Positions 1 through 64,000 of a stretch of 64,000 bases of DNA are shown in pieces; the stretch's first letter is position 1; every line of letters begins with the position of its first letter. The DNA is from Bifidobacterium pullorum subsp. gallinarum (GTDB lineage: Bacteria > Actinomycetota > Actinomycetes > Actinomycetales > Bifidobacteriaceae). The position numbers and the translations under genes were made by a program. The notes under the pieces were generated by a model. It had not been told where the DNA came from and made no database searches. It saw only the letters and a list, made by a program, of their open reading frames with translations. The stretch covers positions 1 through 64,000 of the forward strand of contig NZ_JGYX01000006.1 in the NCBI RefSeq assembly GCF_000741215.1, in the 5' to 3' direction.

Positions 1-290
1 GGCTACCCGTCGAAGCCTTGGTGGGCCATCACCCCACCAACAAGCTGATAGGACGCGACCCCATCCCATGCCGCAAAAGCTTTCCCAGAATCCCATGCGG
101 TCATCTGGAGCATCCGGCATTACCACCCGTTTCCAGGAGCTATTCCGGTGCATGGGGCAGGTTGGTCACGCATTACTCACCCGTTCGCCACTCTCACCCC
201 GGCGCAAGCGCCAGGGATCCCGTTCGACTTGCATGTGTTAAGCACGCCGCCAGCGTTCATCCTGAGCCAGAATCGAACCCTCCACAAAAA
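1..290 (-). rRNA. rrs: 16S ribosomal RNA, 5' part (cut by window edge)
   Basis: Read on the minus strand, this stretch is the first ~290 nt of a bacterial 16S rRNA. It shows the universal 5' signature (GATTCTGGCTCAGGATGAACG), the CTTAACACATGCAAGTCGAACG block and the GTGGCGAACGGGTGAGTAA block. The variable V1 segment and the leading TTTTTGTGGAGGG are of the bifidobacterial type. The gene runs off the left edge, so the remainder and the 23S/5S genes are outside the window. The mature 5' end is placed at about 287-291 from the known bifidobacterial 5' sequence. Confidence 0.97.
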
Positions 291-451
291 ACCTTGCGAA
301 GACATCCGAACGATGACTCCAAACATAATTGACGAGACCGTTTATAAGGAAAACGATCCACACAAAACCCCGACCCCCATCACAGGCCCCTCGGCCACTC
401 CCAACAAAGGAGCGGGAATCGGACTGGCAATCAAAATGACTCTACAAAGTA

Positions 452-480
452 GTACAAACACGCTCTTGAGTTCTCAAACC
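452..480 (-). promoter_or_regulatory. rRNA leader antitermination-type motif
   Basis: On the minus strand, between the rRNA promoter and the 16S gene, is the conserved actinobacterial rRNA leader sequence GTTTGAGAACTCAA followed by GTGTTTGTAC. Leaders of this type precede rrn operons in Streptomyces, Mycobacterium and Bifidobacterium and include boxA-like antitermination or RNase III processing signals. The function is inferred from position and motif only. Confidence 0.7.
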
Positions 481-545
481 ACCACCGCTCGGCCAACCCG
501 AACCACCCCAGCGGGGCGACCCGCGCCGACCGGCAGCAAGGGAAT

Positions 546-574
546 AACTTACACCAACCCAGCCACCAACGCAA
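546..574 (-). promoter_or_regulatory. putative rrn promoter
   Basis: On the minus strand a -35 element TTGCGT (569-574) and a -10 element TAAGTT (546-551) are separated by 17 bp and point toward the 16S gene. The predicted start near 539 gives a leader of about 250 nt. The DNA upstream (580-740) is strongly biased, with G/T-rich runs on this strand, and contains no plausible gene. Confidence 0.55.
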
Positions 575-742
575 ACCCGACCAAACCAAACACCCCAAAA
601 ACCCCGGAAACACAACCATCCACCGGCGTGTCGCAAACACCCAAAAACCACCATCAAAACCACCGAAACCACCCTCATCGCCACTCTGTGCACCTCGGAA
701 ACTGCCGCCCATCGGCGTGTCACCCTCCCAACACCTCACGTA

Positions 743-874
743 CGTGTCGTCATACAGGAATGACGACACGGCTCCGGAGACACCGTAACGTGTGTGTTGC
801 CAGGCAGAGACGACAACACGCACCCGTAGCCGCCGCCAGACGTACGTGCCGATATATGGAGACGACAACGCGTC
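743..874. repeat. cluster of three palindromic repeat units
   Basis: Unit 1 (743-770) is a perfect 11-bp inverted repeat, CGTGTCGTCAT and ATGACGACACG, with a 6-nt loop. Unit 2 (789-823) has imperfect arms of the same type (CGTGTGTGTTG and CAACACGCAC). Unit 3 (about 841-874) is degenerate but keeps the ACGTACGTG start and the GAGACGACAAC right arm. The same family recurs at 24661-24742. The units lie between the rrn promoter and the sirtuin gene and lack a T-tract, so they do not look like ordinary terminators. Confidence 0.7.
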
Positions 875-901
875 ATCGCGAATCGTGCTAAGCCTGTAGT
901 C

Positions 902-1648
902 ATGAAGAAGATCGCAGTATTGACAGGAGCGGGAATCTCCACATCGGCCGGCATCCCGGACTTCCGCGGGCCGGAAGGCGTGTGGACCAAACACCCCGAG
1001 CAGCAGAGCGTCTATGACATCGACGCGTTCCTCCATGACCAGCAGGCACGCGAATATTCCTGGCGCTGGCAGAAGGAGTCGCCGGTATGGAACGCACAGC
1101 CCGGCGAGGCACACAAAGCGCTGGCCCTCCTTGAACAGGCCGGCATGCTCACACTGCTCGCCACGCAGAACTTCGACGCGCTGCATGAGAAGGCGGGCAA
1201 CACCGACAAGGTGATTGTGAACCTGCACGGCACCATCGGCACCTCGCACTGCATGACATGCCACGCCAAGTACGACACCGCCGACATCATGGATCGGCTG
1301 GATGAACAGCCCGACCCGCACTGCCGTCGCAAGCTGCCGTACCGCGGCAACATGCCCTGCAACGGTCTGATCAAAACCGACGTGGTCTACTTCGGTGAGA
1401 TGCTGCCGGAAGGCGCCATGGAAACGTCGATGAAGCGCGCCTGCGAAGCCGACGAGTTCTGGGTGATCGGCTCCACGCTGGAGGTGTTCCCGGCGGCCTC
1501 GCTCGTACCGGTGGCGGCCCAGGCCGGGGTGCCCATCACCATCATGAACATGGGACGCACACAGTACGATCGGCTGGCCACACGTCTTATCCACGAGGAC
1601 ATCGCCGTGGCGCTGCCTCGTCTGGTCGACGAGACTCTCGCCGAGTGA
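902..1648 (+). CDS. Sir2-family NAD-dependent protein deacylase
   Basis: The product (248 aa) is a bacterial sirtuin that uses NAD+ to remove acyl groups from lysines. Visible are the N-terminal NAD-binding GAGIST and GIPDFRG motifs, the TQNFDALH motif, the catalytic His in VNLHGTIG, a zinc-binding CMTC pair followed by a second Cys pair spread over a longer loop (PHC ... MPC), and the DVVYFGE motif. Length fits the family. The ATG has no visible Shine-Dalgarno sequence, and a -10-like TAAGCC (889-894) lies only 7 nt before it, so the mRNA may be leaderless. It is a single gene, divergent from the rrn operon and convergent with the ThrE-type gene. The acyl preference cannot be told from sequence. 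Confidence 0.93.
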   Translation: MKKIAVLTGAGISTSAGIPDFRGPEGVWTKHPEQQSVYDIDAFLHDQQAREYSWRWQKESPVWNAQPGEAHKALALLEQAGMLTLLATQNFDALHEKAGNTDKVIVNLHGTIGTSHCMTCHAKYDTADIMDRLDEQPDPHCRRKLPYRGNMPCNGLIKTDVVYFGEMLPEGAMETSMKRACEADEFWVIGSTLEVFPAASLVPVAAQAGVPITIMNMGRTQYDRLATRLIHEDIAVALPRLVDETLAE

Positions 1649-1729
1649 GGTTCGCACTACCTCAAGATTCGATCATCGGATGCCGGAATATGGCCGATGC
1701 GCGATTCGATCCCTGAAGTAGTGCGAACC
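1649..1729. terminator. long inverted repeat between convergent genes
   Basis: GGTTCGCACTAC (1649-1660) and GTAGTGCGAACC (1718-1729) form perfect 12-bp arms. The 57-nt interior carries further pairing (CATCGG with CCGATG, plus two GATTCGAT copies). It fills the space between the convergent sirtuin and ThrE-type genes exactly, so a bidirectional terminator is the simplest reading. There is no strong T-tract, and it may instead be a dispersed intergenic repeat. Confidence 0.45.
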
Positions 1730-1730
1730 G

Positions 1731-3425
1731 TCATACGTCATACCGCCAGGATTTATCGGTGATCACCCGGGCCATGGCCAGCCCGATCGGCAGGCACACG
1801 ATGACCATGAATGCGCGGAACGCCCAGTCCAACGCCAGCTGGGTGTCGAACTGCCCCAGGTGGAACATCGCGCGGTACAGATACATGCCCGGCACCATGA
1901 TCACGATGGACGGCACCGTCAGGCAGATACGCGGATAATCCAGGTAGCGCGGCAGCCATCCACGCCGGACCGAGGACCGCCATCCCGCCGCCAGCAGGCC
2001 GGCCAGCAGCGCGCCGACGAAGGCGCCGGCCTCGGCCGGCAACCCATAGTCCACAATGATCAGGCGGAACGTATCGGTGATGGCGCCGATGGTGGCCGCC
2101 ACCAGGCACATGCGCTGCGGGGAGTTGAACAGTATGGAGAATCCCCACACCCCCACAAAGGCGGCCACAAAGCGCAGGCAGTTGTTCAGCAGCGGGTCCA
2201 GCCCCAGCGGCTCGAAGCCTCCCGGGTTCAGATGCACCACAAACGCGGTCATCCAACCGGCCAACGTGGCCATCAGGATGATCGCCAACGTATAGCACAG
2301 CCGCTGAATGCCGGATGGGAAGTCGATCTTGGCTATATCCAGGCCACCGGTGATGAGCGGGAAGCCCGGAATCACGAACAGCATCGCACCGATATAGGCG
2401 GTGTCATGCTGCAACGCCACCGGATCGATCAACCCGATCACGCGCAGCACGCCCGTGCATGCCAGCGCGGCCACGGCCACGCAGACGAAGGTGACGAAGA
2501 ACTGGTTGAGATGCTTGGCGAACAGCCGTCGGCGCAGCCATTGCCCCAGACCGGCGCCGACGAACGCGCCGACCATGTCATAGATGCCGCCGCCCAACAG
2601 GAAGACGAACGCCGCGCAGGCCAGACCGGCAGCCAGTCCCGACTGCCACGGCGCGTACAGCGGTCTGCGACGTTCGATCAGGTCCAGCCGATCATGGACC
2701 TGGCGCACGGTTAGCGCCGGAACCTGCCGCTTCGGGTCGGAAGCGGCGGCGATGTGGTCGAAATGTTCGGCGTATCGTTTGGGCGTACGTTTGGCACGCC
2801 TGCCGTGGCGATCATCGGATGAGGGGGAGTCGCCGTCGGCATCCGGCGCAGGCCCCTCCGCCGATGCCGTCTTCTCCGCCGGCTCGCCTTCCCGTTCGCC
2901 GCCGGCGTCCGATGCCGTCTCCTCCGCCGACGTGCCCCGATGATTCACGCCATCAGCGATCGCCTCGATGACCTCCTGCGCGGTCTCCTGTGCGGCCTGG
3001 TCCTTCTCCACCGCCCTCATCAACGAGGTGCGGGCCTCGGGATCGTCCAGATGCTCGACGAGTTCCTCAGATACCACCGATTGTGCGTGATACACCGACC
3101 CTTTGCCCAGATGGATGTTGAACCAGTCGGCGAAGTGCTCCAACAACCAGATGCGTTCGGTGTTCACACCGGTGGTCGGCAGGTCGATGACCTCGGTGAT
3201 GCGGTTCTTTCCGTCCGTGCAGGTGGCCGCGATATCGGTCAGGTTCACGTCGGCGCGCACGTGCACGCCCAACGGATAGGCCACGCGGTGCATCATCTCA
3301 CGGACCCGGAAGCTGCCGGTTCCCGCGCCCAGGTCCAGCATGCCGACGCGCACGATCACACTGGCTTTGGCGGCGATGCCGGCCTGTGCAACCGGCCGAT
3401 CCCAATCGCGTTCGATGTCCTCCAT
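1731..3425 (-). CDS. threonine/serine exporter family membrane protein (ThrE type)
   Basis: The protein has an N-terminal soluble ThrE/DUF1212-type domain (starting near ASVIVRVGMLDLGAGTGSFR), a charged hydrophilic insertion rich in Glu, Asp and Ser, and a C-terminal region with about ten hydrophobic segments. This is the architecture of ThrE exporters, which move threonine and serine out of the cell. Substrate is inferred from the family only. The start is uncertain: the frame is open to 3581, with alternative starts at 3527 and 3581 and no good Shine-Dalgarno sequence at any of them. I chose the ATG preceding EDIERDW because the conserved domain begins soon after it. The gene is divergent from ppc. 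Confidence 0.8.
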   Translation of the reverse strand: MEDIERDWDRPVAQAGIAAKASVIVRVGMLDLGAGTGSFRVREMMHRVAYPLGVHVRADVNLTDIAATCTDGKNRITEVIDLPTTGVNTERIWLLEHFADWFNIHLGKGSVYHAQSVVSEELVEHLDDPEARTSLMRAVEKDQAAQETAQEVIEAIADGVNHRGTSAEETASDAGGEREGEPAEKTASAEGPAPDADGDSPSSDDRHGRRAKRTPKRYAEHFDHIAAASDPKRQVPALTVRQVHDRLDLIERRRPLYAPWQSGLAAGLACAAFVFLLGGGIYDMVGAFVGAGLGQWLRRRLFAKHLNQFFVTFVCVAVAALACTGVLRVIGLIDPVALQHDTAYIGAMLFVIPGFPLITGGLDIAKIDFPSGIQRLCYTLAIILMATLAGWMTAFVVHLNPGGFEPLGLDPLLNNCLRFVAAFVGVWGFSILFNSPQRMCLVAATIGAITDTFRLIIVDYGLPAEAGAFVGALLAGLLAAGWRSSVRRGWLPRYLDYPRICLTVPSIVIMVPGMYLYRAMFHLGQFDTQLALDWAFRAFMVIVCLPIGLAMARVITDKSWRYDV

Positions 3426-3762
3426 ATCCAACGGGATGGAGTGGGTGTGGTAGTTGCTGACGGCTGTGGCGGTGCCATCATTCTGTGCGCGGCGGAATCT
3501 CACCCTTCCAGTAGTACCGCACGGCATGGCCGAACGCCGGAGCCGCCCGTGACGCGGACCGACGGCGAATACCGGTCGCACGGACTGTACGGTATGCGAA
3601 CGCGTGTCGCCATACGCTCAAGGTCAAGTCGTACAATGAACGAGACAACCGCCGGGCCTGCGGCTTTGGGTTCGCAACGGTCGGCCAACACAACCGCGGA
3701 GGAGCCGCGGATGGCCGACTGACCGAGCAACCGTGGGACGGGGCTAAGGAGGTCCAACATAT

Positions 3763-6510
3763 ATGACAGATAACAATCACGCCATCACCGAGGAATTGGC
3801 CGTTGTGGCACCGATAGGCACGAAGGGGACCGAGGAGCACGAACTGCCGTCCTCGCTGCGCAACAATATGGAACTGTGCCTGCAGATCCTGCGCGAGGTG
3901 CTCAACGAGTTCGATCCCAAGTTGCTGAACATGTTCGACGAGGTCCGTACCGACGCGGTCGAGGCCAGCGCCGAGCATTTCGCCGGATTCCTGGATGATT
4001 CGGATCACGGGAACGAAGGCTTGCGCAAGGCGGTCGAGATCATCGACGCGATGAACCTGCACGATGCCCAGTTGATGGCCCGCGCCTTCACCACGTACTT
4101 CCATCTGGCAAATCTCTGCGAGGAGAATCACCGTGTGTCCGTGCTGCGCCAGCGCGAATCCGAGGTGGATGAGAACCAGGCCGTCGATCCGGTCAACGAG
4201 CTGACCGTGGTCTATCACCAGCTGATCACCGAGATGGGACCGGCCAAGGCCAAGGCCCTGCTGGAGAAGCTTGAGTTCCACCCGGTGTTCACCGCCCACC
4301 CGACCGAGGCCCGGCGCAAGGCGGTGGAAGGCAAGATCCGTCGCATCGCCGAACTGCTGGAGGTGCGCCCGCTGCTGGGCGGCTCCGAGAAGCGCGAGAA
4401 CTATCGTCGCCTGTTCAATGAGATTGACGCGCTGTTCCGCACCTCGCCGATCGAGCACCGCAAGCCGACCCCGGTCGAAGAGGCCAACACGATCATCGAC
4501 ATCTTCGATTCGACCCTATTCGACACGATTCCCCAGGTGTACCGCCGTTTCGACGACTGGCTGCTGGGCGATCAGGCGGGTCTGGTGCCGCCGGCGTGCC
4601 CCGCGTTCTTCCATCCGGGCAGCTGGATCGGTTCGGACCGCGACGGCAACCCGAACGTCACCGCCAAGGTGAGCCGTCAGGTGGCCCGCAACTTCAGCGA
4701 CCATGTGATCGCCGCGTTGGAGGACGCCACCCGCACCGTCGGCAAGAATCTGACGATGGATTCCGAGGCCACGCCCGCCAGTGAGGAGCTTCGTCTGCTG
4801 TGGGGCCGTCAGAAGGAGATGAGCGAGCGGCTCACCCAGAACGCCGACCAGCTCTCCACCAAGGAGCCGCACCGCGCGGTCATGCTGGTCATGGCCGATC
4901 GCCTGCATTACACCATCGCGCGCGACACGGATCTGATGTACCACAGCTGCGAGGATTTCCTGGCCGATCTGAAGATCGTGCAGCGCTCCCTGGCCGCCAG
5001 TGACCCACGTTCGGCCTACGGCCCGCTGCAGGATCTGATCTGGCAGGCCGAAACCTTCGGCTTCCACATGGTGGAGATGGAGTTCCGCCAGCATTCCGTG
5101 GTGCATTCGCGTGCCCTGGAGGACATCCGGGAGCACGGTCTGCACGGCGAGCGCGGCCCGCTGCAGCCGATGACGCAGGAGGTGCTCGACACCTTCCGCG
5201 CCCTGGGCGCCATCCAGAAGCGCAACGGCTTGAAGGCCGCCGGACGGTACATCATCTCGTTCACCAAGTCGGCGCAGAACGTGCGCGACGTGTATGAGCT
5301 CAACCGCCTGGCGTTCTCGAATCCGAAGGATGTGCCGGCCATCGACGTCATCCCGCTGTTCGAGCAGCTGGAGGATCTGCAGAACTCGGTGAACGTGCTT
5401 GACGAGATCATCAAGATCCCGGAGATGCAGGCCCGGCTCAAGGCCACCGGCGGCAAGATGGAGGTCATGCTCGGCTATTCGGATTCCTCGAAGGACGCCG
5501 GCCCGACCACCTCGATCTTCGCGCTGCATGAGACCGAGGGCAAGATCGTTGAATGGGCGGAGCGGAACAACATCGACCTGACGCTGTTCCACGGCCGCGG
5601 CGGCGCCGTCGGCCGCGGCGGCGGCCCGGCGAACCGCGCGGTGCTGGCCCAGCCGAAGGGCTCGGTCAACTGCCGGTTCAAACTCACCGAGCAGGGCGAG
5701 GTCATCTTCGCGCGCTACGGCAACCCGACGCTGGCCGTCCGCCATATCGAGTCGGTCGCGGCCGCCACGCTGCTGCAGTCCGCGCCGAGCATCGAGAAGC
5801 TCAACACCGAGATGACCGAGAAGTACGCGGACATGACCCAGCAGCTCAACGACGCCTCGCATGAGCGCTTCCTCGATCTGCTTGGCACCCCGGACTTCGC
5901 GCCGTGGTTCTCGATCGTCACGCCGCTGACCGAGGTCGGCCTCCTACCGATCGGCTCCCGCCCGGCCAAGCGTGGTCTGGGCGCCAAGTCGCTGGACGAT
6001 CTGCGTACGATCCCGTGGGTGTTCGCATGGGCGCAGGCCCGCATCAACCTGGCCGCCTGGTACGGTCTGGGCACGGCCTGTGAGCAGTTCGGCGATCTGG
6101 ATACGCTGCGTCAGGCGTACAAGGAGTGGCCGCTGTTCTCCACGTTCATCGACAACATCGAGATGTCGATCGCCAAAACCGACGAGCGCATCGCCAAGAT
6201 GTATCTGGCGCTGGACGACCGCGAGGATCTCAACGAGAAGGTGTTGGGCGAGATGGAGCTCACCCGCAAGTGGGTGCTCCGCATCGTCGGCGACGAGTGG
6301 CCGCTGGAGCACCGCCATGTGCTCGGCCAGGCCATCCGCATCCGTTCGCCGTACGTGGACGCACTCTCGCTCACCCAGGTGCTGGCGCTCAAGTCGCTGC
6401 GCCGCCGCGTGGACAAGGAGGAGCTGAGCCAGAGCCAGCAGGCCGGGTTCATCTACCTCATCCTGTGCACCGTGTCAGGCGTCGCAGCCGGCCTCCAGAA
6501 CACCGGCTGA
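3763..6510 (+). CDS. ppc: phosphoenolpyruvate carboxylase
   Basis: PEP carboxylase (915 aa) adds bicarbonate to PEP to form oxaloacetate, the main anaplerotic reaction in bifidobacteria, which lack a complete TCA cycle. The catalytic His motif VFTAHPTEARR, the glycine-rich FHGRGGAVGRGGGPA loop and the C-terminal QNTG that closes the active site are all present, and the length is typical. The ATG follows a strong AAGGAGGT Shine-Dalgarno sequence. A possible -10 (TACAAT, 3632-3637) would give a leader of about 120 nt. A strong terminator follows the stop codon. Codon use is uniform with the neighbours. Confidence 0.97.
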   Translation: MTDNNHAITEELAVVAPIGTKGTEEHELPSSLRNNMELCLQILREVLNEFDPKLLNMFDEVRTDAVEASAEHFAGFLDDSDHGNEGLRKAVEIIDAMNLHDAQLMARAFTTYFHLANLCEENHRVSVLRQRESEVDENQAVDPVNELTVVYHQLITEMGPAKAKALLEKLEFHPVFTAHPTEARRKAVEGKIRRIAELLEVRPLLGGSEKRENYRRLFNEIDALFRTSPIEHRKPTPVEEANTIIDIFDSTLFDTIPQVYRRFDDWLLGDQAGLVPPACPAFFHPGSWIGSDRDGNPNVTAKVSRQVARNFSDHVIAALEDATRTVGKNLTMDSEATPASEELRLLWGRQKEMSERLTQNADQLSTKEPHRAVMLVMADRLHYTIARDTDLMYHSCEDFLADLKIVQRSLAASDPRSAYGPLQDLIWQAETFGFHMVEMEFRQHSVVHSRALEDIREHGLHGERGPLQPMTQEVLDTFRALGAIQKRNGLKAAGRYIISFTKSAQNVRDVYELNRLAFSNPKDVPAIDVIPLFEQLEDLQNSVNVLDEIIKIPEMQARLKATGGKMEVMLGYSDSSKDAGPTTSIFALHETEGKIVEWAERNNIDLTLFHGRGGAVGRGGGPANRAVLAQPKGSVNCRFKLTEQGEVIFARYGNPTLAVRHIESVAAATLLQSAPSIEKLNTEMTEKYADMTQQLNDASHERFLDLLGTPDFAPWFSIVTPLTEVGLLPIGSRPAKRGLGAKSLDDLRTIPWVFAWAQARINLAAWYGLGTACEQFGDLDTLRQAYKEWPLFSTFIDNIEMSIAKTDERIAKMYLALDDREDLNEKVLGEMELTRKWVLRIVGDEWPLEHRHVLGQAIRIRSPYVDALSLTQVLALKSLRRRVDKEELSQSQQAGFIYLILCTVSGVAAGLQNTG

Positions 6511-6525
6511 TCCGGATAGCGTAAG

Positions 6526-6585
6526 CGAAGGCCCCGTGGGCCCGGGATCGTCATGTTCGACGACCTGCCGCCCACGGGGCCTTCG
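6526..6585. terminator. bidirectional terminator between ppc and alpha-galactosidase gene
   Basis: Perfect 16-bp arms CGAAGGCCCCGTGGGC (6526-6541) and GCCCACGGGGCCTTCG (6570-6585) surround a 28-nt loop. The hairpin sits 15 nt after the ppc stop and 10 nt before the convergent gene's stop, so it can serve both. Confidence 0.85.
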
Positions 6586-6595
6586 TTGTTCCGGA

Positions 6596-8746
6596 TCAGA
6601 CCCGCACGATCTCGATCAGACGGATCGTCTCGGGATGGCAACGGGGGATGCGCACGCCGATCGTGCCCAAGGCCGCGCCGGTGATGGTGGCGTCCGGACC
6701 CAACGGGCCCGACTCCGGCAGAGGATCCCAGTCGCGGCGGGACGCCTCCCGCAATACGTCCTCGGGGTCCTCGGCCACCGGCCCCGCCCACCGCAGCCGG
6801 TAACGCGCCTTCGGGTCCAGGCCGGGGACACGCAGCCACACGCCACGGTTGGACGGCGACTCCTCGTATTGCACGTGGGCGATGATCGCCCGGGAGGCGT
6901 CATCGGCGACGACGCCGTGCGCCATCACGCCCGGATCGGTTACGTCCAGCCGCACGACGCGCTCGGAGTGCAGGAAGTCGCGTTCCTGCTTGTACCAGGC
7001 GATCCACTGCGCGATCCGTGCCAGATCGGATTCGCTGGCCTGCCGGATGTCCCACTCGATGCCGAAGGAACCGAACACGGCCGTTGCGGCGCGGAAGTCC
7101 AAGGTGTAGGTGCGTCCGGTCTGGTGCGACGTGGTGGCGGAGATATGCATGCCCATGTATTCGGGGGCCACGGTCTGCACGGTCCACCGCTGGATGCGTT
7201 GACGGGACAGGGCATCGGTCATGTCCGAGGTCCAGACGCGCTCGACGTGCTCGATGACGCCCAGATCGATGCGGCCGCCGCCCGACGCGCAGGATTCCCA
7301 CTGGATGTTCGGGAAGCGCCCGCGCAGCGTGTCCAGGAGGCGGTAGTAGGCGACCGTCTGCTCGTGCACGGCGGGGGCGCCGCCGCGCGCGTTCGTGCCG
7401 GCTTCGAGCAGGTCGCGGTTGTGGTCCCACTTGACGTAGTCCACGCCGCATTCCTCCAACACCGCGCTGATCTGTTCGAACACGTGAGCGAAGGCGTCGG
7501 GATTCGTCAGGTCGAGCACCTGCTGATTGCGATGCGGCAATGGCAGACGACCGGTGGTTTGCAGCACCCAGTCAGGGTGCTCACGGTACAGGTCGGAGTC
7601 GGGGTTGACCATCTCCGGCTCGAACCACAGACCGAACTGCATGCCGTGGTCGTGAATGGCGTCGGCGAGCGGCTTCAAGCCATCCGGCCAGACGCTGGGG
7701 TCGACCCACCAGTCGCCCAGTCCGGCGGTGTCCGTGCGGCGGGCATGGAACCAGCCGTCGTCGAGCACGAACCGCTCGACACCCAGACGCGCGGCCCTGC
7801 CGACCAGGTCCAGCACCACGTCGGGGTCCTGATCGAAGTACAGCGCCTCCCACACGTTCAGCGTCACCGGCTGGCTGGCCGGGTGCGCGGGCAGCGAACG
7901 CTCCCAGGCGTGCAGACTGTGCGCCACGCCGTCCAGGCCGTCGTTGCAGGCGGTGATCACGATCCACGGCGTCGTGTACGTGTCACCGGTGGTCAGGACC
8001 ACCTCGCCCGGTTGCAGCAGCTCACCGGCGAACACCGCGGTTCCGTCCTCGGTGATGCGGTCGACGGCCAGCACCGTGTTGCCGCTCCACGCCGGCTGCA
8101 CGCCGAGCATGGAACCGGAGCCGAAGCAGAAGCCTTCGGTGCCCGCAATCAGCGCGGTACCTTCGAAGCTGGGCTTGCCGCGGCGGAACTCGCGCACCCA
8201 GGTGCCGTCGGCGACCCGGTGGCGCTGGGGCTGGCGCTCGTTCTCATGCCGGCCGGTGAAGTCGATGAATTCGTTCTGGTCGTCGCGCAGGGGAACGCAG
8301 ACCTCCAGCCCGTCGACCACATAGCTGCCGGGGCAGACGTTGGTCAGCGCATGGCGGATGCGCAGGGACCCGCCGACCATGGGTTCGATCTCGGTGGTCA
8401 GGGACAGACCGGCGTTCACGTCGTGCGCGGTCATGGACAACCTGCCGCCGTCGACCGCAGGGGCGTGATCCAGGATGAATCGGGGCGACCAGTCCAATCC
8501 GGTGGCCACATCGCCATCGTCGGATATGACGCGGTGCCCCCGCAACGAGGGGCGACCGTACAGTCCCAGCGCATGCTCCGCCAACAGCGGCGTACGGCGG
8601 GGCGTCTGCCGGGGCAGCCCGTGGTAGGCGGCCGGATCGGTGCAGCTGACGACGGCCAGGACGTCCGGCAAATCGTCGCCGGCGGTGGCGTCGTCCAGGA
8701 TGATGCGGGTGATGGGGGAGTCGGTGATGATGGAGGGGAACAACAT
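6596..8746 (-). CDS. alpha-galactosidase, GH36 family
   Basis: This 716-aa cytoplasmic enzyme hydrolyses terminal alpha-galactosides such as melibiose, raffinose and stachyose. The GH36 signature YVKWDHNRDL carries the catalytic nucleophile Asp (around residue 437). The CASGGGRIDLG motif and the WTSDMTDAL segment with the acid/base Asp (around 505) follow. The fold order, an N-terminal beta-sandwich then the TIM barrel, fits the family, as does the length. The ATG follows AAGGA with about 6 nt spacing. Directly upstream lie fragments of an ABC sugar permease and a LacI regulator, so this gene looks like the surviving part of a galactoside-utilisation locus. No transporter remains nearby. Confidence 0.95.
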   Translation of the reverse strand: MLFPSIITDSPITRIILDDATAGDDLPDVLAVVSCTDPAAYHGLPRQTPRRTPLLAEHALGLYGRPSLRGHRVISDDGDVATGLDWSPRFILDHAPAVDGGRLSMTAHDVNAGLSLTTEIEPMVGGSLRIRHALTNVCPGSYVVDGLEVCVPLRDDQNEFIDFTGRHENERQPQRHRVADGTWVREFRRGKPSFEGTALIAGTEGFCFGSGSMLGVQPAWSGNTVLAVDRITEDGTAVFAGELLQPGEVVLTTGDTYTTPWIVITACNDGLDGVAHSLHAWERSLPAHPASQPVTLNVWEALYFDQDPDVVLDLVGRAARLGVERFVLDDGWFHARRTDTAGLGDWWVDPSVWPDGLKPLADAIHDHGMQFGLWFEPEMVNPDSDLYREHPDWVLQTTGRLPLPHRNQQVLDLTNPDAFAHVFEQISAVLEECGVDYVKWDHNRDLLEAGTNARGGAPAVHEQTVAYYRLLDTLRGRFPNIQWESCASGGGRIDLGVIEHVERVWTSDMTDALSRQRIQRWTVQTVAPEYMGMHISATTSHQTGRTYTLDFRAATAVFGSFGIEWDIRQASESDLARIAQWIAWYKQERDFLHSERVVRLDVTDPGVMAHGVVADDASRAIIAHVQYEESPSNRGVWLRVPGLDPKARYRLRWAGPVAEDPEDVLREASRRDWDPLPESGPLGPDATITGAALGTIGVRIPRCHPETIRLIEIVRV

Positions 8747-8754
8747 GTCGAGTC

Positions 8755-8996
8755 CTTGTTGTGATGGCCGGCGGGATGCCGGCGGAGACCAGCTTGTTGC
8801 CGCGCGTCTGGCGACGGGCGAGCGGGTAGGCGGCCGCCGCGCCGACCAGGCAGGTGATGACGGTGGAGCACAGGGTGATGATCACGCTGTTGACGATGGC
8901 CTTGAGGATGCCGCCGTCGGTGATAGCCGTGGCGAAGTTGCTCCATTCGAAGTCGAAGCGCAGGAACAGCGAGCTGGACAGGTCGTCCGACGGCTT
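8755..8996 (-). pseudogene. ABC sugar permease remnant (MalG-like, internal fragment)
   Basis: On the minus strand about 80 codons read as the middle of a MalG-family permease: FEWSNFATAITDGGILKAIV, a hydrophobic helix (SVIITLCSTVITCLVGAAAA), then the YPLARRQTRGNKLVSAGIP segment typical of the end of its second helix. The first membrane helix and everything after the early part of the gene are missing. The fragment abuts the alpha-galactosidase ribosome-binding site on one side and a LacI fragment on the other. Such permeases normally import oligosaccharides with a second permease and a binding protein, none of which is present. Confidence 0.75.
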
Positions 8997-8999
8997 CGA

Positions 9000-9114
9000 G
9001 GAGGCGCAGATCGCCCGCTGCGCCATCGACGCGGCGCTGCGCCCGGACACCACCCCGGACGTGCAGCTCGTCCCCGCCAAACTGATCGTCCGCCGATCCT
9101 GCGGATGTCGGTGA
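9000..9114 (+). pseudogene. LacI-family regulator remnant (C-terminal end)
   Basis: About 38 codons on the plus strand end in VQLVPAKLIVRRSCGCR, the typical C-terminal strand and tail of LacI-type sugar repressors, preceded by a helix like those that close the effector-binding domain. No helix-turn-helix or effector domain is found upstream. Instead the sequence runs directly into the oppositely oriented permease fragment, so a deletion joined the two. Assignment rests on a short motif. Confidence 0.6.
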
Positions 9115-9151
9115 CGGGCCATCCGGCTCACGAATCCCCAAATCATTCGAG

Positions 9152-9214
9152 TTCTAACATGTTAACGGCGAATCCTAACATGTTAGAACTCCCGTTAACG
9201 GAATGATAGCGAAG
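9152..9214. repeat. 63-bp direct repeat, copy 1 (3' of the AlbA-type gene)
   Basis: This copy carries two perfect TAACATGTTA palindromes (9155-9164 and 9176-9185) spaced 21 bp, two helical turns, and ends in CGTTAACGG and TGATAGCG. It matches 10917-10979 in the same orientation with about ten to twelve differences. It lies about 10 nt beyond the stop of the gene between the two copies. Confidence 0.85.
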
Positions 9215-9224
9215 ACACGTAGCA

Positions 9225-10886
9225 TCACCCTGCATCACTGTCCAGCACATACCGAGACGAAGGGCCGCTGCCTTCATGCCGGACCTTTCCGGATTCCTCC
9301 AACCCCTTCAGCAGCCGATACGCGCTGATGTAGGTCAGATTCAGCAGTTCCATCACCTCCGACGTGCTGACGGCACCACCGTTGCGCCGTGCAAAATCCA
9401 GCACCATGTCATTGCGCCGCACCGTATCGACGTCACGCTGCCTGGCATATGACATCATCGCATCGGCACGACGATACACCCGCTCGCCCAGCACATAGCT
9501 GCGCACCGAGCCATTGCCCGTCGCCTCCACCAGACCGGATTCCACCAGCTCCTCGACGGTACGCACCACACGGCGCTCCTGCAGATGCGAGAATCCACAC
9601 ATCTGCGCCAACGTCAGTCTCCGATGTTCCTTCAGCAATGACAGCACAATCAATGCCCACACGCTGAGCGGGGCACCCCGCCGACGCTCCTCCTCCGCCA
9701 CCATGCTGACGAACGCCTCGTCCGGCACCGCCCGACGCAGGAACAGCACCACCTGCGAGCCGTCCGACTGCGAATAATCCGGCAACGGGCCACCGGAAGC
9801 CAACGCACCGGCGTAGATCACATCGACACCCCTGCCCGTACGCTCCGCATATCCCGCGGTCTTCAGAATCAACGCGAGCTGCGGATTGCGGGAATGCGGT
9901 TGAGCCGTCAGCAACGTCTCCTCGCTCACCCCTTCGATGAAGCCGCCCGGATTAGCCACCGTCAAACCATCATCGTCCACCAGGAACCGCACCGGCCCCA
10001 TCGCAGCGTAATCCCGGTGACAGAACGCGTTCACCATCGCCTCACGGAACGCCTGGCGGTCAAAATCCGGAATCTCGGTCCTCACCAAGCCGCTCATCAC
10101 CTCATGGCTTGGGTTCCACGGCTCCAGCAGCGTGTCGATCCGATCGAACATATCAACCAATGGCAGCGCGAACGGATCAACGTTCACGCGCGGCACCGTG
10201 CCCGACATCACCTGGAACATCGCCGTGGCCGTCGGCAGGGAACGCCGGATGGCGTCGACGGTCCCGATGGTCAGCAATCCCGCCACGGACGGGCAGGGGC
10301 CCTCCGGACCGTCAACCACCAGGTCCAGAGCTTTGTCGAAGTCCTCGTCATCGAACGCCAGCAGCGAATTACCGGCATTGGTTTGCCGGATGTGCGCCCT
10401 CAATCGATTCCTGGCCTGCGGATCCAGATCAGACAGCACCGATTCAGGAGCCGGCTGGTCGCTATAGTCATAACTGCGCTGTTGCGAGAGGCGACTGATG
10501 AACTGGGAGACAAACAGGGGCACCACTTCCGGCGTACCGTCGGCCTTAAGACGTCGCTGCAGTGTTCTGCCTTTGCTGGTCGATACGATCTGGCTACTAT
10601 TGCCCACCTCAATGCACACCACCGGCAAGCCATGCTCATGCACCAGCTCGATCCTCGCCGCAACCTGCGGGACCGTGCTGTTGAAGATGAATGCCGCCAG
10701 ACCATTGACATTGCGATGGCCGTCACTGACGCCAGTTACCGTACCATCGTCCTCAACGCCGAGGTACAACGTGCCGCCTTCGGTATTGGCCAGCGCGACC
10801 ACATTATCCACAATCTCCGTATCGGACTGCGGCCGTGTGACTTCGCTTTTGAATTCCACGCCCAGCGATTCCCGATCAGGTATCAT
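9225..10886 (-). CDS. AlbA_2/HATPase-type putative DNA-binding regulator
   Basis: The 553-aa product has an N-terminal AlbA_2 (Schlafen-like) domain (LGVEFKSEVTRP ... EGGTLYLGVEDDG), a middle segment, a HATPase_c_4-type ATP-binding domain with FREAMVNAFCHRDY and TVANPGGF, and a C-terminal winged-helix part (residues about 420-550). Proteins of this architecture are usually annotated as putative transcriptional regulators or RecG-like; their biological role is poorly known. ATG at 10886 follows AAGGGG at 5 nt, and a GTG at 10889 is an alternative. The gene stands alone, framed by two direct repeats with paired palindromes, which could be operators for autoregulation or boundaries of a mobile cassette. 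Confidence 0.8.
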   Translation of the reverse strand: MIPDRESLGVEFKSEVTRPQSDTEIVDNVVALANTEGGTLYLGVEDDGTVTGVSDGHRNVNGLAAFIFNSTVPQVAARIELVHEHGLPVVCIEVGNSSQIVSTSKGRTLQRRLKADGTPEVVPLFVSQFISRLSQQRSYDYSDQPAPESVLSDLDPQARNRLRAHIRQTNAGNSLLAFDDEDFDKALDLVVDGPEGPCPSVAGLLTIGTVDAIRRSLPTATAMFQVMSGTVPRVNVDPFALPLVDMFDRIDTLLEPWNPSHEVMSGLVRTEIPDFDRQAFREAMVNAFCHRDYAAMGPVRFLVDDDGLTVANPGGFIEGVSEETLLTAQPHSRNPQLALILKTAGYAERTGRGVDVIYAGALASGGPLPDYSQSDGSQVVLFLRRAVPDEAFVSMVAEEERRRGAPLSVWALIVLSLLKEHRRLTLAQMCGFSHLQERRVVRTVEELVESGLVEATGNGSVRSYVLGERVYRRADAMMSYARQRDVDTVRRNDMVLDFARRNGGAVSTSEVMELLNLTYISAYRLLKGLEESGKVRHEGSGPSSRYVLDSDAG

Positions 10887-10916
10887 CACGACCCCTTACA
10901 TGTTCGCTATCAATAA

Positions 10917-10979
10917 TTCTAACATGTTAACGGAGAATTCTAACATGTTAGGATTCGTGTTAACGGAGTGATAGCGGAG
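10917..10979. repeat. 63-bp direct repeat, copy 2 (5' of the AlbA-type gene)
   Basis: TAACATGTTA palindromes occur at 10920-10929 and 10941-10950, spaced 21 bp as in copy 1. The repeat starts 30 nt upstream of the start codon, so it covers the expected promoter region of that gene. The rest of the interval to the MarR gene (10980-11230) holds a hairpin at 11064-11094 and no recognisable gene. Confidence 0.85.
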
Positions 10980-11063
10980 GCGGGGCGCCGCACGGTAACA
11001 TCAAGTTGCAAATGTACGAAATCGGATTATCATAGATGCTGATTGTCCGAACTCTGACAAAGT

Positions 11064-11094
11064 AAGCCGCAGCAATCGCCGATTGCCGCGGCTT
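11064..11094. terminator. orphan terminator-like hairpin
   Basis: AAGCCGC (11064-11070) pairs with GCGGCTT (11088-11094), with inner GCAATC/GATTGC pairing. No gene on either strand ends here, so it may be left from a lost gene or act in the leader of the marR operon. Confidence 0.4.
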
Positions 11095-11230
11095 TCCTGA
11101 CGTCAGAACCGGATTGGCGTCGAGAACATCGTTGTACGGGACCGCGGTCTCAACCTACCGCGACCTATGCGACCGACACCCACATCCCACTCGGACCGAC
11201 ACGACGTATGACGAGGAAAGAAGGGTGGCC

Positions 11231-11752
11231 ATGTCCGACAACGCGGCAACGCTGTTGGAACGGTTCAATCGTTCCTGGAAGGGGATCGACCGTGTCTACC
11301 ACGAGATCGCGCGGCGCAGCGGCCTGTCCGATTGCGCGTTCTGGATCCTGTACGCGCTGCGCGACGCTGGCACCACGATGCCGCAGAGCGACCTGTCGCA
11401 GGTCTGGCTGTACAGCCGGCAGACCGTGTCATCCACACTGCGACAGCTGGAGGAACGCGATCTGATCACGGTTGAATACGCGACCGGCAGCCGTCGCGAT
11501 AAACAGATCGGCCTGACCGAGGCCGGCGCGCGGTTCGCGCAGATCTACATCGAACCGGCCATGAACGCGGAGAAACGGGCGCTCACGGCCCTCGACGAAC
11601 GGGACCGCGACATGATGTTCACGCTCATTGACCACTATGCGACCCTGCTGAACGAGGCGATGGAGACCGTCAGGCTTCCCGACCCGGCCACGTTCGGCGG
11701 ACCCGAGGCGGACCGACTGACCGCCGACGGGCCGGACGGCGACATCGACTGA
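11231..11752 (+). CDS. MarR-family transcriptional regulator
   Basis: The 173-aa protein carries a MarR winged-helix domain: helices around FWILYALRDAG, the recognition helix region SQVWLYSRQTVSSTLRQLE, and the wing ITVEYATGSRRDKQIGLTEAG. The ATG at 11231 follows AGAAGGGTGG, and in-frame starts up to 11114 lack such a site. It is 61 nt upstream of two ABC exporter genes in the same direction. MarR proteins next to multidrug exporters commonly repress them and release on ligand binding, which is the inferred role here. Confidence 0.9.
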   Translation: MSDNAATLLERFNRSWKGIDRVYHEIARRSGLSDCAFWILYALRDAGTTMPQSDLSQVWLYSRQTVSSTLRQLEERDLITVEYATGSRRDKQIGLTEAGARFAQIYIEPAMNAEKRALTALDERDRDMMFTLIDHYATLLNEAMETVRLPDPATFGGPEADRLTADGPDGDID

Positions 11753-11813
11753 CACAAGCATCGCCGAAGACCCGGGAAGACAAAGAACGATAAGAAAGGA
11801 GAGACCGGAGAAC

Positions 11814-13727
11814 ATGCGACTACTGCTGACATTCATCAAGCCGTACAAAGGCCTGACCGCCGCAACGGTGTTCGCGCTGCTGCTCGACGTGGCCGGCGCG
11901 CTGTTCATCCCGACCATCCTGGCCGAGATGATCAACATCGGCGCCACCGACGGCGGCGTCGACCACATCATCTCGACGGGCGCGATCATGATGGCCGTGA
12001 CACTCCTGTCCGGCGCGGCATCGCTGACCGGCAGCTACCTGTGCGCCAAATTGTGCTCCAACGTCGGGCGCGACATCCGCAACGCGATCTACGACTCCTC
12101 GCTGGCCTTCTCGGACGGCGACTTCAAGGAGTTCGGCACCGGCTCGATGATCACCCGCACCCTCAACGACGTCAACATCATCCAGCAGGCGCTGATGATG
12201 GGTCTGCAGATCCTGCTGCCGGTGCCGATCATGTGCGTGATGGGCGTCACGCTGTCGTTCATGCTCGACGTGCAGATGGGCTGGATCATGCTCGCCATCG
12301 TCGTGATCGTCGTGATCCTGGCGGCGCTGATCGTTTGGAAGGCGGCGGGCATCTTCGAGAAGCTGCAGAGCTACATCGACCGCATGAACGTGGTGCTGCG
12401 CGAGAACATCACCGGCGTGCGCGTCATCCGCGCGTTCGGCCGCGACCGCCATGAAATCAAGCGCCTCGACAAGTCGTTCTCCGACTACGCGAACAACGCG
12501 ATCCGCGTCAACTACCTGTTCGCCGGACTCGACAGCTTCACGTTCTTCCTGATGAACATCGCGATCGTGCTGATCATCTGGGCGGGCGGCGACCGCGTCG
12601 GCGTGCACGCGATGCAGATCGGCGACATCACCGCGTTGATCGAGTATTCGATCCTGATCCTCTTCTACATCATGATGGCGCAGTTCGTGGCCCTGATGGT
12701 GCCGCGTGCGATCATCTGCATCAGCCGCGTGCGCGCGGTCATCGAGAAGCAGCCGAGCATCCGCGACGGACAGCCGACTGAGGCCTCCACCCGCGAGGCC
12801 ACGCAGGCCTGGATCGGACAGACCGACGACGGCCGGCAGATCGTGCCGCAACCGGACGCCGCAACCGGTGCGATGATGACACTGGAGGAGATGGCCAAGG
12901 CCCGTGCCGCCAACAACCCGAACCCGAAGGTCGCCTGTTTCAACCACCTCTCGTTCCGTTTCCCGGATGCGGAGGAGGACACGCTGCACGACCTGACGTT
13001 CTCCTGCCGCCGCGGACAGACCACCGCGATCATCGGTCCGACCGGTTCCGGCAAGTCGACGGTCGCCCGGCTGATGCTGCGCCTGCTCGACGCTACCGAC
13101 GGCCGCGTGCTCCTGCACGGCCGCAACGTCAAGGACATGACCCAGCACGAGCTGCGCGAGCATATCGCCTACGTGCCGCAGAAGGCGTGGCTGTTCTCCG
13201 GCACGATCGCCGACAACCTGCGCTATGGCAATCCCGACGCCACGGAGGAGGAGATGTGGCACGCGCTTGAGGTGGCCCAGTCCGGCTTCGTCAAGGAACT
13301 GCCGCTCGGATTGAACACCCGTGTGGCGCAGGGCGGCACGAACTTCTCCGGCGGCCAGCGTCAGCGTCTGGCCATAGCCCGCGCGCTGACCCGCAAGGCC
13401 GACCTGTATATCTTCGACGACAGCTTCTCCGCGCTCGACTTCGCCACTGATGCAGCGCTGCGCAAGGCGCTGGCCGTTGAGGTCAAGGATTCGGCCATGC
13501 TGATCATCGCCCAGCGCGTGAGCACCATCGTGCACGCCGACCAGATCATCGTGCTGGAGGACGGCCATCTCAAGGGCCGCGGCACGCACGAAGAACTGAT
13601 GCGCACCTGCGCCACCTATCAGGACATTGCCCGCTCGCAGATGCGCGCCGAGGACCTCGCCGAGTTCGAGGCCAGAGCGGCGGCCGACGCATCCGCCGCC
13701 GAAGCCGGAAAGGAGGAGACCCGATGA
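11814..13727 (+). CDS. ABC exporter half-transporter with degenerate catalytic site
   Basis: This 637-aa protein fuses a six-helix membrane domain (residues about 1-310) to an ATPase domain. Walker A is GPTGSGKST (around 408) and the signature FSGGQ is canonical. However, Walker B ends in FDDSFSALD (Asp in place of the catalytic Glu), and the H-loop is IAQRVST (Gln instead of His). This is the pattern of the non-catalytic half of heterodimeric exporters. A stretch at about 320-365 between the domains is an extra linker. AAGGAG precedes the ATG. It overlaps the next gene by 4 nt (ATGA), so the two halves are translated together. Confidence 0.93.
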   Translation: MRLLLTFIKPYKGLTAATVFALLLDVAGALFIPTILAEMINIGATDGGVDHIISTGAIMMAVTLLSGAASLTGSYLCAKLCSNVGRDIRNAIYDSSLAFSDGDFKEFGTGSMITRTLNDVNIIQQALMMGLQILLPVPIMCVMGVTLSFMLDVQMGWIMLAIVVIVVILAALIVWKAAGIFEKLQSYIDRMNVVLRENITGVRVIRAFGRDRHEIKRLDKSFSDYANNAIRVNYLFAGLDSFTFFLMNIAIVLIIWAGGDRVGVHAMQIGDITALIEYSILILFYIMMAQFVALMVPRAIICISRVRAVIEKQPSIRDGQPTEASTREATQAWIGQTDDGRQIVPQPDAATGAMMTLEEMAKARAANNPNPKVACFNHLSFRFPDAEEDTLHDLTFSCRRGQTTAIIGPTGSGKSTVARLMLRLLDATDGRVLLHGRNVKDMTQHELREHIAYVPQKAWLFSGTIADNLRYGNPDATEEEMWHALEVAQSGFVKELPLGLNTRVAQGGTNFSGGQRQRLAIARALTRKADLYIFDDSFSALDFATDAALRKALAVEVKDSAMLIIAQRVSTIVHADQIIVLEDGHLKGRGTHEELMRTCATYQDIARSQMRAEDLAEFEARAAADASAAEAGKEETR

Positions 13728-15628
13728 CCCAGACCACCGAAACCGACGAGACCCGCCGCGACGAGGCCGCCGCCCGAGGCGACTGCTCGGCCACCGACAC
13801 CCCGCGCGATCCGATCGTACAGGCCGACCTCGCGCCCGACGAGGAGGAGCTGGAGGTCCCCCGCGACCTGAAGCGCACAATCCGACGCCTCTGGGACGCC
13901 TCGCGCGAGCAGCAGTGGCGCCTGTACGTCGTGGGCGTCTCACTCGTGTTCTACGTCATCATCACGCTGGCCGGACCGATCTACACCGCGTATCTGCTCG
14001 ACCTGCTGTGGGACAAGATCCAGGCCGCCTTTGCAACCGGCGAGACGTTCACGATCACGTGGATGGACGGCGGCATCCAGACGATGGGACTGCTGCTGCT
14101 GTACACCGTGCAATGGGTGTTCTACTCGGCGCAGACCTTCATCATGGCCAGCTTCGCCGAACGACTGAACCTCAAGCTGCGCAATCAGGTGGGCGCCAAG
14201 CTCACCAGGCTGCCGCTCAAGTACTTCGACGCGCATCAGCCCGGACGCATCATCAGCCGCGTGACCAACGATCTGGACAAGACCAGCGAAGTGCTGCAGA
14301 CCGGTCTGCTGCGTCTGCTCGTGGCCGTCGGCAACGTGACCGGCGCCGTGATCATGATGTTCACGATCAACGTGTGGCTCACGCTGATCTTCCTGGTGTT
14401 CGCGATCGGCTCGGGGGTCGTAACGAAGGTCGTGGCACGCAAGACGCTGATCCTGGCCGCCGAACGCCAACGCAGCGTCGGCATCCTGACCGGCCACGTG
14501 GAGGAGGCCTATTCCGGACGCGCGATCATCCGCGCGTTCAACCAGGAGGATTCCAGCTCACGCCGCATCCACGAGGCCACGCAGGATCTGGCCGACACGA
14601 CACGACGCGCCGATTTCATCACGAACGCAATCAACCCGGCCATCCGCCTGATCACCCGCTTCTCGCAGGTGTTCATCGCGGTGCTGGGCGGATTCTTCCT
14701 CGTCGCGGGCAACCTGACGATCGGCACGTTCCAGGCCTTCTTCCAGTACATCAACCAGGCCTCGGAACCGCTGACCGAGATGTCGTTCATGATCAACAGC
14801 CTGCAGTCGGCCTTGGCTTCGGTGGAGCGCGTGTTCGACATCCTGGACGAGGACGAGATCGAACCCGATCCCGCCGAGCCGGAGCGGGTGGCCGAGCCAA
14901 TCAGCGGCCGCGTCGACTTCGAGCATGTGAAGTTCGGATACGATCCGGATCGTCCGCTGATGAAGGACGTCTCGTTCACGGCCGAGCCGGGCCACCGCAC
15001 CGCCATCGTCGGCACGACCGGCGCCGGCAAGACCACGCTGATCAACCTGCTCATGCGGTTCTACGAGATCGACGGCGGCCATATCCGTCTCGACGGCGTG
15101 GACACGCATGATATGGACCGCATGGACCTGCGCCGCCACTTCGGCATGGTGTTGCAGGACGCCTGGCTGTTCGACGGCACCATCGCCGAGAACATCGCGT
15201 ACGGCCGCCCGGACGCCACCCGCGAGCAGATCATCGAGGCCGCCAAGATGGCACGCGTCGACTACTTCGTGCGCACGCTGCCCGACGGATATGACACCCG
15301 CCTGTCCAACGACGCGGAGAACATCAGCCAAGGGCAGCGCCAGCTGCTGACCATCGCCCGCGTCATCCTGTGCGATCCGAAGATCCTGATTCTGGATGAG
15401 GCCACATCCTCCGTGGACACGCACACCGAACAGGAGATCGGCAAGGCGATGGACACGCTGATGCACGGGCGCACGAGCTTCGTGATCGCGCACCGCCTGT
15501 CAACGATTGTTGACGCGGACCTGATCCTGGTGATGGACCACGGCACGATCATCGAGCAGGGCACGCACGCCGAACTGCTGGCCGCGGACGGCGCCTACGC
15601 CAGGCTGTACAACAGCCAGTTCGCGTAG
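13724..15628 (+). CDS. ABC exporter half-transporter, catalytic partner
   Basis: This 634-aa half-transporter has a hydrophilic N-terminal extension of about 60 residues, six membrane helices and an ATPase domain. It complements its neighbour: Walker A GTTGAGKTT, Walker B ILILDEATSSVD with the catalytic Glu, and H-loop IAHRLST are canonical, but the signature is ISQGQ instead of LSGGQ. Together they would form one working ATP site and one degenerate site, as in known heterodimeric multidrug exporters. Substrate is unknown. A terminator follows at 15656-15690. Confidence 0.94.
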   Translation: MTQTTETDETRRDEAAARGDCSATDTPRDPIVQADLAPDEEELEVPRDLKRTIRRLWDASREQQWRLYVVGVSLVFYVIITLAGPIYTAYLLDLLWDKIQAAFATGETFTITWMDGGIQTMGLLLLYTVQWVFYSAQTFIMASFAERLNLKLRNQVGAKLTRLPLKYFDAHQPGRIISRVTNDLDKTSEVLQTGLLRLLVAVGNVTGAVIMMFTINVWLTLIFLVFAIGSGVVTKVVARKTLILAAERQRSVGILTGHVEEAYSGRAIIRAFNQEDSSSRRIHEATQDLADTTRRADFITNAINPAIRLITRFSQVFIAVLGGFFLVAGNLTIGTFQAFFQYINQASEPLTEMSFMINSLQSALASVERVFDILDEDEIEPDPAEPERVAEPISGRVDFEHVKFGYDPDRPLMKDVSFTAEPGHRTAIVGTTGAGKTTLINLLMRFYEIDGGHIRLDGVDTHDMDRMDLRRHFGMVLQDAWLFDGTIAENIAYGRPDATREQIIEAAKMARVDYFVRTLPDGYDTRLSNDAENISQGQRQLLTIARVILCDPKILILDEATSSVDTHTEQEIGKAMDTLMHGRTSFVIAHRLSTIVDADLILVMDHGTIIEQGTHAELLAADGAYARLYNSQFA

Positions 15629-15655
15629 GCTCCGACCGACCACGGCAAATAACCC

Positions 15656-15690
15656 AACGGTCCCCGATTCCCACATGGACGGGGGCCGTT
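15656..15690 (+). terminator. terminator after the ABC exporter operon
   Basis: AACGGTCCCCG (15656-15666) pairs with CGGGGGCCGTT (15680-15690) with one G-T pair, 28 nt after the stop codon. Confidence 0.7.
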
Positions 15691-15857
15691 CGCATAGCAT
15701 CCGCCGACAATCCGGCCGTACCGCCGATGGATGCCGAAACAACGTCGTCCACCTGATGAACGTCGGCGGCGGCGGGTGGTATCATCTCGATACAACGTTG
15801 ACGCATCCGCGGGGTGCCGCGGGACCGACTGCAACCAAAGGAGAGCGCGATATAGAG

Positions 15858-16532
15858 ATGCAGGACGTCAGGGAATCGACGGCGAACGCGACCTGGAGCC
15901 GCATGCTGGCGGGCAACCGCCGGTTCGCCGAAGGCAAGGCCGAGCATCCGTGGCAGGATGCGGAGACACGCGAATCGCTGATCGACCGGCAGACACCGGA
16001 TGCAGCCGTGCTGGCCTGCTCCGACTCGCGCGTACCGCCGGAGATCATCTTCGATGCCGGGCTCGGCGACCTGTTCACGGTCCGCAACGCCGGCCACATG
16101 GTGGACGACGCGGCGATCGCATCGCTGGAGTATGCGGTCGCCAAGCTCCATGTCAGCCTGCTGGTCGTCCTCGGCCATGAGCGCTGCGGCGCGGTCGCGA
16201 TGGCGTCGGACGGCCTCGACGCCCTGCTCGCCCGGGCCACCGCCGAGATCGAAGACTCCCTGGCGGCGGCCGAGGCGATGGATACGCTGGACGAGCGCAT
16301 CGCCGAAGACGCGTCGATCATCATGCGTCAGATCGGGTTCTCGGTCTGGCAGGCGCGCGAAGCGGAGCTGGAGGACGCCGCCGACTACGAGCGTGTGCAC
16401 ATCGCCCGCACAATCGAGGAACTGGTGACCCGGTCGGAGGTCATCCAGTCCGCGTTGGCCGAGGAGCGTCTGATGATCGTCGGCGCCCGCTACCAGCTGG
16501 AATCCGGCAAGGTGGAGGTCCTGAGCTTCTAG
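15858..16532 (+). CDS. beta-class carbonic anhydrase
   Basis: The enzyme (224 aa) interconverts CO2 and bicarbonate, and bicarbonate is the substrate of the Ppc encoded upstream. The zinc ligands and catalytic dyad of the beta class are visible: CSDSR (Cys54, Asp56, Arg58) and HERC (His107, Cys110). The start was chosen at the ATG before QDVREST. AAAGGAG lies about 14 nt upstream, which is rather far, and longer in-frame starts read through a region without coding character. A short palindrome, GTATCATCTCGATAC (15779-15793), lies in the promoter region. The gene is convergent with the AhpF-like gene and its end overlaps that gene's end by 4 nt. Confidence 0.92.
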   Translation: MQDVRESTANATWSRMLAGNRRFAEGKAEHPWQDAETRESLIDRQTPDAAVLACSDSRVPPEIIFDAGLGDLFTVRNAGHMVDDAAIASLEYAVAKLHVSLLVVLGHERCGAVAMASDGLDALLARATAEIEDSLAAAEAMDTLDERIAEDASIIMRQIGFSVWQAREAELEDAADYERVHIARTIEELVTRSEVIQSALAEERLMIVGARYQLESGKVEVLSF

Positions 16533-18298
16533 GCGCCGAGCAGGTCCAGCATCTGGGCCACGTTCCGCTTGCCGAACTCGATCGTCTGCGAGCCGTCGGC
16601 TTTCGTGATGACGATGCACGGCACGCTCATCACGTTGTAGTGGTCCTTGATGTCCGGGAAGTGCGCCACGTCATAAGCCTCGGCCCGTACCAGCGGGTTG
16701 GCGGCGGCGATGCGCTGCGCGGCGAGCACGGTCTCCGGGCACATCGTGCAGGTCAGCGAGACCAGCAGCATGATGTTCACCGGCTCCTTGATCGCGTCGA
16801 TACGGGACGTCGCGTCGGCATCCAGCGCCTGGCCGGGGCCGGCCGCGTTATACAGGCCCAACACGAACGAGTTGAACTCGTGGCCGCTGGGCACGCCATG
16901 GAACGCGAGTCCGGTCGGTTGCGGCACGCCATCCCCATCCGCCACGCACATCCGCACGCAGGGCAGCGCCTCGGGCAGCACGCCGGCCGGATCATACGCC
17001 GCATCGGATGCGGCCGTATGCCGTTCGACGGCGATCTTGCCGACGCCGAGCGAGGCCAACTCGCCGATGAACCCCTCCAACTGCGCCGACAGCGGGGAAC
17101 CGTCGAGATCCAGCCGCAGCGTCACCGGACGCGCCATGCGGCCGAACACCACGTCGAGCTGCTTGCGAATCGCCTCATTGAAGAAGCCGGACGACTTGCC
17201 GACGGCACCGGATGCGGCATCGGCGGAACCCCCGTCGCGCGTGGGCGCAGGGGCCGGGGACGTGCCGGAACGGGCCGCCGAAGCCGCCGCATCGCGTTCC
17301 CGACGCTCGTACGCCGAATCGACGGGACGCGGCGGCACCAGACCGGTCCGCTCACTCATCTGCGAGGCGTACCGCTCCAGTTCCACGGCCGCGATTGCGC
17401 CGTCGGCCGTCGCGGTGACGACCTGCCGCAGGTTCTTGACGCGCAGATCGCCCGCCGCATACACGCCCGGCACCGAGGTCTCCAGATAGCCGTGCGTGAC
17501 CACATACCCCTGCTCGTCAAGTTCGACGACGCCGCGCACCAAATCGGTGGCGGGCACGTAACCGGCGAATACGAAGACGCCGAATGTGCCGCCCGCGGAC
17601 GGCCGCCACGTCTCGACGGCCCCGGACGCCACGTCGCGGATCGTCGCCTCGGTCAGGCCGCCCTGCCCGGCGGTGACGCCGTCGAGCACGGTGTGGTAAC
17701 GCACCTCGATCTTCGGGTTGTCCTTCGCCTCGGCGGCCACCGACGCATCGCAGGTGAAGTTGTCCTCGCGCACCAGGATCGTGACCTTGCTGGCGTATTT
17801 GGTGAGGAACACCGCTTCCTCGGCCGCGGCGAACCCGCCGCCGATCACCAGCACCTCACGGCCGGTGAAGAACTCGCCGTCGCAGGTCGCGCAGTAGGCC
17901 ACGCCGCGGCCGGCGTATTCGGATTCCCCTTCGAACCCGAGCTTGCGCGGGCTGGCACCGGTGGCCACCAGGATGCCGAAGGTCCTCAAATCGCCGCGCG
18001 AGGTGTGCACGACCTTGACATCGCCCTCCACATCCAAACCGGTCGCCTCGGCGCTAAGGAACTCGGCGCCGAAATCCTGCGCCTGCCGGCGCATCGTGGC
18101 CGTCAGCGCCCTACCGCTGGTCGTGCCGACGCCCGGATAATTGACCACTTCATCGGTGATGGTGATCTGGCCTCCGAAGTCGGCCTTCTCCAGGATCAGC
18201 ACGCGGTAACGCGCCCGGGCCAGATACAGGCCCGCGGTCAGGCCGGCGGGGCCGCCGCCGATCACAATCACGTCATAGAGATTCTCGTCCTGGACCAT
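16529..18298 (-). CDS. AhpF-like flavoprotein disulfide reductase with C-terminal thioredoxin-fold domains
   Basis: The 589-aa protein has a thioredoxin-reductase module (residues about 1-310): FAD-binding GGGPAGLTAG, the redox CATC (136-139) and the NADP-site GGGFAAAEEA. A Ser/Ala/Pro-rich linker follows (about 315-360), then a tandem thioredoxin-fold region with a CTMC pair (517-520). Enteric AhpF carries its thioredoxin-fold pair at the N-terminus, so the domain order is reversed here. It probably reduces the AhpC encoded just upstream using NADH or NADPH. A strong GGAAGGAGG Shine-Dalgarno sequence precedes the ATG. It lies downstream of ahpC on the same strand, separated by a hairpin. Confidence 0.88.
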   Translation of the reverse strand: MVQDENLYDVIVIGGGPAGLTAGLYLARARYRVLILEKADFGGQITITDEVVNYPGVGTTSGRALTATMRRQAQDFGAEFLSAEATGLDVEGDVKVVHTSRGDLRTFGILVATGASPRKLGFEGESEYAGRGVAYCATCDGEFFTGREVLVIGGGFAAAEEAVFLTKYASKVTILVREDNFTCDASVAAEAKDNPKIEVRYHTVLDGVTAGQGGLTEATIRDVASGAVETWRPSAGGTFGVFVFAGYVPATDLVRGVVELDEQGYVVTHGYLETSVPGVYAAGDLRVKNLRQVVTATADGAIAAVELERYASQMSERTGLVPPRPVDSAYERRERDAAASAARSGTSPAPAPTRDGGSADAASGAVGKSSGFFNEAIRKQLDVVFGRMARPVTLRLDLDGSPLSAQLEGFIGELASLGVGKIAVERHTAASDAAYDPAGVLPEALPCVRMCVADGDGVPQPTGLAFHGVPSGHEFNSFVLGLYNAAGPGQALDADATSRIDAIKEPVNIMLLVSLTCTMCPETVLAAQRIAAANPLVRAEAYDVAHFPDIKDHYNVMSVPCIVITKADGSQTIEFGKRNVAQMLDLLGA

Positions 18299-18345
18299 TG
18301 CGTCCTCCTTCCATCACCCCGTACCGGTAGTCCGACCGCGACGGT

Positions 18346-18381
18346 GAGGGGAGACCGTGCATCACGCACCGGTCTCCCCTC
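18346..18381 (-). terminator. hairpin between ahpC and the AhpF-like gene
   Basis: Perfect 11-bp arms GAGGGGAGACC and GGTCTCCCCTC flank a 14-nt loop, 48 nt after the ahpC stop. Because the reductase gene follows in the same direction, it probably acts as a partial terminator that sets a higher ahpC than reductase level. Confidence 0.7.
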
Positions 18382-18428
18382 GTCATCGGTTGTCAGCCGT
18401 ATCGACCGCTGTCAGGGGTGTACCCGAA

Positions 18429-18992
18429 TCAGAGCTGGCCGACCAGATCCAGCGTCGGCTCGATGGTCTCGTCGCCGGGCTGCCACTTGGCCGGGCAGAC
18501 CTGGTCGCCGTGCTCGTACACGAACTGCGAGGCCTGCACGCGGCGCAGCAGCTCGTCGGCGTTGCGACCCACATTCGAGGAGATGACCTCATAGGCCACG
18601 ACCTTGCCCTCGGGGTTGACGATGAAGTCGCCGCGCTCCGCCTGGCCAAGCTCCTCGTTGTAGGTGTCGAGGTCGCGGGCCAGCGCGGCGGTCGGATCGG
18701 CCAGCATCGGGTACTGGATCTTGGCGATCTTCTCGTTGGCGTCGTGCCAGGCCTTGTGCACGAAGTGGGTGTCGCAGGACACCGAGTAGATCTCGCAGCC
18801 GATAGCCTTGAACTCGTCGTACTTGGCGGCCAGGTCCTCAAGCTCGGTCGGACACACGAACGTGAAGTCGGCGGGGTAGAAGAAGAACACCGACCAGTGG
18901 CCGAGCACGTCGGCCTTGCTCACTTCATGGAAGGCGTCGTTCTGGTAGGCGTTGACGGTGAAATCCGTAAGTTCATGCTGCAGAAGGGTCAT
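18429..18992 (-). CDS. ahpC: peroxiredoxin AhpC (typical 2-Cys)
   Basis: The 187-aa peroxiredoxin reduces hydrogen peroxide and organic hydroperoxides. The peroxidatic Cys47 sits in DFTFVCPTE and the resolving Cys166 in QVCPAKW, both at the standard positions for the AhpC subgroup. The ATG follows AAAGGA, and the frame stays open upstream but without coding character. Its electron donor is presumably the AhpF-like protein encoded next. Bifidobacteria lack catalase as a rule, so this pair is likely the main peroxide defence here. Confidence 0.96.
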   Translation of the reverse strand: MTLLQHELTDFTVNAYQNDAFHEVSKADVLGHWSVFFFYPADFTFVCPTELEDLAAKYDEFKAIGCEIYSVSCDTHFVHKAWHDANEKIAKIQYPMLADPTAALARDLDTYNEELGQAERGDFIVNPEGKVVAYEVISSNVGRNADELLRRVQASQFVYEHGDQVCPAKWQPGDETIEPTLDLVGQL

Positions 18993-19050
18993 TGTCGTTC
19001 CTTTCGTTATGACGCGGGGACGGCGTGATCGCGCCGTCGCGTCTGCCTTC

Positions 19051-19087
19051 ATCGTAGCCAAGAAACCTTGGAATTCCAGTCTTGGAA
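19051..19087 (-). promoter_or_regulatory. putative ahpC promoter with repeated CTTGG motif
   Basis: On the minus strand a -10-like TACGAT (19051-19056) precedes ahpC. Immediately upstream, over the -35 position, lies a symmetric stretch (19058-19087) with the palindrome TGGAATTCCA (19069-19078) flanked by CCAAG and CTTGG copies. It could bind a redox or peroxide regulator. No regulator gene adjoins it. Confidence 0.4.
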
Positions 19088-19164
19088 CTGTGAGATTGAC
19101 CACACGGACGACCCCCGAACGGCCGGCACCCCCATTGACGTGCCGATGCCCTAGTGTTAATGAC

Positions 19165-20472
19165 ATGTCACTTGGTTTGAACATTCTGCTCATCTTCGTG
19201 TTCCTGTTGGTCGGCGCCGTGTTCGCCGGCACCGAGCTGGCGCTGGTCTCGCTGCGCGGCTCCCAGATCGAGCAGATGGAACAGACCGACGCGAGAGGAG
19301 CCCGCGTCGCCAAAATCGCCCGCGACCCCAATACCTTCCTGTCCACCGTGCAGATCGGCGTCACGCTCTCCGGCTTCCTGTCGGCATCGTTCGGCGCCTC
19401 GTCGCTCGCCCCGTACATCATCCCCGTCGTCCAAGGCTGGGGCGTGCCGAGCGTGGTGGCCAATCCGCTGGTCACCGTGGTGCTGACGCTGGTCATCTCC
19501 TACTGTTCGATCGTGATCTCAGAGATGGTGCCCAAGCGCATCGCCATGCAGAAGGCCGAGCAGATCTCCCGTGCCGTCGTGCCCGCCATCGACGCGTTCG
19601 CGAAGGTCTGCAAGCCGATCATCTGGCTGATCGGCAAGAACACGAACGGCATCGTCCGCCTGCTCGGCTTCGACCCGAACGAGACGGAGAGCGAGGTCTC
19701 CGACGAGGAGCTGCGCGTGCTCGTCAACACCAACACCAACCTGAGCAAGGACGAGCGCACCATCCTGGATGACGTCTTCGACGCGTCCGAGACGATTGTG
19801 GCCGAAGTCATGCGCCCGCGTGCCGACGTGGTCTTTCTGGACGGCGACCAGACGCTGGAGGAGGCCGCCGCCTACGTACGCGAGATGCCCTACTCCCGAT
19901 ACCCGGTGACCGGCAAGGACTTCGACGACGTGCTCGGTTTCGTGCACGTGCGCGACCTGCTCGACGTGCGTGACCCGAACGCCAAGATCGTGGCCGACGT
20001 GGTGCGCGAGGGCATCTCCCTGCCCGGCACGTCCAAGCTGCTGCCGAGTCTGTCGCTGTTGCGCAAGCGCGGCATCCACCTGGCCGTAGTCATCGACGAG
20101 TACGGCGGCACGGACGGCATCGTGACGCTGGAGGATATGACCGAGGAACTGGTGGGCGATATCCGCGACGAATACGACCTGCCCGAGGAGAAGGGCGGGG
20201 AGCACCGCGAAACGACCGTGTTCGTTGACGGCGTGGCCACGATCGAGGGCGGCACCACGCTGGAGGACTTTGAGGACCTGACCGGCATCGAGCTCGCCGA
20301 CGGCCCGTATGAGACGGTGGCCGGCTACTTCCTGGCCCAGACCGGCAAGATGGGCGCCGAAGGCGACGTGCTGCACTCCGACGACGGCTATGACATGGTG
20401 ATCACCAAGGTCGACGGCCGCCGCATCGAGACCATCGAGGTCCGCAAGCAGACCGCGGAATCCGACGACTGA
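19165..20472 (+). CDS. CorC/HlyC family membrane protein (CNNM, CBS and CorC domains)
   Basis: The 435-aa protein has an N-terminal DUF21/CNNM membrane domain (residues about 1-180, about four hydrophobic segments), a CBS-domain pair (about 200-330, including EVMRPRADVVFL and VIDEYGGTDGIVTLEDMTEELVG), and a C-terminal CorC_HlyC transporter-associated domain. Family members are linked to magnesium or cobalt efflux, while the hemolysin name is historical. I chose the ATG at 19165; the longer frame upstream overlaps the ahpC promoter. No Shine-Dalgarno sequence is visible, and TTGACG (19135-19140) plus TAATGA (19158-19163) form a promoter so close that translation may be leaderless or start further in. 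Confidence 0.88.
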   Translation: MSLGLNILLIFVFLLVGAVFAGTELALVSLRGSQIEQMEQTDARGARVAKIARDPNTFLSTVQIGVTLSGFLSASFGASSLAPYIIPVVQGWGVPSVVANPLVTVVLTLVISYCSIVISEMVPKRIAMQKAEQISRAVVPAIDAFAKVCKPIIWLIGKNTNGIVRLLGFDPNETESEVSDEELRVLVNTNTNLSKDERTILDDVFDASETIVAEVMRPRADVVFLDGDQTLEEAAAYVREMPYSRYPVTGKDFDDVLGFVHVRDLLDVRDPNAKIVADVVREGISLPGTSKLLPSLSLLRKRGIHLAVVIDEYGGTDGIVTLEDMTEELVGDIRDEYDLPEEKGGEHRETTVFVDGVATIEGGTTLEDFEDLTGIELADGPYETVAGYFLAQTGKMGAEGDVLHSDDGYDMVITKVDGRRIETIEVRKQTAESDD

Positions 20473-20504
20473 TCCCGTCCGTCACCCATCGCCCGCACGC
20501 AGGC

Positions 20505-20534
20505 GCGACGCCCCCGTTGTCGGGGGCACGTCGC
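20505..20534 (+). terminator. terminator after the CorC/HlyC gene
   Basis: GCGAC/GTCGC and CCCCCG/CGGGGG arms with a TTGT loop form a GC-rich hairpin 32 nt beyond the stop codon. Confidence 0.7.
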
Positions 20535-20624
20535 GGGGACGGGACGACCGCGGAATCCACGCGCCATCGCGGGCCGACCATGACGCGCCGGCCGTCCAGT
20601 ACGTCGTCAGCGTAATCGCCAACC

Positions 20625-20653
20625 GGGTGGTTCCACGTAGACTGGAACCACCC
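20625..20653 (+). promoter_or_regulatory. perfect inverted repeat in the dps upstream region
   Basis: GGGTGGTTCCA (20625-20635) and TGGAACCACCC (20643-20653) are perfect 11-bp arms with a 7-nt spacer, ending about 9 nt before the dps Shine-Dalgarno sequence. It could be an operator or a 5'-UTR hairpin that affects dps expression. As a terminator it would be oddly placed, because the preceding gene already has one. Confidence 0.55.
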
Positions 20654-20678
20654 ATACCATCGAGGGAAAGGAAACGTT

Positions 20679-21158
20679 ATGGCATTGACTTTTGTGGTTC
20701 CCGGCTTGGATGAGGCCGCTTCGGAGAAGGCCATCGCGATCCTGCAGAACCGGCTCAGCCAGGAGCAGGAGGCCGCGCTGGTGCTCAAGCATGCGCACTG
20801 GAACGTGACCGGACCGAACTTCATCGCCGTGCACGAGATGCTCGACCCGCAGGTCGAGGCCGTGCTCGGCATGGCCGACGAGACGGCCGAGCGTATTGCC
20901 ACGATGGGCGGCGCACCGGACGGCAGCGCCGACGCGATCACCCGCAACCGCACATGGAAGCCGTTCGACCTGGAAGGCCGCCATTCCACGGAGGAGTACC
21001 TGCAGGCGCTGATCGAATACTACGACGCCATGATCGTCGACGACCGCAAGGCGATCGCCGAGCTTGACGAACTGGATCTGGTCAGCTCGAACATCGTGCA
21101 GGACCATGTGCAGGAGCTGGAGAAGTTCCAGTGGTTCATGCGCAGCCATCTGGCCTGA
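20679..21158 (+). CDS. dps: Dps-family ferritin-like protein
   Basis: This 159-aa protein should form a 12-subunit shell that oxidises and stores iron and protects DNA from peroxide damage. The ferroxidase motif of the family is visible as HAHWNVTGPNFIAVHEMLD followed by DETAERI. GGGAAAGGA precedes the ATG. It is monocistronic, near the ahpC and AhpF-like genes, consistent with an oxidative-stress neighbourhood. No lysine-rich DNA-binding tail is seen at either end. Confidence 0.95.
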   Translation: MALTFVVPGLDEAASEKAIAILQNRLSQEQEAALVLKHAHWNVTGPNFIAVHEMLDPQVEAVLGMADETAERIATMGGAPDGSADAITRNRTWKPFDLEGRHSTEEYLQALIEYYDAMIVDDRKAIAELDELDLVSSNIVQDHVQELEKFQWFMRSHLA

Positions 21159-21251
21159 CGCGGTTCCCATATACACAGAACGCGAATCGCGCACCGCCGG
21201 AGGGTGTCCCGCAATCCATGCGGAGACGCCCTCCGGCGGTTCCGTATCGGC

Positions 21252-21920
21252 CTACCCCGTCGTATAGCGATTGAGCTCGCGGCGCAGACGACGCCAATCC
21301 GGCAGATACTGCGTCATACGGCGTTGGAACTCCGCCCCGTGCCCGTTGGTCCACAGATGCGTCATCTCATGGACGAGCACGTATTCGAGATACTGGGGCG
21401 GCAGCAGGCCCAGCTGCAGATTCAACCGGATGCGACCGGTCCGCGGCGTGCAGGATCCCCAACGGGTCGTCATCGCACGCAATGTGATATGCGTCGGACG
21501 TTTGTCGATGACTGCGGACCAGTGTTCTACCAAGGCCGGCAGCCGCGCGTCGATCGCCGACGCGGCGCGATTCCGGCGCTCCGGCGTCCACCACGATGCG
21601 GCATCGTGGATGAAACCGGCCGGCTCCCCGCCGTGCGACGCGCCGTCCGCAGCCGTGTCCGCCAGACGTTGCCGGGCCTCCCGTATGCGCTGCTGCTGCG
21701 CCAGTATCCACGACCGACGTTCACGCGCGAACCGTTCTATCTGCCCGTCGGTCATCCGCAGCGGTGCGGAAACAACGATGTCGCCCTGCGGCGGTTTGAT
21801 GCGCAGATACATGTTCTTGATGGCTTTGCGCGTTACCTGAAGCACCAAACCGTCAACAACCAGCATCTCGGGTCTAGACGATCGGCTTCGGGCCGTGGCA
21901 CGGTATGACATGCCCTCCAT
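21252..21920 (-). CDS. YgjP/SprT-like zinc metallopeptidase family protein
   Basis: The 222-aa product carries the M48-like YgjP (DUF45) fold with VLVHEMTHLWTNGHG, giving the HExxH zinc motif plus a downstream His, and the conserved TTRWGSCT segment. Family members are annotated as metal-dependent hydrolases without a settled substrate. The frame is open to 22094, but its first residues there are only a reading of the antisense of tRNA-Ile, so that extension is spurious. I chose the ATG at 21920; one at 21911 has GGAGGG too close to it. It is divergent from the tRNA genes. Confidence 0.85.
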   Translation of the reverse strand: MEGMSYRATARSRSSRPEMLVVDGLVLQVTRKAIKNMYLRIKPPQGDIVVSAPLRMTDGQIERFARERRSWILAQQQRIREARQRLADTAADGASHGGEPAGFIHDAASWWTPERRNRAASAIDARLPALVEHWSAVIDKRPTHITLRAMTTRWGSCTPRTGRIRLNLQLGLLPPQYLEYVLVHEMTHLWTNGHGAEFQRRMTQYLPDWRRLRRELNRYTTG

Positions 21921-21958
21921 TGTTCCGCATGCCCACGTCACCCACTGCGACACGCCGG

Positions 21959-21986
21959 TTGACAAATTACGGCGAACTGGTAAGCT
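21959..21986 (+). promoter_or_regulatory. tRNA-Ile promoter
   Basis: TTGACA (21959-21964) and TAAGCT (21981-21986) are separated by 16 bp, with the expected start about 27 nt before the tRNA. Confidence 0.7.
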
Positions 21987-22019
21987 GTCTTTTTGTGCGC
22001 GAAAGCGTGCGATAACTTT

Positions 22020-22093
22020 GGGCCCGTAGCTCAGGTGGTTAGAGCGCATCCCTGATAAGGATGAGGTCGGAGGTTCAAGTCCTCCCGGGCCCA
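22020..22093 (+). tRNA. tRNA-Ile (GAT anticodon)
   Basis: A full cloverleaf is present: acceptor GGGCCCG/CGGGCCC, D arm GCTC, anticodon stem CATCC/GGATG with loop CTGATAA (anticodon GAT), T arm GGAGG/CCTCC with TTCAAGT, discriminator A. The CCA end is not encoded. Confidence 0.98.
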
Positions 22094-22105
22094 CTTCAGA
22101 ACAGG

Positions 22106-22132
22106 AAAGCGGCTTTTACGGCCGCCTTTTTT
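22106..22132 (+). terminator. terminator between tRNA-Ile and tRNA-Ala
   Basis: AAAGCGGC and GCCGCCTTT arms surround a short loop and are followed by a run of six T. Confidence 0.8.
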
Positions 22133-22143
22133 GTACTGGATGC

Positions 22144-22219
22144 GGGGCTATAGCGCAGCTGGTAGCGCATCTGCTTTGCAAGCAGAGGGTCGCCGGTTCG
22201 AACCCGGCTAGCTCCACCA
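22144..22219 (+). tRNA. tRNA-Ala (TGC anticodon)
   Basis: Cloverleaf with acceptor GGGGCTA/TAGCTCC, anticodon stem TCTGC/GCAGA with loop TTTGCAA (anticodon TGC), T arm CCGGTTCGAACCCGG, discriminator A and an encoded CCA (22217-22219). Confidence 0.98.
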
Positions 22220-22221
22220 CA

Positions 22222-22254
22222 AACCCCTTGAAATCATTGGGATTTCGAGGGGTT
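22222..22254 (+). terminator. tRNA-Ala terminator
   Basis: AACCCCTTGAAATC and GATTTCGAGGGGTT form a 14-bp stem with one G-T pair and a 5-nt loop, followed by a T-rich stretch. Confidence 0.85.
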
Positions 22255-22312
22255 CATCATTTTCTCGAAATATAGTTTCAGTAGACATTAGTAGACATGG
22301 CTTCAGCAAGGT

Positions 22313-22600
22313 CTACTGTCTTTCCTGTTGTTGTTCCGTCCGCCATGCCGCATAATTGGCCTCGATGGCATGGGTCACATCATCAAGTCGATCCGGCCAT
22401 AACGCTGTATAGGTGTTCAACGGGTACGACTGCGGCGGAAACGGATTTATCGTTTGCGGTTCGCCTCCGCCAAGCAGCACGTGGGAGAACTCATTCACCA
22501 ATGGGGACAGCCGTGCCGATGCAGGTTCATCGGCTCTATCGCCTCCAAGGCATGCGCGAGAACGAAGGACCTCCCATGACACCATATATAGCGGCGTCAT
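22313..22600 (-). CDS. hypothetical small protein or gene remnant
   Basis: I do not recognise this 95-aa reading frame. Its C-terminal half (from VNEFSHVLLGG to AAWRTEQQQERQ) looks like real protein sequence with balanced composition, while the first 30 residues look weaker. The ATG overlaps the stop of the upstream membrane-protein gene (ATGA), so coupled translation is possible. It lies just beyond the tRNA-Ala terminator, a common place for integrated or decayed mobile DNA, and might be a fragment of a larger lost gene. Confidence 0.35.
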   Translation of the reverse strand: MTPLYMVSWEVLRSRACLGGDRADEPASARLSPLVNEFSHVLLGGGEPQTINPFPPQSYPLNTYTALWPDRLDDVTHAIEANYAAWRTEQQQERQ

Positions 22601-23322
22601 TGCGGCATACCGCCGGTATAGCCGTCGGGCGCGTAATAGGACTGCGCCGACGTCTGATCGATGCCCGGCGTCGTGTCGTGAAGAATCACGCCGGTGGGCG
22701 ACTGGTCGGTGGGAATCACCTCGAAGCTGCGGCTCGTGGTCGGCTGGCCATCGCAGTAGGCCTGGTCTTCCGGATCGGTCTGCTGCGGGTCATAGGTCAT
22801 CTTGCTGGTCACGGTCCATGAGTACCGCCCATTGCCCTCGTCCACGAACGATCCGGGGTCGTAGGTCAGCTTCGGCCACATTCCCCGCGACATCAGCCCG
22901 CTTCCGCCGCAGCCGGATTTCAGATCGACATAATCGCGGGCGTCGCCCAAGGTGTAGTACATACCGACCCATGCGGCGCAATGGTCGGAATCATCGGCTT
23001 GGGATGCGCTCTGCCGTGAATCGTCACCGTCTACGGCGTCGCCGTCATCATCCCGTCCTGATTCGAAGTCCACGTCGCCGGATGCGGAATCGCCGGCCGC
23101 CGCGTCGTCGCGTCCGTCGGCATCGGCACCGGTGTCGGACGACGTACCGGCACCGTCCGCCGCCGAATCCGCGACAAGCGCGTGGCCGTCACGATTCCCC
23201 ATGACATAAGCGATGCCAACGCCGACCGCGCATCCGGCCACCAGCGAAACGACGACGGCCACCACGCCAATGACGACCATCACGCCCCGCCGCATGCCGC
23301 TGCCTCCCATGTTCCCCGTCAT
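22597..23322 (-). CDS. membrane-anchored protein with conserved Cys/Trp C-terminal domain
   Basis: The 241-aa product has one N-terminal membrane segment (MVVIGVVAVVVSLVAGCAVG), then an Asp/Ser/Ala-rich spacer and a C-terminal extracellular domain (HCAAWVGMYYTLGD ... GRYSW ... TYDPQQTDPEDQAY). The same domain occurs at the end of the neighbouring zinc-ribbon protein. The ATG at 23322 was chosen because GAGGA lies 6 nt upstream; the frame is open to 23409. Function is unknown. The Cys in the membrane segment is not in a convincing lipobox. Confidence 0.65.
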   Translation of the reverse strand: MTGNMGGSGMRRGVMVVIGVVAVVVSLVAGCAVGVGIAYVMGNRDGHALVADSAADGAGTSSDTGADADGRDDAAAGDSASGDVDFESGRDDDGDAVDGDDSRQSASQADDSDHCAAWVGMYYTLGDARDYVDLKSGCGGSGLMSRGMWPKLTYDPGSFVDEGNGRYSWTVTSKMTYDPQQTDPEDQAYCDGQPTTSRSFEVIPTDQSPTGVILHDTTPGIDQTSAQSYYAPDGYTGGMPQ

Positions 23323-23368
23323 ATCCTGTCCTCTGTCCATGAACCGCCTGAATCCTTCTTCGCCGCCA

Positions 23369-24538
23369 TCACCATGTTGAGCGGAAGAACAGCATGTCCG
23401 CGTTGACACGCGGATACTGCACCACGGTGTTCACGGAACCATCATGGGCGAAGTACTCGTCGCTCGCCGGATCATGGACACCTGACGGATAGTACGAGAC
23501 AGTATCCCCGTCGGTGTTCCTCCACGAGTACGACCCGTCATCATTGGCGACGAACGAATGCGCCTGATACTGGAACGAGCCGATAAACGCGTCGGGCATC
23601 GGTCCGCTGCCGGCCTCGGAATAGCTGCAGTCGGCGTTCAGCGTCAGCGTGCCTCCGGCCTGGAATACGCTGTACGTCCCCGCCCAGGCGGAGCATCGGG
23701 CCTGATCGGCTTCTCGATAGGCCTGGACGTCACCGTTGACTGCGGCCATGGCGTCGTCGAGATCGGAGGAGGCCTGCGCGAGCTTTTCGGAGTCCTCGGC
23801 CTTGGCGGCACCAAGCAGGGCGTTCGCCGAATCGATGGAGCTCGACAGCGTCTGACGGTTGGCGTCATCGTCCACGTTGCCGTCCGATGAGTCAAGCAAC
23901 GACTGCGCGGCATCGATCTTGTCCCGCAACGCGGTCTTGTTCGTGTCGAACGACTTGGAGTCCCTGCTGGATTCCACGGCGTCGGATGCCTTTTCGAGGG
24001 CGTCGAGTCGTTTGTTCTGCACGGACAGGTCGTCGGAGGCCCGTTGCGCCGTCGCCTTGAGATCGGCCGCGCTTCCATCGGCCGGGCACGAATAGCTGCC
24101 GGACGAAATCGTCGCGGGGATGTCGTTCAACGCATCGTTGAACGCGTCGATAGTGCCGGCGTCATCGACCTGCTCGTCGGTTATCTGGGTCAACCGCCGG
24201 GCACGCGCCATTTGGTCCGAGGCATTCTTCTCGGCCTCCCGTATCCTGCCGACGGCATCCCGGCAGGCGGCGAGCTGGACGTCGTGGTTATGATGGCTCC
24301 ACCACAGTCCTCCGCCGAGACCACCCAGTACGAATGCGATCGCACAGACGATGGCTATGACGATGATCGGCGTACGACGGTTCCGTGTCCCGACGGGCGA
24401 CGGCGCCATCGACGCCCGCGGGGAAGCGGACGGCCCGTCCGCCGATACCGGCATCGCAGCAACCGGTCGTCCACAGACCGGACAGAATCTGGAGCCGTTC
24501 TCCAACGCATTGCCGCACTGAACGCAGAACCGTGCCAC
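23369..24538 (-). CDS. zinc-ribbon membrane protein with coiled-coil and conserved C-terminal domain
   Basis: The 389-aa product starts with a zinc ribbon (FCVQCGN ... FCPVCGRPV, two CxxC pairs), then a Ser/Pro-rich stretch, one membrane helix (IIVIAIVCAIAFVLGGLGGG), a long helical region (about 90-270), and a C-terminal domain shared with the next gene's product (CSAWAGTYSV ... DGSYSW ... YYPSGVHDPASDEY). GTG at 24538 is the likely start because AAGGAG lies 7 nt before it; the ATG at 24556 precedes that Shine-Dalgarno sequence. It is 46 nt from the downstream paralogue, so they are probably one operon. Function is unknown; an envelope sensing or binding role is a guess. Confidence 0.75.
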   Translation of the reverse strand: MARFCVQCGNALENGSRFCPVCGRPVAAMPVSADGPSASPRASMAPSPVGTRNRRTPIIVIAIVCAIAFVLGGLGGGLWWSHHNHDVQLAACRDAVGRIREAEKNASDQMARARRLTQITDEQVDDAGTIDAFNDALNDIPATISSGSYSCPADGSAADLKATAQRASDDLSVQNKRLDALEKASDAVESSRDSKSFDTNKTALRDKIDAAQSLLDSSDGNVDDDANRQTLSSSIDSANALLGAAKAEDSEKLAQASSDLDDAMAAVNGDVQAYREADQARCSAWAGTYSVFQAGGTLTLNADCSYSEAGSGPMPDAFIGSFQYQAHSFVANDDGSYSWRNTDGDTVSYYPSGVHDPASDEYFAHDGSVNTVVQYPRVNADMLFFRSTW

Positions 24539-24660
24539 CTTGTCTCTCCTTCTCATGCGTCAGCCCCCGAACGTGACGCGACCGGCATCGCCATTCAATA
24601 TCATTATCATAATGCATTGCGGGATGCCGGACGCGCGGGTTCTTCATATCACGCCGAAAT

Positions 24661-24742
24661 GCCGTGTCGTCATGTCCACGCGACAACACGGCATCCTAGC
24701 GGACGCTACGCGCACGTGTTGTCGCAACTGTATGACGACACG
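24661..24742. repeat. two palindromic repeat units (same family as at 743-874)
   Basis: Unit A (24661-24692) has GCCGTGTCGTC and GCGACAACACGGC arms, and unit B (24715-24742) has CGTGTTGTCG and TGACGACACG arms. They lie downstream of nrdF and upstream of the zinc-ribbon gene. The core CGTGTYGTC/GACRACACG is shared with the cluster near the rrn operon. Confidence 0.7.
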
Positions 24743-24759
24743 GCATGCAAGCGGGCGCG

Positions 24760-25818
<1,059 letters not shown>

Positions 25819-27993
25819 TTACAGCATGCAGCTGACGCAACCGGCGACCTCGGTGCCTTCGAGCGCCTGCTGGCGGATGCGGATGTAGTACAGGGTTTTG
25901 ATGCCCTTGCGCCAGGCGTAGATCTGCGCCTGGTTGAGGTCGCGCGTGGTGGCCGTGTCCGGGAAGAACAGCGTCAGGCTGAGTCCTTGGTCCACATGCT
26001 GCGTGGCCTCGGCGTAGGTGTCCACGATGGCGCGCCAACCGATCTCGTAGGCGTCGCGGAAGTATTCGAGGTTCTCGTTGGTCATGTATGCGGCCGGGTA
26101 GTAGACGCGCCCGATCTTGCCCTCCTTGCGGATCTCGATTTTCGAGGCGATCGGATGGATCGAGCTGGTGGCGTGGTTGATGTAGCTGATCGATCCGGTC
26201 GGGGGCACGGCCTGCAGGTACTGGTTGTAGATGCCGTCGCGCAGGATCGCGTCACGCAGCTCCGCCCAGTCCCGCGCCGTGGGGATATGGATGCCGCGAT
26301 CGGCGAACAGTTGCCGGACGCGTTCGGTGCGCGGCTCCAGCGACCGACGGCCGTCGGTGTACTTGTCGAAGTAGTTGCCCTCGCCGGCCGGCTTGGCATA
26401 GTCCGACGTGGGGAACGAGGCGAACGCGCGCCCGCGCTCCACAGCCAGGGCGTGCGATGCCTGGTAGGCGTGGTAAGCCACGGTCATGAAATACATGTCG
26501 GTGAAGTCCAACGCCTCCTCGCTGCCATACTGGATGCGTTCGCGGGCCAGGAACCCGTGCAGGTTCATCTGCCCCAGACCGATCGCATGCCCTTCCTCGT
26601 TGGCGCGCAGCACCGACGGCACGCAGGCCATCGAGGTCTGTTCGGACACGGCGGTCAGCGCGCGAATCGCGGTGCGCACGGTGGCGCCCAGGTCGGCGTC
26701 CATCGCCTTGGCGATGTTCAGCGAGCCGAGGTTGCAGGACACATCGCGCCCGACGTACTCGTAGCTCAGATCCTCGCGGAACGTGCTCGGCTCCTGCACC
26801 TGCAGGATCTCCGAACACAGGTTGGACATCACCACGCGCCCCTCGATCGGGTTCGCCCGGTTGACCGTGTCCTCGAATACCAGGTAGGGGTAGCCGGATT
26901 CGAACTGCAGCTCGGCCAGCGTCATGAAGAACTGCCGGGCGTCAATCAAGGTCTTGCGGATGCGCTCGTCGGCCACCATGTGATCGTATTCCTCGGTCAC
27001 GCTGATGTCGGCGAACGGTTTGCCGTACACCCGTTCCACATCGTAGGGGCTGAACAGCGCCATCCGTTCCTTGCGCTTGGCCAGTTCGAACGTGATGTCC
27101 GGCACCACCACGCCCAACGCCAGCGACTTGATGCGAATCTTCTCGTCGGCGTTCTCGCGCTTGGTGTCCAGGAAACGCAGGATGTCCGGGTGGTGCGCGT
27201 TGAGGTACACCGCGCCCGCCCCCTGCCGCGCGCCCAACTGGTTGGCGTACGAGAACGAGTCCTCCAACAGTTTCATCACCGGCACCACGCCGCTGGACTG
27301 GTGTTCGATCTGCTTGATCGGGGCGCCCAGCTCGCGCAGGTTACTCAGCAGCAGCGCCACGCCGCCGCCCCGCTTGCTCAGCTGGAGCGCGGCGTTGATG
27401 CCGCGCGAAATCGATTCCATGTTGTCCTCGATGCGGATCAGGAAGCAGCTGACCGGTTCGCCCCGCTGCGCCTTGCCCAGGTTCAGGAACGTCGGGGTGG
27501 CGGGCTGGAAGCGGCCCGCGATGATCTCGTCGGCCACACGCGTGGCCATCTGCTCGTCACCGGCGGCCAGCGCCAACGCCACGGCGGCCGCACGCTGCGG
27601 AAAATCCTCCAGGTATCGGGTGCCGTCGAAGGTCTTCAGCGCGTACGACGCATAGAATTTGAATGCGCCGAGGAACGTACCGAATTCGAAGCCCGACGAT
27701 TCCACGTGCGCATAGAAGCGGTCCAGGAACTCGGGGGAGTAGCGGTCGAACACCGCACCGTCGTAGTAGTTGTTGCGGATCAGGTAGTCCAGCCGCTGCC
27801 GGGTGGTGGGGAACGCGATGGTGTTCGCCGCCACATGACCGGTCACGTATTCGCGCTCGGCGGCCTTGTCCTTGTCGAACTGGATGCGCCCCTGCGCATC
27901 GTACAGGTTGAGCATGGCGTTGAGCGCGTGATAGTCGTGCGACGGGTCGTAGGCAGTGTCCGCCGGCGGTACCGTGCCGTTCGTGGTGGTCAT
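25819..27993 (-). CDS. nrdE: class Ib ribonucleotide reductase large subunit
   Basis: NrdE (724 aa) reduces ribonucleoside diphosphates to deoxyribonucleotides. Active-site cysteines occur in EPVSCFL and in MSNLCSEIL, with the radical-transfer Tyr pair and the C-terminal redox CVSC in the last residues (GCVSCML), which is re-reduced by NrdH. The ATG at 27993 follows AAAGG and overlaps the nrdI stop by 4 nt; the frame is open far upstream through nrdI, but that is spurious. It is regulated with the operon through the two NrdR boxes upstream. Confidence 0.97.
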
Positions 27994-28415
27994 GAGTGGT
28001 TGCCTTTCGTGAGGAAATCGATGACGCCCTGTCGGACCTTGTCCGCGTCTCCGGGCATGCCCATCAGTTCGAAGCGGTAGAGGAACGGGACGCCGCATTT
28101 GGCGGCGATGATGGTTCCGGCGGCGCAGTACGCCTCGCCGAAGTTGGTGTTGCCGGAGGCGATGACGCCCCGGATCCACATCCGGTTGCCGGGGTCGTTC
28201 AGGAACCGTTTGACCTGAACGGGCACGGCCTTGCGGGAATCGCCGCCGCCGTAGGTCGGCACCATCAGCACGTAAGGTTCGCGTACGCTGAGCGCGGGGT
28301 CGCCCGCCCTCAGCGGGATGCGGTATACGGCGATGTCGGTGTCCTCGAACCGGCAGCGGGCGACGAATCGTGCGGTGTTCTCGGAGGCGGACGAGAAGTA
28401 GACGAGTGCGCTCAT
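27990..28415 (-). CDS. nrdI: NrdI flavodoxin
   Basis: NrdI (141 aa) is the small FMN protein that supplies the oxidant for assembling the manganese cofactor of NrdF. The flavin phosphate loop is [10 protein letters not shown] and the conserved PTYGGG and [10 protein letters not shown] segments are present. It overlaps nrdH and nrdE by 4 nt each, so the three are translationally coupled. Confidence 0.95.
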
Positions 28416-28690
28416 GCCGCCACCGCGGCCGCCATATGGGAGGCGGCATGCGACTCCTCGTCATGCCGCTCAGCCAGGGTACGCAGCAGGTCCGGCCGGT
28501 ATCCGGTCCACACGCGGTCCCCGGCCATGACGACCGGCGCCTGCCGATACCCGGCCGCACGCAGCATCGCCGACGCCTCGGTATCGACCGTCACGTCGAT
28601 CTGCCGATAGGGCACACCCATGCGATCAAGCTGACGTTTTGTGGCGTTGCACTGCGGGCAGCGCGGGGTGCTGTAGACGATGACGGTCAT
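28412..28690 (-). CDS. nrdH: NrdH redoxin
   Basis: NrdH (92 aa) is a glutaredoxin-like electron donor to NrdE that is itself reduced by thioredoxin reductase. The redox pair is CPQC (Cys11, Cys14), and the C-terminal WTGYRPD segment matches NrdH proteins. The ATG at 28690 follows GAGGAG. A tail of about 18 residues beyond the fold, rich in His and Ala, is longer than usual. It is the first gene of the operon, directly behind the NrdR boxes. Confidence 0.93.
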
Positions 28691-28766
28691 GACGTACTCC
28701 TCGGTTCCTTCTGGATCCTGTCGGTTGATGTGTCCCCTACGGTACCCCGAAAGCCACGCGACGTCA

Positions 28767-28814
28767 CCACTATTTCTAGTGATACATATCACACTGAACC
28801 ACCATATCTAGTGG
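28767..28814 (-). promoter_or_regulatory. two NrdR boxes upstream of nrdH
   Basis: CCACTATTTCTAGTGA (28767-28782) and CCACCATATCTAGTGG (28799-28814) both match the NrdR palindrome (acaCTATATATAGTGT type). Their centres are 32 bp apart, three helical turns, the spacing known for cooperative NrdR binding. They lie about 80-125 bp before nrdH. A -10-like element lies between them on the minus strand. NrdR itself is not encoded in the window. Confidence 0.85.
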
Positions 28815-28978
28815 TTATGGGCGTCATTACCCCAATCCGCCAACCACCTCGACACCCCCGACACGCCCCTATACCCGAAGTTCCCGTGCAGATACCGGGA
28901 GATCGTGGTCTTCGACACCCCCACCGCCGCGGCGACGTCCCCCATGCTGGGCTGTCGATTCGTTTTCGTCCTGCTCAT
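28808..28978 (-). pseudogene. LacI-family regulator remnant (N-terminal helix-turn-helix)
   Basis: Only 56 codons remain: ATG at 28978 with GGGAG upstream, then RQPSMGDVAAAVGVSKTTIS and RYLHGNFGY, the classic LacI helix-turn-helix and start of the hinge. The frame then leaves the family pattern and stops inside the distal NrdR box. The effector-binding domain is absent, so this is a truncated gene, though a small DNA-binding peptide cannot be excluded. Confidence 0.75.
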
Positions 28979-29112
28979 GACTCCCATTGTCCATCATTCC
29001 CACATCATCGCGGAGCATCCCAGGTAATCGGATGTTGGACAGTTCCGTGGGACTTGCCGTACCACCGCATAGAATATTTCCGTTTGGCAATGACCCAAAG
29101 TAGGGAGAGTCT

Positions 29113-30459
29113 ATGTTCACCAACGAATATGTCAAGCGCGTGTATGCCCAAGTGGAGCAGCGCGACGGCGACCAGCCCGAGTTTCTGCAGGCGGTCAGGG
29201 AAGTACTCGAAACCCTCGAACCTGTGGTGGCCAGGCACCCCGAGTATGAGGCCAACGCCGTGCTCGAGCGGTTCGTCGAGCCGGAGCGCGTGGTCAAGTT
29301 CCGCGTGGTCTGGATGGACGACGAGGGCAAGCCGCAGGTCAACCGCGGTTACCGCGTGCAGTTCAACTCCGCGATCGGCCCGTACAAGGGCGGTCTGCGC
29401 TTCCACCCGACCGTGACCGAATCGGTGATCAAGTTCCTCGGCTTCGAGCAGATCCTCAAGAACTCGCTGACCACGCTGCCGATGGGCGGCGGCAAGGGCG
29501 GCTCCGACTTCAACCCGAAGGGCCGTTCGGATGCCGAGGTCATGCGCTTCTGCCAGGCCTTCATGACCGAGCTGCAGCGCCACATCGGCCAGTTCACCGA
29601 CGTTCCGGCGGGCGACATCAACGTCGGTGCCCGTGAAATCGGCTATCTGTTCGGCCAGTACAAGCGCATCCGCGACGAATACTCGGGCGTGCTGACCGGC
29701 AAGGGTCTGGAATTCGGCGGCTCACTGGCCCGTACCGAGGCCACCGGCTACGGCCTGTGCTACTACACGCAGGAGGCCCTGCGCGTGCTGCGTGGCGATT
29801 CGTTCGAGGGCAAGACCGTGGCGATCTCCGGCTCCGGCAACGTGGCGATCTTCGCCACCGAGAAGGCTCAGGCCCTCGGCGCCAAGGTGGTGACCGTCTC
29901 CGATTCCAACGGCTACATCTACGATCCGAACGGCATCCAGCTCGACGTGGTCAAGGACATCAAGCTCGGCCACCGCGGCCGCATCAAGGAGTACGCCGAG
30001 CGCGTGCCGGGTTCCGAATACCATGAGGGCTGCAAGGGCGTGTGGACCGTCAAGTGCGACATCGCGCTGCCCTGCGCCACCCAGAACGAGATCGACGAGG
30101 AATCCGCCAAGGCGCTGGTGGCCAACGGCTGCACCGTGGTCTGCGAGGGCGCGAACATGCCCTCCACCCCGGAGGCCATTGAGGTGTACAAGGCCAACAA
30201 CGTGCTGTACGGCCCGGCCAAGGCCGCGAACGCCGGCGGCGTGGCCGTCTCCGGTCTGGAGATGAGCCAGAACAGCTACCGTCTGGCGTGGAGCTTCGAG
30301 GAGACCGACGCCAAGCTCAAGGGCATCATGGAGTCCATCGTGGCCAACACCCTGGCCGCCGCCAAGGAGTACGGCGAGGAAGGCGATCTGATGGCCGGCG
30401 CGAACATCGCGGGCTTCGTCAAGGTGGCCGACGCGATGGTCGCCCAGGGCTGGTGCTGA
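29113..30459 (+). CDS. gdhA: NADP-type glutamate dehydrogenase
   Basis: The 448-aa enzyme makes glutamate from 2-oxoglutarate and ammonium, a main route of nitrogen assimilation in bifidobacteria. The catalytic-lysine motif PMGGGKGGSDFNPKG, the GPYKGGLRFHP segment and the nucleotide-binding SGSGNVA are present, and the length is that of hexameric bacterial GDH. GGGAG precedes the ATG by about 5 nt, and a -10 (TAGAAT) lies near 29070. A strong terminator follows. Confidence 0.97.
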   Translation: MFTNEYVKRVYAQVEQRDGDQPEFLQAVREVLETLEPVVARHPEYEANAVLERFVEPERVVKFRVVWMDDEGKPQVNRGYRVQFNSAIGPYKGGLRFHPTVTESVIKFLGFEQILKNSLTTLPMGGGKGGSDFNPKGRSDAEVMRFCQAFMTELQRHIGQFTDVPAGDINVGAREIGYLFGQYKRIRDEYSGVLTGKGLEFGGSLARTEATGYGLCYYTQEALRVLRGDSFEGKTVAISGSGNVAIFATEKAQALGAKVVTVSDSNGYIYDPNGIQLDVVKDIKLGHRGRIKEYAERVPGSEYHEGCKGVWTVKCDIALPCATQNEIDEESAKALVANGCTVVCEGANMPSTPEAIEVYKANNVLYGPAKAANAGGVAVSGLEMSQNSYRLAWSFEETDAKLKGIMESIVANTLAAAKEYGEEGDLMAGANIAGFVKVADAMVAQGWC

Positions 30460-30497
30460 CCTCCGGCATGGCCCGATAGAGCCCGACTACTCGACTA

Positions 30498-30526
30498 GGG
30501 GACTCCCGCAACTTGCGGGAGTCCCC
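30498..30526 (+). terminator. gdhA terminator
   Basis: GGGGACTCCCGCAA and TTGCGGGAGTCCCC form a near-perfect long stem with a tiny loop, followed by TTTGTGT. Confidence 0.9.
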
Positions 30527-30574
30527 TTTGTGTATAACCGAACCTGATACCCGGCTGCGTCCACGCATAAAAAT

Positions 30575-30598
30575 ATCCCGCACCATGCGGTGCGGGAT
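30575..30598 (-). terminator. terminator of the gyrB-gyrA-DUF3566 unit
   Basis: ATCCCGCACC and GGTGCGGGAT arms have a 4-nt loop and are followed on the minus strand by a run of T. Confidence 0.85.
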
Positions 30599-30620
30599 GT
30601 CCGATATCGAGATATGCCGA

Positions 30621-31172
30621 TCAGTCGTCGCCAAGGGTGACGTGGATGCCGCCGACCAGCGAACTGACCACGTTATACAGCAGCGCCACGATGGTGATCA
30701 GCACCGTGACAATCACGACCTCGATGATCGAGAAGATCGTCACGGCCGACAGCACGGTGCTCAGCGAGAACACGTTCGCCAGATCCAATCCGCTGGCATC
30801 CAGACCGGTGGTTGAGACCAGCTGGGTGATCTGATCGAACACGCCCACCACATTCAGCAGCGCCCACAGCAGGCCGGCGGCCACGATCTGAATGAGACCT
30901 GCGGCGATCGACAGCATGAACGTGACCTTGGCCACGGACCAGGCATCCACGCGCGTCAGCGACAGGCTCATGCGACGTGCCCTCGGCGCGGGACGGCGCA
31001 CCGGACGGGAGGGAATCGTGCCACCGGAATGCTCACGCTCCTGCTCCTCGCTGATCAACGGCTGATTGGAGACGGAACGTGCCACTCGCGGAGCGGCCGA
31101 CTCCTGCTGGTCGTCCATATAGTCGACGACCCCATCCACCTCGGGATTCTGATCCTCAGGATTCTCACTCAT
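30621..31172 (-). CDS. DUF3566 transmembrane protein
   Basis: The 183-aa protein has a polar N-terminal half and two long hydrophobic segments (about 85-112 and 140-170) in the DUF3566 domain (MSLSLTRVDAWSVAKVTFML ... VVSSLVGGIHVTLGDD). DUF3566 genes follow gyrA in many Actinobacteria, including mycobacteria, where the product is a membrane protein of unclear role near the division and envelope machinery. It is 56 nt after gyrA and very likely cotranscribed with it. Confidence 0.9.
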   Translation of the reverse strand: MSENPEDQNPEVDGVVDYMDDQQESAAPRVARSVSNQPLISEEQEREHSGGTIPSRPVRRPAPRARRMSLSLTRVDAWSVAKVTFMLSIAAGLIQIVAAGLLWALLNVVGVFDQITQLVSTTGLDASGLDLANVFSLSTVLSAVTIFSIIEVVIVTVLITIVALLYNVVSSLVGGIHVTLGDD

Positions 31173-31228
31173 CGTTGCTCCTTGGAAATCAAGCTCTTGT
31201 ACGTGACGCTACCAGTGTTTCAGGACGA

Positions 31229-33886
31229 TTACTCGCCGTCCGGGCCGGTCTGCACAATCTCAACAGGCTGGGACTGCCCCTTTTCGGACTGTTCCGGCGC
31301 TTCGTCGGTCTCGTCGTCGTCCTGCTCGGCATTGCGGGCGATCGAGATGATCACGTCGCCCTTGTCCGGCTTGGCCAGGGTCACGCCCTGCGTGGTACGA
31401 CCGGTGCGCTTGACCTCGGACACATCGGAGCGGATCACCTTGCCGGAACGCATGATGGCCATGACCTGATCGCCTTCGTCCACCACCAGCGCGCCGACCA
31501 GGGATCCACGTTCGTCGGTCAGTTGCACGGCCTTGACGCCGAAGCCGTTACGGCCCTGCAGACGGTATTCGCTGATCGCGGTGCGCTTGGCGAAGCCCTC
31601 GTCGGTGACCACCAGCAGATCCTTGTCAGTGTCTCCCCAGACCACATCCATGGCCAGCAGCTCGTCGCTGTCGCGGAACTTCATGCCCTGCACGCCGGCG
31701 GTCTGACGGCCCATCGGACGAAGCTGCTCGTCGTCCGCCTTGAACTTCAGACTCATGCCGTGGCGCGAAACCAAGATGATGTCGTCCTCGGCGTTGCACA
31801 GCGCGGCGCCGATCAGCTCGTCCGCGTTCTCGCCGTTCTCGTCGGCCATCAGGCGCACGGCGATCAGGCCGCCCTGACGCGGCGAATCGTACTCGGCCAG
31901 CGCGGTCTTCTTGACCTTGCCGGAACGAGTGGCCAGCACCAGGTACTTGGCGACCTCGTAGTTCGGGATCGACAGTACGGTCTGGATCGACTCGCCGGGC
32001 GCGAACTGCAGCAGGTTGGCCACATGCTGACCCTTGGAGTCGCGCGACCCCTCGGGCAGCTCGTACGCCTTCAGACGGTAGACGCGCCCCTTGTTGGTGA
32101 AGAACAGCAGCCAGTTGTGCGTCGAGGTCAGGAAGAAGTGGTCGACCACGTCGTCCTCGCGCAGCTTGGCGCCCTTGATGCCCTTGCCGCCGCGGTGCTG
32201 GGCGCGGTATTCGTCGGCCTTGGTGCGCTTGATGAAGCCGGAGTGCGTGACGGTGACGACCACGTTCTCCTCGGCGATCAGGTCCTCCACGTTCATCTCG
32301 CCGGAGTACGGCAGGATGCGCGTGCGACGTTCGTCGCCGTACTTGGCCACGATCTCGTCGAGCTCGTCGCCCACGATCTTGCGCTGGCGTTCCGGCTTGG
32401 CCAGGATGTCCTCGTAATCGGCGATCCTGCGCATGAGCTCGTTATGCTCGTCCAGGATCTTCTGCGCCTCCATGTTGGCCAGACGCACCAGCTGCATCGA
32501 CAGGATGGCGTCGGCCTGGACCTGGTCGATGTCCAGGAACTCCATCAGCTTCGGTCGGGCGTCCTCGCGGCCCTGGCTGGAGCGGATGAGCCGGATGACC
32601 TCCTCGATGGCGTCCAGCGCCTTGAGCAGACCCTGCAGGATATGGTCGCGTTCCTCAGACTCCCGCTTGAGATAGCGGGTGCGGCGTTCGATGACGTCCA
32701 GCTGGTGCTTCACCCAATGGCGGACGAACGCGTCCAGCGACAGCGTGCGCGGCACGCCATCGACCAGCGCCAGCATGTTCGCGCCGAAGGTCTGCTGCAG
32801 CTGCGAATGCTTGTACAGGTTGTTGAGCACCACCTTCGGCACCGCGTCGCGCTTGAGCACCAGCACCAGGCGCTGGCCGGTGCGGCCCGAGGTCTCATCG
32901 CGCATGTCCGCGATGCCCTGGATCTTGCCGTCGCGCACGGCCTCGCGGATCGACGCGGCCAGACGGTCGGGGTTGACCTGGTACGGCAGTTCGGTGACCA
33001 CCAGGCACATACGGCCCTTGATCTCCTCGGTGTTGACTACGGCGCGCATCGTGATCAGGCCGCGACCGGTACGGTATGCCTGTTCGATGCCCTTGTGGCC
33101 GAGGATGGTCGCGCCAGTGGGGAAGTCGGGGCCCTTGATGCGGGCGATCAGCGCGTCCAGCAGTTCCTCACGGCTGGCGTCGGGGTGGTCGAGCGCCCAG
33201 TGCACGCCGTCCGCAACCTCGCGCATGTTGTGCGGGGGGATGTTGGTGGCCATGCCGACGGCGATGCCGGAGGAGCCGTTGACCAGCAGGTTCGGGAAGC
33301 GAGCCGGCAGCACGGTCGGCTCCTGGGTCTTGCCGTCGTAGTTGGGCACGAAGTCGACGGTGTCCTTGTCGATGTCGCGCACCATCTCCATCGCCAGCTG
33401 TGCCATACGGCACTCGGTGTAACGCATGGCGGCCGCCGGGTCGTCGCCGGGGGAGCCGAAGTTGCCCTGGCCGTCCACCAGCAGGTAGCGCATCGCCCAC
33501 GGCTGGGCCATACGCACCAACGTGTCGTAGATGGCCGAGTCGCCGTGCGGATGGTACTTACCCATCACGTCGCCGACCACGCGGGAGCACTTGTTGTATC
33601 CGCGATCCGGGCGGTAGCCGCCGTCGTACATCGCGTACACCACACGGCGGTGCACGGGCTTCATGCCGTCGCGCACGTCCGGCAACGCGCGCTCCACGAT
33701 CACCGACAGGGCATAGGCCAGATACGATTCACGCATCTCCTTCTGCAGGTCGGTCGGCTGGATGCGTTCCCCGGACATCAGACCATAGTCGGTGTCATCG
33801 GCCTCCTGAGGGCTTAACGGCTCCATCGAGCCGTTGGGCAGGTGCTGTTCGTCGGCACCCTCGTTCGTGTTCATTTCGTCTGCCAC
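31229..33886 (-). CDS. gyrA: DNA gyrase subunit A
   Basis: GyrA (885 aa) cuts and rejoins DNA during supercoiling. The catalytic tyrosine is Tyr156 in AAAMRYTE. The quinolone-determining region [11 protein letters not shown] keeps Ser117 and Asp121, the residues normally linked with quinolone sensitivity. The C-terminal half holds the six-bladed DNA-wrapping domain, and the GyrA-box-like stretch is near [10 protein letters not shown]. Start is GTG at 33886; an in-frame ATG follows four codons later. It is 22 nt after gyrB. Confidence 0.98.
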
Positions 33887-33908
33887 GATGTTCTACATCC
33901 CTTCATAC

Positions 33909-36014
<2,106 letters not shown>

Positions 36015-36150
36015 CTACTTGATTTCCTTACGTACGAAGGTTCTACTTTCATACGATATGCCCTAAAACGCAAATAACAGGGCCTTCTAGGGTCTAAATA
36101 CTCTATCTAATACCCTACTCGTCTACAGGGACTTTGCGCCTAGAGCGCCA

Positions 36151-36630
36151 TTATCGGCCCCAGCGCCGCATATGGACGTATCGGCCCTGCGACTGCCGTG
36201 GTCCGGTGACCTGGATGCGTTCGATATCGAGCCCCGCCAGCCGTTCCCGGATCGTCGCCGTCAACTGCGGAACCAGATAGTTCAGTTGCGTGGCCCACAC
36301 CGGGGATTCCGCGCGGATGGTCAGCACGCCGTCGCGGAAATCCGCGACCTGCGAATGCGCGGCGATCGCATCGCCCACCACCAGATTCCATTGGGTGCGC
36401 AGCTGCGCCACCTTCAGATGGGGCACCCAATGGCCCTCGCCGGCAATCGTCCCCAGCACCCCGCCCAACGTATCCGGGTCACGACCGGGCTTGCCGAAGT
36501 TCTCCCAGGCCTCCTCCGCCTTGCGCTCACGGTCGCGGTGCGAATCCGACCGGGCCATCAGCCGGTCGAACACCTCGGCGGGCAGCCGGCGCTGATCCAG
36601 GTGCAGCAGTACGACGGCGGGAACGCTCAT
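36151..36630 (-). CDS. DciA-like (DUF721) replication protein
   Basis: The 159-aa protein carries a DUF721 domain (WNLVVGDAIAAHSQVADFRDG ... SPVWATQLNYL). DUF721 proteins such as mycobacterial DciA load or regulate the replicative helicase in bacteria without DnaC. It overlaps the recF stop by 4 nt, and its place between recF and gyrB is the conserved actinobacterial location. Confidence 0.9.
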   Translation of the reverse strand: MSVPAVVLLHLDQRRLPAEVFDRLMARSDSHRDRERKAEEAWENFGKPGRDPDTLGGVLGTIAGEGHWVPHLKVAQLRTQWNLVVGDAIAAHSQVADFRDGVLTIRAESPVWATQLNYLVPQLTATIRERLAGLDIERIQVTGPRQSQGRYVHMRRWGR

Positions 36631-37835
36631 GCCTCACCCGTATCCGCGGATCGCCGCATATTCTCCAGGAATTCCCGCGCCATCGCGTCCGGGTCGTGGG
36701 CCAGACGCTGGCTCTCCGCCAGCTGCGCCACGTCGATGACGTGCATCCCCGGTGATGCCGGGATGTCGTTCCGGGCCGCCGCCGTGATGAACACCTGCTC
36801 CCGGCCCTGCGCGAACTCCATGATCTGACGGCGTCGTGCATCGTCCAACTGCGCGAACACGTCGTCCAGGATGATGATCGGGTCGATGCCGCGCTCCTGC
36901 GCCACCAGCTCGTGCAGCGCCATCTTCAGCGCCCACGCCAACGTCCACATCTCGCCGTTGGACGCGAACTCACGGGCCGGCATGCCATGGAGCAGCACGG
37001 TCATGTCGTCTCGCTGCGGACCGATCAGGTTCTGCCCGCGCGCCACCTCGCCCGCATACAACCGCTGGAAGCGGCGGCTGAGCTCCTGTTCCGGCTGGTC
37101 GAAGAGCAGGACCTCATCGAACGAGGGCTGATAGGCCAGTTCCGCCTGTTGTCCCTCGCCAGCCACGGCGGCGTAGATGCGGGAGAACGGCTCCTTCAGC
37201 CGGTCCACCAGGGACGCCCTCAGCCTGGTCAGTTCCACGCCGACCTCGATGAACTGCCCCGTCCAGATCTCCAGACCGCTCAACGCCGCCGGTGCGTCAT
37301 CCGCCCGCTGCCCCAACTGTTTGAGCAAGGCCGCCCGTTGCTTGGCGATATGGGTGCACTGCTGGAGCAGATCCGCATACTCGGGGGCCAGCAGCACCCC
37401 GGACTGGTTGAGCAAGGTTCGGCGCGCGGAGGGGTCGCCGGCCACCAATCGCTGGTCCTCGGGGGCGAAGGCGATGCACGGCACCCTGCCGACGATATCC
37501 CTCATATAGTGGGAGGCGCCGCCGTTGATGCGGGCACGGTTCGCGCCACGGGCGTTGAGGGTGATCTCATACGTGGTGTCCGCCGGATCACGCCCGTCCG
37601 ATGCCGCCTCTGACGTATTGACGCGGATGGTGGCCGAGGCGGCGTGCTGCTGGATGAGCGGGGCCAGGGTGGAGGCCCGGTGGCTGGCGCCGGTACCGAG
37701 GACTTCGATGGATTCGACCAGATTGGTCTTGCCCAGGCCATTGGCCCCGTACAGCACCGTGATGCCCGGTTCGAAATCCACCACGCACCGGGTCCATGAA
37801 CGGAAATGGTCCAGCGCCAGCCGTGTAATATGCAC
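36627..37835 (-). CDS. recF: DNA repair and replication protein RecF
   Basis: RecF (402 aa) is an SMC-like ATPase that loads RecA at gaps. Walker A is YGANGLGKTN, the signature region is around RRTLLNQSG, and Walker B is PIIILDDVFAQLD. Start is probably GTG at 37835, with only a weak Shine-Dalgarno sequence, 16 nt after dnaN. It is part of the dnaN-recF-dciA cluster. Confidence 0.96.
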   Translation of the reverse strand: MHITRLALDHFRSWTRCVVDFEPGITVLYGANGLGKTNLVESIEVLGTGASHRASTLAPLIQQHAASATIRVNTSEAASDGRDPADTTYEITLNARGANRARINGGASHYMRDIVGRVPCIAFAPEDQRLVAGDPSARRTLLNQSGVLLAPEYADLLQQCTHIAKQRAALLKQLGQRADDAPAALSGLEIWTGQFIEVGVELTRLRASLVDRLKEPFSRIYAAVAGEGQQAELAYQPSFDEVLLFDQPEQELSRRFQRLYAGEVARGQNLIGPQRDDMTVLLHGMPAREFASNGEMWTLAWALKMALHELVAQERGIDPIIILDDVFAQLDDARRRQIMEFAQGREQVFITAAARNDIPASPGMHVIDVAQLAESQRLAHDPDAMAREFLENMRRSADTGEA

Positions 37836-37851
37836 TCCGCGGCCTCGGCTC

Positions 37852-38976
37852 TCAGTTGTTGAAGCGCATCGGCACCAGCAGGTAGCGGTAGTCCATCGAT
37901 TCGTCCGAATCGGCTTCCTGCTGACCGTTGAACTCCACCGGCTTGACGGCGGTGGTCATCTTCATGCGCACGAACGGTTCCGTGATGGCACTCAGGCCCT
38001 CGATCAGGTATGAGGGGTTGAAGGCCACGGTGATGTCGTCGCCGTCCATGTCGATGTCCAGCGTCTCGATAGCCTGCGCCTCGTCCACGGCGCCTGCGGA
38101 CAGGGTGAGTTCCTGGCCTTCGAACACCATGCGGATCGGGGCGTTGCGTTCGGCCACCAGTGCCACGCGCTTGATGGCCCCCAGCAGCACCTGCTTGTCG
38201 ATCACGGCCTGGATCGGGTATTCGTCGGCGAACAGACGGTCCACGGCGGGGAATTCGCCGTCGATGACCTGCGAGGTGGAGGTGCGTCCGGCGTTCTCGA
38301 AGCCCAGCAGCGACGGGGTGTCGGTATCGAGGTCCAGAACCACGTTCTGGTGCTCGTCCAGCGAGCGGGCCACGTCGCGCAGCAGGGAGCCGCGTACCAG
38401 CGTGGTGGTGCTGAGGTCGCGGTCCTGCGGGGTCCAGGAGAAGCTGGAGCGGGACAGGCGGAAGCGGTCGGTGGAGGTCATGACGACCTTGTCGCCCTCG
38501 AACTGGATGCGGACGCCGGTCAGCACCGGACGGTTCTCCTCGCGGGAGACGGCAACACTGGCCTGGGACACGGCCTGTACGAAGGTCGGCGCGTCGACCT
38601 GGCCGATCTTGGCCGGCACGATCGGCAGATCGGGGTATTCGGTATCCGGCATGAGCTGCAGAGTGAAGGTGGATTTGCCGGAACTGATGGTCAGCGTCGA
38701 GGCGTCGGTGGACAGGTAGGTCTTTTCCGCAGGCAGTGACTTGGTGATGTCGGCCAGCAGTTTGCCGAGCACCAGGGCCGTGCCGGGTTCGTCGATGCCT
38801 GCCTCGATGTGATGGCGGGCGGAAATTTCGTAGTTGAATGCGGAAAGTTGCAGGGTGCCGTCGATGGCTTCGAGACGGATACCTGCCAGAATCGGGTTGG
38901 CGGGACGGGCGTCAATGACGCGTGTGGTCCAGGCCACGGCATCGGCTAGAGCTGCGGAATCGATTTCGACTTTCAT
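37852..38976 (-). CDS. dnaN: DNA polymerase III beta sliding clamp
   Basis: DnaN (374 aa) forms the dimeric ring that tethers the polymerase. Three clamp domains follow each other, starting MKVEIDSAALADAVAW, and the protein ends in YLLVPMRFNN as most clamps do (a polar tail after the conserved MP.R). ATG at 38976 follows GAGGAC; the frame is open to 39159, but that part runs into DnaA boxes and is not coding. Upstream lies one of the DnaA-box clusters. Confidence 0.97.
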   Translation of the reverse strand: MKVEIDSAALADAVAWTTRVIDARPANPILAGIRLEAIDGTLQLSAFNYEISARHHIEAGIDEPGTALVLGKLLADITKSLPAEKTYLSTDASTLTISSGKSTFTLQLMPDTEYPDLPIVPAKIGQVDAPTFVQAVSQASVAVSREENRPVLTGVRIQFEGDKVVMTSTDRFRLSRSSFSWTPQDRDLSTTTLVRGSLLRDVARSLDEHQNVVLDLDTDTPSLLGFENAGRTSTSQVIDGEFPAVDRLFADEYPIQAVIDKQVLLGAIKRVALVAERNAPIRMVFEGQELTLSAGAVDEAQAIETLDIDMDGDDITVAFNPSYLIEGLSAITEPFVRMKMTTAVKPVEFNGQQEADSDESMDYRYLLVPMRFNN

Positions 38977-39115
38977 GCTGTCCTCGTTTCGTTCAGGTGC
39001 TGAGTTCATTCTAGCTGTTGCCGTGATGAACGGAACGGGAGTCTGGGGGCGGACGTTATGGTTGCGGCGATTACCTGTACACGGGGAATAGTCAACACCA
39101 TAAGCACGGTGGATA

Positions 39116-39349
39116 TGTGGATAACAATCTGGATCGTATGCGGGAGAACGGTTATCCACAGGTGTGTGAATGTGGATAAGTGAAGGACAGCGTGTGGATA
39201 AGTCTTGAAGTTATCCACCGGCAACGGGCGGCTCCGCGCGTATCCACATGTTAGGCGTGGTTGCGCACGCATTGTCCACCGCGATTTTGCGTGTCGTCCA
39301 CCAGTTATCCAGAGGGTTTACCCACATTTGTGAATAAGTATGTGGATAA
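39116..39349. other. DnaA-box cluster upstream of dnaN (origin part 1)
   Basis: Five perfect TTATCCACA boxes are seen (39116-39124 rev, 39152-39160 fwd, 39171-39179 rev, 39193-39201 rev, 39341-39349 rev). Near matches lie at 39211, 39240, 39305, 39318 and 39329. In Actinobacteria the dnaA-dnaN interval is the usual oriC, so this is the best origin candidate. The stretch from about 39315 to 39370 is the most AT-rich part and could be the unwinding element. Confidence 0.85.
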
Positions 39350-39368
39350 CTTTGTGCATACGAATATG

Positions 39369-39406
39369 ACGACGCCCTCCCACGGTGACCGCAGGGAGGG
39401 CGTCGT
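39369..39406 (-). terminator. terminator after the DUF1846 gene
   Basis: ACGACGCCCTCCC and GGGAGGGCGTCGT form a perfect 13-bp stem, 28 nt after the stop codon and at the edge of the DnaA-box cluster. Confidence 0.8.
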
Positions 39407-39433
39407 ATGCGGTGGCGCAGCAGCGCCTGCTGA

Positions 39434-40915
39434 CTACTTGTGGTAGTACGTCGAGCGTTCGAATTTCGGCTCGCAGCACACGTTGATGCCCAAGCGCTTG
39501 AGCAGGGCCTCGTCGGAAGCCGAGATGATGACCGAGAAGAACGCGTCGCAGCCGCGCAGCTTCGGCAGACCGGCCAGCACGCGGGCCGCGACCTCGCTGG
39601 TGGCGGAGGTGATGGAGAGCGCGATCAGCGTCTCATCAGGGTGCAGACGCGGATTATGGCTGCCGAGCTGCTGGGTTTTGAGCCGGCTGATGGGTTCGAT
39701 GGCCTCGTTGGAGATGACCTCCAGCTCCATATCCACGCCGGTGACCTGCTTGAGAGCGTTCATCAGCAGGGAGCTGGCGGCCCCCAGACGGTCGGAGGTC
39801 TTGCCGGTGACCACCGAGTTGTCCGGAAGGATCATGGCGCCGGCCGGCGTCCCCGTGGCCTCCTCCTTGAGCAGGGCCGCCGAGCGCGCGGGTGAGTAAT
39901 CCTTGGAGACCCCGGCCTTCTTCATGATGAGTTCGAGCTTGTCCACGTACTCCTGTCCGGTGCCGGTGCGTCTGACCTGCACGGCGGCGGTGAAGTAGCG
40001 CCGCACGATCTCCATCCTGGCGGCCTCGGCGCAGGCCTTGTCATCGGTGATGGCGAAGCCCACCATGTTGACCCCCATGTCGGTGGGGCTCTGGTAGGGG
40101 GAGGTGCCCAGGATCTTCTCCATCAGCGCCTTGACCACGGGGAACGCTTCGACGTCACGGTTGTAGTTCACCGTGGTCTTGCCGTAGGCCTCCAGATGGA
40201 ACGGGTCGATGATGTTGGAATCGTCCAGGTCGACGGTGGCGGCCTCGTAGGCGATGTTGACCGGGTGCTTCAGGGGCAGGTTCCATACGGGGAAGGTCTC
40301 GAACTTGGCGTAGCCGACGGCGATGCCGCGTTCGTGCTCGTGATATACCTGGGACAGGCATGTGGCCAGTTTGCCCGAACCGGGCCCCGGCGCGGTCACC
40401 ACCACCAACGGACGCGTGGTCTCCACGTATTCGTTGCGTCCGTATCCGTTCTCGGAGACGATCAGATCGATGTCGTGCGGGTATCCCTCGATCGGGTAAT
40501 GGAGCTTGCAGGGTATGCCGAGCATCTGCAGGCGGTGGCGGAAGACGTCCGCCGCCTGCTGCCCGGCATATTGCGTCAGCACGACGGCGGCCACGGCCAG
40601 GCCGTTGGTGCGGTAGATGTCCGCCAGGCGCAGCACATCCTCGTCGTAGGTGATGCCCAGATCGCCGCGTTCCTTGTTCTTCTCGATGTCGTTGGCGTTG
40701 ATGGCGATGATGATCTCGACGTCCTCCGCCAGGCTCTTCAACATGCGGAACTTGGTATCGGGCTGGAACCCCGGCAGCACGCGGCTGGCATGGTAGTCGT
40801 CGAAGAGTTTGCCGCCGAACTCCAGATACAGTTTGCCGCCGAACTGGGCGATGCGTTCCCGGATATGCGCGGCCTGCAGTTCGATGTACTTGTCATTGTC
40901 AAAACCTTGGCGCAT
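39434..40915 (-). CDS. DUF1846 family protein between dnaA and dnaN
   Basis: This 493-aa protein matches the DUF1846 family, found in Firmicutes, Actinobacteria and others, whose function is not settled. It begins GFDNDKYIELQAAHIRERI and contains a glycine-rich, nucleotide-loop-like segment TAPGPGSGKLATCLSQVYHE around residue 180. The length is typical. ATG at 40915 was chosen because GAGGGAG lies 6 nt before it; the frame starts 21 nt earlier. Its position in the origin, between dnaA and dnaN, is unusual. It has its own terminator and probably its own promoter. Confidence 0.85.
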   Translation of the reverse strand: MRQGFDNDKYIELQAAHIRERIAQFGGKLYLEFGGKLFDDYHASRVLPGFQPDTKFRMLKSLAEDVEIIIAINANDIEKNKERGDLGITYDEDVLRLADIYRTNGLAVAAVVLTQYAGQQAADVFRHRLQMLGIPCKLHYPIEGYPHDIDLIVSENGYGRNEYVETTRPLVVVTAPGPGSGKLATCLSQVYHEHERGIAVGYAKFETFPVWNLPLKHPVNIAYEAATVDLDDSNIIDPFHLEAYGKTTVNYNRDVEAFPVVKALMEKILGTSPYQSPTDMGVNMVGFAITDDKACAEAARMEIVRRYFTAAVQVRRTGTGQEYVDKLELIMKKAGVSKDYSPARSAALLKEEATGTPAGAMILPDNSVVTGKTSDRLGAASSLLMNALKQVTGVDMELEVISNEAIEPISRLKTQQLGSHNPRLHPDETLIALSITSATSEVAARVLAGLPKLRGCDAFFSVIISASDEALLKRLGINVCCEPKFERSTYYHK

Positions 40916-41042
40916 GGGCATCTCCCTCATCATCATGAGTCTCGCCCGAGCGCAGGGACGCCGGCCGGGACTCGTTATTCTAACGCATCACCCGGTCATG
41001 GCCTGCTGCCGACGGGCAATCATGCTACGAGTATAGCGGTGC

Positions 41043-41068
41043 CCCGCAATGACCCCCGCGGTTGCGGG
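41043..41068 (-). terminator. dnaA terminator
   Basis: CCCGCAA (41043-41049) and TTGCGGG (41062-41068) form a stem immediately after the dnaA stop codon. Confidence 0.55.
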
Positions 41069-41071
41069 ACG

Positions 41072-42586
41072 TCACTCCGCGGAACGCTGCTTGAGACGCA
41101 CCGTGAGCTCCATCACGTAATTGTAGATCTCCTGCTTCTCCCGCATCTCGTCGCTGATGCGCGTGCATGCGTGCATGACGGTCGTGTGGTCGCGTCCGCC
41201 GAACACGTCGCCGATGTCCTTCAGGCTGATGCTGGTCATCTCACGGGACAGGTACATGGCGATCTGTCGTGCCAACGCCACGTTCTTGGTTCGTGTGCGT
41301 CCGACGATCTGATCGAAGGTCAGGTGGAAGTACTTGGCGACCTGGCCGATGATGTCGGAGGGCTTGACCTCCACGTCCGTAGTGAAGAAATCCTGCAGCG
41401 TCTGCTCCGCCAACGCCTTGGTGACGGGCTGGTTGCTGAGTGAGGCGACCGCGGTGACGCGCGTGAGGGCGCCTTCGAGCTCTCGGATGTTCTCGGTGAA
41501 CCGTTCCGCGATCAGGTCCAGGACGTCGTTGGGTATGGTGACGCCATTCATGCCGCTCATCATGCGCAGGATGGCGATGCGGGTCTCCAGGTCCGGCGGC
41601 TTAACGTCCACGGTCAGACCGGCGTCGAACCGGCTGATCAGACGTGCCTCGAATCCTTTGAGGTTTTTGGGTGCGACGTCGCTGGCGATGACGATGCGTT
41701 TGCTGGCCTGGTAGAGGCTGTTGAAGGTGTGGAAGAACTGTTCGAGGGTGGCTTCCTTGCCGCCGAGGAATTGGATGTCGTCGATCAGGAGGACGTCGAC
41801 CTGTCGGTAGCGTCGGTTGAATTCGGCGATGCGGCCCTGGCTTTGGCTGGGGTTCTGGAGGGCGTCGATGAATTCGTTGGTGAATTCCTCGGATGTGACG
41901 TAGCGTACCTTGAGGGTGGGGTCCTTGACGAGGGCGTAGTTGCCGATGGCGTTGAGCAGGTGGGTTTTGCCCAGGCCTGATCCGCCGTAGATGCATAGGG
42001 GGTTGAAGTCCTGTCCTGATCCTTCGGCGACGGCGAGGGCGACGGTGCGTGCGAAGCGGTTGGAGTCGCCGGGCACGAACGTGTCGAACGTCGCATTCTT
42101 ATTCAGATGCGTCTCCGGATCCAGCGCCGGTCCACGCTCGCCGCTCTCGAACGATTGCGATGGGATCATGGCGGGAATGGGCAGCTGGCCCTGGACCGAG
42201 GTCCTGCCCGCGTACGGGTCGAATGCGGACGGGACCTCCGGCGTGCGCTCCTCGTGCCGGACGGGCTTGGCATGCGGCCGCTCAGTCTGCGCGGCGGGGC
42301 GTTCCTCGACGGCGGGCGCGATCTTGAACGCGGGGAACATCTCCTGTCCCGAGGCGATCCGCAGCGCATTCATCAACGATTCGTTGAGCGTGGTCTGCAA
42401 GGTCTGCTGGACCTCGGCGTTGCTGACGCACAGCACGATGGTGGTGCCGAACACCGCTTCGGGCACGACGTCCTCGAACCATCCCTTTTCGCGAGCCGAC
42501 AGTGTGCTGCTATGGAGAATGGCCAGCGCGTCCGACCAGATGTCGGCCGCCTGCGTTGCCGCAGGGTTGATCGTCGTATCAGCCAC
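41072..42586 (-). CDS. dnaA: chromosomal replication initiator DnaA
   Basis: DnaA (504 aa) binds the DnaA boxes and opens the origin. Visible are the N-terminal helicase-interaction domain, a variable Pro/Glu-rich linker (about 100-150), the AAA+ domain with Walker [10 protein letters not shown] and Walker [10 protein letters not shown], and the C-terminal DNA-binding domain with [14 protein letters not shown] at 42586 is preferred because AGGAAAGG lies 7 nt upstream; the ATG at 42604 lies ahead of that site. It is divergent from rpmH. Confidence 0.97.
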
Positions 42587-42663
42587 CAGGGTCCCTTTCC
42601 TCATTGCAGCGTGTTGTTGCCAACTGAAATACAGTAGTCCATGTTTACTCCGAATCTCGGAAG

Positions 42664-42728
42664 TTATCCACACCCTTGCGTGTTGAAATGACTGGATTGT
42701 GAATAACATTCGTGTAATTTGTGGATAA
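42664..42728. other. DnaA boxes upstream of dnaA (origin part 2)
   Basis: Two perfect boxes (42664-42672 fwd and 42720-42728 rev) and one near match (42698-42706 rev) lie 78-142 bp before dnaA, in the interval to rpmH. They may serve dnaA autoregulation, a second origin part, or both. The rest of 42587-42901 should hold the divergent dnaA and rpmH promoters. Confidence 0.8.
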
Positions 42729-42901
42729 CTTTCCGCATATGTGCGGCACCATTCCAACGTTTTACGGCCGGTGTTTGTGAAGTTGGCTTGAACAAACGCG
42801 TCCGGTGTTTTGACTTGGGGTAGGGGTCAGAGTACGTTAGTAGAGCTTGACTCATGAGGAGCCGCGCTCAGGCGTGGCAAAAACACCGGGAGCATTAGAT
42901 T

Positions 42902-43036
42902 ATGAAGAGGACATTCCAACCGAACAACCGCCGTCGTCACATGAAGCACGGCTTCCGTCTGCGTATGCGCACCCGTTCCGGCCGCGCCGTCATCAACCGT
43001 CGTCGCGCCAAGGGCCGCAAGTCCCTCTCCGCCTGA
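42902..43036 (+). CDS. rpmH: 50S ribosomal protein L34
   Basis: The 44-codon gene encodes the very basic L34: [20 protein letters not shown] at the N-terminus and AKGRKSLSA at the end. It is the first gene of the conserved rpmH-rnpA-yidD-yidC-jag-rsmG-parA-parB array, starting divergently from dnaA. Confidence 0.97.
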
Positions 43037-43056
43037 TTCCAACAGCGCGGGACAGC

Positions 43057-43419
43057 GTGGAGCGGCTGAGGAGCCACCGTGAATTCGTCGCGGTGCTGAA
43101 ACGCCGCCGCAGGGTCTCTGATTCGGACATCGTCGCGCACTATCTGGTGCGCGACGATGTTTCGGAGGCTGCAACCCCGGCGGATGGTCATCGTCGTCTC
43201 GGCCTCGCTGTGTCCAAAGCCGTTGGCAATGCGGTAACCAGGAATACCGTCAAACGTCGGTTCCGGGTATCGGCGGCACATCATCAGGATGCGTTGCCCC
43301 CGAACTGCGATGTGGTGCTCCGGGCCAAGCCCAGCGCTTCATCCGCATCCTTCGCTTCGTTGGATGGCCAGATTCATTCCCTGTTCGAATCCATCGCGCG
43401 CAAATCGGGACAACGATGA
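43057..43419 (+). CDS. rnpA: ribonuclease P protein component
   Basis: RnpA (120 aa) assists the RNase P RNA in removing tRNA leaders. The conserved basic segment [20 protein letters not shown] is present. GTG at 43057 gives the usual N-terminus [10 protein letters not shown]; the Shine-Dalgarno sequence is weak. The frame is open upstream across rpmH, but that part is a shadow. It overlaps yidD by 4 nt. Confidence 0.95.
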
Positions 43420-43709
43420 ACGGCAGCGTGGGCAGGGGCATGATTCGGTGTATCCGGTGGTATCAGCGTTATATCTCCGCGAACACCCCTGCTTGCTGCA
43501 AGTACTATCCCACGTGCTCTCGGTACGCCATAGAAGCCATTGAACGGTTCGGCGCGTGCCGTGGAGGACTGTTGGCGGTGTTGCGTCTGCTCAGATGCCG
43601 GCCGTGGAGTCGTGGCGGGATCGATGACGTACCCCAACGGTATTCGCTGTTCTACAGATTTTCCTGGTCCAAGGCTCACGAGGAGCCTCGGTTGACACCA
43701 CTGGCCTAG
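43416..43709 (+). CDS. yidD: membrane protein insertion efficiency factor YidD
   Basis: The 97-aa YidD homologue shows the family core WYQRYIS, the three-Cys segment [12 protein letters not shown] and [13 protein letters not shown] C-terminal pattern ([10 protein letters not shown]). It assists YidC in inserting membrane proteins. The ATG overlaps the rnpA stop; a second ATG (43440) with AGGGG upstream is possible. Confidence 0.94.
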
Positions 43710-43732
43710 GACGATAAGGAGAAGGCCTGATC

Positions 43733-44743
43733 ATGAATACTTCGAACGAGTTTTTGCTGGATACCAGCTTCTTCGGTTGGCTGTACAAGATTCTGACGCC
43801 GATCGAATGGCTGATGACGCAGGTGATGAACCTGTTCCATGAATTCCTGAAGCTGCTGGGCATGTCGCCGATCGGTTTCTCCTGGGTGCTGTCCATCGTC
43901 TTCCTGGTGCTGGTGGTGCACGCGTGCATCTTCCCGCTGTACTACCGGCAGATGAAGTCGATGCGCAAGATGCAGGCGCTTCAGCCCAAGATGCAGCACA
44001 TCCAGAACAAGTACAAGGGCAAAACCGATCAGGCCAGCAAAGAGGCGCTGAGCCGCGAGATGATGAAGCTGTACCAGGACAACGACGCGAACCCCGCCGG
44101 CTCGTGCCTGCCCATGCTCATCCAGGGCCCGGTGTTCATGTGCATGTTCTATGTGCTGTCCGCCATCCCCTACATCGCCGACGGCAAGCGTGCCGCCCTG
44201 GGCGCGTTCGACCAGGCGACCGCCGAGGAATTCTCCCAGACCACCGTGTTCGGGGTGAGCGTGACCGATAACTTCACCACGGCGGACACGTCGGGCAAGA
44301 TCGTCATCGGCATCTTCGTGGCGCTGATGTGCACCTGCATGTGGTTCATGCAGTACAACAGCATGAAGCGCAACATGAACCAGGAGGCCATGGTCGGACA
44401 GGCCGCCATGATGCAGAAGATGATGCTCTGGGTGTTCCCGATCATGTACATCTTCTCCGGCATCGCGATGCCGTTCGCCGTGCTGGTGTACTGGCTGACC
44501 AACAACATCTGCAACCTGCTGCGTTCGATGTGGCAGATCTACAACTTCCCGACCCCGGGATCCCCGGCGTCCGAGCGCAAGAAGATCCGCGACCATGACC
44601 GTGAGAACGCCCGCCGTGCCAAGGCGGGCCAGATCTCCCTCGAGGAGGAGGAGCTGGTCAAGGCCAAGGAGGAGGCCGAACGGCGCGAGACCCAGGGGTA
44701 TCAGCGCCAGCAGCCGCAGCGTAAGAAGCGGAAGAAGAAATAA
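43733..44743 (+). CDS. yidC: membrane protein insertase YidC/Oxa1
   Basis: YidC (336 aa) inserts proteins into the membrane alone or with Sec. The five-helix Oxa1 core is present with the cytoplasmic coiled segment QMKSMRKMQALQPKMQHIQ and the later helices around MMLWVFPIMYIFSG. No large periplasmic domain, as is usual for Gram-positives. The tail is very basic and ends in a run of Lys and Arg that probably touches the ribosome. AAGGAG precedes the ATG. Confidence 0.96.
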   Translation: MNTSNEFLLDTSFFGWLYKILTPIEWLMTQVMNLFHEFLKLLGMSPIGFSWVLSIVFLVLVVHACIFPLYYRQMKSMRKMQALQPKMQHIQNKYKGKTDQASKEALSREMMKLYQDNDANPAGSCLPMLIQGPVFMCMFYVLSAIPYIADGKRAALGAFDQATAEEFSQTTVFGVSVTDNFTTADTSGKIVIGIFVALMCTCMWFMQYNSMKRNMNQEAMVGQAAMMQKMMLWVFPIMYIFSGIAMPFAVLVYWLTNNICNLLRSMWQIYNFPTPGSPASERKKIRDHDRENARRAKAGQISLEEEELVKAKEEAERRETQGYQRQQPQRKKRKKK

Positions 44744-44751
44744 CGATCGTT

Positions 44752-44784
44752 GCGTCCCCGCCGTATGTCGGATGGCGGGGACGC
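44752..44784 (+). terminator. terminator after yidC
   Basis: GCGTCCCCGCC and GGCGGGGACGC form a perfect 11-bp stem with an 11-nt loop, followed by ATCCTTTT. It separates yidC from jag. Confidence 0.85.
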
Positions 44785-44862
44785 ATCCTTTTCCGATACC
44801 GCGTAAGCTCGGTATCGGTGAACGACTTGAACAACAACCCCTCGAGTAAGGAGTACAGAACA

Positions 44863-45369
44863 ATGGCGCAGGATGACGACGAGAAAACGATGGATCAGCT
44901 CAATGATGAAGCCGACATCGCCGCCGATTATCTTGAGGGCCTGCTGGATATCGTCGATTACGAAGGCGATATCGAGTTGGGCGTCCGCAACAACCGCCCC
45001 ATGGTGCAGATCGTTGCCGATGACGATTCGGACATCAAGCATCTGATCGGCCGTCATGGCGAGGTGGTGGACGCGTTGCAGCAGCTGACGCGTCTTGCGG
45101 TGCAGCAGAAGACCGGTGAGCGTTCCCATCTCATTGTGGATGTCGATGGATTCCTGAAGCGTAAGCGGCAGCATCTGCGTGACGTTGCGTTGGATGCCGT
45201 GGATGAGGTGCGCGAGACCGGCGAACCGGTCAACCTCAAGCCGATGAATTCCTTCGAGCGCAAGGTGATCCACGATGTGGTGCGCGAGGAGGGGCTCAAG
45301 TCCCGCTCGCATGGCGAGGAACCCCATCGCTACGTGACGGTGTATATGAAAGCCGGTAACGACGAGTGA
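44863..45369 (+). CDS. jag: Jag/KhpB-type RNA-binding protein (KH and R3H domains)
   Basis: The 168-aa protein has a KH domain (DIKHLIGRHGEVVDALQQL, GxxG loop IGRHG) and an R3H domain (MNSFERKVIHDVV ... SHGEEPHRYVTV). Jag/KhpB proteins bind RNA and are linked to cell division and envelope control. The Jag_N domain found in longer homologues is missing, as usual in Actinobacteria. GTAAGGAG precedes the ATG at 44863. Confidence 0.93.
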   Translation: MAQDDDEKTMDQLNDEADIAADYLEGLLDIVDYEGDIELGVRNNRPMVQIVADDDSDIKHLIGRHGEVVDALQQLTRLAVQQKTGERSHLIVDVDGFLKRKRQHLRDVALDAVDEVRETGEPVNLKPMNSFERKVIHDVVREEGLKSRSHGEEPHRYVTVYMKAGNDE

Positions 45370-45410
45370 TGTCCATATTGTGGACATTGGGTTTCGAAGT
45401 ATAAGATATG

Positions 45411-45436
45411 ATGGAGGACCGTTGTCGGTCCTCCAT
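45411..45436 (+). terminator. hairpin between jag and rsmG
   Basis: ATGGAGGACC and GGTCCTCCAT form a perfect 10-bp stem with a GTTGTC loop, followed by CATTGTATGTAT, 32 nt before rsmG. A short GTCCA/TGGAC repeat precedes it (45371-45385). Confidence 0.7.
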
Positions 45437-45467
45437 CATTGTATGTATCGAATGAGAGGATGCGTTC

Positions 45468-46154
45468 ATGCCCGAAGATGCCGAGATTCATGATCCGTTG
45501 GATGATTCTCCGATTCTCGAAGAGGTGCTTGGGGAGGCGTTGCCGCGCTTGCGGAAGTTTCACGTGAAACTTTCCACGGAAGGGGAGCCCAGAGGACTGA
45601 TCGGACCAAGGGATGTCGGAATCCTGTGGGAGCGGCACATCCTGAATTCGGCGGCCATTGTGCCGTTCATCCGACGTGAGATCGGCAAGACGAGCGCATC
45701 GATCGCCGATGTCGGCAGTGGTGGGGGATTCCCGGGTATTGTGGCTGCGGCTTGCATGCCGGAACATCGCTTCACGTTGATAGAACCGATGGAGCGTCGT
45801 GTGGAGTGGCTGCATGAGTGTGTGGAGCTTATGGGGCTGTCCAATGTGACGGTGATCAGGGCGCGCGCCGAAGAGATCATCGCTGCGCTGAAGCGGCGAG
45901 ATGCGCAGGTGCGACCGTTCGATGCGGTGACCTGCAGGGCTGTGGCTCCCATGACGAAATTGACCGGCTGGACGTTGCCGATGCTCAAGCCCCAGGGCAG
46001 CCTGATCGCCTTGAAGGGGCGTTCTGCTCAGGCGGAACTGGACAAGGCCGAGCGTGTTATTCGTACCGCCGGGGGTATGCGCGCACGCGTGGTTGTGGCC
46101 CCGGTCGGCGGCGATCTGGAGCCGACTCACGTGGTTATTGTGCGTAAACGATAA
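45468..46154 (+). CDS. rsmG: 16S rRNA (guanine-527 N7) methyltransferase
   Basis: RsmG (228 aa) methylates G527 of 16S rRNA with S-adenosylmethionine; its loss gives low-level streptomycin resistance in many bacteria. The SAM-binding [13 protein letters not shown], the [12 protein letters not shown] start of the fold ([12 protein letters not shown]) and the VTCRAVAPM motif are present. GAGAGGA precedes the ATG. A parS palindrome lies inside the coding region. Confidence 0.95.
45556..45571. promoter_or_regulatory. parS site 1 (inside rsmG)
   Basis: AGTTTCACGTGAAACT is a perfect 16-bp palindrome matching the ParB-binding parS consensus. Confidence 0.92.
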
Positions 46155-46157
46155 GTG

Positions 46158-46287
46158 TTATCCACAGTTATCCACGTATGTGTGGATAATTCTGTGGATA
46201 ACTTTTTCGTTGAAATATCAACGATTATAGGCAATTCATGTTGACTTGTGGAATGAGTTATCCACATTGTTGATGACGTTATCCACA
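46158..46287. other. DnaA-box cluster upstream of parA (third cluster)
   Basis: Five perfect boxes (46158-46166 fwd, 46181-46189 rev, 46193-46201 rev, 46258-46266 fwd, 46279-46287 fwd) and one near match (46168-46176) flank an AT-rich stretch (46202-46240). It sits between rsmG and parA, about 7 kb from the dnaN cluster. It might be an accessory origin part, a DnaA titration site or a DnaA-controlled parA promoter. Confidence 0.85.
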
Positions 46288-46363
46288 TGGTTGACGAAGG
46301 CTGTGCAATGTCCATGCGCACAGTGAGACTTGAAGGTACTGGTAAAACTGAGGAGGGCTGTTC

Positions 46364-47323
46364 ATGGCGGAGCAACAACACGGAATCGAGTCTGCCGCTG
46401 AGACGATTCAACGGATTTTTCAAGGCGGTGGCTCGCCGTTAGGCGCCGATATAGTGGATGCAGCCAGCCGATATCGCCGACTTCAGCAATCCGTGTTTCC
46501 CAAACCACAGCGTACCCGTTGCATTGCCGTCGCCAACCAGAAGGGTGGCGTGGGCAAAACATCCACTACGGTGAATGTTGCCGCGGCACTGTCCGATCAT
46601 GGTGCTCATGTATTGGTCATCGATATGGACCCTCAGGGCAACGCCTCCACTGCATTGGGGATTATGCACTCATCGGGGCAGCCTTCCGTCTATGACGTGC
46701 TGGAAGGACGGCTGTCCATTGCGGAAGTGATGCAACCGTGTCCGGATTTTTCATCATTGCAGGTGGTGCCAGCCTCCATCGATCTCAGCGGTGCCGAGCT
46801 GGAAGTCGCGGATATGCCCGATCGCACCTTCCTGTTGAAGCGGGCGCTCGACGCGCATCTCGCCGATCATGATCTGGACTATGTCATCATCGATTGCCCT
46901 CCGAGCTTGGGACTATTGGTCATCAACGCGATGTGCGCGGTCACGGAGATGCTGATCCCGATCCAGGCCGAATATTACGCGTTGGAGGGATTGGGACAGC
47001 TCATCAACACCATCGGGCTGGTACAGGAGCATTACAATCCTGCGCTGATTGTTTCCACAATGCTGGTCACGATGTTCGACCGCCGTACGTTGCTGAGTCG
47101 TGAAGTCTTCGACGAGGTGAAGAAGCATTACCCCACCATCGTGCTGGACACCACCATTCCACGCACCGTGAAGATCTCCGAAGCGCCCAGCTTCAATCAG
47201 ACCGTCATCCGTTATGACGCACACGGCGTGGGGGCCATCTCATATGGCGAAGCGGCATTGGAAATTGCACAACGTTCGCCGATGGTGTTGGATGCCATCG
47301 ACAAGAGGAAAGGGGAGCGGTGA
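46364..47323 (+). CDS. parA: chromosome partitioning ATPase ParA/Soj
   Basis: ParA (319 aa) is a Walker-type ATPase that moves ParB-bound origins apart. The deviant Walker A is QKGGVGKTST, followed by DMDPQGNAS and YVIIDCPPSLG. An N-terminal extension of about 50 residues precedes the ATPase core. GAGGAGGG precedes the ATG. Its TGA shares one base with the parB ATG. Confidence 0.97.
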   Translation: MAEQQHGIESAAETIQRIFQGGGSPLGADIVDAASRYRRLQQSVFPKPQRTRCIAVANQKGGVGKTSTTVNVAAALSDHGAHVLVIDMDPQGNASTALGIMHSSGQPSVYDVLEGRLSIAEVMQPCPDFSSLQVVPASIDLSGAELEVADMPDRTFLLKRALDAHLADHDLDYVIIDCPPSLGLLVINAMCAVTEMLIPIQAEYYALEGLGQLINTIGLVQEHYNPALIVSTMLVTMFDRRTLLSREVFDEVKKHYPTIVLDTTIPRTVKISEAPSFNQTVIRYDAHGVGAISYGEAALEIAQRSPMVLDAIDKRKGER

Positions 47324-48522
47324 TGTCCACACGTTCACGTTTGGGTAAGGGATTGGGCGCGTTGTTCCCCGCGCTTCCGGGGGAGGCTCTGCCGTCCGAG
47401 ACTCCGACGTCTGAAACACCGCTACCTGAAACGGCTCCGCATGGTGAAGCGAAGCAGCCAGCCGCGCAGGCCGGGTCGAAACCATCCGGCGCCACCAGAA
47501 GCGGACGAAAGACGTCAGGCAAACGTGCGTCGATGCCGTCGCTGGACACCATCGTGCACCCGAGCGACATGTTCTTTGACACCACGCTGACCCAGCCGGC
47601 GGCACCTGCTCCGAAGGCCAAAGAACCTGAGCCAAAGGTTTCACGTGAAACATCTGAGGCTGAGCCGGAGGTGGAGCTGCAGCCGGTGCAGGGCGGATAT
47701 CTGGATGAGTTGCGCTTGGATGCGATCGTCCCCAACGCCCACCAGCCGAGAACGATCTTCGATGAGGATGATCTGCGTGAGCTGTCCGATTCGATTCGTG
47801 AGGTCGGAGTACTGCAGCCCATCGTAGTTCGCCGGCTGTCTCCAAGCCAGTATGAACTGGTGATGGGCGAACGGCGTTGGCGTGCCTCGAAGTTGGCTGG
47901 GTTGGAAACGATTCCGGCCATTGTCAAGACAACGTCGGATAACGATATGCTGCGTGACGCGTTGCTGGAAAACCTGCACCGAGTTGCGCTGAATCCTCTG
48001 GAAGAGGCTGCCGCCTATCAGCAGATGATCGATGAATTCGGATTGACACAACAGCAACTCTCGAAATCGATCTCCAAGTCGCGTCCGCAGATTGCCAACA
48101 CCCTGCGACTGTTGAATCTCCCGGTCACGGTGCAGAAGAAGGTCGCATCGGGTGTGCTTTCTGCTGGGCATGCCAGGGCGTTGCTGGCGTTGCCCACCGA
48201 AGAGGCGATGGAGAAGCTGGCCGATCGCATCATCGGCGAGGGGCTTTCGGTGCGCAGCACCGAAGAGATCGTATCAATGCAGGTGGCGGCGTCGGAACAG
48301 CCCAAGAAACGTAGGACTCATGCCGCTAATCCTTGGGTTGGATCAGCCATTCAGCAATCGTTGGAGAATCGTTTCGATACCAAGGTGTCCATCAAAGGCA
48401 CAGCGAAGCATGGTCGCATTGAGATCGTGTTCTCTTCTCCAGAGGATATGGACCGCATCATGAAGCTGCTGGTTCCCGAGTCTCCGGCACGGCAGGATGA
48501 CGACCAAGCGGGATGGGTGTAA
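47323..48522 (+). CDS. parB: chromosome partitioning protein ParB/Spo0J
   Basis: ParB (399 aa) binds parS, spreads on the origin region and uses CTP in the well-studied homologues. The N-terminus RLGKGLGALFP is the ParA-interacting segment. After a disordered stretch of about 110 residues come the CTP/ParB-N domain (NAHQPRT, GVLQPIVVR, GERRWRASK), the helix-turn-helix region (LTQQQLSKSISKSRPQIANT) and a C-terminal dimerisation domain. A parS site lies within the gene near codon 106, in the linker region. Confidence 0.97.
   Translation: MSTRSRLGKGLGALFPALPGEALPSETPTSETPLPETAPHGEAKQPAAQAGSKPSGATRSGRKTSGKRASMPSLDTIVHPSDMFFDTTLTQPAAPAPKAKEPEPKVSRETSEAEPEVELQPVQGGYLDELRLDAIVPNAHQPRTIFDEDDLRELSDSIREVGVLQPIVVRRLSPSQYELVMGERRWRASKLAGLETIPAIVKTTSDNDMLRDALLENLHRVALNPLEEAAAYQQMIDEFGLTQQQLSKSISKSRPQIANTLRLLNLPVTVQKKVASGVLSAGHARALLALPTEEAMEKLADRIIGEGLSVRSTEEIVSMQVAASEQPKKRRTHAANPWVGSAIQQSLENRFDTKVSIKGTAKHGRIEIVFSSPEDMDRIMKLLVPESPARQDDDQAGWV
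47637..47652. promoter_or_regulatory. parS site 2 (inside parB)
   Basis: GGTTTCACGTGAAACA contains the perfect 14-bp palindrome GTTTCACGTGAAAC. Confidence 0.9.
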
Positions 48523-48540
48523 AGAATCGCCGCGAACAAA

Positions 48541-48554
48541 GTTTCACGTGAAAC
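48541..48554. promoter_or_regulatory. parS site 3 (after parB)
   Basis: GTTTCACGTGAAAC, 18 nt beyond the parB stop and just before its terminator hairpin. Confidence 0.9.
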
Positions 48555-48555
48555 A

Positions 48556-48600
48556 GAAGCCCCGCACACCACGGTTGAACGTCGTGATGTGCGGGGCTTC
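48556..48600. terminator. terminator between convergent parB and trxB
   Basis: GAAGCCCCGCAC and GTGCGGGGCTTC form a perfect 12-bp stem with some inner pairing, between the two stop codons. Confidence 0.85.
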
Positions 48601-48622
48601 CGCGTTGAATCAGTGGGGGAGA

Positions 48623-49555
48623 TCAGTCGCCCGACAGATACCGTTGCGCATCGAGTGCGGCCCTGCATCCCATGCCGGCCGCGGAGATGGCCTGACGGTA
48701 GACACGATCCACGGCATCGCCGGCGGCGAAGACGCCCGGAACGGATGTGCGGGTCGAAGCACCATCCACAAGGATATAGCCGTCGTCATCGAGCGCCAGA
48801 GCGCCGTGCAGAAAATCTGTGGCAGGGGTATGCCCGATGGCCACAAAGATGCCGTTGGCCGGAACATCGGTCACCTCATCCGTGGCGCGGTTACGTACGG
48901 TAATCGATTCGGCACCGGCGTCAGAGCCGTTGACCCGCTCAACCACGGTGTTCATCATCAATGTGATATCCGGGTTGGAACGGACTCGTTCCTGCATGAT
49001 CTTTGAGGCGCGGAATTCGTCGCGACGGTGGATCAATGTAACCGAGGAGCCGAATCGGGTGAGGAACAGCGCCTCCTCGCAGGCGCTATCGCCGCCACCG
49101 ACGACCACAATCGGCTTGTTGCGGAAGAAGAATCCGTCGCATGTGGCGCAGTAGGAGACACCGCGCCCGGCGAAGGTCTCCTCCCCGGGAACCTGGAGCT
49201 TGCGCACTGTGGATCCAGTGGTCACCACAACGGTGCGGGCCTGGAACACATCACCTTGATCGCAGGTGACGGTGTGAACGTCATCGCCGAAATCGACGGA
49301 TACCACGTCGTCCCAGACCAGACGGGCGCCAAACTGTTCGGCCTGCCGCTGCATGGCATCCATCAGATCGGGGCCCAGAATCCCGTCGGGGAATCCGGGG
49401 AAATTCTCCACGGTGGTGGTATTGACCAACTGCCCACCAGGTGTGAGGGCACCCGCTATAACCAGCGGACGGTACCCGGCGCGGCCCAGGTAGATGGCCG
49501 CGGTGTATCCGGCGGGGCCGGAACCGATAATGACAACATCCTGAATATCGCTCAT
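48623..49555 (-). CDS. trxB: thioredoxin reductase
   Basis: TrxB (310 aa) passes electrons from NADPH to thioredoxin and probably NrdH. FAD-binding GSGPAGYTAA, the redox CATC (Cys136, Cys139), NADP-binding GGGDSACEEA and the C-terminal GVFAAGDAVD are in order. Unlike the AhpF-like protein it has no extra domain. No thioredoxin gene follows it here. In mycobacteria trxB2 lies in the same murJ-parB neighbourhood. Confidence 0.96.
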   Translation of the reverse strand: MSDIQDVVIIGSGPAGYTAAIYLGRAGYRPLVIAGALTPGGQLVNTTTVENFPGFPDGILGPDLMDAMQRQAEQFGARLVWDDVVSVDFGDDVHTVTCDQGDVFQARTVVVTTGSTVRKLQVPGEETFAGRGVSYCATCDGFFFRNKPIVVVGGGDSACEEALFLTRFGSSVTLIHRRDEFRASKIMQERVRSNPDITLMMNTVVERVNGSDAGAESITVRNRATDEVTDVPANGIFVAIGHTPATDFLHGALALDDDGYILVDGASTRTSVPGVFAAGDAVDRVYRQAISAAGMGCRAALDAQRYLSGD

Positions 49556-49630
49556 GCCTCAACAATATCCGAACACATGGGATGACGCATCGTCGTTTCC
49601 GTTCACAGGGAAATTGCCGCTCGCTTTGGT

Positions 49631-50096
49631 TCAGACTTCCGTGGCGTGACGGAAGGACTCGTCGAACCTCCGCCAGTGCCGGCCAAAGCCGGTCAGAACG
49701 AAAACGCCGGCATAGCAGCCGCCGATGATGGCGAATGCCAACGGTAGCGGCATGGACTGGCCCAGATAACCGGCCATCACACTGCCGAACGGCATGCCGG
49801 CGGTGACCGCTGCGGTCATTGCCCCCAACGTGCGCGCGCGGATATCTCCGGGAATCAACGCGTAGAGAATGGTGTCGATCATCGGGTTGATGGAACCGGC
49901 AGACAACCCCGCTATGGCGATGACCGCCAGGACCAGGGGGAACGGAATCTGCGCGGCCATACAGCAGCGCTGCTGAGTAGCCTTGGTTGAGCACGATCAA
50001 CGGGATGGCGATGGTGGTCATGGCGTTGCCTGCGCGGGAGAGTGCGTCGGCGCCAATCACGCAATACAACGGTAGGGAACGATGATGGCCGGACAA
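49631..50096 (-). pseudogene. MFS transporter gene with large internal deletion
   Basis: Minus-strand translation begins at TTG 50096 behind AAGGAGG with LPLYCVIGADALSRAGNAMT and TIAIPLIVLNQGYSA, a first MFS helix. Near 49960-49975 it is joined out of frame to a C-terminal MFS portion (FPLVLAVIAIAGLSAGSINP ... LAFAIIGGCYAGVFVL, stop at 49631). About seven to eight middle helices are missing, so it cannot make a working transporter. It sits between trxB and murJ, the slot of sigM in mycobacteria. Confidence 0.8.
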
Positions 50097-50120
50097 GGCT
50101 GGTCCTCCTTATATGCAAAA

Positions 50121-50155
50121 CGTTCCGAACCCCGTACGGTGCAGGGTTCGGAACG
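50121..50155 (-). terminator. terminator of the NUDIX-DUF6049-murJ operon
   Basis: CGTTCCGAACCC and GGGTTCGGAACG form a perfect 12-bp stem, followed on the minus strand by TTTTGCATAT. Confidence 0.88.
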
Positions 50156-50184
50156 TTCCCGTGGAAACCACAAGGGAAGACGAA

Positions 50185-53100
50185 TCAGAAGAACTGGATC
50201 TCGTCGATGTACAGCTGGTTCTGTGGCATATCCTCGGTCGGCACCCACAGCAGGATATCCTGGGTGTTCACCATCGTGTCGAACATGACCTCGGTGGTGC
50301 CGCCCTCGGCGAACGTGAACTCCGCCACCTGCTCACCGGCATTGGGGTCGGTGGTGTTGACCTTGACATACCCACGTCCGCCGGAGGAACGTATGGTGAT
50401 GACCATACGGTAGACATCCTGCGGCTGGGCCAGATGTACCGCGTAGCCATAGCCGTTCGCCGACGGCGCGTTGATGAACGATTCCGACTGGATCTCGAAC
50501 GGCGTGGTGTTGACGTGGCGAGGAGTCGGTACGGCGGAAGCTTCTTTATCCGCAGTGATGAGCTCACGTTGCGCGTCGGACTTGTCTTCGGCATCCTCGG
50601 ACTTGCCGTCCTGCCCGGCCGGTTCGATCGTATCCGACTGGTCCTCGGATTGGTCGGCTTTATCCTCGTCCTTGTCGGTGTCGTCGGCCTTGTCGTCGGA
50701 TGCGGCGGTTGCGTCATCGCTGCCGAACGGCACCTCGTCGGGGTTGAACTCCGGCCAGGCCTCGCCATCGGTCTGGGTGATGTTCGGGTCGCTCGAGTTG
50801 TTGGACAGGATGTGCATCGTGCCGAACAGCGCCGCAATCAGAACGACCACGGCGGCGATGATTGCCACGGTTTTGGTGGTGAGCCGGCCGAAGATCGTCT
50901 GGTCGGATACGTCCTCGTCGTCCAGATCCTCGGCGCGTACCACCTGCGTCGGCGTGAAGCTGGGCGGAACCGTTCCGTCCGGTACCGTCTGCTCGGTCTG
51001 CAGGGCACGGGTGGATGCGGATTCGACGGGAACGCCGTTGTCGTCGATGACAGGGATGCGGCTGGTCTCCTCAAAAGGATTGGCCGGTTCGACACGTACG
51101 CCGGACACATCCAGCGGAACCGTCAACCGTTCGTTGCCCAACGGTTCCTGTGTCGGGTACTGGCCGCCGAACAGGTTGTCGGAGTCGCCGGTATGATGCC
51201 CCGAATCGATGCCTTCGGACAGCAGCGCGCGTCCCTTATGCCAGAGTGACTTGACGGGATTGGCGGTTGCGGCCGCGACGGCGGTTGCCGCTGACGGTTG
51301 CTCCGCTGATGTGCTGTCCTCGTCGGCATCCGGTTCGTCGGCAATCGGTCGGGAGGTCACCAGCTTGGGCAGCGGGAGGAGATCCTCAACGGCGGTCGGA
51401 CGAATCGCGATACGTTCGATGGAGGCCTGACCGGCGGCGGAGGGGAGAGCGAGATGCTGATCGCCCAACTCCGGAACGGTGACCCACGTGTTCAGCAACG
51501 CCATGAACTCGGGAATCGAGGCCAACGGCGTATCCTCATCCCCGATGCGCAGTCCGCGGGAGCAGATCAATCGGAATTCATACGGCGTATTCTCCGGCAG
51601 CGCTTCCACATCTGACGCCGTATCGAACCGGCGATGGGTCAGCAACTGGTACAACAACGCCGAAAGCTGACGGACCGCAAGCTCCTCAGCGGAAGGCGAG
51701 TCGATGGTTTCGACGGGATCCGCAATCATCATGCTCACCGGAGTGTCCGCCAGTTGGACACCGGATGTGGACACGCGCACGGTATCCGTGTCAATCGCAT
51801 GGTGCACGACACCGTTGTCCATGAGGTGCCGCACCGTATAGGCGGTGTCTCCGATGATGGAGCGGATGGCGTCGTACCCCAATGCACCGAACTGCTCACT
51901 GCCCAGGTACTCGGACAGACTCATGCCGGCATCGGGTTCGGTTACGACGATCAGCGCGTCATCCTCATGATGGATATGCAGGATGGGCGTGCAATGGTGT
52001 TCGTTCGACGCCGCAAGCACCGATGCGGCGGTATCGGCCTCCCCAACGGCCGTTGCGTCCAGGATGATGAACAGCTGGCATTCCTGGTCAAGGATCTGAT
52101 CGGTGGCCTTCCAGACCTGCAGCCCCTGTTCCTCGCATAGCGGCGACACCAAAACGTAACGGCTGATGATGGTATCTCCCAACTGCGGTCTCATGCTTCC
52201 CTCAACTCCCGAGCACATTGAAATGGACGCTTGTTGCGAACTAGTAGCTATTGTATCGGCGGGGATGGCCGAAGAATCCGGGGTATCCCGCGGCTTCTGC
52301 CCCTTTGCGGTATCCGCGGCGCCGCTGCGCGCGGTACGGCCGCCAAACCGGGAACGCACCATGCCGATCGCCGCCAAAAGCTCATCGGAACGCATCAGCC
52401 ACAGGGCGCCCACGTACACCACGGTGATCACGATGGTCGATACCACGCATATGCCGACGGCCTGCAGCCAGTTCACCGCATCGGCGCCGAAATCGGCACC
52501 GACCAATGCATACACCGGATCCAGCAGGACAATGCCCACGGCCGCGGCGGCAACGGCGGCCGCGATGGCCTTGCCGTACGAACGTGCCAATCGCATGCCG
52601 TCGATTCGATTGCCGAACCGGCGGCGCAGCATCCACAACAGCAGCGGGAAGCACAGGATGTTGCCCACGGACACGGAAGCGCCCAGCGCGGTGACCCAGT
52701 ATTGCGGCGGCAACAGGAACGTGGCCACAACCACGGTGACCACCTGCACGCCGGAGGCGGCGAATGCGAACACGAAGGGATGCTTGCCATCCTCGAACGC
52801 GAAGAAGGTGCGCTGAATAATCAGATACGCCGAGGTCATCGGCAAACCGATGCCCAGGCCCACCAACGGCCCCGCAATCAGCAGCGCCTCGTCCACGCTC
52901 ACCGACGGCAGCAGCGCCAGGGTGATCGGCGCGGGAATCACCACAAACGCGGCCGCGAAGAAGAACATCAGCACGCCGACATTGCGCAACGCCGAACTGA
53001 GCTGCCGGCGTGCGTCATCGAGATCATGATCGGCCAGTGCGCGGGAGATCTGCGGGAACATCGCGGTCGCCACCGACACGGCGATCAGCGAGTACGGCAG

Positions 53101-53985
53101 CATGAACAGGGTATAGGCGTTCTGGTAGGTGGCGTTGCCCGCCACGTCGAACTGGCTGATCCCCAGCCGCATCTCGGCGGTTTCCGGGGCGTTGGTGGTG
53201 ATGCGGGTGTTGATGATATTGGCCAGCTGGTTGATGACCACCACGCCGACGCTCCACGCGGCGACCGGCCCCATCGAACGCAGGCCTATGCCCCGCAGCC
53301 CCCAGCGCGGACGGTAGCGGATGCCGATGCGAGCCATCGGCACGAACAGGATCAACGCCTGGAACGCCACACCCGCGGTCCAGGCACCCGCGGTCAGCGC
53401 CAGCTTATCGGCGGTCCAGAACTCAACCGACTGCTGGTCGGCCCCGCCGAACAGCAGGATGAACACCGTGAACCCGATGCAGCTGATCACGTTGGCGCCC
53501 ACGGAACTCCACGCGTAGGTGCCGAAATGGTCCTTGGCCGCCAGAATCTGGCCGATGACGGTATACAGTCCGTAGAAGAAGATCTGCGGCATGCACCACA
53601 ACGTGAAGGCGTTGGTCAGGGCGGTCAGTTCCGGACTGCCGTTCACGTACAACGTCGTCAGCAGCGGCGTGGCCGCGGCCATGAGGGCCGTGACCGCCAG
53701 CAACAGGACGATGGCCACGGTGATGAGTTTGTCGAGCCGTTCCTCGGCGTCCTTGCTGTTCAGCGTGCGCACGATCTGGGGCACCAGCACGGCGTTGAAG
53801 ATGCCGCCGGAGACCAGCGTGAACATGACCTGCGGAATCATGGCGCCGGCCTGATAGGCGTTGGCCGCCATGCCGGTGGTGCCCATCGCCGCGGCGAGCA
53901 GGATGGTGCGGATCTGCCCGGTCACGCGAGAGGCCGCGGTGCCGGAGGCCATGATCAGTGAATTGCGTCCGATCGAGGAGCTCAT
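50185..53985 (-). CDS. murJ: MurJ lipid II flippase fused to pseudokinase and extracellular domain
   Basis: The 1266-aa product has an MviN/MurJ flippase (residues about 1-530, about 14 membrane helices) that moves lipid II across the membrane. A Ser/Thr-kinase-like domain (about 598-850) lacks the usual catalytic loop and DFG motifs (it reads VVHHAIDTDTVRV), so it is a pseudokinase. Then come a membrane helix (about 1037-1055), an Asp/Glu-rich spacer and a C-terminal beta-rich domain. The mycobacterial MurJ fusion (Rv3910) has the same plan, where the pseudokinase recruits FhaA when phosphorylated. ATG at 53985 follows AAAGGA and overlaps the upstream stop. The joint at about 590-598 is encoded by DNA that looks like a former intergenic region. 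Confidence 0.92.
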   Translation of the reverse strand: MSSSIGRNSLIMASGTAASRVTGQIRTILLAAAMGTTGMAANAYQAGAMIPQVMFTLVSGGIFNAVLVPQIVRTLNSKDAEERLDKLITVAIVLLLAVTALMAAATPLLTTLYVNGSPELTALTNAFTLWCMPQIFFYGLYTVIGQILAAKDHFGTYAWSSVGANVISCIGFTVFILLFGGADQQSVEFWTADKLALTAGAWTAGVAFQALILFVPMARIGIRYRPRWGLRGIGLRSMGPVAAWSVGVVVINQLANIINTRITTNAPETAEMRLGISQFDVAGNATYQNAYTLFMLPYSLIAVSVATAMFPQISRALADHDLDDARRQLSSALRNVGVLMFFFAAAFVVIPAPITLALLPSVSVDEALLIAGPLVGLGIGLPMTSAYLIIQRTFFAFEDGKHPFVFAFAASGVQVVTVVVATFLLPPQYWVTALGASVSVGNILCFPLLLWMLRRRFGNRIDGMRLARSYGKAIAAAVAAAAVGIVLLDPVYALVGADFGADAVNWLQAVGICVVSTIVITVVYVGALWLMRSDELLAAIGMVRSRFGGRTARSGAADTAKGQKPRDTPDSSAIPADTIATSSQQASISMCSGVEGSMRPQLGDTIISRYVLVSPLCEEQGLQVWKATDQILDQECQLFIILDATAVGEADTAASVLAASNEHHCTPILHIHHEDDALIVVTEPDAGMSLSEYLGSEQFGALGYDAIRSIIGDTAYTVRHLMDNGVVHHAIDTDTVRVSTSGVQLADTPVSMMIADPVETIDSPSAEELAVRQLSALLYQLLTHRRFDTASDVEALPENTPYEFRLICSRGLRIGDEDTPLASIPEFMALLNTWVTVPELGDQHLALPSAAGQASIERIAIRPTAVEDLLPLPKLVTSRPIADEPDADEDSTSAEQPSAATAVAAATANPVKSLWHKGRALLSEGIDSGHHTGDSDNLFGGQYPTQEPLGNERLTVPLDVSGVRVEPANPFEETSRIPVIDDNGVPVESASTRALQTEQTVPDGTVPPSFTPTQVVRAEDLDDEDVSDQTIFGRLTTKTVAIIAAVVVLIAALFGTMHILSNNSSDPNITQTDGEAWPEFNPDEVPFGSDDATAASDDKADDTDKDEDKADQSEDQSDTIEPAGQDGKSEDAEDKSDAQRELITADKEASAVPTPRHVNTTPFEIQSESFINAPSANGYGYAVHLAQPQDVYRMVITIRSSGGRGYVKVNTTDPNAGEQVAEFTFAEGGTTEVMFDTMVNTQDILLWVPTEDMPQNQLYIDEIQFF

Positions 53986-56129
53986 TCGTCGGGGTCCTTT
54001 ACACGGTGGAACTGTCGCCAAAGGCCTGCGATGCCGAGCAGTACGGCGCAGACGATGATGATGAACCCGCTCATGTCACTGATCTGCAACGCACTGGTGA
54101 TGGTGGTCGATTGCGCGGCGCCGAACGCGTTCCCCTCACGGTCCAGCAGCGTCAGCTGCGCGTTGGCCGTGCCCGAGGTCGATACGCGGATGGCCAGGGT
54201 GGTCTGCTCCTCGCTGGTCGGCGGCACGACCACGTCGACCAGCCGGGAGGTGACGATGGTCATGGAATCGGTGGTCGCCGAAATCTGGACCCGTACCGGG
54301 TACGGCAGGGCGTTGCTGACGGTGACGGGCATATTCGCCGTTTCGCTGACCACGTTCAGGCTCTCGATGGGGGTGATCCTGACGGCGTTGGACAGGGTTT
54401 CGGCGATGGTCTGAGGCCCGGCGAGCGTGGCGCTGTCCGCGGTGGCGTTGTAGGACAGCGCATGCAGGGCGCATCGCCGGTTCACGGCCAGCAGTTGGTT
54501 GACCCATGCGGTGGTGTCCTCGGAACGATGCGTCACGCTGTCGGCATCTTGGCGGGCCAATGCCTGGGTGTCCCCGCTGGCCTTCATCGATTCCTCCTGC
54601 GCATCGGTGAGGACGGAATCGCGGAAGCGGATGACGACGTCGTTGGCGTTGCCCAAGGCGTCCAACGCGGGTGTGAACCGCTCGGATACGGCCTGTCCGG
54701 CGCCATTGCCGTCGGGCACGGCGAGCAGTGCGTCCTGTCCGGTGGCGGAGGGCGTGGCCGACATCAGCGTGTGCAGGTCCGTCATCTGCAGCCAGGGCGA
54801 CTGTTCGATGGCGGACAGCAGGGCGTCCAATGTGGCGGTGTCCGTGGAGGAGTCCAGGCAGATGAGCAGGTTGCGTTCCGTATAGGGTTGCTCCATCTGA
54901 TAGAACGCGCTTTGCGCCACGAACCGGGCCAGACGGCCGCCCGCGGTGCGTTCCGCCGTGGCGGTCTGACTGGTGGCCTGGCCCTGCGCCAATCCGCTGA
55001 GAACGGGTTGCGCCGCGAGTACGGTGACATCGCCGGCATCGGTGGGGACGACGGTGGTGTCGGTGCGTACGATGCCCAGGGACATATCGCTGAAATCGCT
55101 GGTGGCGACCACGGTGTCATACCCCTGCCGCTTGGCGGTCGTCAGCGCCTGCTGGGTCCACGATGCCGATCCCTGCCAGGCCACGGCGTCCAATTCGGCT
55201 TCGTCGTCGCCGAGCGCCTGCCGGTACTGCGCCAGGGCGGTTGCGGCGTTCCAGTCCTCCGCGCGGATGCCGGTGCGGTCGTACCGGCCGGTATCGGCCG
55301 CCGCATAGGCGGTGATGTCGAATCCGGCGGGCTGCATGATGGCCGAACTGCGGATCGGCATCCGCATGGCATCCAGGTATGTGGGGTCGGCGACGACCTG
55401 CACCCCCGGGTGGTTGTTCAGCAGTTGGGTCTGTTCCTTGACCTGGGCCTCGCCGGTCTTGCTCAACGAGATCACGTCGGAGTCGGCGTCGGCATCATCG
55501 GTGAGCAACGTGGTCAGGTCATCCGTGTCGACCTGCCACTGGGTGCTGGACAACGGCAGGGCCACGGTGACGTTCAGCGCCGGGGTGGCGGCACCGTTCA
55601 GTCCTTCGGCGGAACGTGTCAGGAATGTGTGCGTCTCCACGCTGGTGCCGTCGGTATGGAAGTCGACGCGCAGCGGCTTGGGACCCCACTCGGCGATGGA
55701 CGTCAGCACGGCGTTGTCGGCGTCGACATCGATGGCGATGGTCGCGGTGCCGCCGGGGGCGATCTCCGGGGTCTGGACCTCGGCAAGGACCTGCGGTGTG
55801 GGGATGCCGACCTCGTCCTGCGCCCACTGCTGGATATCGGTGCGTGAGATAAAGGTGTAGTGGACGTTGGTGGATAGGGTGACCGTGCCCGCGGGCAGGG
55901 CGTGATCGGTGGGGTTGGTGATGTCCAGCGTGAGGTGGTATCCGGATTGCGCCGTGACCGGCGCCGTGGCGGTGTTGATGTCGACGGTGACCGCGTCCGT
56001 GGCGGTGCCGTCGTCCATGGCGACCGCCTGCGGGATGCAGACCATGGCCACCGCCAGCATGAGGGCGGTGACCCATGCCACGGCATGGCTGCATATGCGG
56101 TGTCCGATACCAGCGGGGATGCGAGTCAC
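53982..56129 (-). CDS. DUF6049 family secreted/membrane protein
   Basis: The 715-aa product has an N-terminal signal segment (WVTALMLAVAMVCIPQAVA), a long extracytoplasmic region and a C-terminal membrane helix (GFIIIVCAVLLGIAGLW). It corresponds to the large protein between NUDIX and murJ genes in Actinobacteria (mycobacterial Rv3909), of unknown function, probably acting with MurJ in envelope assembly. I chose GTG at 56129 because it overlaps the NUDIX stop (GTGA) and has GGCAGGA upstream; an ATG at 56171 is possible. Confidence 0.85.
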   Translation of the reverse strand: MTRIPAGIGHRICSHAVAWVTALMLAVAMVCIPQAVAMDDGTATDAVTVDINTATAPVTAQSGYHLTLDITNPTDHALPAGTVTLSTNVHYTFISRTDIQQWAQDEVGIPTPQVLAEVQTPEIAPGGTATIAIDVDADNAVLTSIAEWGPKPLRVDFHTDGTSVETHTFLTRSAEGLNGAATPALNVTVALPLSSTQWQVDTDDLTTLLTDDADADSDVISLSKTGEAQVKEQTQLLNNHPGVQVVADPTYLDAMRMPIRSSAIMQPAGFDITAYAAADTGRYDRTGIRAEDWNAATALAQYRQALGDDEAELDAVAWQGSASWTQQALTTAKRQGYDTVVATSDFSDMSLGIVRTDTTVVPTDAGDVTVLAAQPVLSGLAQGQATSQTATAERTAGGRLARFVAQSAFYQMEQPYTERNLLICLDSSTDTATLDALLSAIEQSPWLQMTDLHTLMSATPSATGQDALLAVPDGNGAGQAVSERFTPALDALGNANDVVIRFRDSVLTDAQEESMKASGDTQALARQDADSVTHRSEDTTAWVNQLLAVNRRCALHALSYNATADSATLAGPQTIAETLSNAVRITPIESLNVVSETANMPVTVSNALPYPVRVQISATTDSMTIVTSRLVDVVVPPTSEEQTTLAIRVSTSGTANAQLTLLDREGNAFGAAQSTTITSALQISDMSGFIIIVCAVLLGIAGLWRQFHRVKDPDE

Positions 56130-56779
56130 GATTGTTGTTCCTGCCTGTTGCGTTTCCTGGCGTACAGCCATGCGATCTTGCGTTCGTTCGGATAGCTTAG
56201 TACGTCGTCGAGGTCGTCGAAGTCCACCCAGATCGCGTCCTCGGCCTCATGGTCCGGGTCACCCTCAACGGTGAGCTCGCCGCTGATGCGCCGCAGCGCG
56301 AAATGGTGCACCAGTTTATGGACGCGTTGGTTCGTGCCGGTGAACCAGTAATCGATGGTGGCGATCGACTCCACGACCTCGCCCAGGATGCCGGTCTCTT
56401 CGTGCACCTCTCGGACGGCCGTCTGCTGGGGCGTCTCGCCCTTCTCGATATGCCCCTTGGGCAGACACCATTCCAGGTGGCCGCTGCGCGAATGCCGGGC
56501 GATGATCGCCACACGGCCGTGGTCGTCGAATACCAGGCCACCCGCCGAGTACTCCCTGACAACCGGCAGTTCCTGCGCGTCCAGCGAAGCGAACGTGGTC
56601 GGCCCGTCGGTGTTGCGCCGCGGCGGCATCATGGCGGGGGTCGGCGTGCGTGCGGGTTCCGGCTGGCGGGGCTCCGGGGATTGGGAGGTGTATAGCAGCT
56701 CGTCCGGTTCCAGCGGGTTTCGGGCATGGTTGCCCGCAGCATGCGCGAGCATGCGTGCAAGGTCTGCGGGCGTAATCAT
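56126..56779 (-). CDS. NUDIX hydrolase
   Basis: The 217-aa protein contains a full Nudix box (GHIEKGETPQQTAVREVHEE, with TG following) in a domain from about residue 75, after a Pro-rich N-terminal extension. It should hydrolyse a nucleoside diphosphate linked to another moiety; the substrate is not deducible. ATG at 56779 follows AAGGTGG at 5 nt; upstream TTG (56797) and GTG codons precede that site. It is the first gene of the NUDIX-DUF6049-murJ operon and divergent from the CCA-type gene. Confidence 0.9.
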   Translation of the reverse strand: MITPADLARMLAHAAGNHARNPLEPDELLYTSQSPEPRQPEPARTPTPAMMPPRRNTDGPTTFASLDAQELPVVREYSAGGLVFDDHGRVAIIARHSRSGHLEWCLPKGHIEKGETPQQTAVREVHEETGILGEVVESIATIDYWFTGTNQRVHKLVHHFALRRISGELTVEGDPDHEAEDAIWVDFDDLDDVLSYPNERKIAWLYARKRNRQEQQS

Positions 56780-56904
56780 GGTTTCCACCTTACTCAACTC
56801 TATGTGCAGGTGGGGTAATGGTGTCGGGTGCGCGGCGTTTATCCGCCGTGGAAGGGTGACGGTATGCTGGTAGGCGCAATGATTCGTCTGCCGAAAGGGT
56901 GCGC

Positions 56905-58317
56905 GTGAGTTTCGAAGTGTGGCCGGAAGCCATCGAGTTGGGCCGTCTGTTCGCCGATGAGGGGTATGAGTTGGCGTTGGTCGGTGGTCCGGTGCGGGAT
57001 ATGCTGCTGCACCGTCGTTCCCATGACCTCGATTTCTGCACGTCCGCGCGCCCGGAGCAGTTCGAGCCGATCCTGCGCCGTTGGGGGCGCGACGGCTTCT
57101 GGGATATGGGGCGGAAATTCGGCACGTTGGGGGCCATGCGCCGCCGCGCCGACGGCACCGAGGTCCAGGTCGAGGTGACGACGTACCGCTCGGATGTCTA
57201 CGATCCCGACTCCCGTAAGCCGGAGGTCAGCTACGGCGACACGTTGGAGGGGGATCTGTCCCGGCGTGATTTCACCGTCAACGCGATGGCGCTGCGCGTG
57301 CCCGACCTGGAGTTCGTCGACCCGTTCGGGGGCGCGAACGATCTGGCCAAGGGCGTGCTGCGCACCCCGGTCGATCCGCGGCAGTCCTTCGACGACGACC
57401 CGCTGCGCATGATGCGTGCGGTGCGGTTCGTGGCGCAGCTGGGGTTCCGCATCGAGCCGGAGACCGCCGAGGCGATTACCGATATGGTCGACCGCATCGG
57501 CATCGTATCGGCCGAGCGTGTGCGTGATGAGCTGGTCAAGATGCTGCTGTCCGACCGGCCGCGTGCGGGCATCGAGGCGTTGGTCGAGTCCGGTCTGGCC
57601 GACATCGTGTTCCCGGAGGTTCCCGCCCTGCAGCTGGAGATCGATGAGCATCACCGGCATAAGGACGTGTTCGAGCACACGATGATCGTCATCGACCGCG
57701 CCGTGGCGTTGGAAACCGGCCCGGATGGCCCCGTGCCCGCTCCGGATCTGACGTTGCGTCTGGCCGCGCTGATGCATGACATCGGCAAACCGAAGACCCG
57801 CAGGTTCGAGGCCGGCGGCAAGGTGAGCTTCCACCACCATGACGCCGTGGGCGCCAAGATGACGCGCAAACGTCTGAAGGCCCTGCACTTCGATCATCAT
57901 GTGGTGGATGATGTGGCCGAGCTGGTGAATCTGCACCTGCGCTTCCACGGGTATGTGGACGAGCCGTGGACCGATTCGGCCGTACGCCGGTACGTCAAGG
58001 ACGCCGGGCATCTCTACGAGCGTCTGAACCGGTTGACCCGCGCCGACGCCACCACGCAGAACCGCCGCAAGGCCATGGTGTTCGCTTCGGCCATGGATGA
58101 GATGGAACAGCGCGTGCGCGACCTCAAGGAGAAGGAGGACTTCGACGCGATCCGTCCGGACCTCGACGGCAACGAGATCATGGATCTACTCGGTCTCGAA
58201 CCCGGACCGATGGTCGGCCGCGCCTACAAGCACATGCTGGAATACCGGCTGGATAACGGGCCGGTGGACCATGACACGGCCGTGGAGGAGCTGAAGCGCT
58301 GGTACGCGGCGCTGTGA
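56905..58317 (+). CDS. CCA tRNA nucleotidyltransferase/poly(A) polymerase family
   Basis: The 470-aa protein has a class II nucleotidyltransferase head (LVGGPVRDMLL, HDLDFCT), the RNA-binding segment GDLSRRDFTVNAMA, and an HD domain (LAALMHDIGKP). It should add or repair the CCA end of tRNAs. That matters here because tRNA-Ile and tRNA-Thr in this window do not encode CCA. Mycobacterial PcnA (Rv3907c) lies in the same divergent position to a NUDIX gene. GTG at 56905 follows AAAGG at 6 nt; another GTG two codons earlier has poor spacing. Confidence 0.93.
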   Translation: MSFEVWPEAIELGRLFADEGYELALVGGPVRDMLLHRRSHDLDFCTSARPEQFEPILRRWGRDGFWDMGRKFGTLGAMRRRADGTEVQVEVTTYRSDVYDPDSRKPEVSYGDTLEGDLSRRDFTVNAMALRVPDLEFVDPFGGANDLAKGVLRTPVDPRQSFDDDPLRMMRAVRFVAQLGFRIEPETAEAITDMVDRIGIVSAERVRDELVKMLLSDRPRAGIEALVESGLADIVFPEVPALQLEIDEHHRHKDVFEHTMIVIDRAVALETGPDGPVPAPDLTLRLAALMHDIGKPKTRRFEAGGKVSFHHHDAVGAKMTRKRLKALHFDHHVVDDVAELVNLHLRFHGYVDEPWTDSAVRRYVKDAGHLYERLNRLTRADATTQNRRKAMVFASAMDEMEQRVRDLKEKEDFDAIRPDLDGNEIMDLLGLEPGPMVGRAYKHMLEYRLDNGPVDHDTAVEELKRWYAAL

Positions 58318-58959
58318 TCAGTGCGCCAGAGCGGCCGGCAGGTCGGTCATCTGATCCGCCGGCTGGCAGCCTTCGATGTCCTCGATCGGCGAGCCCGGCG
58401 CCAGCACCTCGTCGGTATCCTTCAGATTCTTGAACGTGGCGCCCAGCACCACGTCGATCAGCGCATCCTCACGGTCGTCCATCACCATGATGGCGTCGGT
58501 GAAGTTGTCGTTCAGCGTATACGCCTGGTTGATGGCGTTGCGCCCGAAGTAGATGGTCGTGCGCTCCACGGTGGTGACGAACCCCTCACCGGCGTTGTTG
58601 TTGTCGCGCAGGGTGTCATACCCCTGGACTGTGAACCCGCGGTTCTCCAATCCCTTAGCCACCGCCTGCGCGAAACCGGAGAAACTGGTGCCATTCAGCA
58701 CGCGGATGGTAATCGAGGGGTTGTCCACCGTGGTGGCGGGGGTGCCGTCCTCGCCCTTGGCGGAGCAGGGCGCGGTGACCCCGTAGTTCGGCGCCTGCAC
58801 GGGGGTGCCGACGCGTCCCAGACCGAAGACGTGGAAGTAGAACAGCATCGAGACCACAAGCGCCACGGCCATGATCGCGCCGACTACCGAGAACACAACG
58901 CGCTGGCGATGGCGGATGTACTGTTTGCGGGCTTCCCGCTCGTCGTTGTACTGTTCCAT
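58318..58959 (-). CDS. LytR C-terminal domain (LytR_C) membrane protein
   Basis: The 213-aa protein has a cytoplasmic basic N-terminus, one membrane helix (VVFSVVGAIMAVALVVSMLF) and an extracellular LytR_C domain (SITIRVLNGTSFSGFAQAVA ... GFTVQGYD). The LytR_C domain occurs alone or attached to LytR-CpsA-Psr enzymes that join glycopolymers to peptidoglycan; alone its role is unclear. ATG at 58959 has AAGGA 10 nt upstream; an ATG at 58977 without a site is the alternative. It is convergent with the CCA-type gene, with stop codons nearly touching. Confidence 0.85.
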   Translation of the reverse strand: MEQYNDEREARKQYIRHRQRVVFSVVGAIMAVALVVSMLFYFHVFGLGRVGTPVQAPNYGVTAPCSAKGEDGTPATTVDNPSITIRVLNGTSFSGFAQAVAKGLENRGFTVQGYDTLRDNNNAGEGFVTTVERTTIYFGRNAINQAYTLNDNFTDAIMVMDDREDALIDVVLGATFKNLKDTDEVLAPGSPIEDIEGCQPADQMTDLPAALAH

Positions 58960-59023
58960 ATTCCCAAAATCCTTCATGAATGATTGCTACCACCATAGCG
59001 TCAGTGGCTGACGCTGATGCGGA

Positions 59024-59926
59024 CTATGCGGTATGGACGTGCACCTTTGGGGTAGCCGGGGCGTCCGCGGCGATGATGCGGTCCACGGCCGCCGACTCGC
59101 GCCACGCGTTCGCAATCGCCTGCAGTCGCGCGGCGTCGGGCGCGAACGCCACCACCGAGGGGCCGGAACCGGAGACGAAGGCATGCGTGGCGCCGGCCTG
59201 CAATGCGGCGCGCACCGCCGCACCGCTGCGCGGATGCAACGAGATGGCGGCGCGCTGCAGATCGTTGTCATGGTCGGGGTCGCCGCCCAACTCGTCGAAG
59301 GTCGCGTAGACCTCGGGCGTGCGCAGCTCGGCCTGATAAGCGCCGACCACCAACGGTCCGGCGAACCCGCTGTCGCGCAGCTGGCGGATCCGATCCTCCT
59401 CAAGCGTCGTGATGCGTTCGCCGAATCCGGTGCCATGGGCGTACCCTCCGGACAGGCAGAACGGCATATCGGCCCCCAACCCGGCGGCCACCTCGCGCAG
59501 CCGCTCCAACGGCCAATCCAGGCCCCACAGCGTATTCAACGCCAACAGCGTGGCCGCGGCATCGGCGGATCCACCGCCCAGTCCGGCGCCGACGGGGATG
59601 CGCTTGTCGATGGTGAGCGCCACGTCCGGCTCGCGGCCGCTGGCCTCGGCCATGGCGAACAGGGCCAGCACCGCATGGTTGCGGCGCATATCGGTGCCGG
59701 AGGCGGCCAGATCCCCCAGGTGGGTGCCGGACAGATCCAGCGAGAACCCGGTGCCGGGCGCTTTGCGGGTGGCAGTGACCGTGTCGTAGATGCTCACCGC
59801 GCAGTAGATGGTATCCAGGGCGTGACGATTCCCCCATTCCGCGCGGGCCTGCCCGACGCGCAACGTCAGATTGGTCTTCGCCGGACAATCCACGCTGACG
59901 GACACGGGAAAGGATGGACCGGTCAT
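59024..59926 (-). CDS. ispE: 4-diphosphocytidyl-2-C-methyl-D-erythritol kinase
   Basis: IspE (300 aa) is a GHMP kinase of the non-mevalonate isoprenoid pathway. Visible are the substrate motif PAKTNLTL, the ATP loop [15 protein letters not shown] and the C-terminal [11 protein letters not shown]. It overlaps rsmA by 4 nt. The rpf-rsmA-ispE order matches mycobacteria (Rv1009-Rv1011). Isoprenoids supply the undecaprenyl carrier of lipid II. Confidence 0.95.
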
Positions 59927-60804
59927 GATGCCTGAACCTCCTGAACGGCACGGGAAAGGGTGGCGAATTCGTCAATGGTCAGGGTCTCGCCGCGGCGGGT
60001 GGCGTCGATGCCCGCCCGGGTGAAGGCCTCGGCGGGCACAATCCGCTTGAGCGCGGCGTGCAGCGTCTTGCGCCGCTGGCCGAACGCGGCGTCGATCAGC
60101 GAGAACGTCATGGCGCGGTCCGCGCCGGCGAACCGCGGCTCGGCATAGCGGGAGAAGCGCACCAGCGCCGAATCCACGTTCGGCGCCGGCCAGAACACGT
60201 TACGGCCGATCACGCCGGCCCGTTCGGCGGTGCCGTACCACGCCAGCTTGACGCTCGGCGTGCCGTAGATCTTGCTGCCGGGGCCCGCCGCCAGTCGGTC
60301 GGCGACCTCCTTCTGCACCATGACCAGGAAGGAGTCCAGCCCGTCGAACCGTTCCAGCAGCGTGAGCACGATCGGCGTGGCCACGTTGTACGGCAGGTTG
60401 GCCACCAGCGTGAACCGGCCGTCCATCCGGGGCAGCATATCCGGCGTCAACGCCAGGGCGTCGCTGGTGATGACGGTGAGCCGGTCCGCGGCCTGCGGCA
60501 TGAACTCGGCCACGGTCGTCGGCAGACGCCGGGCCAACGGCGGATCGATCTCCACGGCGGTCAGCGTGGCGCCCGTCTCCAGAATGGCCAAGGTCAACGA
60601 CCCCAATCCCGGGCCGACCTCAAGAACGGTATCGTCGGCGCCGACGCCCGCCTCGCGGACGATGCGCCGGACCGTACCCGGATCGATGACGAAGTTCTGA
60701 CCGAACTTCTTGGTGGGGCTGATGCCCTCCTCCTCGGCTATGCGCCGGATGTCGGCCGCACCCAGCAGGCGGCCGCCGTCCGTCATGGTCGCATGATCCG
60801 TCAT
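59923..60804 (-). CDS. rsmA: 16S rRNA adenine dimethyltransferase RsmA/KsgA
   Basis: RsmA (293 aa) dimethylates two adenines near the 3' end of 16S rRNA; its loss gives kasugamycin resistance. [11 protein letters not shown], the SAM-binding [12 protein letters not shown] and the catalytic [11 protein letters not shown] are present. ATG at 60804 follows AGGGGA; the open frame to 60882 reads through the gap to the rpf gene. Confidence 0.96.
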
Positions 60805-60885
60805 GATTCCCCTGTCTTCTCGTTCCTCGTCGATGGGCCGGTGGGCGCCGGCCGTGCCGTCAGTATCGGTTGTCGGTGCCAATCG

Positions 60886-62316
60886 TCAGTACCAGTTGTG
60901 CTGTTGCCACCATGCCACCGCCTGCGTCGGGCTGCCGTAGCGCTGGGCGATGTAGCTCAGCCCCCAGTCGATCTGCACCGCGCCGTCGTCCTGCCAGCCG
61001 GGCCCCATCTTGGAACCGGGCAGGGCCTGCGGGATGCCGTAGGCGTCGGACCAGGGGTTATCCGCGTACCACAGCCAGCTGGATTCGTGGTTCCACAGCC
61101 AGACCAGCGCGTCCCACTCGGCGCCGGTCCATCCGTATTGCGCGGCGGCGCCGGCGGCGTAGGTCTGGGCCTGTGCCACGGTCGGATGCCAGAGGCGGCC
61201 CTGCGACGATCCGCCGGAATTGCCTCCGGAACCGTTGCCGGTGTTGTCGGAAGGAGGCGTCTGCGACGAGCCCCCGGAGGACGATCCTCCGGAGGACGAT
61301 CCGCCCGAGGACGATCCCGAACCGGACCCGCTGCCGCTGCCGGAGGACGAACCGCCCGTGGTGTCGGACGGCTGCTGCGTCGACGGTTCGTCGGTTTCCG
61401 GCTGGGCCTGCGTATTGCTGCCGGCGTTGGCCTGGCCATGGCTCGTATCGTCCGGCGAGTCCATCTCCTCCGGACCGACGGCGATGATCTGGTCGATGGC
61501 GATGACGGTGGTCGTCTCGGAGATCAGGGTTTCGCTCTCCGGCACCCCGTCCACGTAGGTGACGTCGAAGACGCGCTGGATCTCCCCGTTCGAACCTTCC
61601 TGCCGGATGACGGTCTGCCCCGGGGCGAGCGTGGGGTCGATGATGGTCCGCGTGGAGAACGGCACCGTTTCCGTACGGGTCTCCTCGCCGTGGGTGACGC
61701 GCCGGACCCGCAGGATGGTCTGCGAGCCGTCCTTCTCCACGCTGACCCGGTCCTCCTTGTTCAGAACGATGCCCTTGGAATCCAGGATCGACGCGGCCGG
61801 CAGCTTGCCGTCGGGGGCCTGCGAACTCTTGCCGTCGGCGATGACGGTCACCGGGCCGTTCTCGTTGATGACCAGGCCGCCGGTGAGCTGGCTGTAGACA
61901 TTGTCGATGTTCACGGTGATCCGGGCCGCTTCATGCTCATTGGCCTCGAAGAATCCGAGCAGTTGGTCGGCGCTGGTGGCCACCGTCCAGAACGGCACCT
62001 CCTGGCCGTCGATGGTGATGGTGGTCTGGTAGGCGCTGCGTACGGTGACCACGTCATGGTTGCGCAGGCGGCTTCCGGATGTGGTGGTGATCTGATCGTG
62101 GGTCTTGACGTCCACGCCCTGGTCCCTGAGCAGCCTGTCGACGGTCATGGCGTAGGTGGTGACCGTGGTGGTTTCGCCATTGATGTCCAATGCGATCGAT
62201 TTGCGGGAGGTCAGGGCGAAGGTGGCGGTGGAGGCGATCACCACGACGGCTACGCAGACGGCCACTCGGATACGGCGCATCGTCGTGAATCGTTTCGGCG
62301 TCCATCGTCTGGCCAT
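60886..62316 (-). CDS. resuscitation-promoting-factor-like cell wall protein (DUF348, G5, lytic domain)
   Basis: The 476-aa protein has an N-terminal membrane anchor or signal (VAVCVAVVVIASTATFAL), ubiquitin-like DUF348 repeats (about 35-185), a G5 domain (about 195-270), a linker of Ser/Gly repeats (about 310-370) and a C-terminal lysozyme-like/transglycosylase domain (from about 385, with WLWNHESSW carrying a probable catalytic Glu). The layout equals RpfB of mycobacteria except that the lytic domain is of SLT type. GGGAGGA precedes the ATG, and a -10-like TACAAT is at 62354-62359 on this strand. It should cut peptidoglycan outside the cell. Confidence 0.92.
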   Translation of the reverse strand: MARRWTPKRFTTMRRIRVAVCVAVVVIASTATFALTSRKSIALDINGETTTVTTYAMTVDRLLRDQGVDVKTHDQITTTSGSRLRNHDVVTVRSAYQTTITIDGQEVPFWTVATSADQLLGFFEANEHEAARITVNIDNVYSQLTGGLVINENGPVTVIADGKSSQAPDGKLPAASILDSKGIVLNKEDRVSVEKDGSQTILRVRRVTHGEETRTETVPFSTRTIIDPTLAPGQTVIRQEGSNGEIQRVFDVTYVDGVPESETLISETTTVIAIDQIIAVGPEEMDSPDDTSHGQANAGSNTQAQPETDEPSTQQPSDTTGGSSSGSGSGSGSGSSSGGSSSGGSSSGGSSQTPPSDNTGNGSGGNSGGSSQGRLWHPTVAQAQTYAAGAAAQYGWTGAEWDALVWLWNHESSWLWYADNPWSDAYGIPQALPGSKMGPGWQDDGAVQIDWGLSYIAQRYGSPTQAVAWWQQHNWY

Positions 62317-62485
62317 GACGGCATTCCTCCCGTTGTCGGATCACTACCGCTGCATTGTATCGGTTCGTCGGTGTCGTCATCGTGCTGCGACGCCATACCT
62401 GTCCATTCTCCCACAATTCGGTGTGTCGGTGGGGACCGCTCCGATGACGATCCTTCGCGGCGTGGTGCCGGTGCATCGAAAAGGA

Positions 62486-62655
62486 TAAAAGAAAAAAGGG
62501 GGCGGGAGAGAAGGGGATGTTCCCGCCCCCTTATACCGGAGGGAGCTGGTTGGGGGACGCTCCGTCCGGTCCCAGAAGCCTATAGTTGGGGGGGGAAGGC
62601 CTCTGGATAACTTACTCAGGGGTAAGATTTCCACGCAGACTGTCGCCTGCCTGTA
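62486..62655 (-). ncRNA. 6C-type small RNA (two C-rich-loop hairpins and terminator)
   Basis: On the minus strand a TATAAT (62662-62667) precedes a transcript of about 170 nt with no reading frame. Hairpin 1 pairs CCAGAGGCCT (62597-62606) with AGGCTTCTGG (62572-62581) around a loop with eight C. Hairpin 2 pairs ACCGGACGGAGC with GCTCCCTCCGGT (62535-62570) around a loop with five C. A terminator stem GGGGGCGGGA/TCCCGCCCCC (62498-62530) and a T-rich tract follow. Two hairpins with C-rich loops are the defining trait of the actinobacterial 6C RNA family, which in mycobacteria and Streptomyces gives an abundant small RNA. Such C-rich loops could pair with G-rich ribosome-binding sites. Confidence 0.82.
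62498..62530 (-). terminator. intrinsic terminator of the 6C-type RNA
   Basis: Ten-bp GC stem, then CTTTTTTCTTTT on the minus strand; the strongest intrinsic terminator in the window. Confidence 0.92.
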
Positions 62656-62688
62656 TAAAGCATTATACGACGTTCAGTCCGTGCTTCG

Positions 62689-62762
62689 AGCCTCCTGTCG
62701 GGATCGAACCGACGACCTGCCGCTTACAAGGCGGCCGCTCTGGCCATCTGAGCTAAGGAGGC
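62689..62762 (-). tRNA. tRNA-Thr (TGT anticodon)
   Basis: Complete cloverleaf on the minus strand: acceptor GCCTCCT/AGGAGGC, anticodon stem GCCGC/GCGGC with loop CTTGTAA (anticodon TGT), T arm GTCGG/CCGAC with TTCGATC, discriminator T. CCA is not encoded. Confidence 0.98.
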
Positions 62763-62820
62763 GTGTCCCCAGTAGGTAAACCGTGGGACGAATGAATAGC
62801 ATAGCAGCACTTGTTGAAAC

Positions 62821-62860
62821 GGCCAACACGCATGGGAAGCCTTCCCTCGGCGTGTTGACC
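62821..62860 (-). terminator. terminator after the DsbA-like gene
   Basis: Arms CAACACGC and GCGTGTTG enclose an 18-nt loop 22 nt after the stop codon, separating it from tRNA-Thr. Confidence 0.65.
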
Positions 62861-62882
62861 GTCATCGTGTGCTGCCGGGAGG

Positions 62883-63860
62883 TCACTGACCGGTCGACAC
62901 GGAGATCGGCTCGCCATCGGCGCCGATCGACGGCATGACGCCTGCCTTGCCGACATCGCCCTCGTCGATGCCGAGCGAGGTGAGCAGACCGTCCTTCATC
63001 GTCACGTCGGCGAAGGACAGTTCGTTGATATCCCAGAAATGCCCGTTGATCGTCAGCGTCGGTGTGCTCATCGACCCCTTGAGCGAACCGGAGGTGTTGA
63101 ACAGCTCCTCGCGCTTGGGCGTGTAGGTGTCCACCGCGTCCAGCCATTCGGTGTACTTGTCGGTGGCCATCTTGTCGGCGACGTCCTCGGACACCCCGGC
63201 GGCGATGGCCTGCTCGCGGATCTGCTCGTCGCTGACCGGTACGTATGCGTCGCCCTCCTGCGGCTGGAAGTCGCTGGCGTACATGTTGGACACGAAGGTG
63301 AGCAGATGCCCCGGATCGTCGTCGTTGTCCACAATCGTCAGGGCGGCGTTGGCCGCACGGGTGGAGTAGTCGTCGGTGGACAGTGAATCCATGAACGCCA
63401 TGAAGTGCAGATCCAGGTTGATCTGGCCGGCCTCCATCATCGTGATCAGCGTGGGGTCGAGCTCGCGGTGCACGTTGCCGCAACCGGGGCACAGGAAGTC
63501 CATGTAGATCGACACGGTCGGCGCATCCTCAACCGCGGTGTCGTACCCGTCCTTGGAGATCAGGATGCCGCCCTGGTCGTCGATGTGGGCCGGTTTGGTC
63601 TCCACCTGCTGCAGCTGGGTGTAGGCCTCGTCGATGGACATCTGGGCGACGGGATTGTTCGGATGCGTGGCGCGCCAGATCGCGACGCCGGCGATGATGC
63701 CGAGCACGGCGATGATGGCCACAACGATGCCGCCGATGATGGTCTGCTGCTTGCGCTCCTTGGCCGCCTTCAGCGCCGCGGCCCGTTCCGCCGCCTCCTG
63801 CGCGGCGCGGCGTTCGGCGCGCGACTGCCGTTTTTCGGTCTTCTTGGTGTTCTGGACCAT
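62883..63860 (-). CDS. membrane-anchored DsbA-like thiol oxidoreductase
   Basis: The 325-aa protein has a basic Ala/Glu-rich cytoplasmic N-terminus, one membrane helix (about 41-62) and an extracellular thioredoxin-fold domain of the Thioredoxin_4/DsbA group. Its CPGC pair is at Cys124 and Cys127 (MDFLCPGCGNVH), with a cis-Pro segment near STPTLTINGHF. It probably forms or rearranges disulfides in exported proteins. No DsbB/VKOR partner is in the window. AAAGGA precedes the ATG. Confidence 0.9.
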   Translation of the reverse strand: MVQNTKKTEKRQSRAERRAAQEAAERAAALKAAKERKQQTIIGGIVVAIIAVLGIIAGVAIWRATHPNNPVAQMSIDEAYTQLQQVETKPAHIDDQGGILISKDGYDTAVEDAPTVSIYMDFLCPGCGNVHRELDPTLITMMEAGQINLDLHFMAFMDSLSTDDYSTRAANAALTIVDNDDDPGHLLTFVSNMYASDFQPQEGDAYVPVSDEQIREQAIAAGVSEDVADKMATDKYTEWLDAVDTYTPKREELFNTSGSLKGSMSTPTLTINGHFWDINELSFADVTMKDGLLTSLGIDEGDVGKAGVMPSIGADGEPISVSTGQ

Positions 63861-63935
63861 CGGTTTCCTTTCCTGATTCCACTTCCGCCCATACTAATGG
63901 ACGGGGTTCCGCTCACGGCTGGACGGATATGAAAT

Positions 63936-64000
63936 TCACGTAAACAGCGGAAACCAGGAGATGGATGGCAGGAACACGGCCATCAGCACGGTCAGCGCGG
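63936..64000 (-). CDS. C-terminal end of a membrane protein (cut by window edge)
   Basis: The last 65 bases, read on the minus strand, encode ALTVLMAVFLPSISWFPLFT and a TGA. This hydrophobic tail looks like the final helix of a polytopic membrane protein. It ends about 75 nt before the DsbA-like gene on the same strand. The family cannot be named from 20 residues. Confidence 0.45.
   Translation of the reverse strand, partial: ALTVLMAVFLPSISWFPLFT

What the first reader, a model, noticed from the sequence alone, without database searches (positions are those of the whole stretch)
62486..62667. Unannotated 6C-type small RNA between rpf and tRNA-Thr
The sequence shows a TATAAT, two hairpins with C8 and C5 loops, and the strongest intrinsic terminator of the window, with no reading frame. 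Established knowledge: 6C RNA is an actinobacterial family defined by two C-rich loops. Inference: it regulates mRNAs by pairing with G-rich ribosome-binding sites, which are frequent here (for example in ppc and the AhpF-like gene).
Basis: partly seen in the sequence, partly recalled or inferred. Interest (0 to 1): 0.7.

Follow-up and report, generated by a model that had tools for sequence, protein, structure and literature searches.

The report
Bifidobacterial three-C-loop small RNA
In 108 of 112 bifidobacterial genomes examined there is a structured RNA gene, missing from the Rfam catalogue and usually lying just after a threonine tRNA gene, whose three cytosine-rich hairpin loops are predicted to pair with ribosome-binding sites of messenger RNAs, much as is reported for the 6C RNA of other actinobacteria.

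Summary
The minus strand at about 62655-62487 holds a five-hairpin RNA (folding z-score -6.3). A covariance model built from eight relatives finds it in 108 of 112 genomes of the genus (Gardnerella included), 113 of 151 of the family, and, among 297 genomes of the order, only in that family. Of 35 base pairs, 33 show changes on both sides that keep pairing; the controls are far lower. Loops H2 and H3 are more conserved than their stems.

It is not a member of Rfam 6C by score, and 6C is undetected in 37 of 37 genomes of the genus. Yet its last two hairpins have the 6C layout. Models of either RNA rank the other's site first within short loci, but not genome-wide. Homology stays open.

Most likely mechanism: antisense pairing of C-loops with G-rich ribosome-binding sites. 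Transcription is unproven. Verdict: new RNA family, a 6C-like variant of a known kind.

The parts
62688..62762 (-). tRNA-Thr (TGT), upstream neighbour of the RNA gene
   Evidence: ARAGORN and Rfam; on the same strand upstream in 23 of 23 loci and found in 14 of 20 fetched loci of other genera
62662..62667 (-). TATAAT, predicted -10 box of an own promoter
   Evidence: Sequence; a TANNNT box of at least 4 of 6 lies 25-75 nt before H1 in 55 of 78 distinct loci, 36% in shuffles. Promoter activity untested
62487..62655 (-). predicted small RNA transcript, about 169 nt
   Evidence: From about 7 nt after the -10 box to the T tract; ends inferred, no transcript data
62635..62650 (-). H0, leader hairpin GCAGGC-GACA-GTCTGC
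   Evidence: Minimum-energy fold; similar leader hairpins seen by eye in relatives, not tested for covariation
62611..62626 (-). H1, small hairpin CTTAC...GTAAG
   Evidence: Fold; 5 of 5 model pairs show a change on both sides, 88.2% of cells paired
62572..62606 (-). H2, hairpin with loop TTCCCCCCCCAACTATA (C8)
   Evidence: 10 of 10 model pairs have a change on both sides; CCCC in the loop in 67 of 79 distinct rows, one of the other 12 (L089) being cut off by the end of its stretch
62536..62569 (-). H3, hairpin with loop GTCCCCCAACCA (C5)
   Evidence: 9 of 9 model pairs have a change on both sides; CCCC in the loop in 76 of 79 rows, loop identity 0.80 against 0.62 in the stem
62498..62530 (-). 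H4, terminator hairpin with loop ACATCCCCTTCTC
   Evidence: 9 of 11 model pairs have a change on both sides; UCCCC in 79 of 79 rows, biased because 57 of 82 rows came from a pattern containing that loop, but CCCC is also in 20 of 20 rows of other genera, which were found by the model
62487..62497 (-). T tract of the intrinsic terminator (TTTTTTCTTTT)
   Evidence: Sequence

Best explanation
The minus strand at about 62655-62487 carries a conserved, structured non-coding RNA gene of the Bifidobacteriaceae, likely transcribed from its own promoter, whose three C-run loops likely act as redundant seeds that pair with G-rich ribosome-binding sites and would block translation without Hfq. Shown: the conservation, the covarying stems, the C-run loops, the terminator hairpin with T tract, and the place behind tRNA-Thr. 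Inferred: transcription, the exact ends, pairing with mRNAs, the direction of the effect on translation, and independence of Hfq (no search for Hfq was made). The H3 plus H4 pair has the layout of 6C RNA; H2 is a further C-loop hairpin whose C-run is missing in some lineages.
For: Model R1 finds it in 108 of 112 genus genomes, 101 of 105 of the good ones. Covariation: 33 of 35 pairs, 362 double-change cells against 74.4 in shuffles, 94.3% of cells paired against 42.0-55.8% in slid versions. H2 and H3 loops are more conserved than their stems, 0.681 against 0.585 and 0.801 against 0.619. UCCC-bearing loops are target-binding sites of LhrC, the terminator loop included (PMC4132741, passages), and 6C is reported to bind panD and dnaB mRNA, by C-rich loops and without a chaperone according to the cited title (PMC8628891, passages). 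In 44 start regions of the window the loops reach -10 kcal/mol or lower more often than in coding controls: 24, 31 and 22 of 44 against 52, 124 and 31 of 220 for H2, H3 and H4.
Against: No transcript data were available. Loops shuffled in letter order pair with the start regions better (H2: -10.88 against -13.46), equally (H3: -11.83 against -11.89) or only slightly worse, within one sd (H4: -10.19 against -9.58), so the pairing shows composition, not tuned seeds. Of 11 GTTGGGGGA sites outside the gene, one lies at a ribosome-binding site; none of the five sites listed before ATG in G003, the nearest relative, has that context. None of 5 sites of the H4 complement outside the gene lies at a start of an ORF of 60 aa or more. 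The 9-mer before ATG occurs in 77 of 112 genomes but, among the sites read, recurs at one gene only within small groups. The AhpF-like example is not conserved. The same review's figure legend says that 6C raises, not lowers, panD and dnaB.
Confidence: 0.6

Rival explanations
1. A cis-acting leader or attenuator of the downstream rpf gene: the terminator hairpin would be switched by the C-run loops competing for its G-rich arm, so the RNA would control read-through into rpf.
For: An Rpf-like N-terminus lies downstream on the same strand in 50 of 79 loci by pattern and in 9 more by eye in the same output. The loops are complementary to the G-run of the terminator's own 5' arm (sequence).
Against: In 20 of 79 loci no rpf was recognised in the 700-1500 nt read downstream, and the RNA is kept (the pattern is imprecise). 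The distance to rpf varies from 78 to 836 nt. The minimum-energy fold keeps the terminator whole.
Confidence: 0.15
2. A protein-titrating RNA (CsrB-like logic): repeated near-identical C-run loops would bind an RNA-binding protein and take it away from mRNAs.
For: Two or three similar loops per molecule (CCCCAA in 54 of 79 H2 and 73 of 79 H3 loops), high conservation, no conserved mRNA target found.
Against: No candidate protein was sought or is known to me; the H4 loop differs after its C-run (CCCCUUC); the nearest characterised analogues (6C, LhrC) pair with mRNA.
Confidence: 0.17
3. Only a terminator and processing trailer of tRNA-Thr without a function in trans.
For: The RNA usually lies behind tRNA-Thr, with a gap of about 24-27 nt in four loci.
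Against: Three covarying hairpins precede the terminator, H2 and H3 loops outlast their stems, and the RNA is present in six loci of other genera where no tRNA-Thr was found in the fetched stretch (one of these has only 142 nt of upstream sequence).
Confidence: 0.08

Closest known systems
6C RNA (Rfam RF01066), actinobacterial small RNA
   Same: Successive hairpins with C-run loops, a T-rich tail after the last in several loci. In one 6C locus (L276) both C-runs stand in UUCCCCCCAAU, close to UUCCCCCAAC of many H2 loops here. Models of either RNA rank the other's site first within short loci: R2 on 32 6C loci, 21 of 22 hits of at least 10.8 bits on the 6C site and strand (my count); R3 on 28 loci, 22 of 23 hits of at least 16.5 bits on this RNA (my count). 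Many of these loci are close relatives of each other.
   Different: No Rfam 6C hit. Three C-loops, not two; C-runs of 8, 5 and 4 here. Place: behind tRNA-Thr and usually before rpf; no tRNA in the stretches fetched around six 6C loci, and 6C is reported at a fixed place near Ms1 RNA in mycobacteria and S. coelicolor (PMC6582537, passages). A 6C model does not single this RNA out genome-wide.
LhrC1-5 of Listeria monocytogenes (UCCC-motif sRNAs of Firmicutes)
   Same: Three redundant CU-rich sites with a UCCC motif, one of them in the terminator loop; Hfq not needed for the lapB effect (PMC4132741, passages).
   Different: No sequence kinship tested or implied. LhrC exists in five copies of 111-114 nt; this gene has one match in nearly all genomes, is G+C-rich and has all three sites in closed loops.
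sRNAs reported in bifidobacteria
   Same: Intergenic RNAs of the same genus: 11 in B. animalis KLDS 2.0603 (PMC4338058, section 24); RNase P, tmRNA and 4.5S RNA plus riboswitches in B. breve UCC2003 (PMC5746004, section 15).
   Different: No listed neighbour is named tRNA-Thr or Rpf, so this RNA does not appear to be in either table; some neighbours are 'hypothetical', and the supplementary sequences were not read.

Membership tests
6C RNA (RF01066) | Scores with the Rfam covariance model | tested here: not met
   No 6C match on the window at gathering threshold, on the 261-base region at E up to 10, or on 16 related loci at E up to 5. 0 of 37 genus genomes match at E up to 0.001, with stricter filters. 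The control genome C. glutamicum rings only below the cut-off, so the cut-off is strict.
6C RNA (RF01066) | Two successive hairpins with C-run loops | tested here: met
   H2, H3 and H4: CCCC in 67, 76 and 79 of 79 distinct rows.
6C RNA (RF01066) | Typically six C in each of the two loops (PMC4046766, passages) | tested here: not met
   Window: C8, C5, C4. Longest C-run is five in 50 of 82 H2 and 58 of 82 H3 loops and four in 79 of 82 H4 loops. C. glutamicum 6C itself has eight.
6C RNA (RF01066) | Common descent with 6C | tested here: inconclusive
   Mutual best ranking within loci but weak single scores, and not genome-wide; convergence on C-loop hairpins is not excluded.
6C RNA (RF01066) | Place near the Ms1 RNA gene | not tested
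   This RNA lies between tRNA-Thr and rpf; Ms1 was not searched for.
C-loop antisense sRNA | Loops bind mRNA ribosome-binding sites | not testable with these tools
   Only predicted pairing; needs experiments.
Intrinsically terminated stand-alone sRNA gene | Conserved structure with covariation, terminator, no conserved ORF | tested here: met
   transcription not shown.

The most novel reading that the evidence does not exclude
This is the lost 6C RNA of the bifidobacteria: a relocated, diverged 6C that gained a third C-loop hairpin and moved behind tRNA-Thr, and serves as the family-wide, Hfq-free, multi-seed translational regulator, in some species released from a tRNA-sRNA precursor.
Probability: 0.35. 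Interest if true: 0.75.

Novelty: new variant of a known kind. Interest (0 to 1): 0.62.

Why it matters
Bifidobacteria are major gut commensals (recalled), and in the papers found here their post-transcriptional regulators are hardly described. A near-universal RNA family, with one match in nearly all genomes and strongly conserved loops, gives a concrete handle: one gene to delete and one set of loops to mutate. It would also show whether actinobacteria without detectable 6C keep its function in another molecule, and whether C-loop antisense control was invented more than once.

Tried and rejected
Rfam hits on the region (ar7, mir-H20, sraA, BjrC80 and others) all lie far below their gathering scores and were discarded. 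A first RNAalifold on the MAFFT alignment of 23 loci found only 12 pairs, because loops and arms of unequal length were misaligned; a hand-set structure on eight rows was used instead. Alignment A4 was fitted to that structure, so pair counts lean towards it; the slid and shuffled controls are. Target searches by loop complement in the own genome, across 112 genomes with 51 loci read, and for the AhpF-like gene with 30 of the matching loci read gave no conserved target. The energy comparison did not beat shuffled loops. The cis-leader reading was weakened. Model R2 on 22 of the genomes without an R1 hit found three at E up to 1, one of them convincing (G153, E 2.4e-5); 18 further family genomes without an R1 hit were not named and not tried. 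The 23 non-bifidobacterial loci that match the terminator pattern do not match the RNA model (best E 0.57), while one of the six 6C loci in the same call does weakly (L029, E 0.0065). Three of the best 6C-site scores fell from R1 to R2 (L029, L255, L268) while many rose, and off-site scores rose a little too.

Rows not used: one search held 95 stretches, 80 of them listed; 57 of those listed are bifidobacterial and went into A4 with the window, 20 loci of other genera and 4 further loci. L140-L154 were not used.

Full report
WHAT IS THERE. The fold is far more stable than shuffled sequence (z -6.28, 0 of 200). The claim of the strongest terminator is approximately right (third of 36 in a crude scan).

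CONSERVATION. DNA search finds the stretch in 23 of 39 genomes, all in the genus, the own genome included: 22 of 24 other genus members. In those 23 loci tRNA-Thr(TGT) lies upstream on the same strand every time. A covariance model from eight relatives finds 108 of 112 genus genomes, one match each except in two genomes. In the family it finds 113 of 151 genomes and 5 of 16 genera. In 297 genomes of the order it finds 21, all in the family. Named carriers include many Bifidobacterium species and Gardnerella. The 23 non-bifidobacterial loci that share the terminator pattern do not match (best E 0.57). In other genera tRNA-Thr is found in 14 of 20 fetched loci, up to about 0.9 kb away; one of the six others has only 142 nt upstream. 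Four genus genomes gave no hit with either model. The window's nearest relative is G003, one of whose contigs has the length of a contig of B. pullorum DSM 20433.

STRUCTURE IS UNDER SELECTION. On 79 distinct rows, 33 of 35 pairs have a change on both sides with pairing kept; 362 such cells against 74.4 in shuffles; 94.3% of cells paired against 42.0-55.8% when partners are slid. The alignment was fitted to the structure, which favours it, but the margin is large. Loops hold while stems change: pairwise identity 0.801 in the H3 loop against 0.619 in its stem, 0.681 against 0.585 for H2, about equal for H4. CCCC stands in 67, 76 and 79 of 79 loops of H2, H3 and H4; the H4 figure is partly built in, because 57 of 82 rows came from a pattern that contains that loop, but it also holds in 20 of 20 rows of other genera. 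H2 is the least constant: CCCC is missing in 8 of 20 rows of other genera and in 4 of 62 genus rows, one of which (L089) is only cut off.

EXPRESSION SIGNALS. A -10-like box of at least 4 of 6 stands 25-75 nt before H1 in 55 of 78 distinct loci, against 36% in shuffles. By eye, a CGTATNATG-like motif stays about 50 nt before H1 even where tRNA-Thr is 237-317 nt away, as in Gardnerella. No RNA data were available, so transcription remains a prediction. One published lead: in B. longum BBMN68 under oxygen a tRNA-Thr gene (tRNA39) is the one named exception that stays up at 60 min while most tRNA genes do not (PMC6244367, one passage); whether it is the tRNA-Thr beside this RNA was not checked.

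RELATION TO 6C. Rfam 6C does not score here and is undetected in 37 of 37 genus genomes (with stricter filters), while 43 of 248 genomes of the order have it, all in other families. Layout is nonetheless alike: 6C has a C-loop hairpin followed by a second C-loop hairpin. R1, run without filters on 32 6C loci, gives 12 of 15 hits of at least 10 bits on the 6C site and strand. R2, which adds distant bifidobacterial relatives, gives 21 of 22 hits of at least 10.8 bits on the site (my count). A 6C model made here (R3) gives 22 of 23 hits of at least 16.5 bits on this RNA in 28 loci (my count), some of them in the H2-H3 rather than the H3-H4 register. Against kinship: single scores are weak, many loci are close relatives of each other, and in whole bifidobacterial genomes R3 lists other places, not this one. 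Similar composition and hairpin shape could explain the mutual ranking. I therefore do not file it as 6C.

MECHANISM. By analogy, UCCC loops are mRNA-binding sites in LhrC, the terminator loop included (PMC4132741, passages), and 6C of mycobacteria is reported to bind mRNAs (PMC8628891, passages; the original paper was not held; the review's legend gives a positive effect on its targets). The loops pair better with 44 start regions of the window than with coding controls, but not clearly better than shuffled loops. One of 11 GTTGGGGGA sites outside the gene lies at a ribosome-binding site; that context is not among the five sites listed for G003. The AhpF-like gene pairs strongly here and in G003, and in most other orthologues does not; ppc has AAGGAGG with a GGGG run upstream. 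The pairing mechanism is thus the best inference, with no target shown.

RIVALS. A cis role for rpf has synteny in its favour (50 of 79 by pattern plus 9 by eye) and the remaining 20 loci against it. Protein titration by repeated loops is not excluded. A mere tRNA trailer does not explain covarying hairpins and conserved loops.

IN PRINT. Searches for bifidobacterial small RNAs returned listings, of which I opened five papers that deal with bifidobacteria. Two list small RNAs, and the tables that I read (PMC4338058 section 24; PMC5746004 section 15) do not appear to contain this one; the passages that I saw of PMC6244367, PMC8164766 and PMC7701253 do not mention it. Supplements were not readable, and most subscription papers are outside the library.

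Noticed in passing
39116-39349, 42664-42728 and 46158-46287: Thirteen TTWTCCACA sites in the window (0.29 expected), twelve of them in three clusters, near YidC-like and ParA-like genes: probably the replication origin region, 16-23 kb from the RNA.
   Followed up: partly
L132:5148-5282 and L138:2933-3067 (B. miconis, same contig); G124: Two copies of the RNA on one B. miconis contig, and a second weaker match in G124; the other carriers have one match each.
   Followed up: no
L020, L061, L085 and eight loci of other genera: The H2 loop lacks its C-run while H4 and, in most of them, H3 keep theirs, so the two-hairpin H3-H4 core looks like the essential part.
   Followed up: partly
B. longum BBMN68 (paper PMC6244367): A tRNA-Thr gene is the named exception that stays upregulated after 60 min of oxygen; reads from an adjacent small RNA could be one reason, if it is the same tRNA.
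   Followed up: no
22020-22219 (+): tRNA-Ile(GAT) and tRNA-Ala(TGC) lie together with no rRNA match near them in the window; such a pair usually sits inside an rRNA operon (recalled).
   Followed up: no
1-288 (-): The window begins inside a 16S rRNA gene (5' part only).
   Followed up: no
   Followed up: partly
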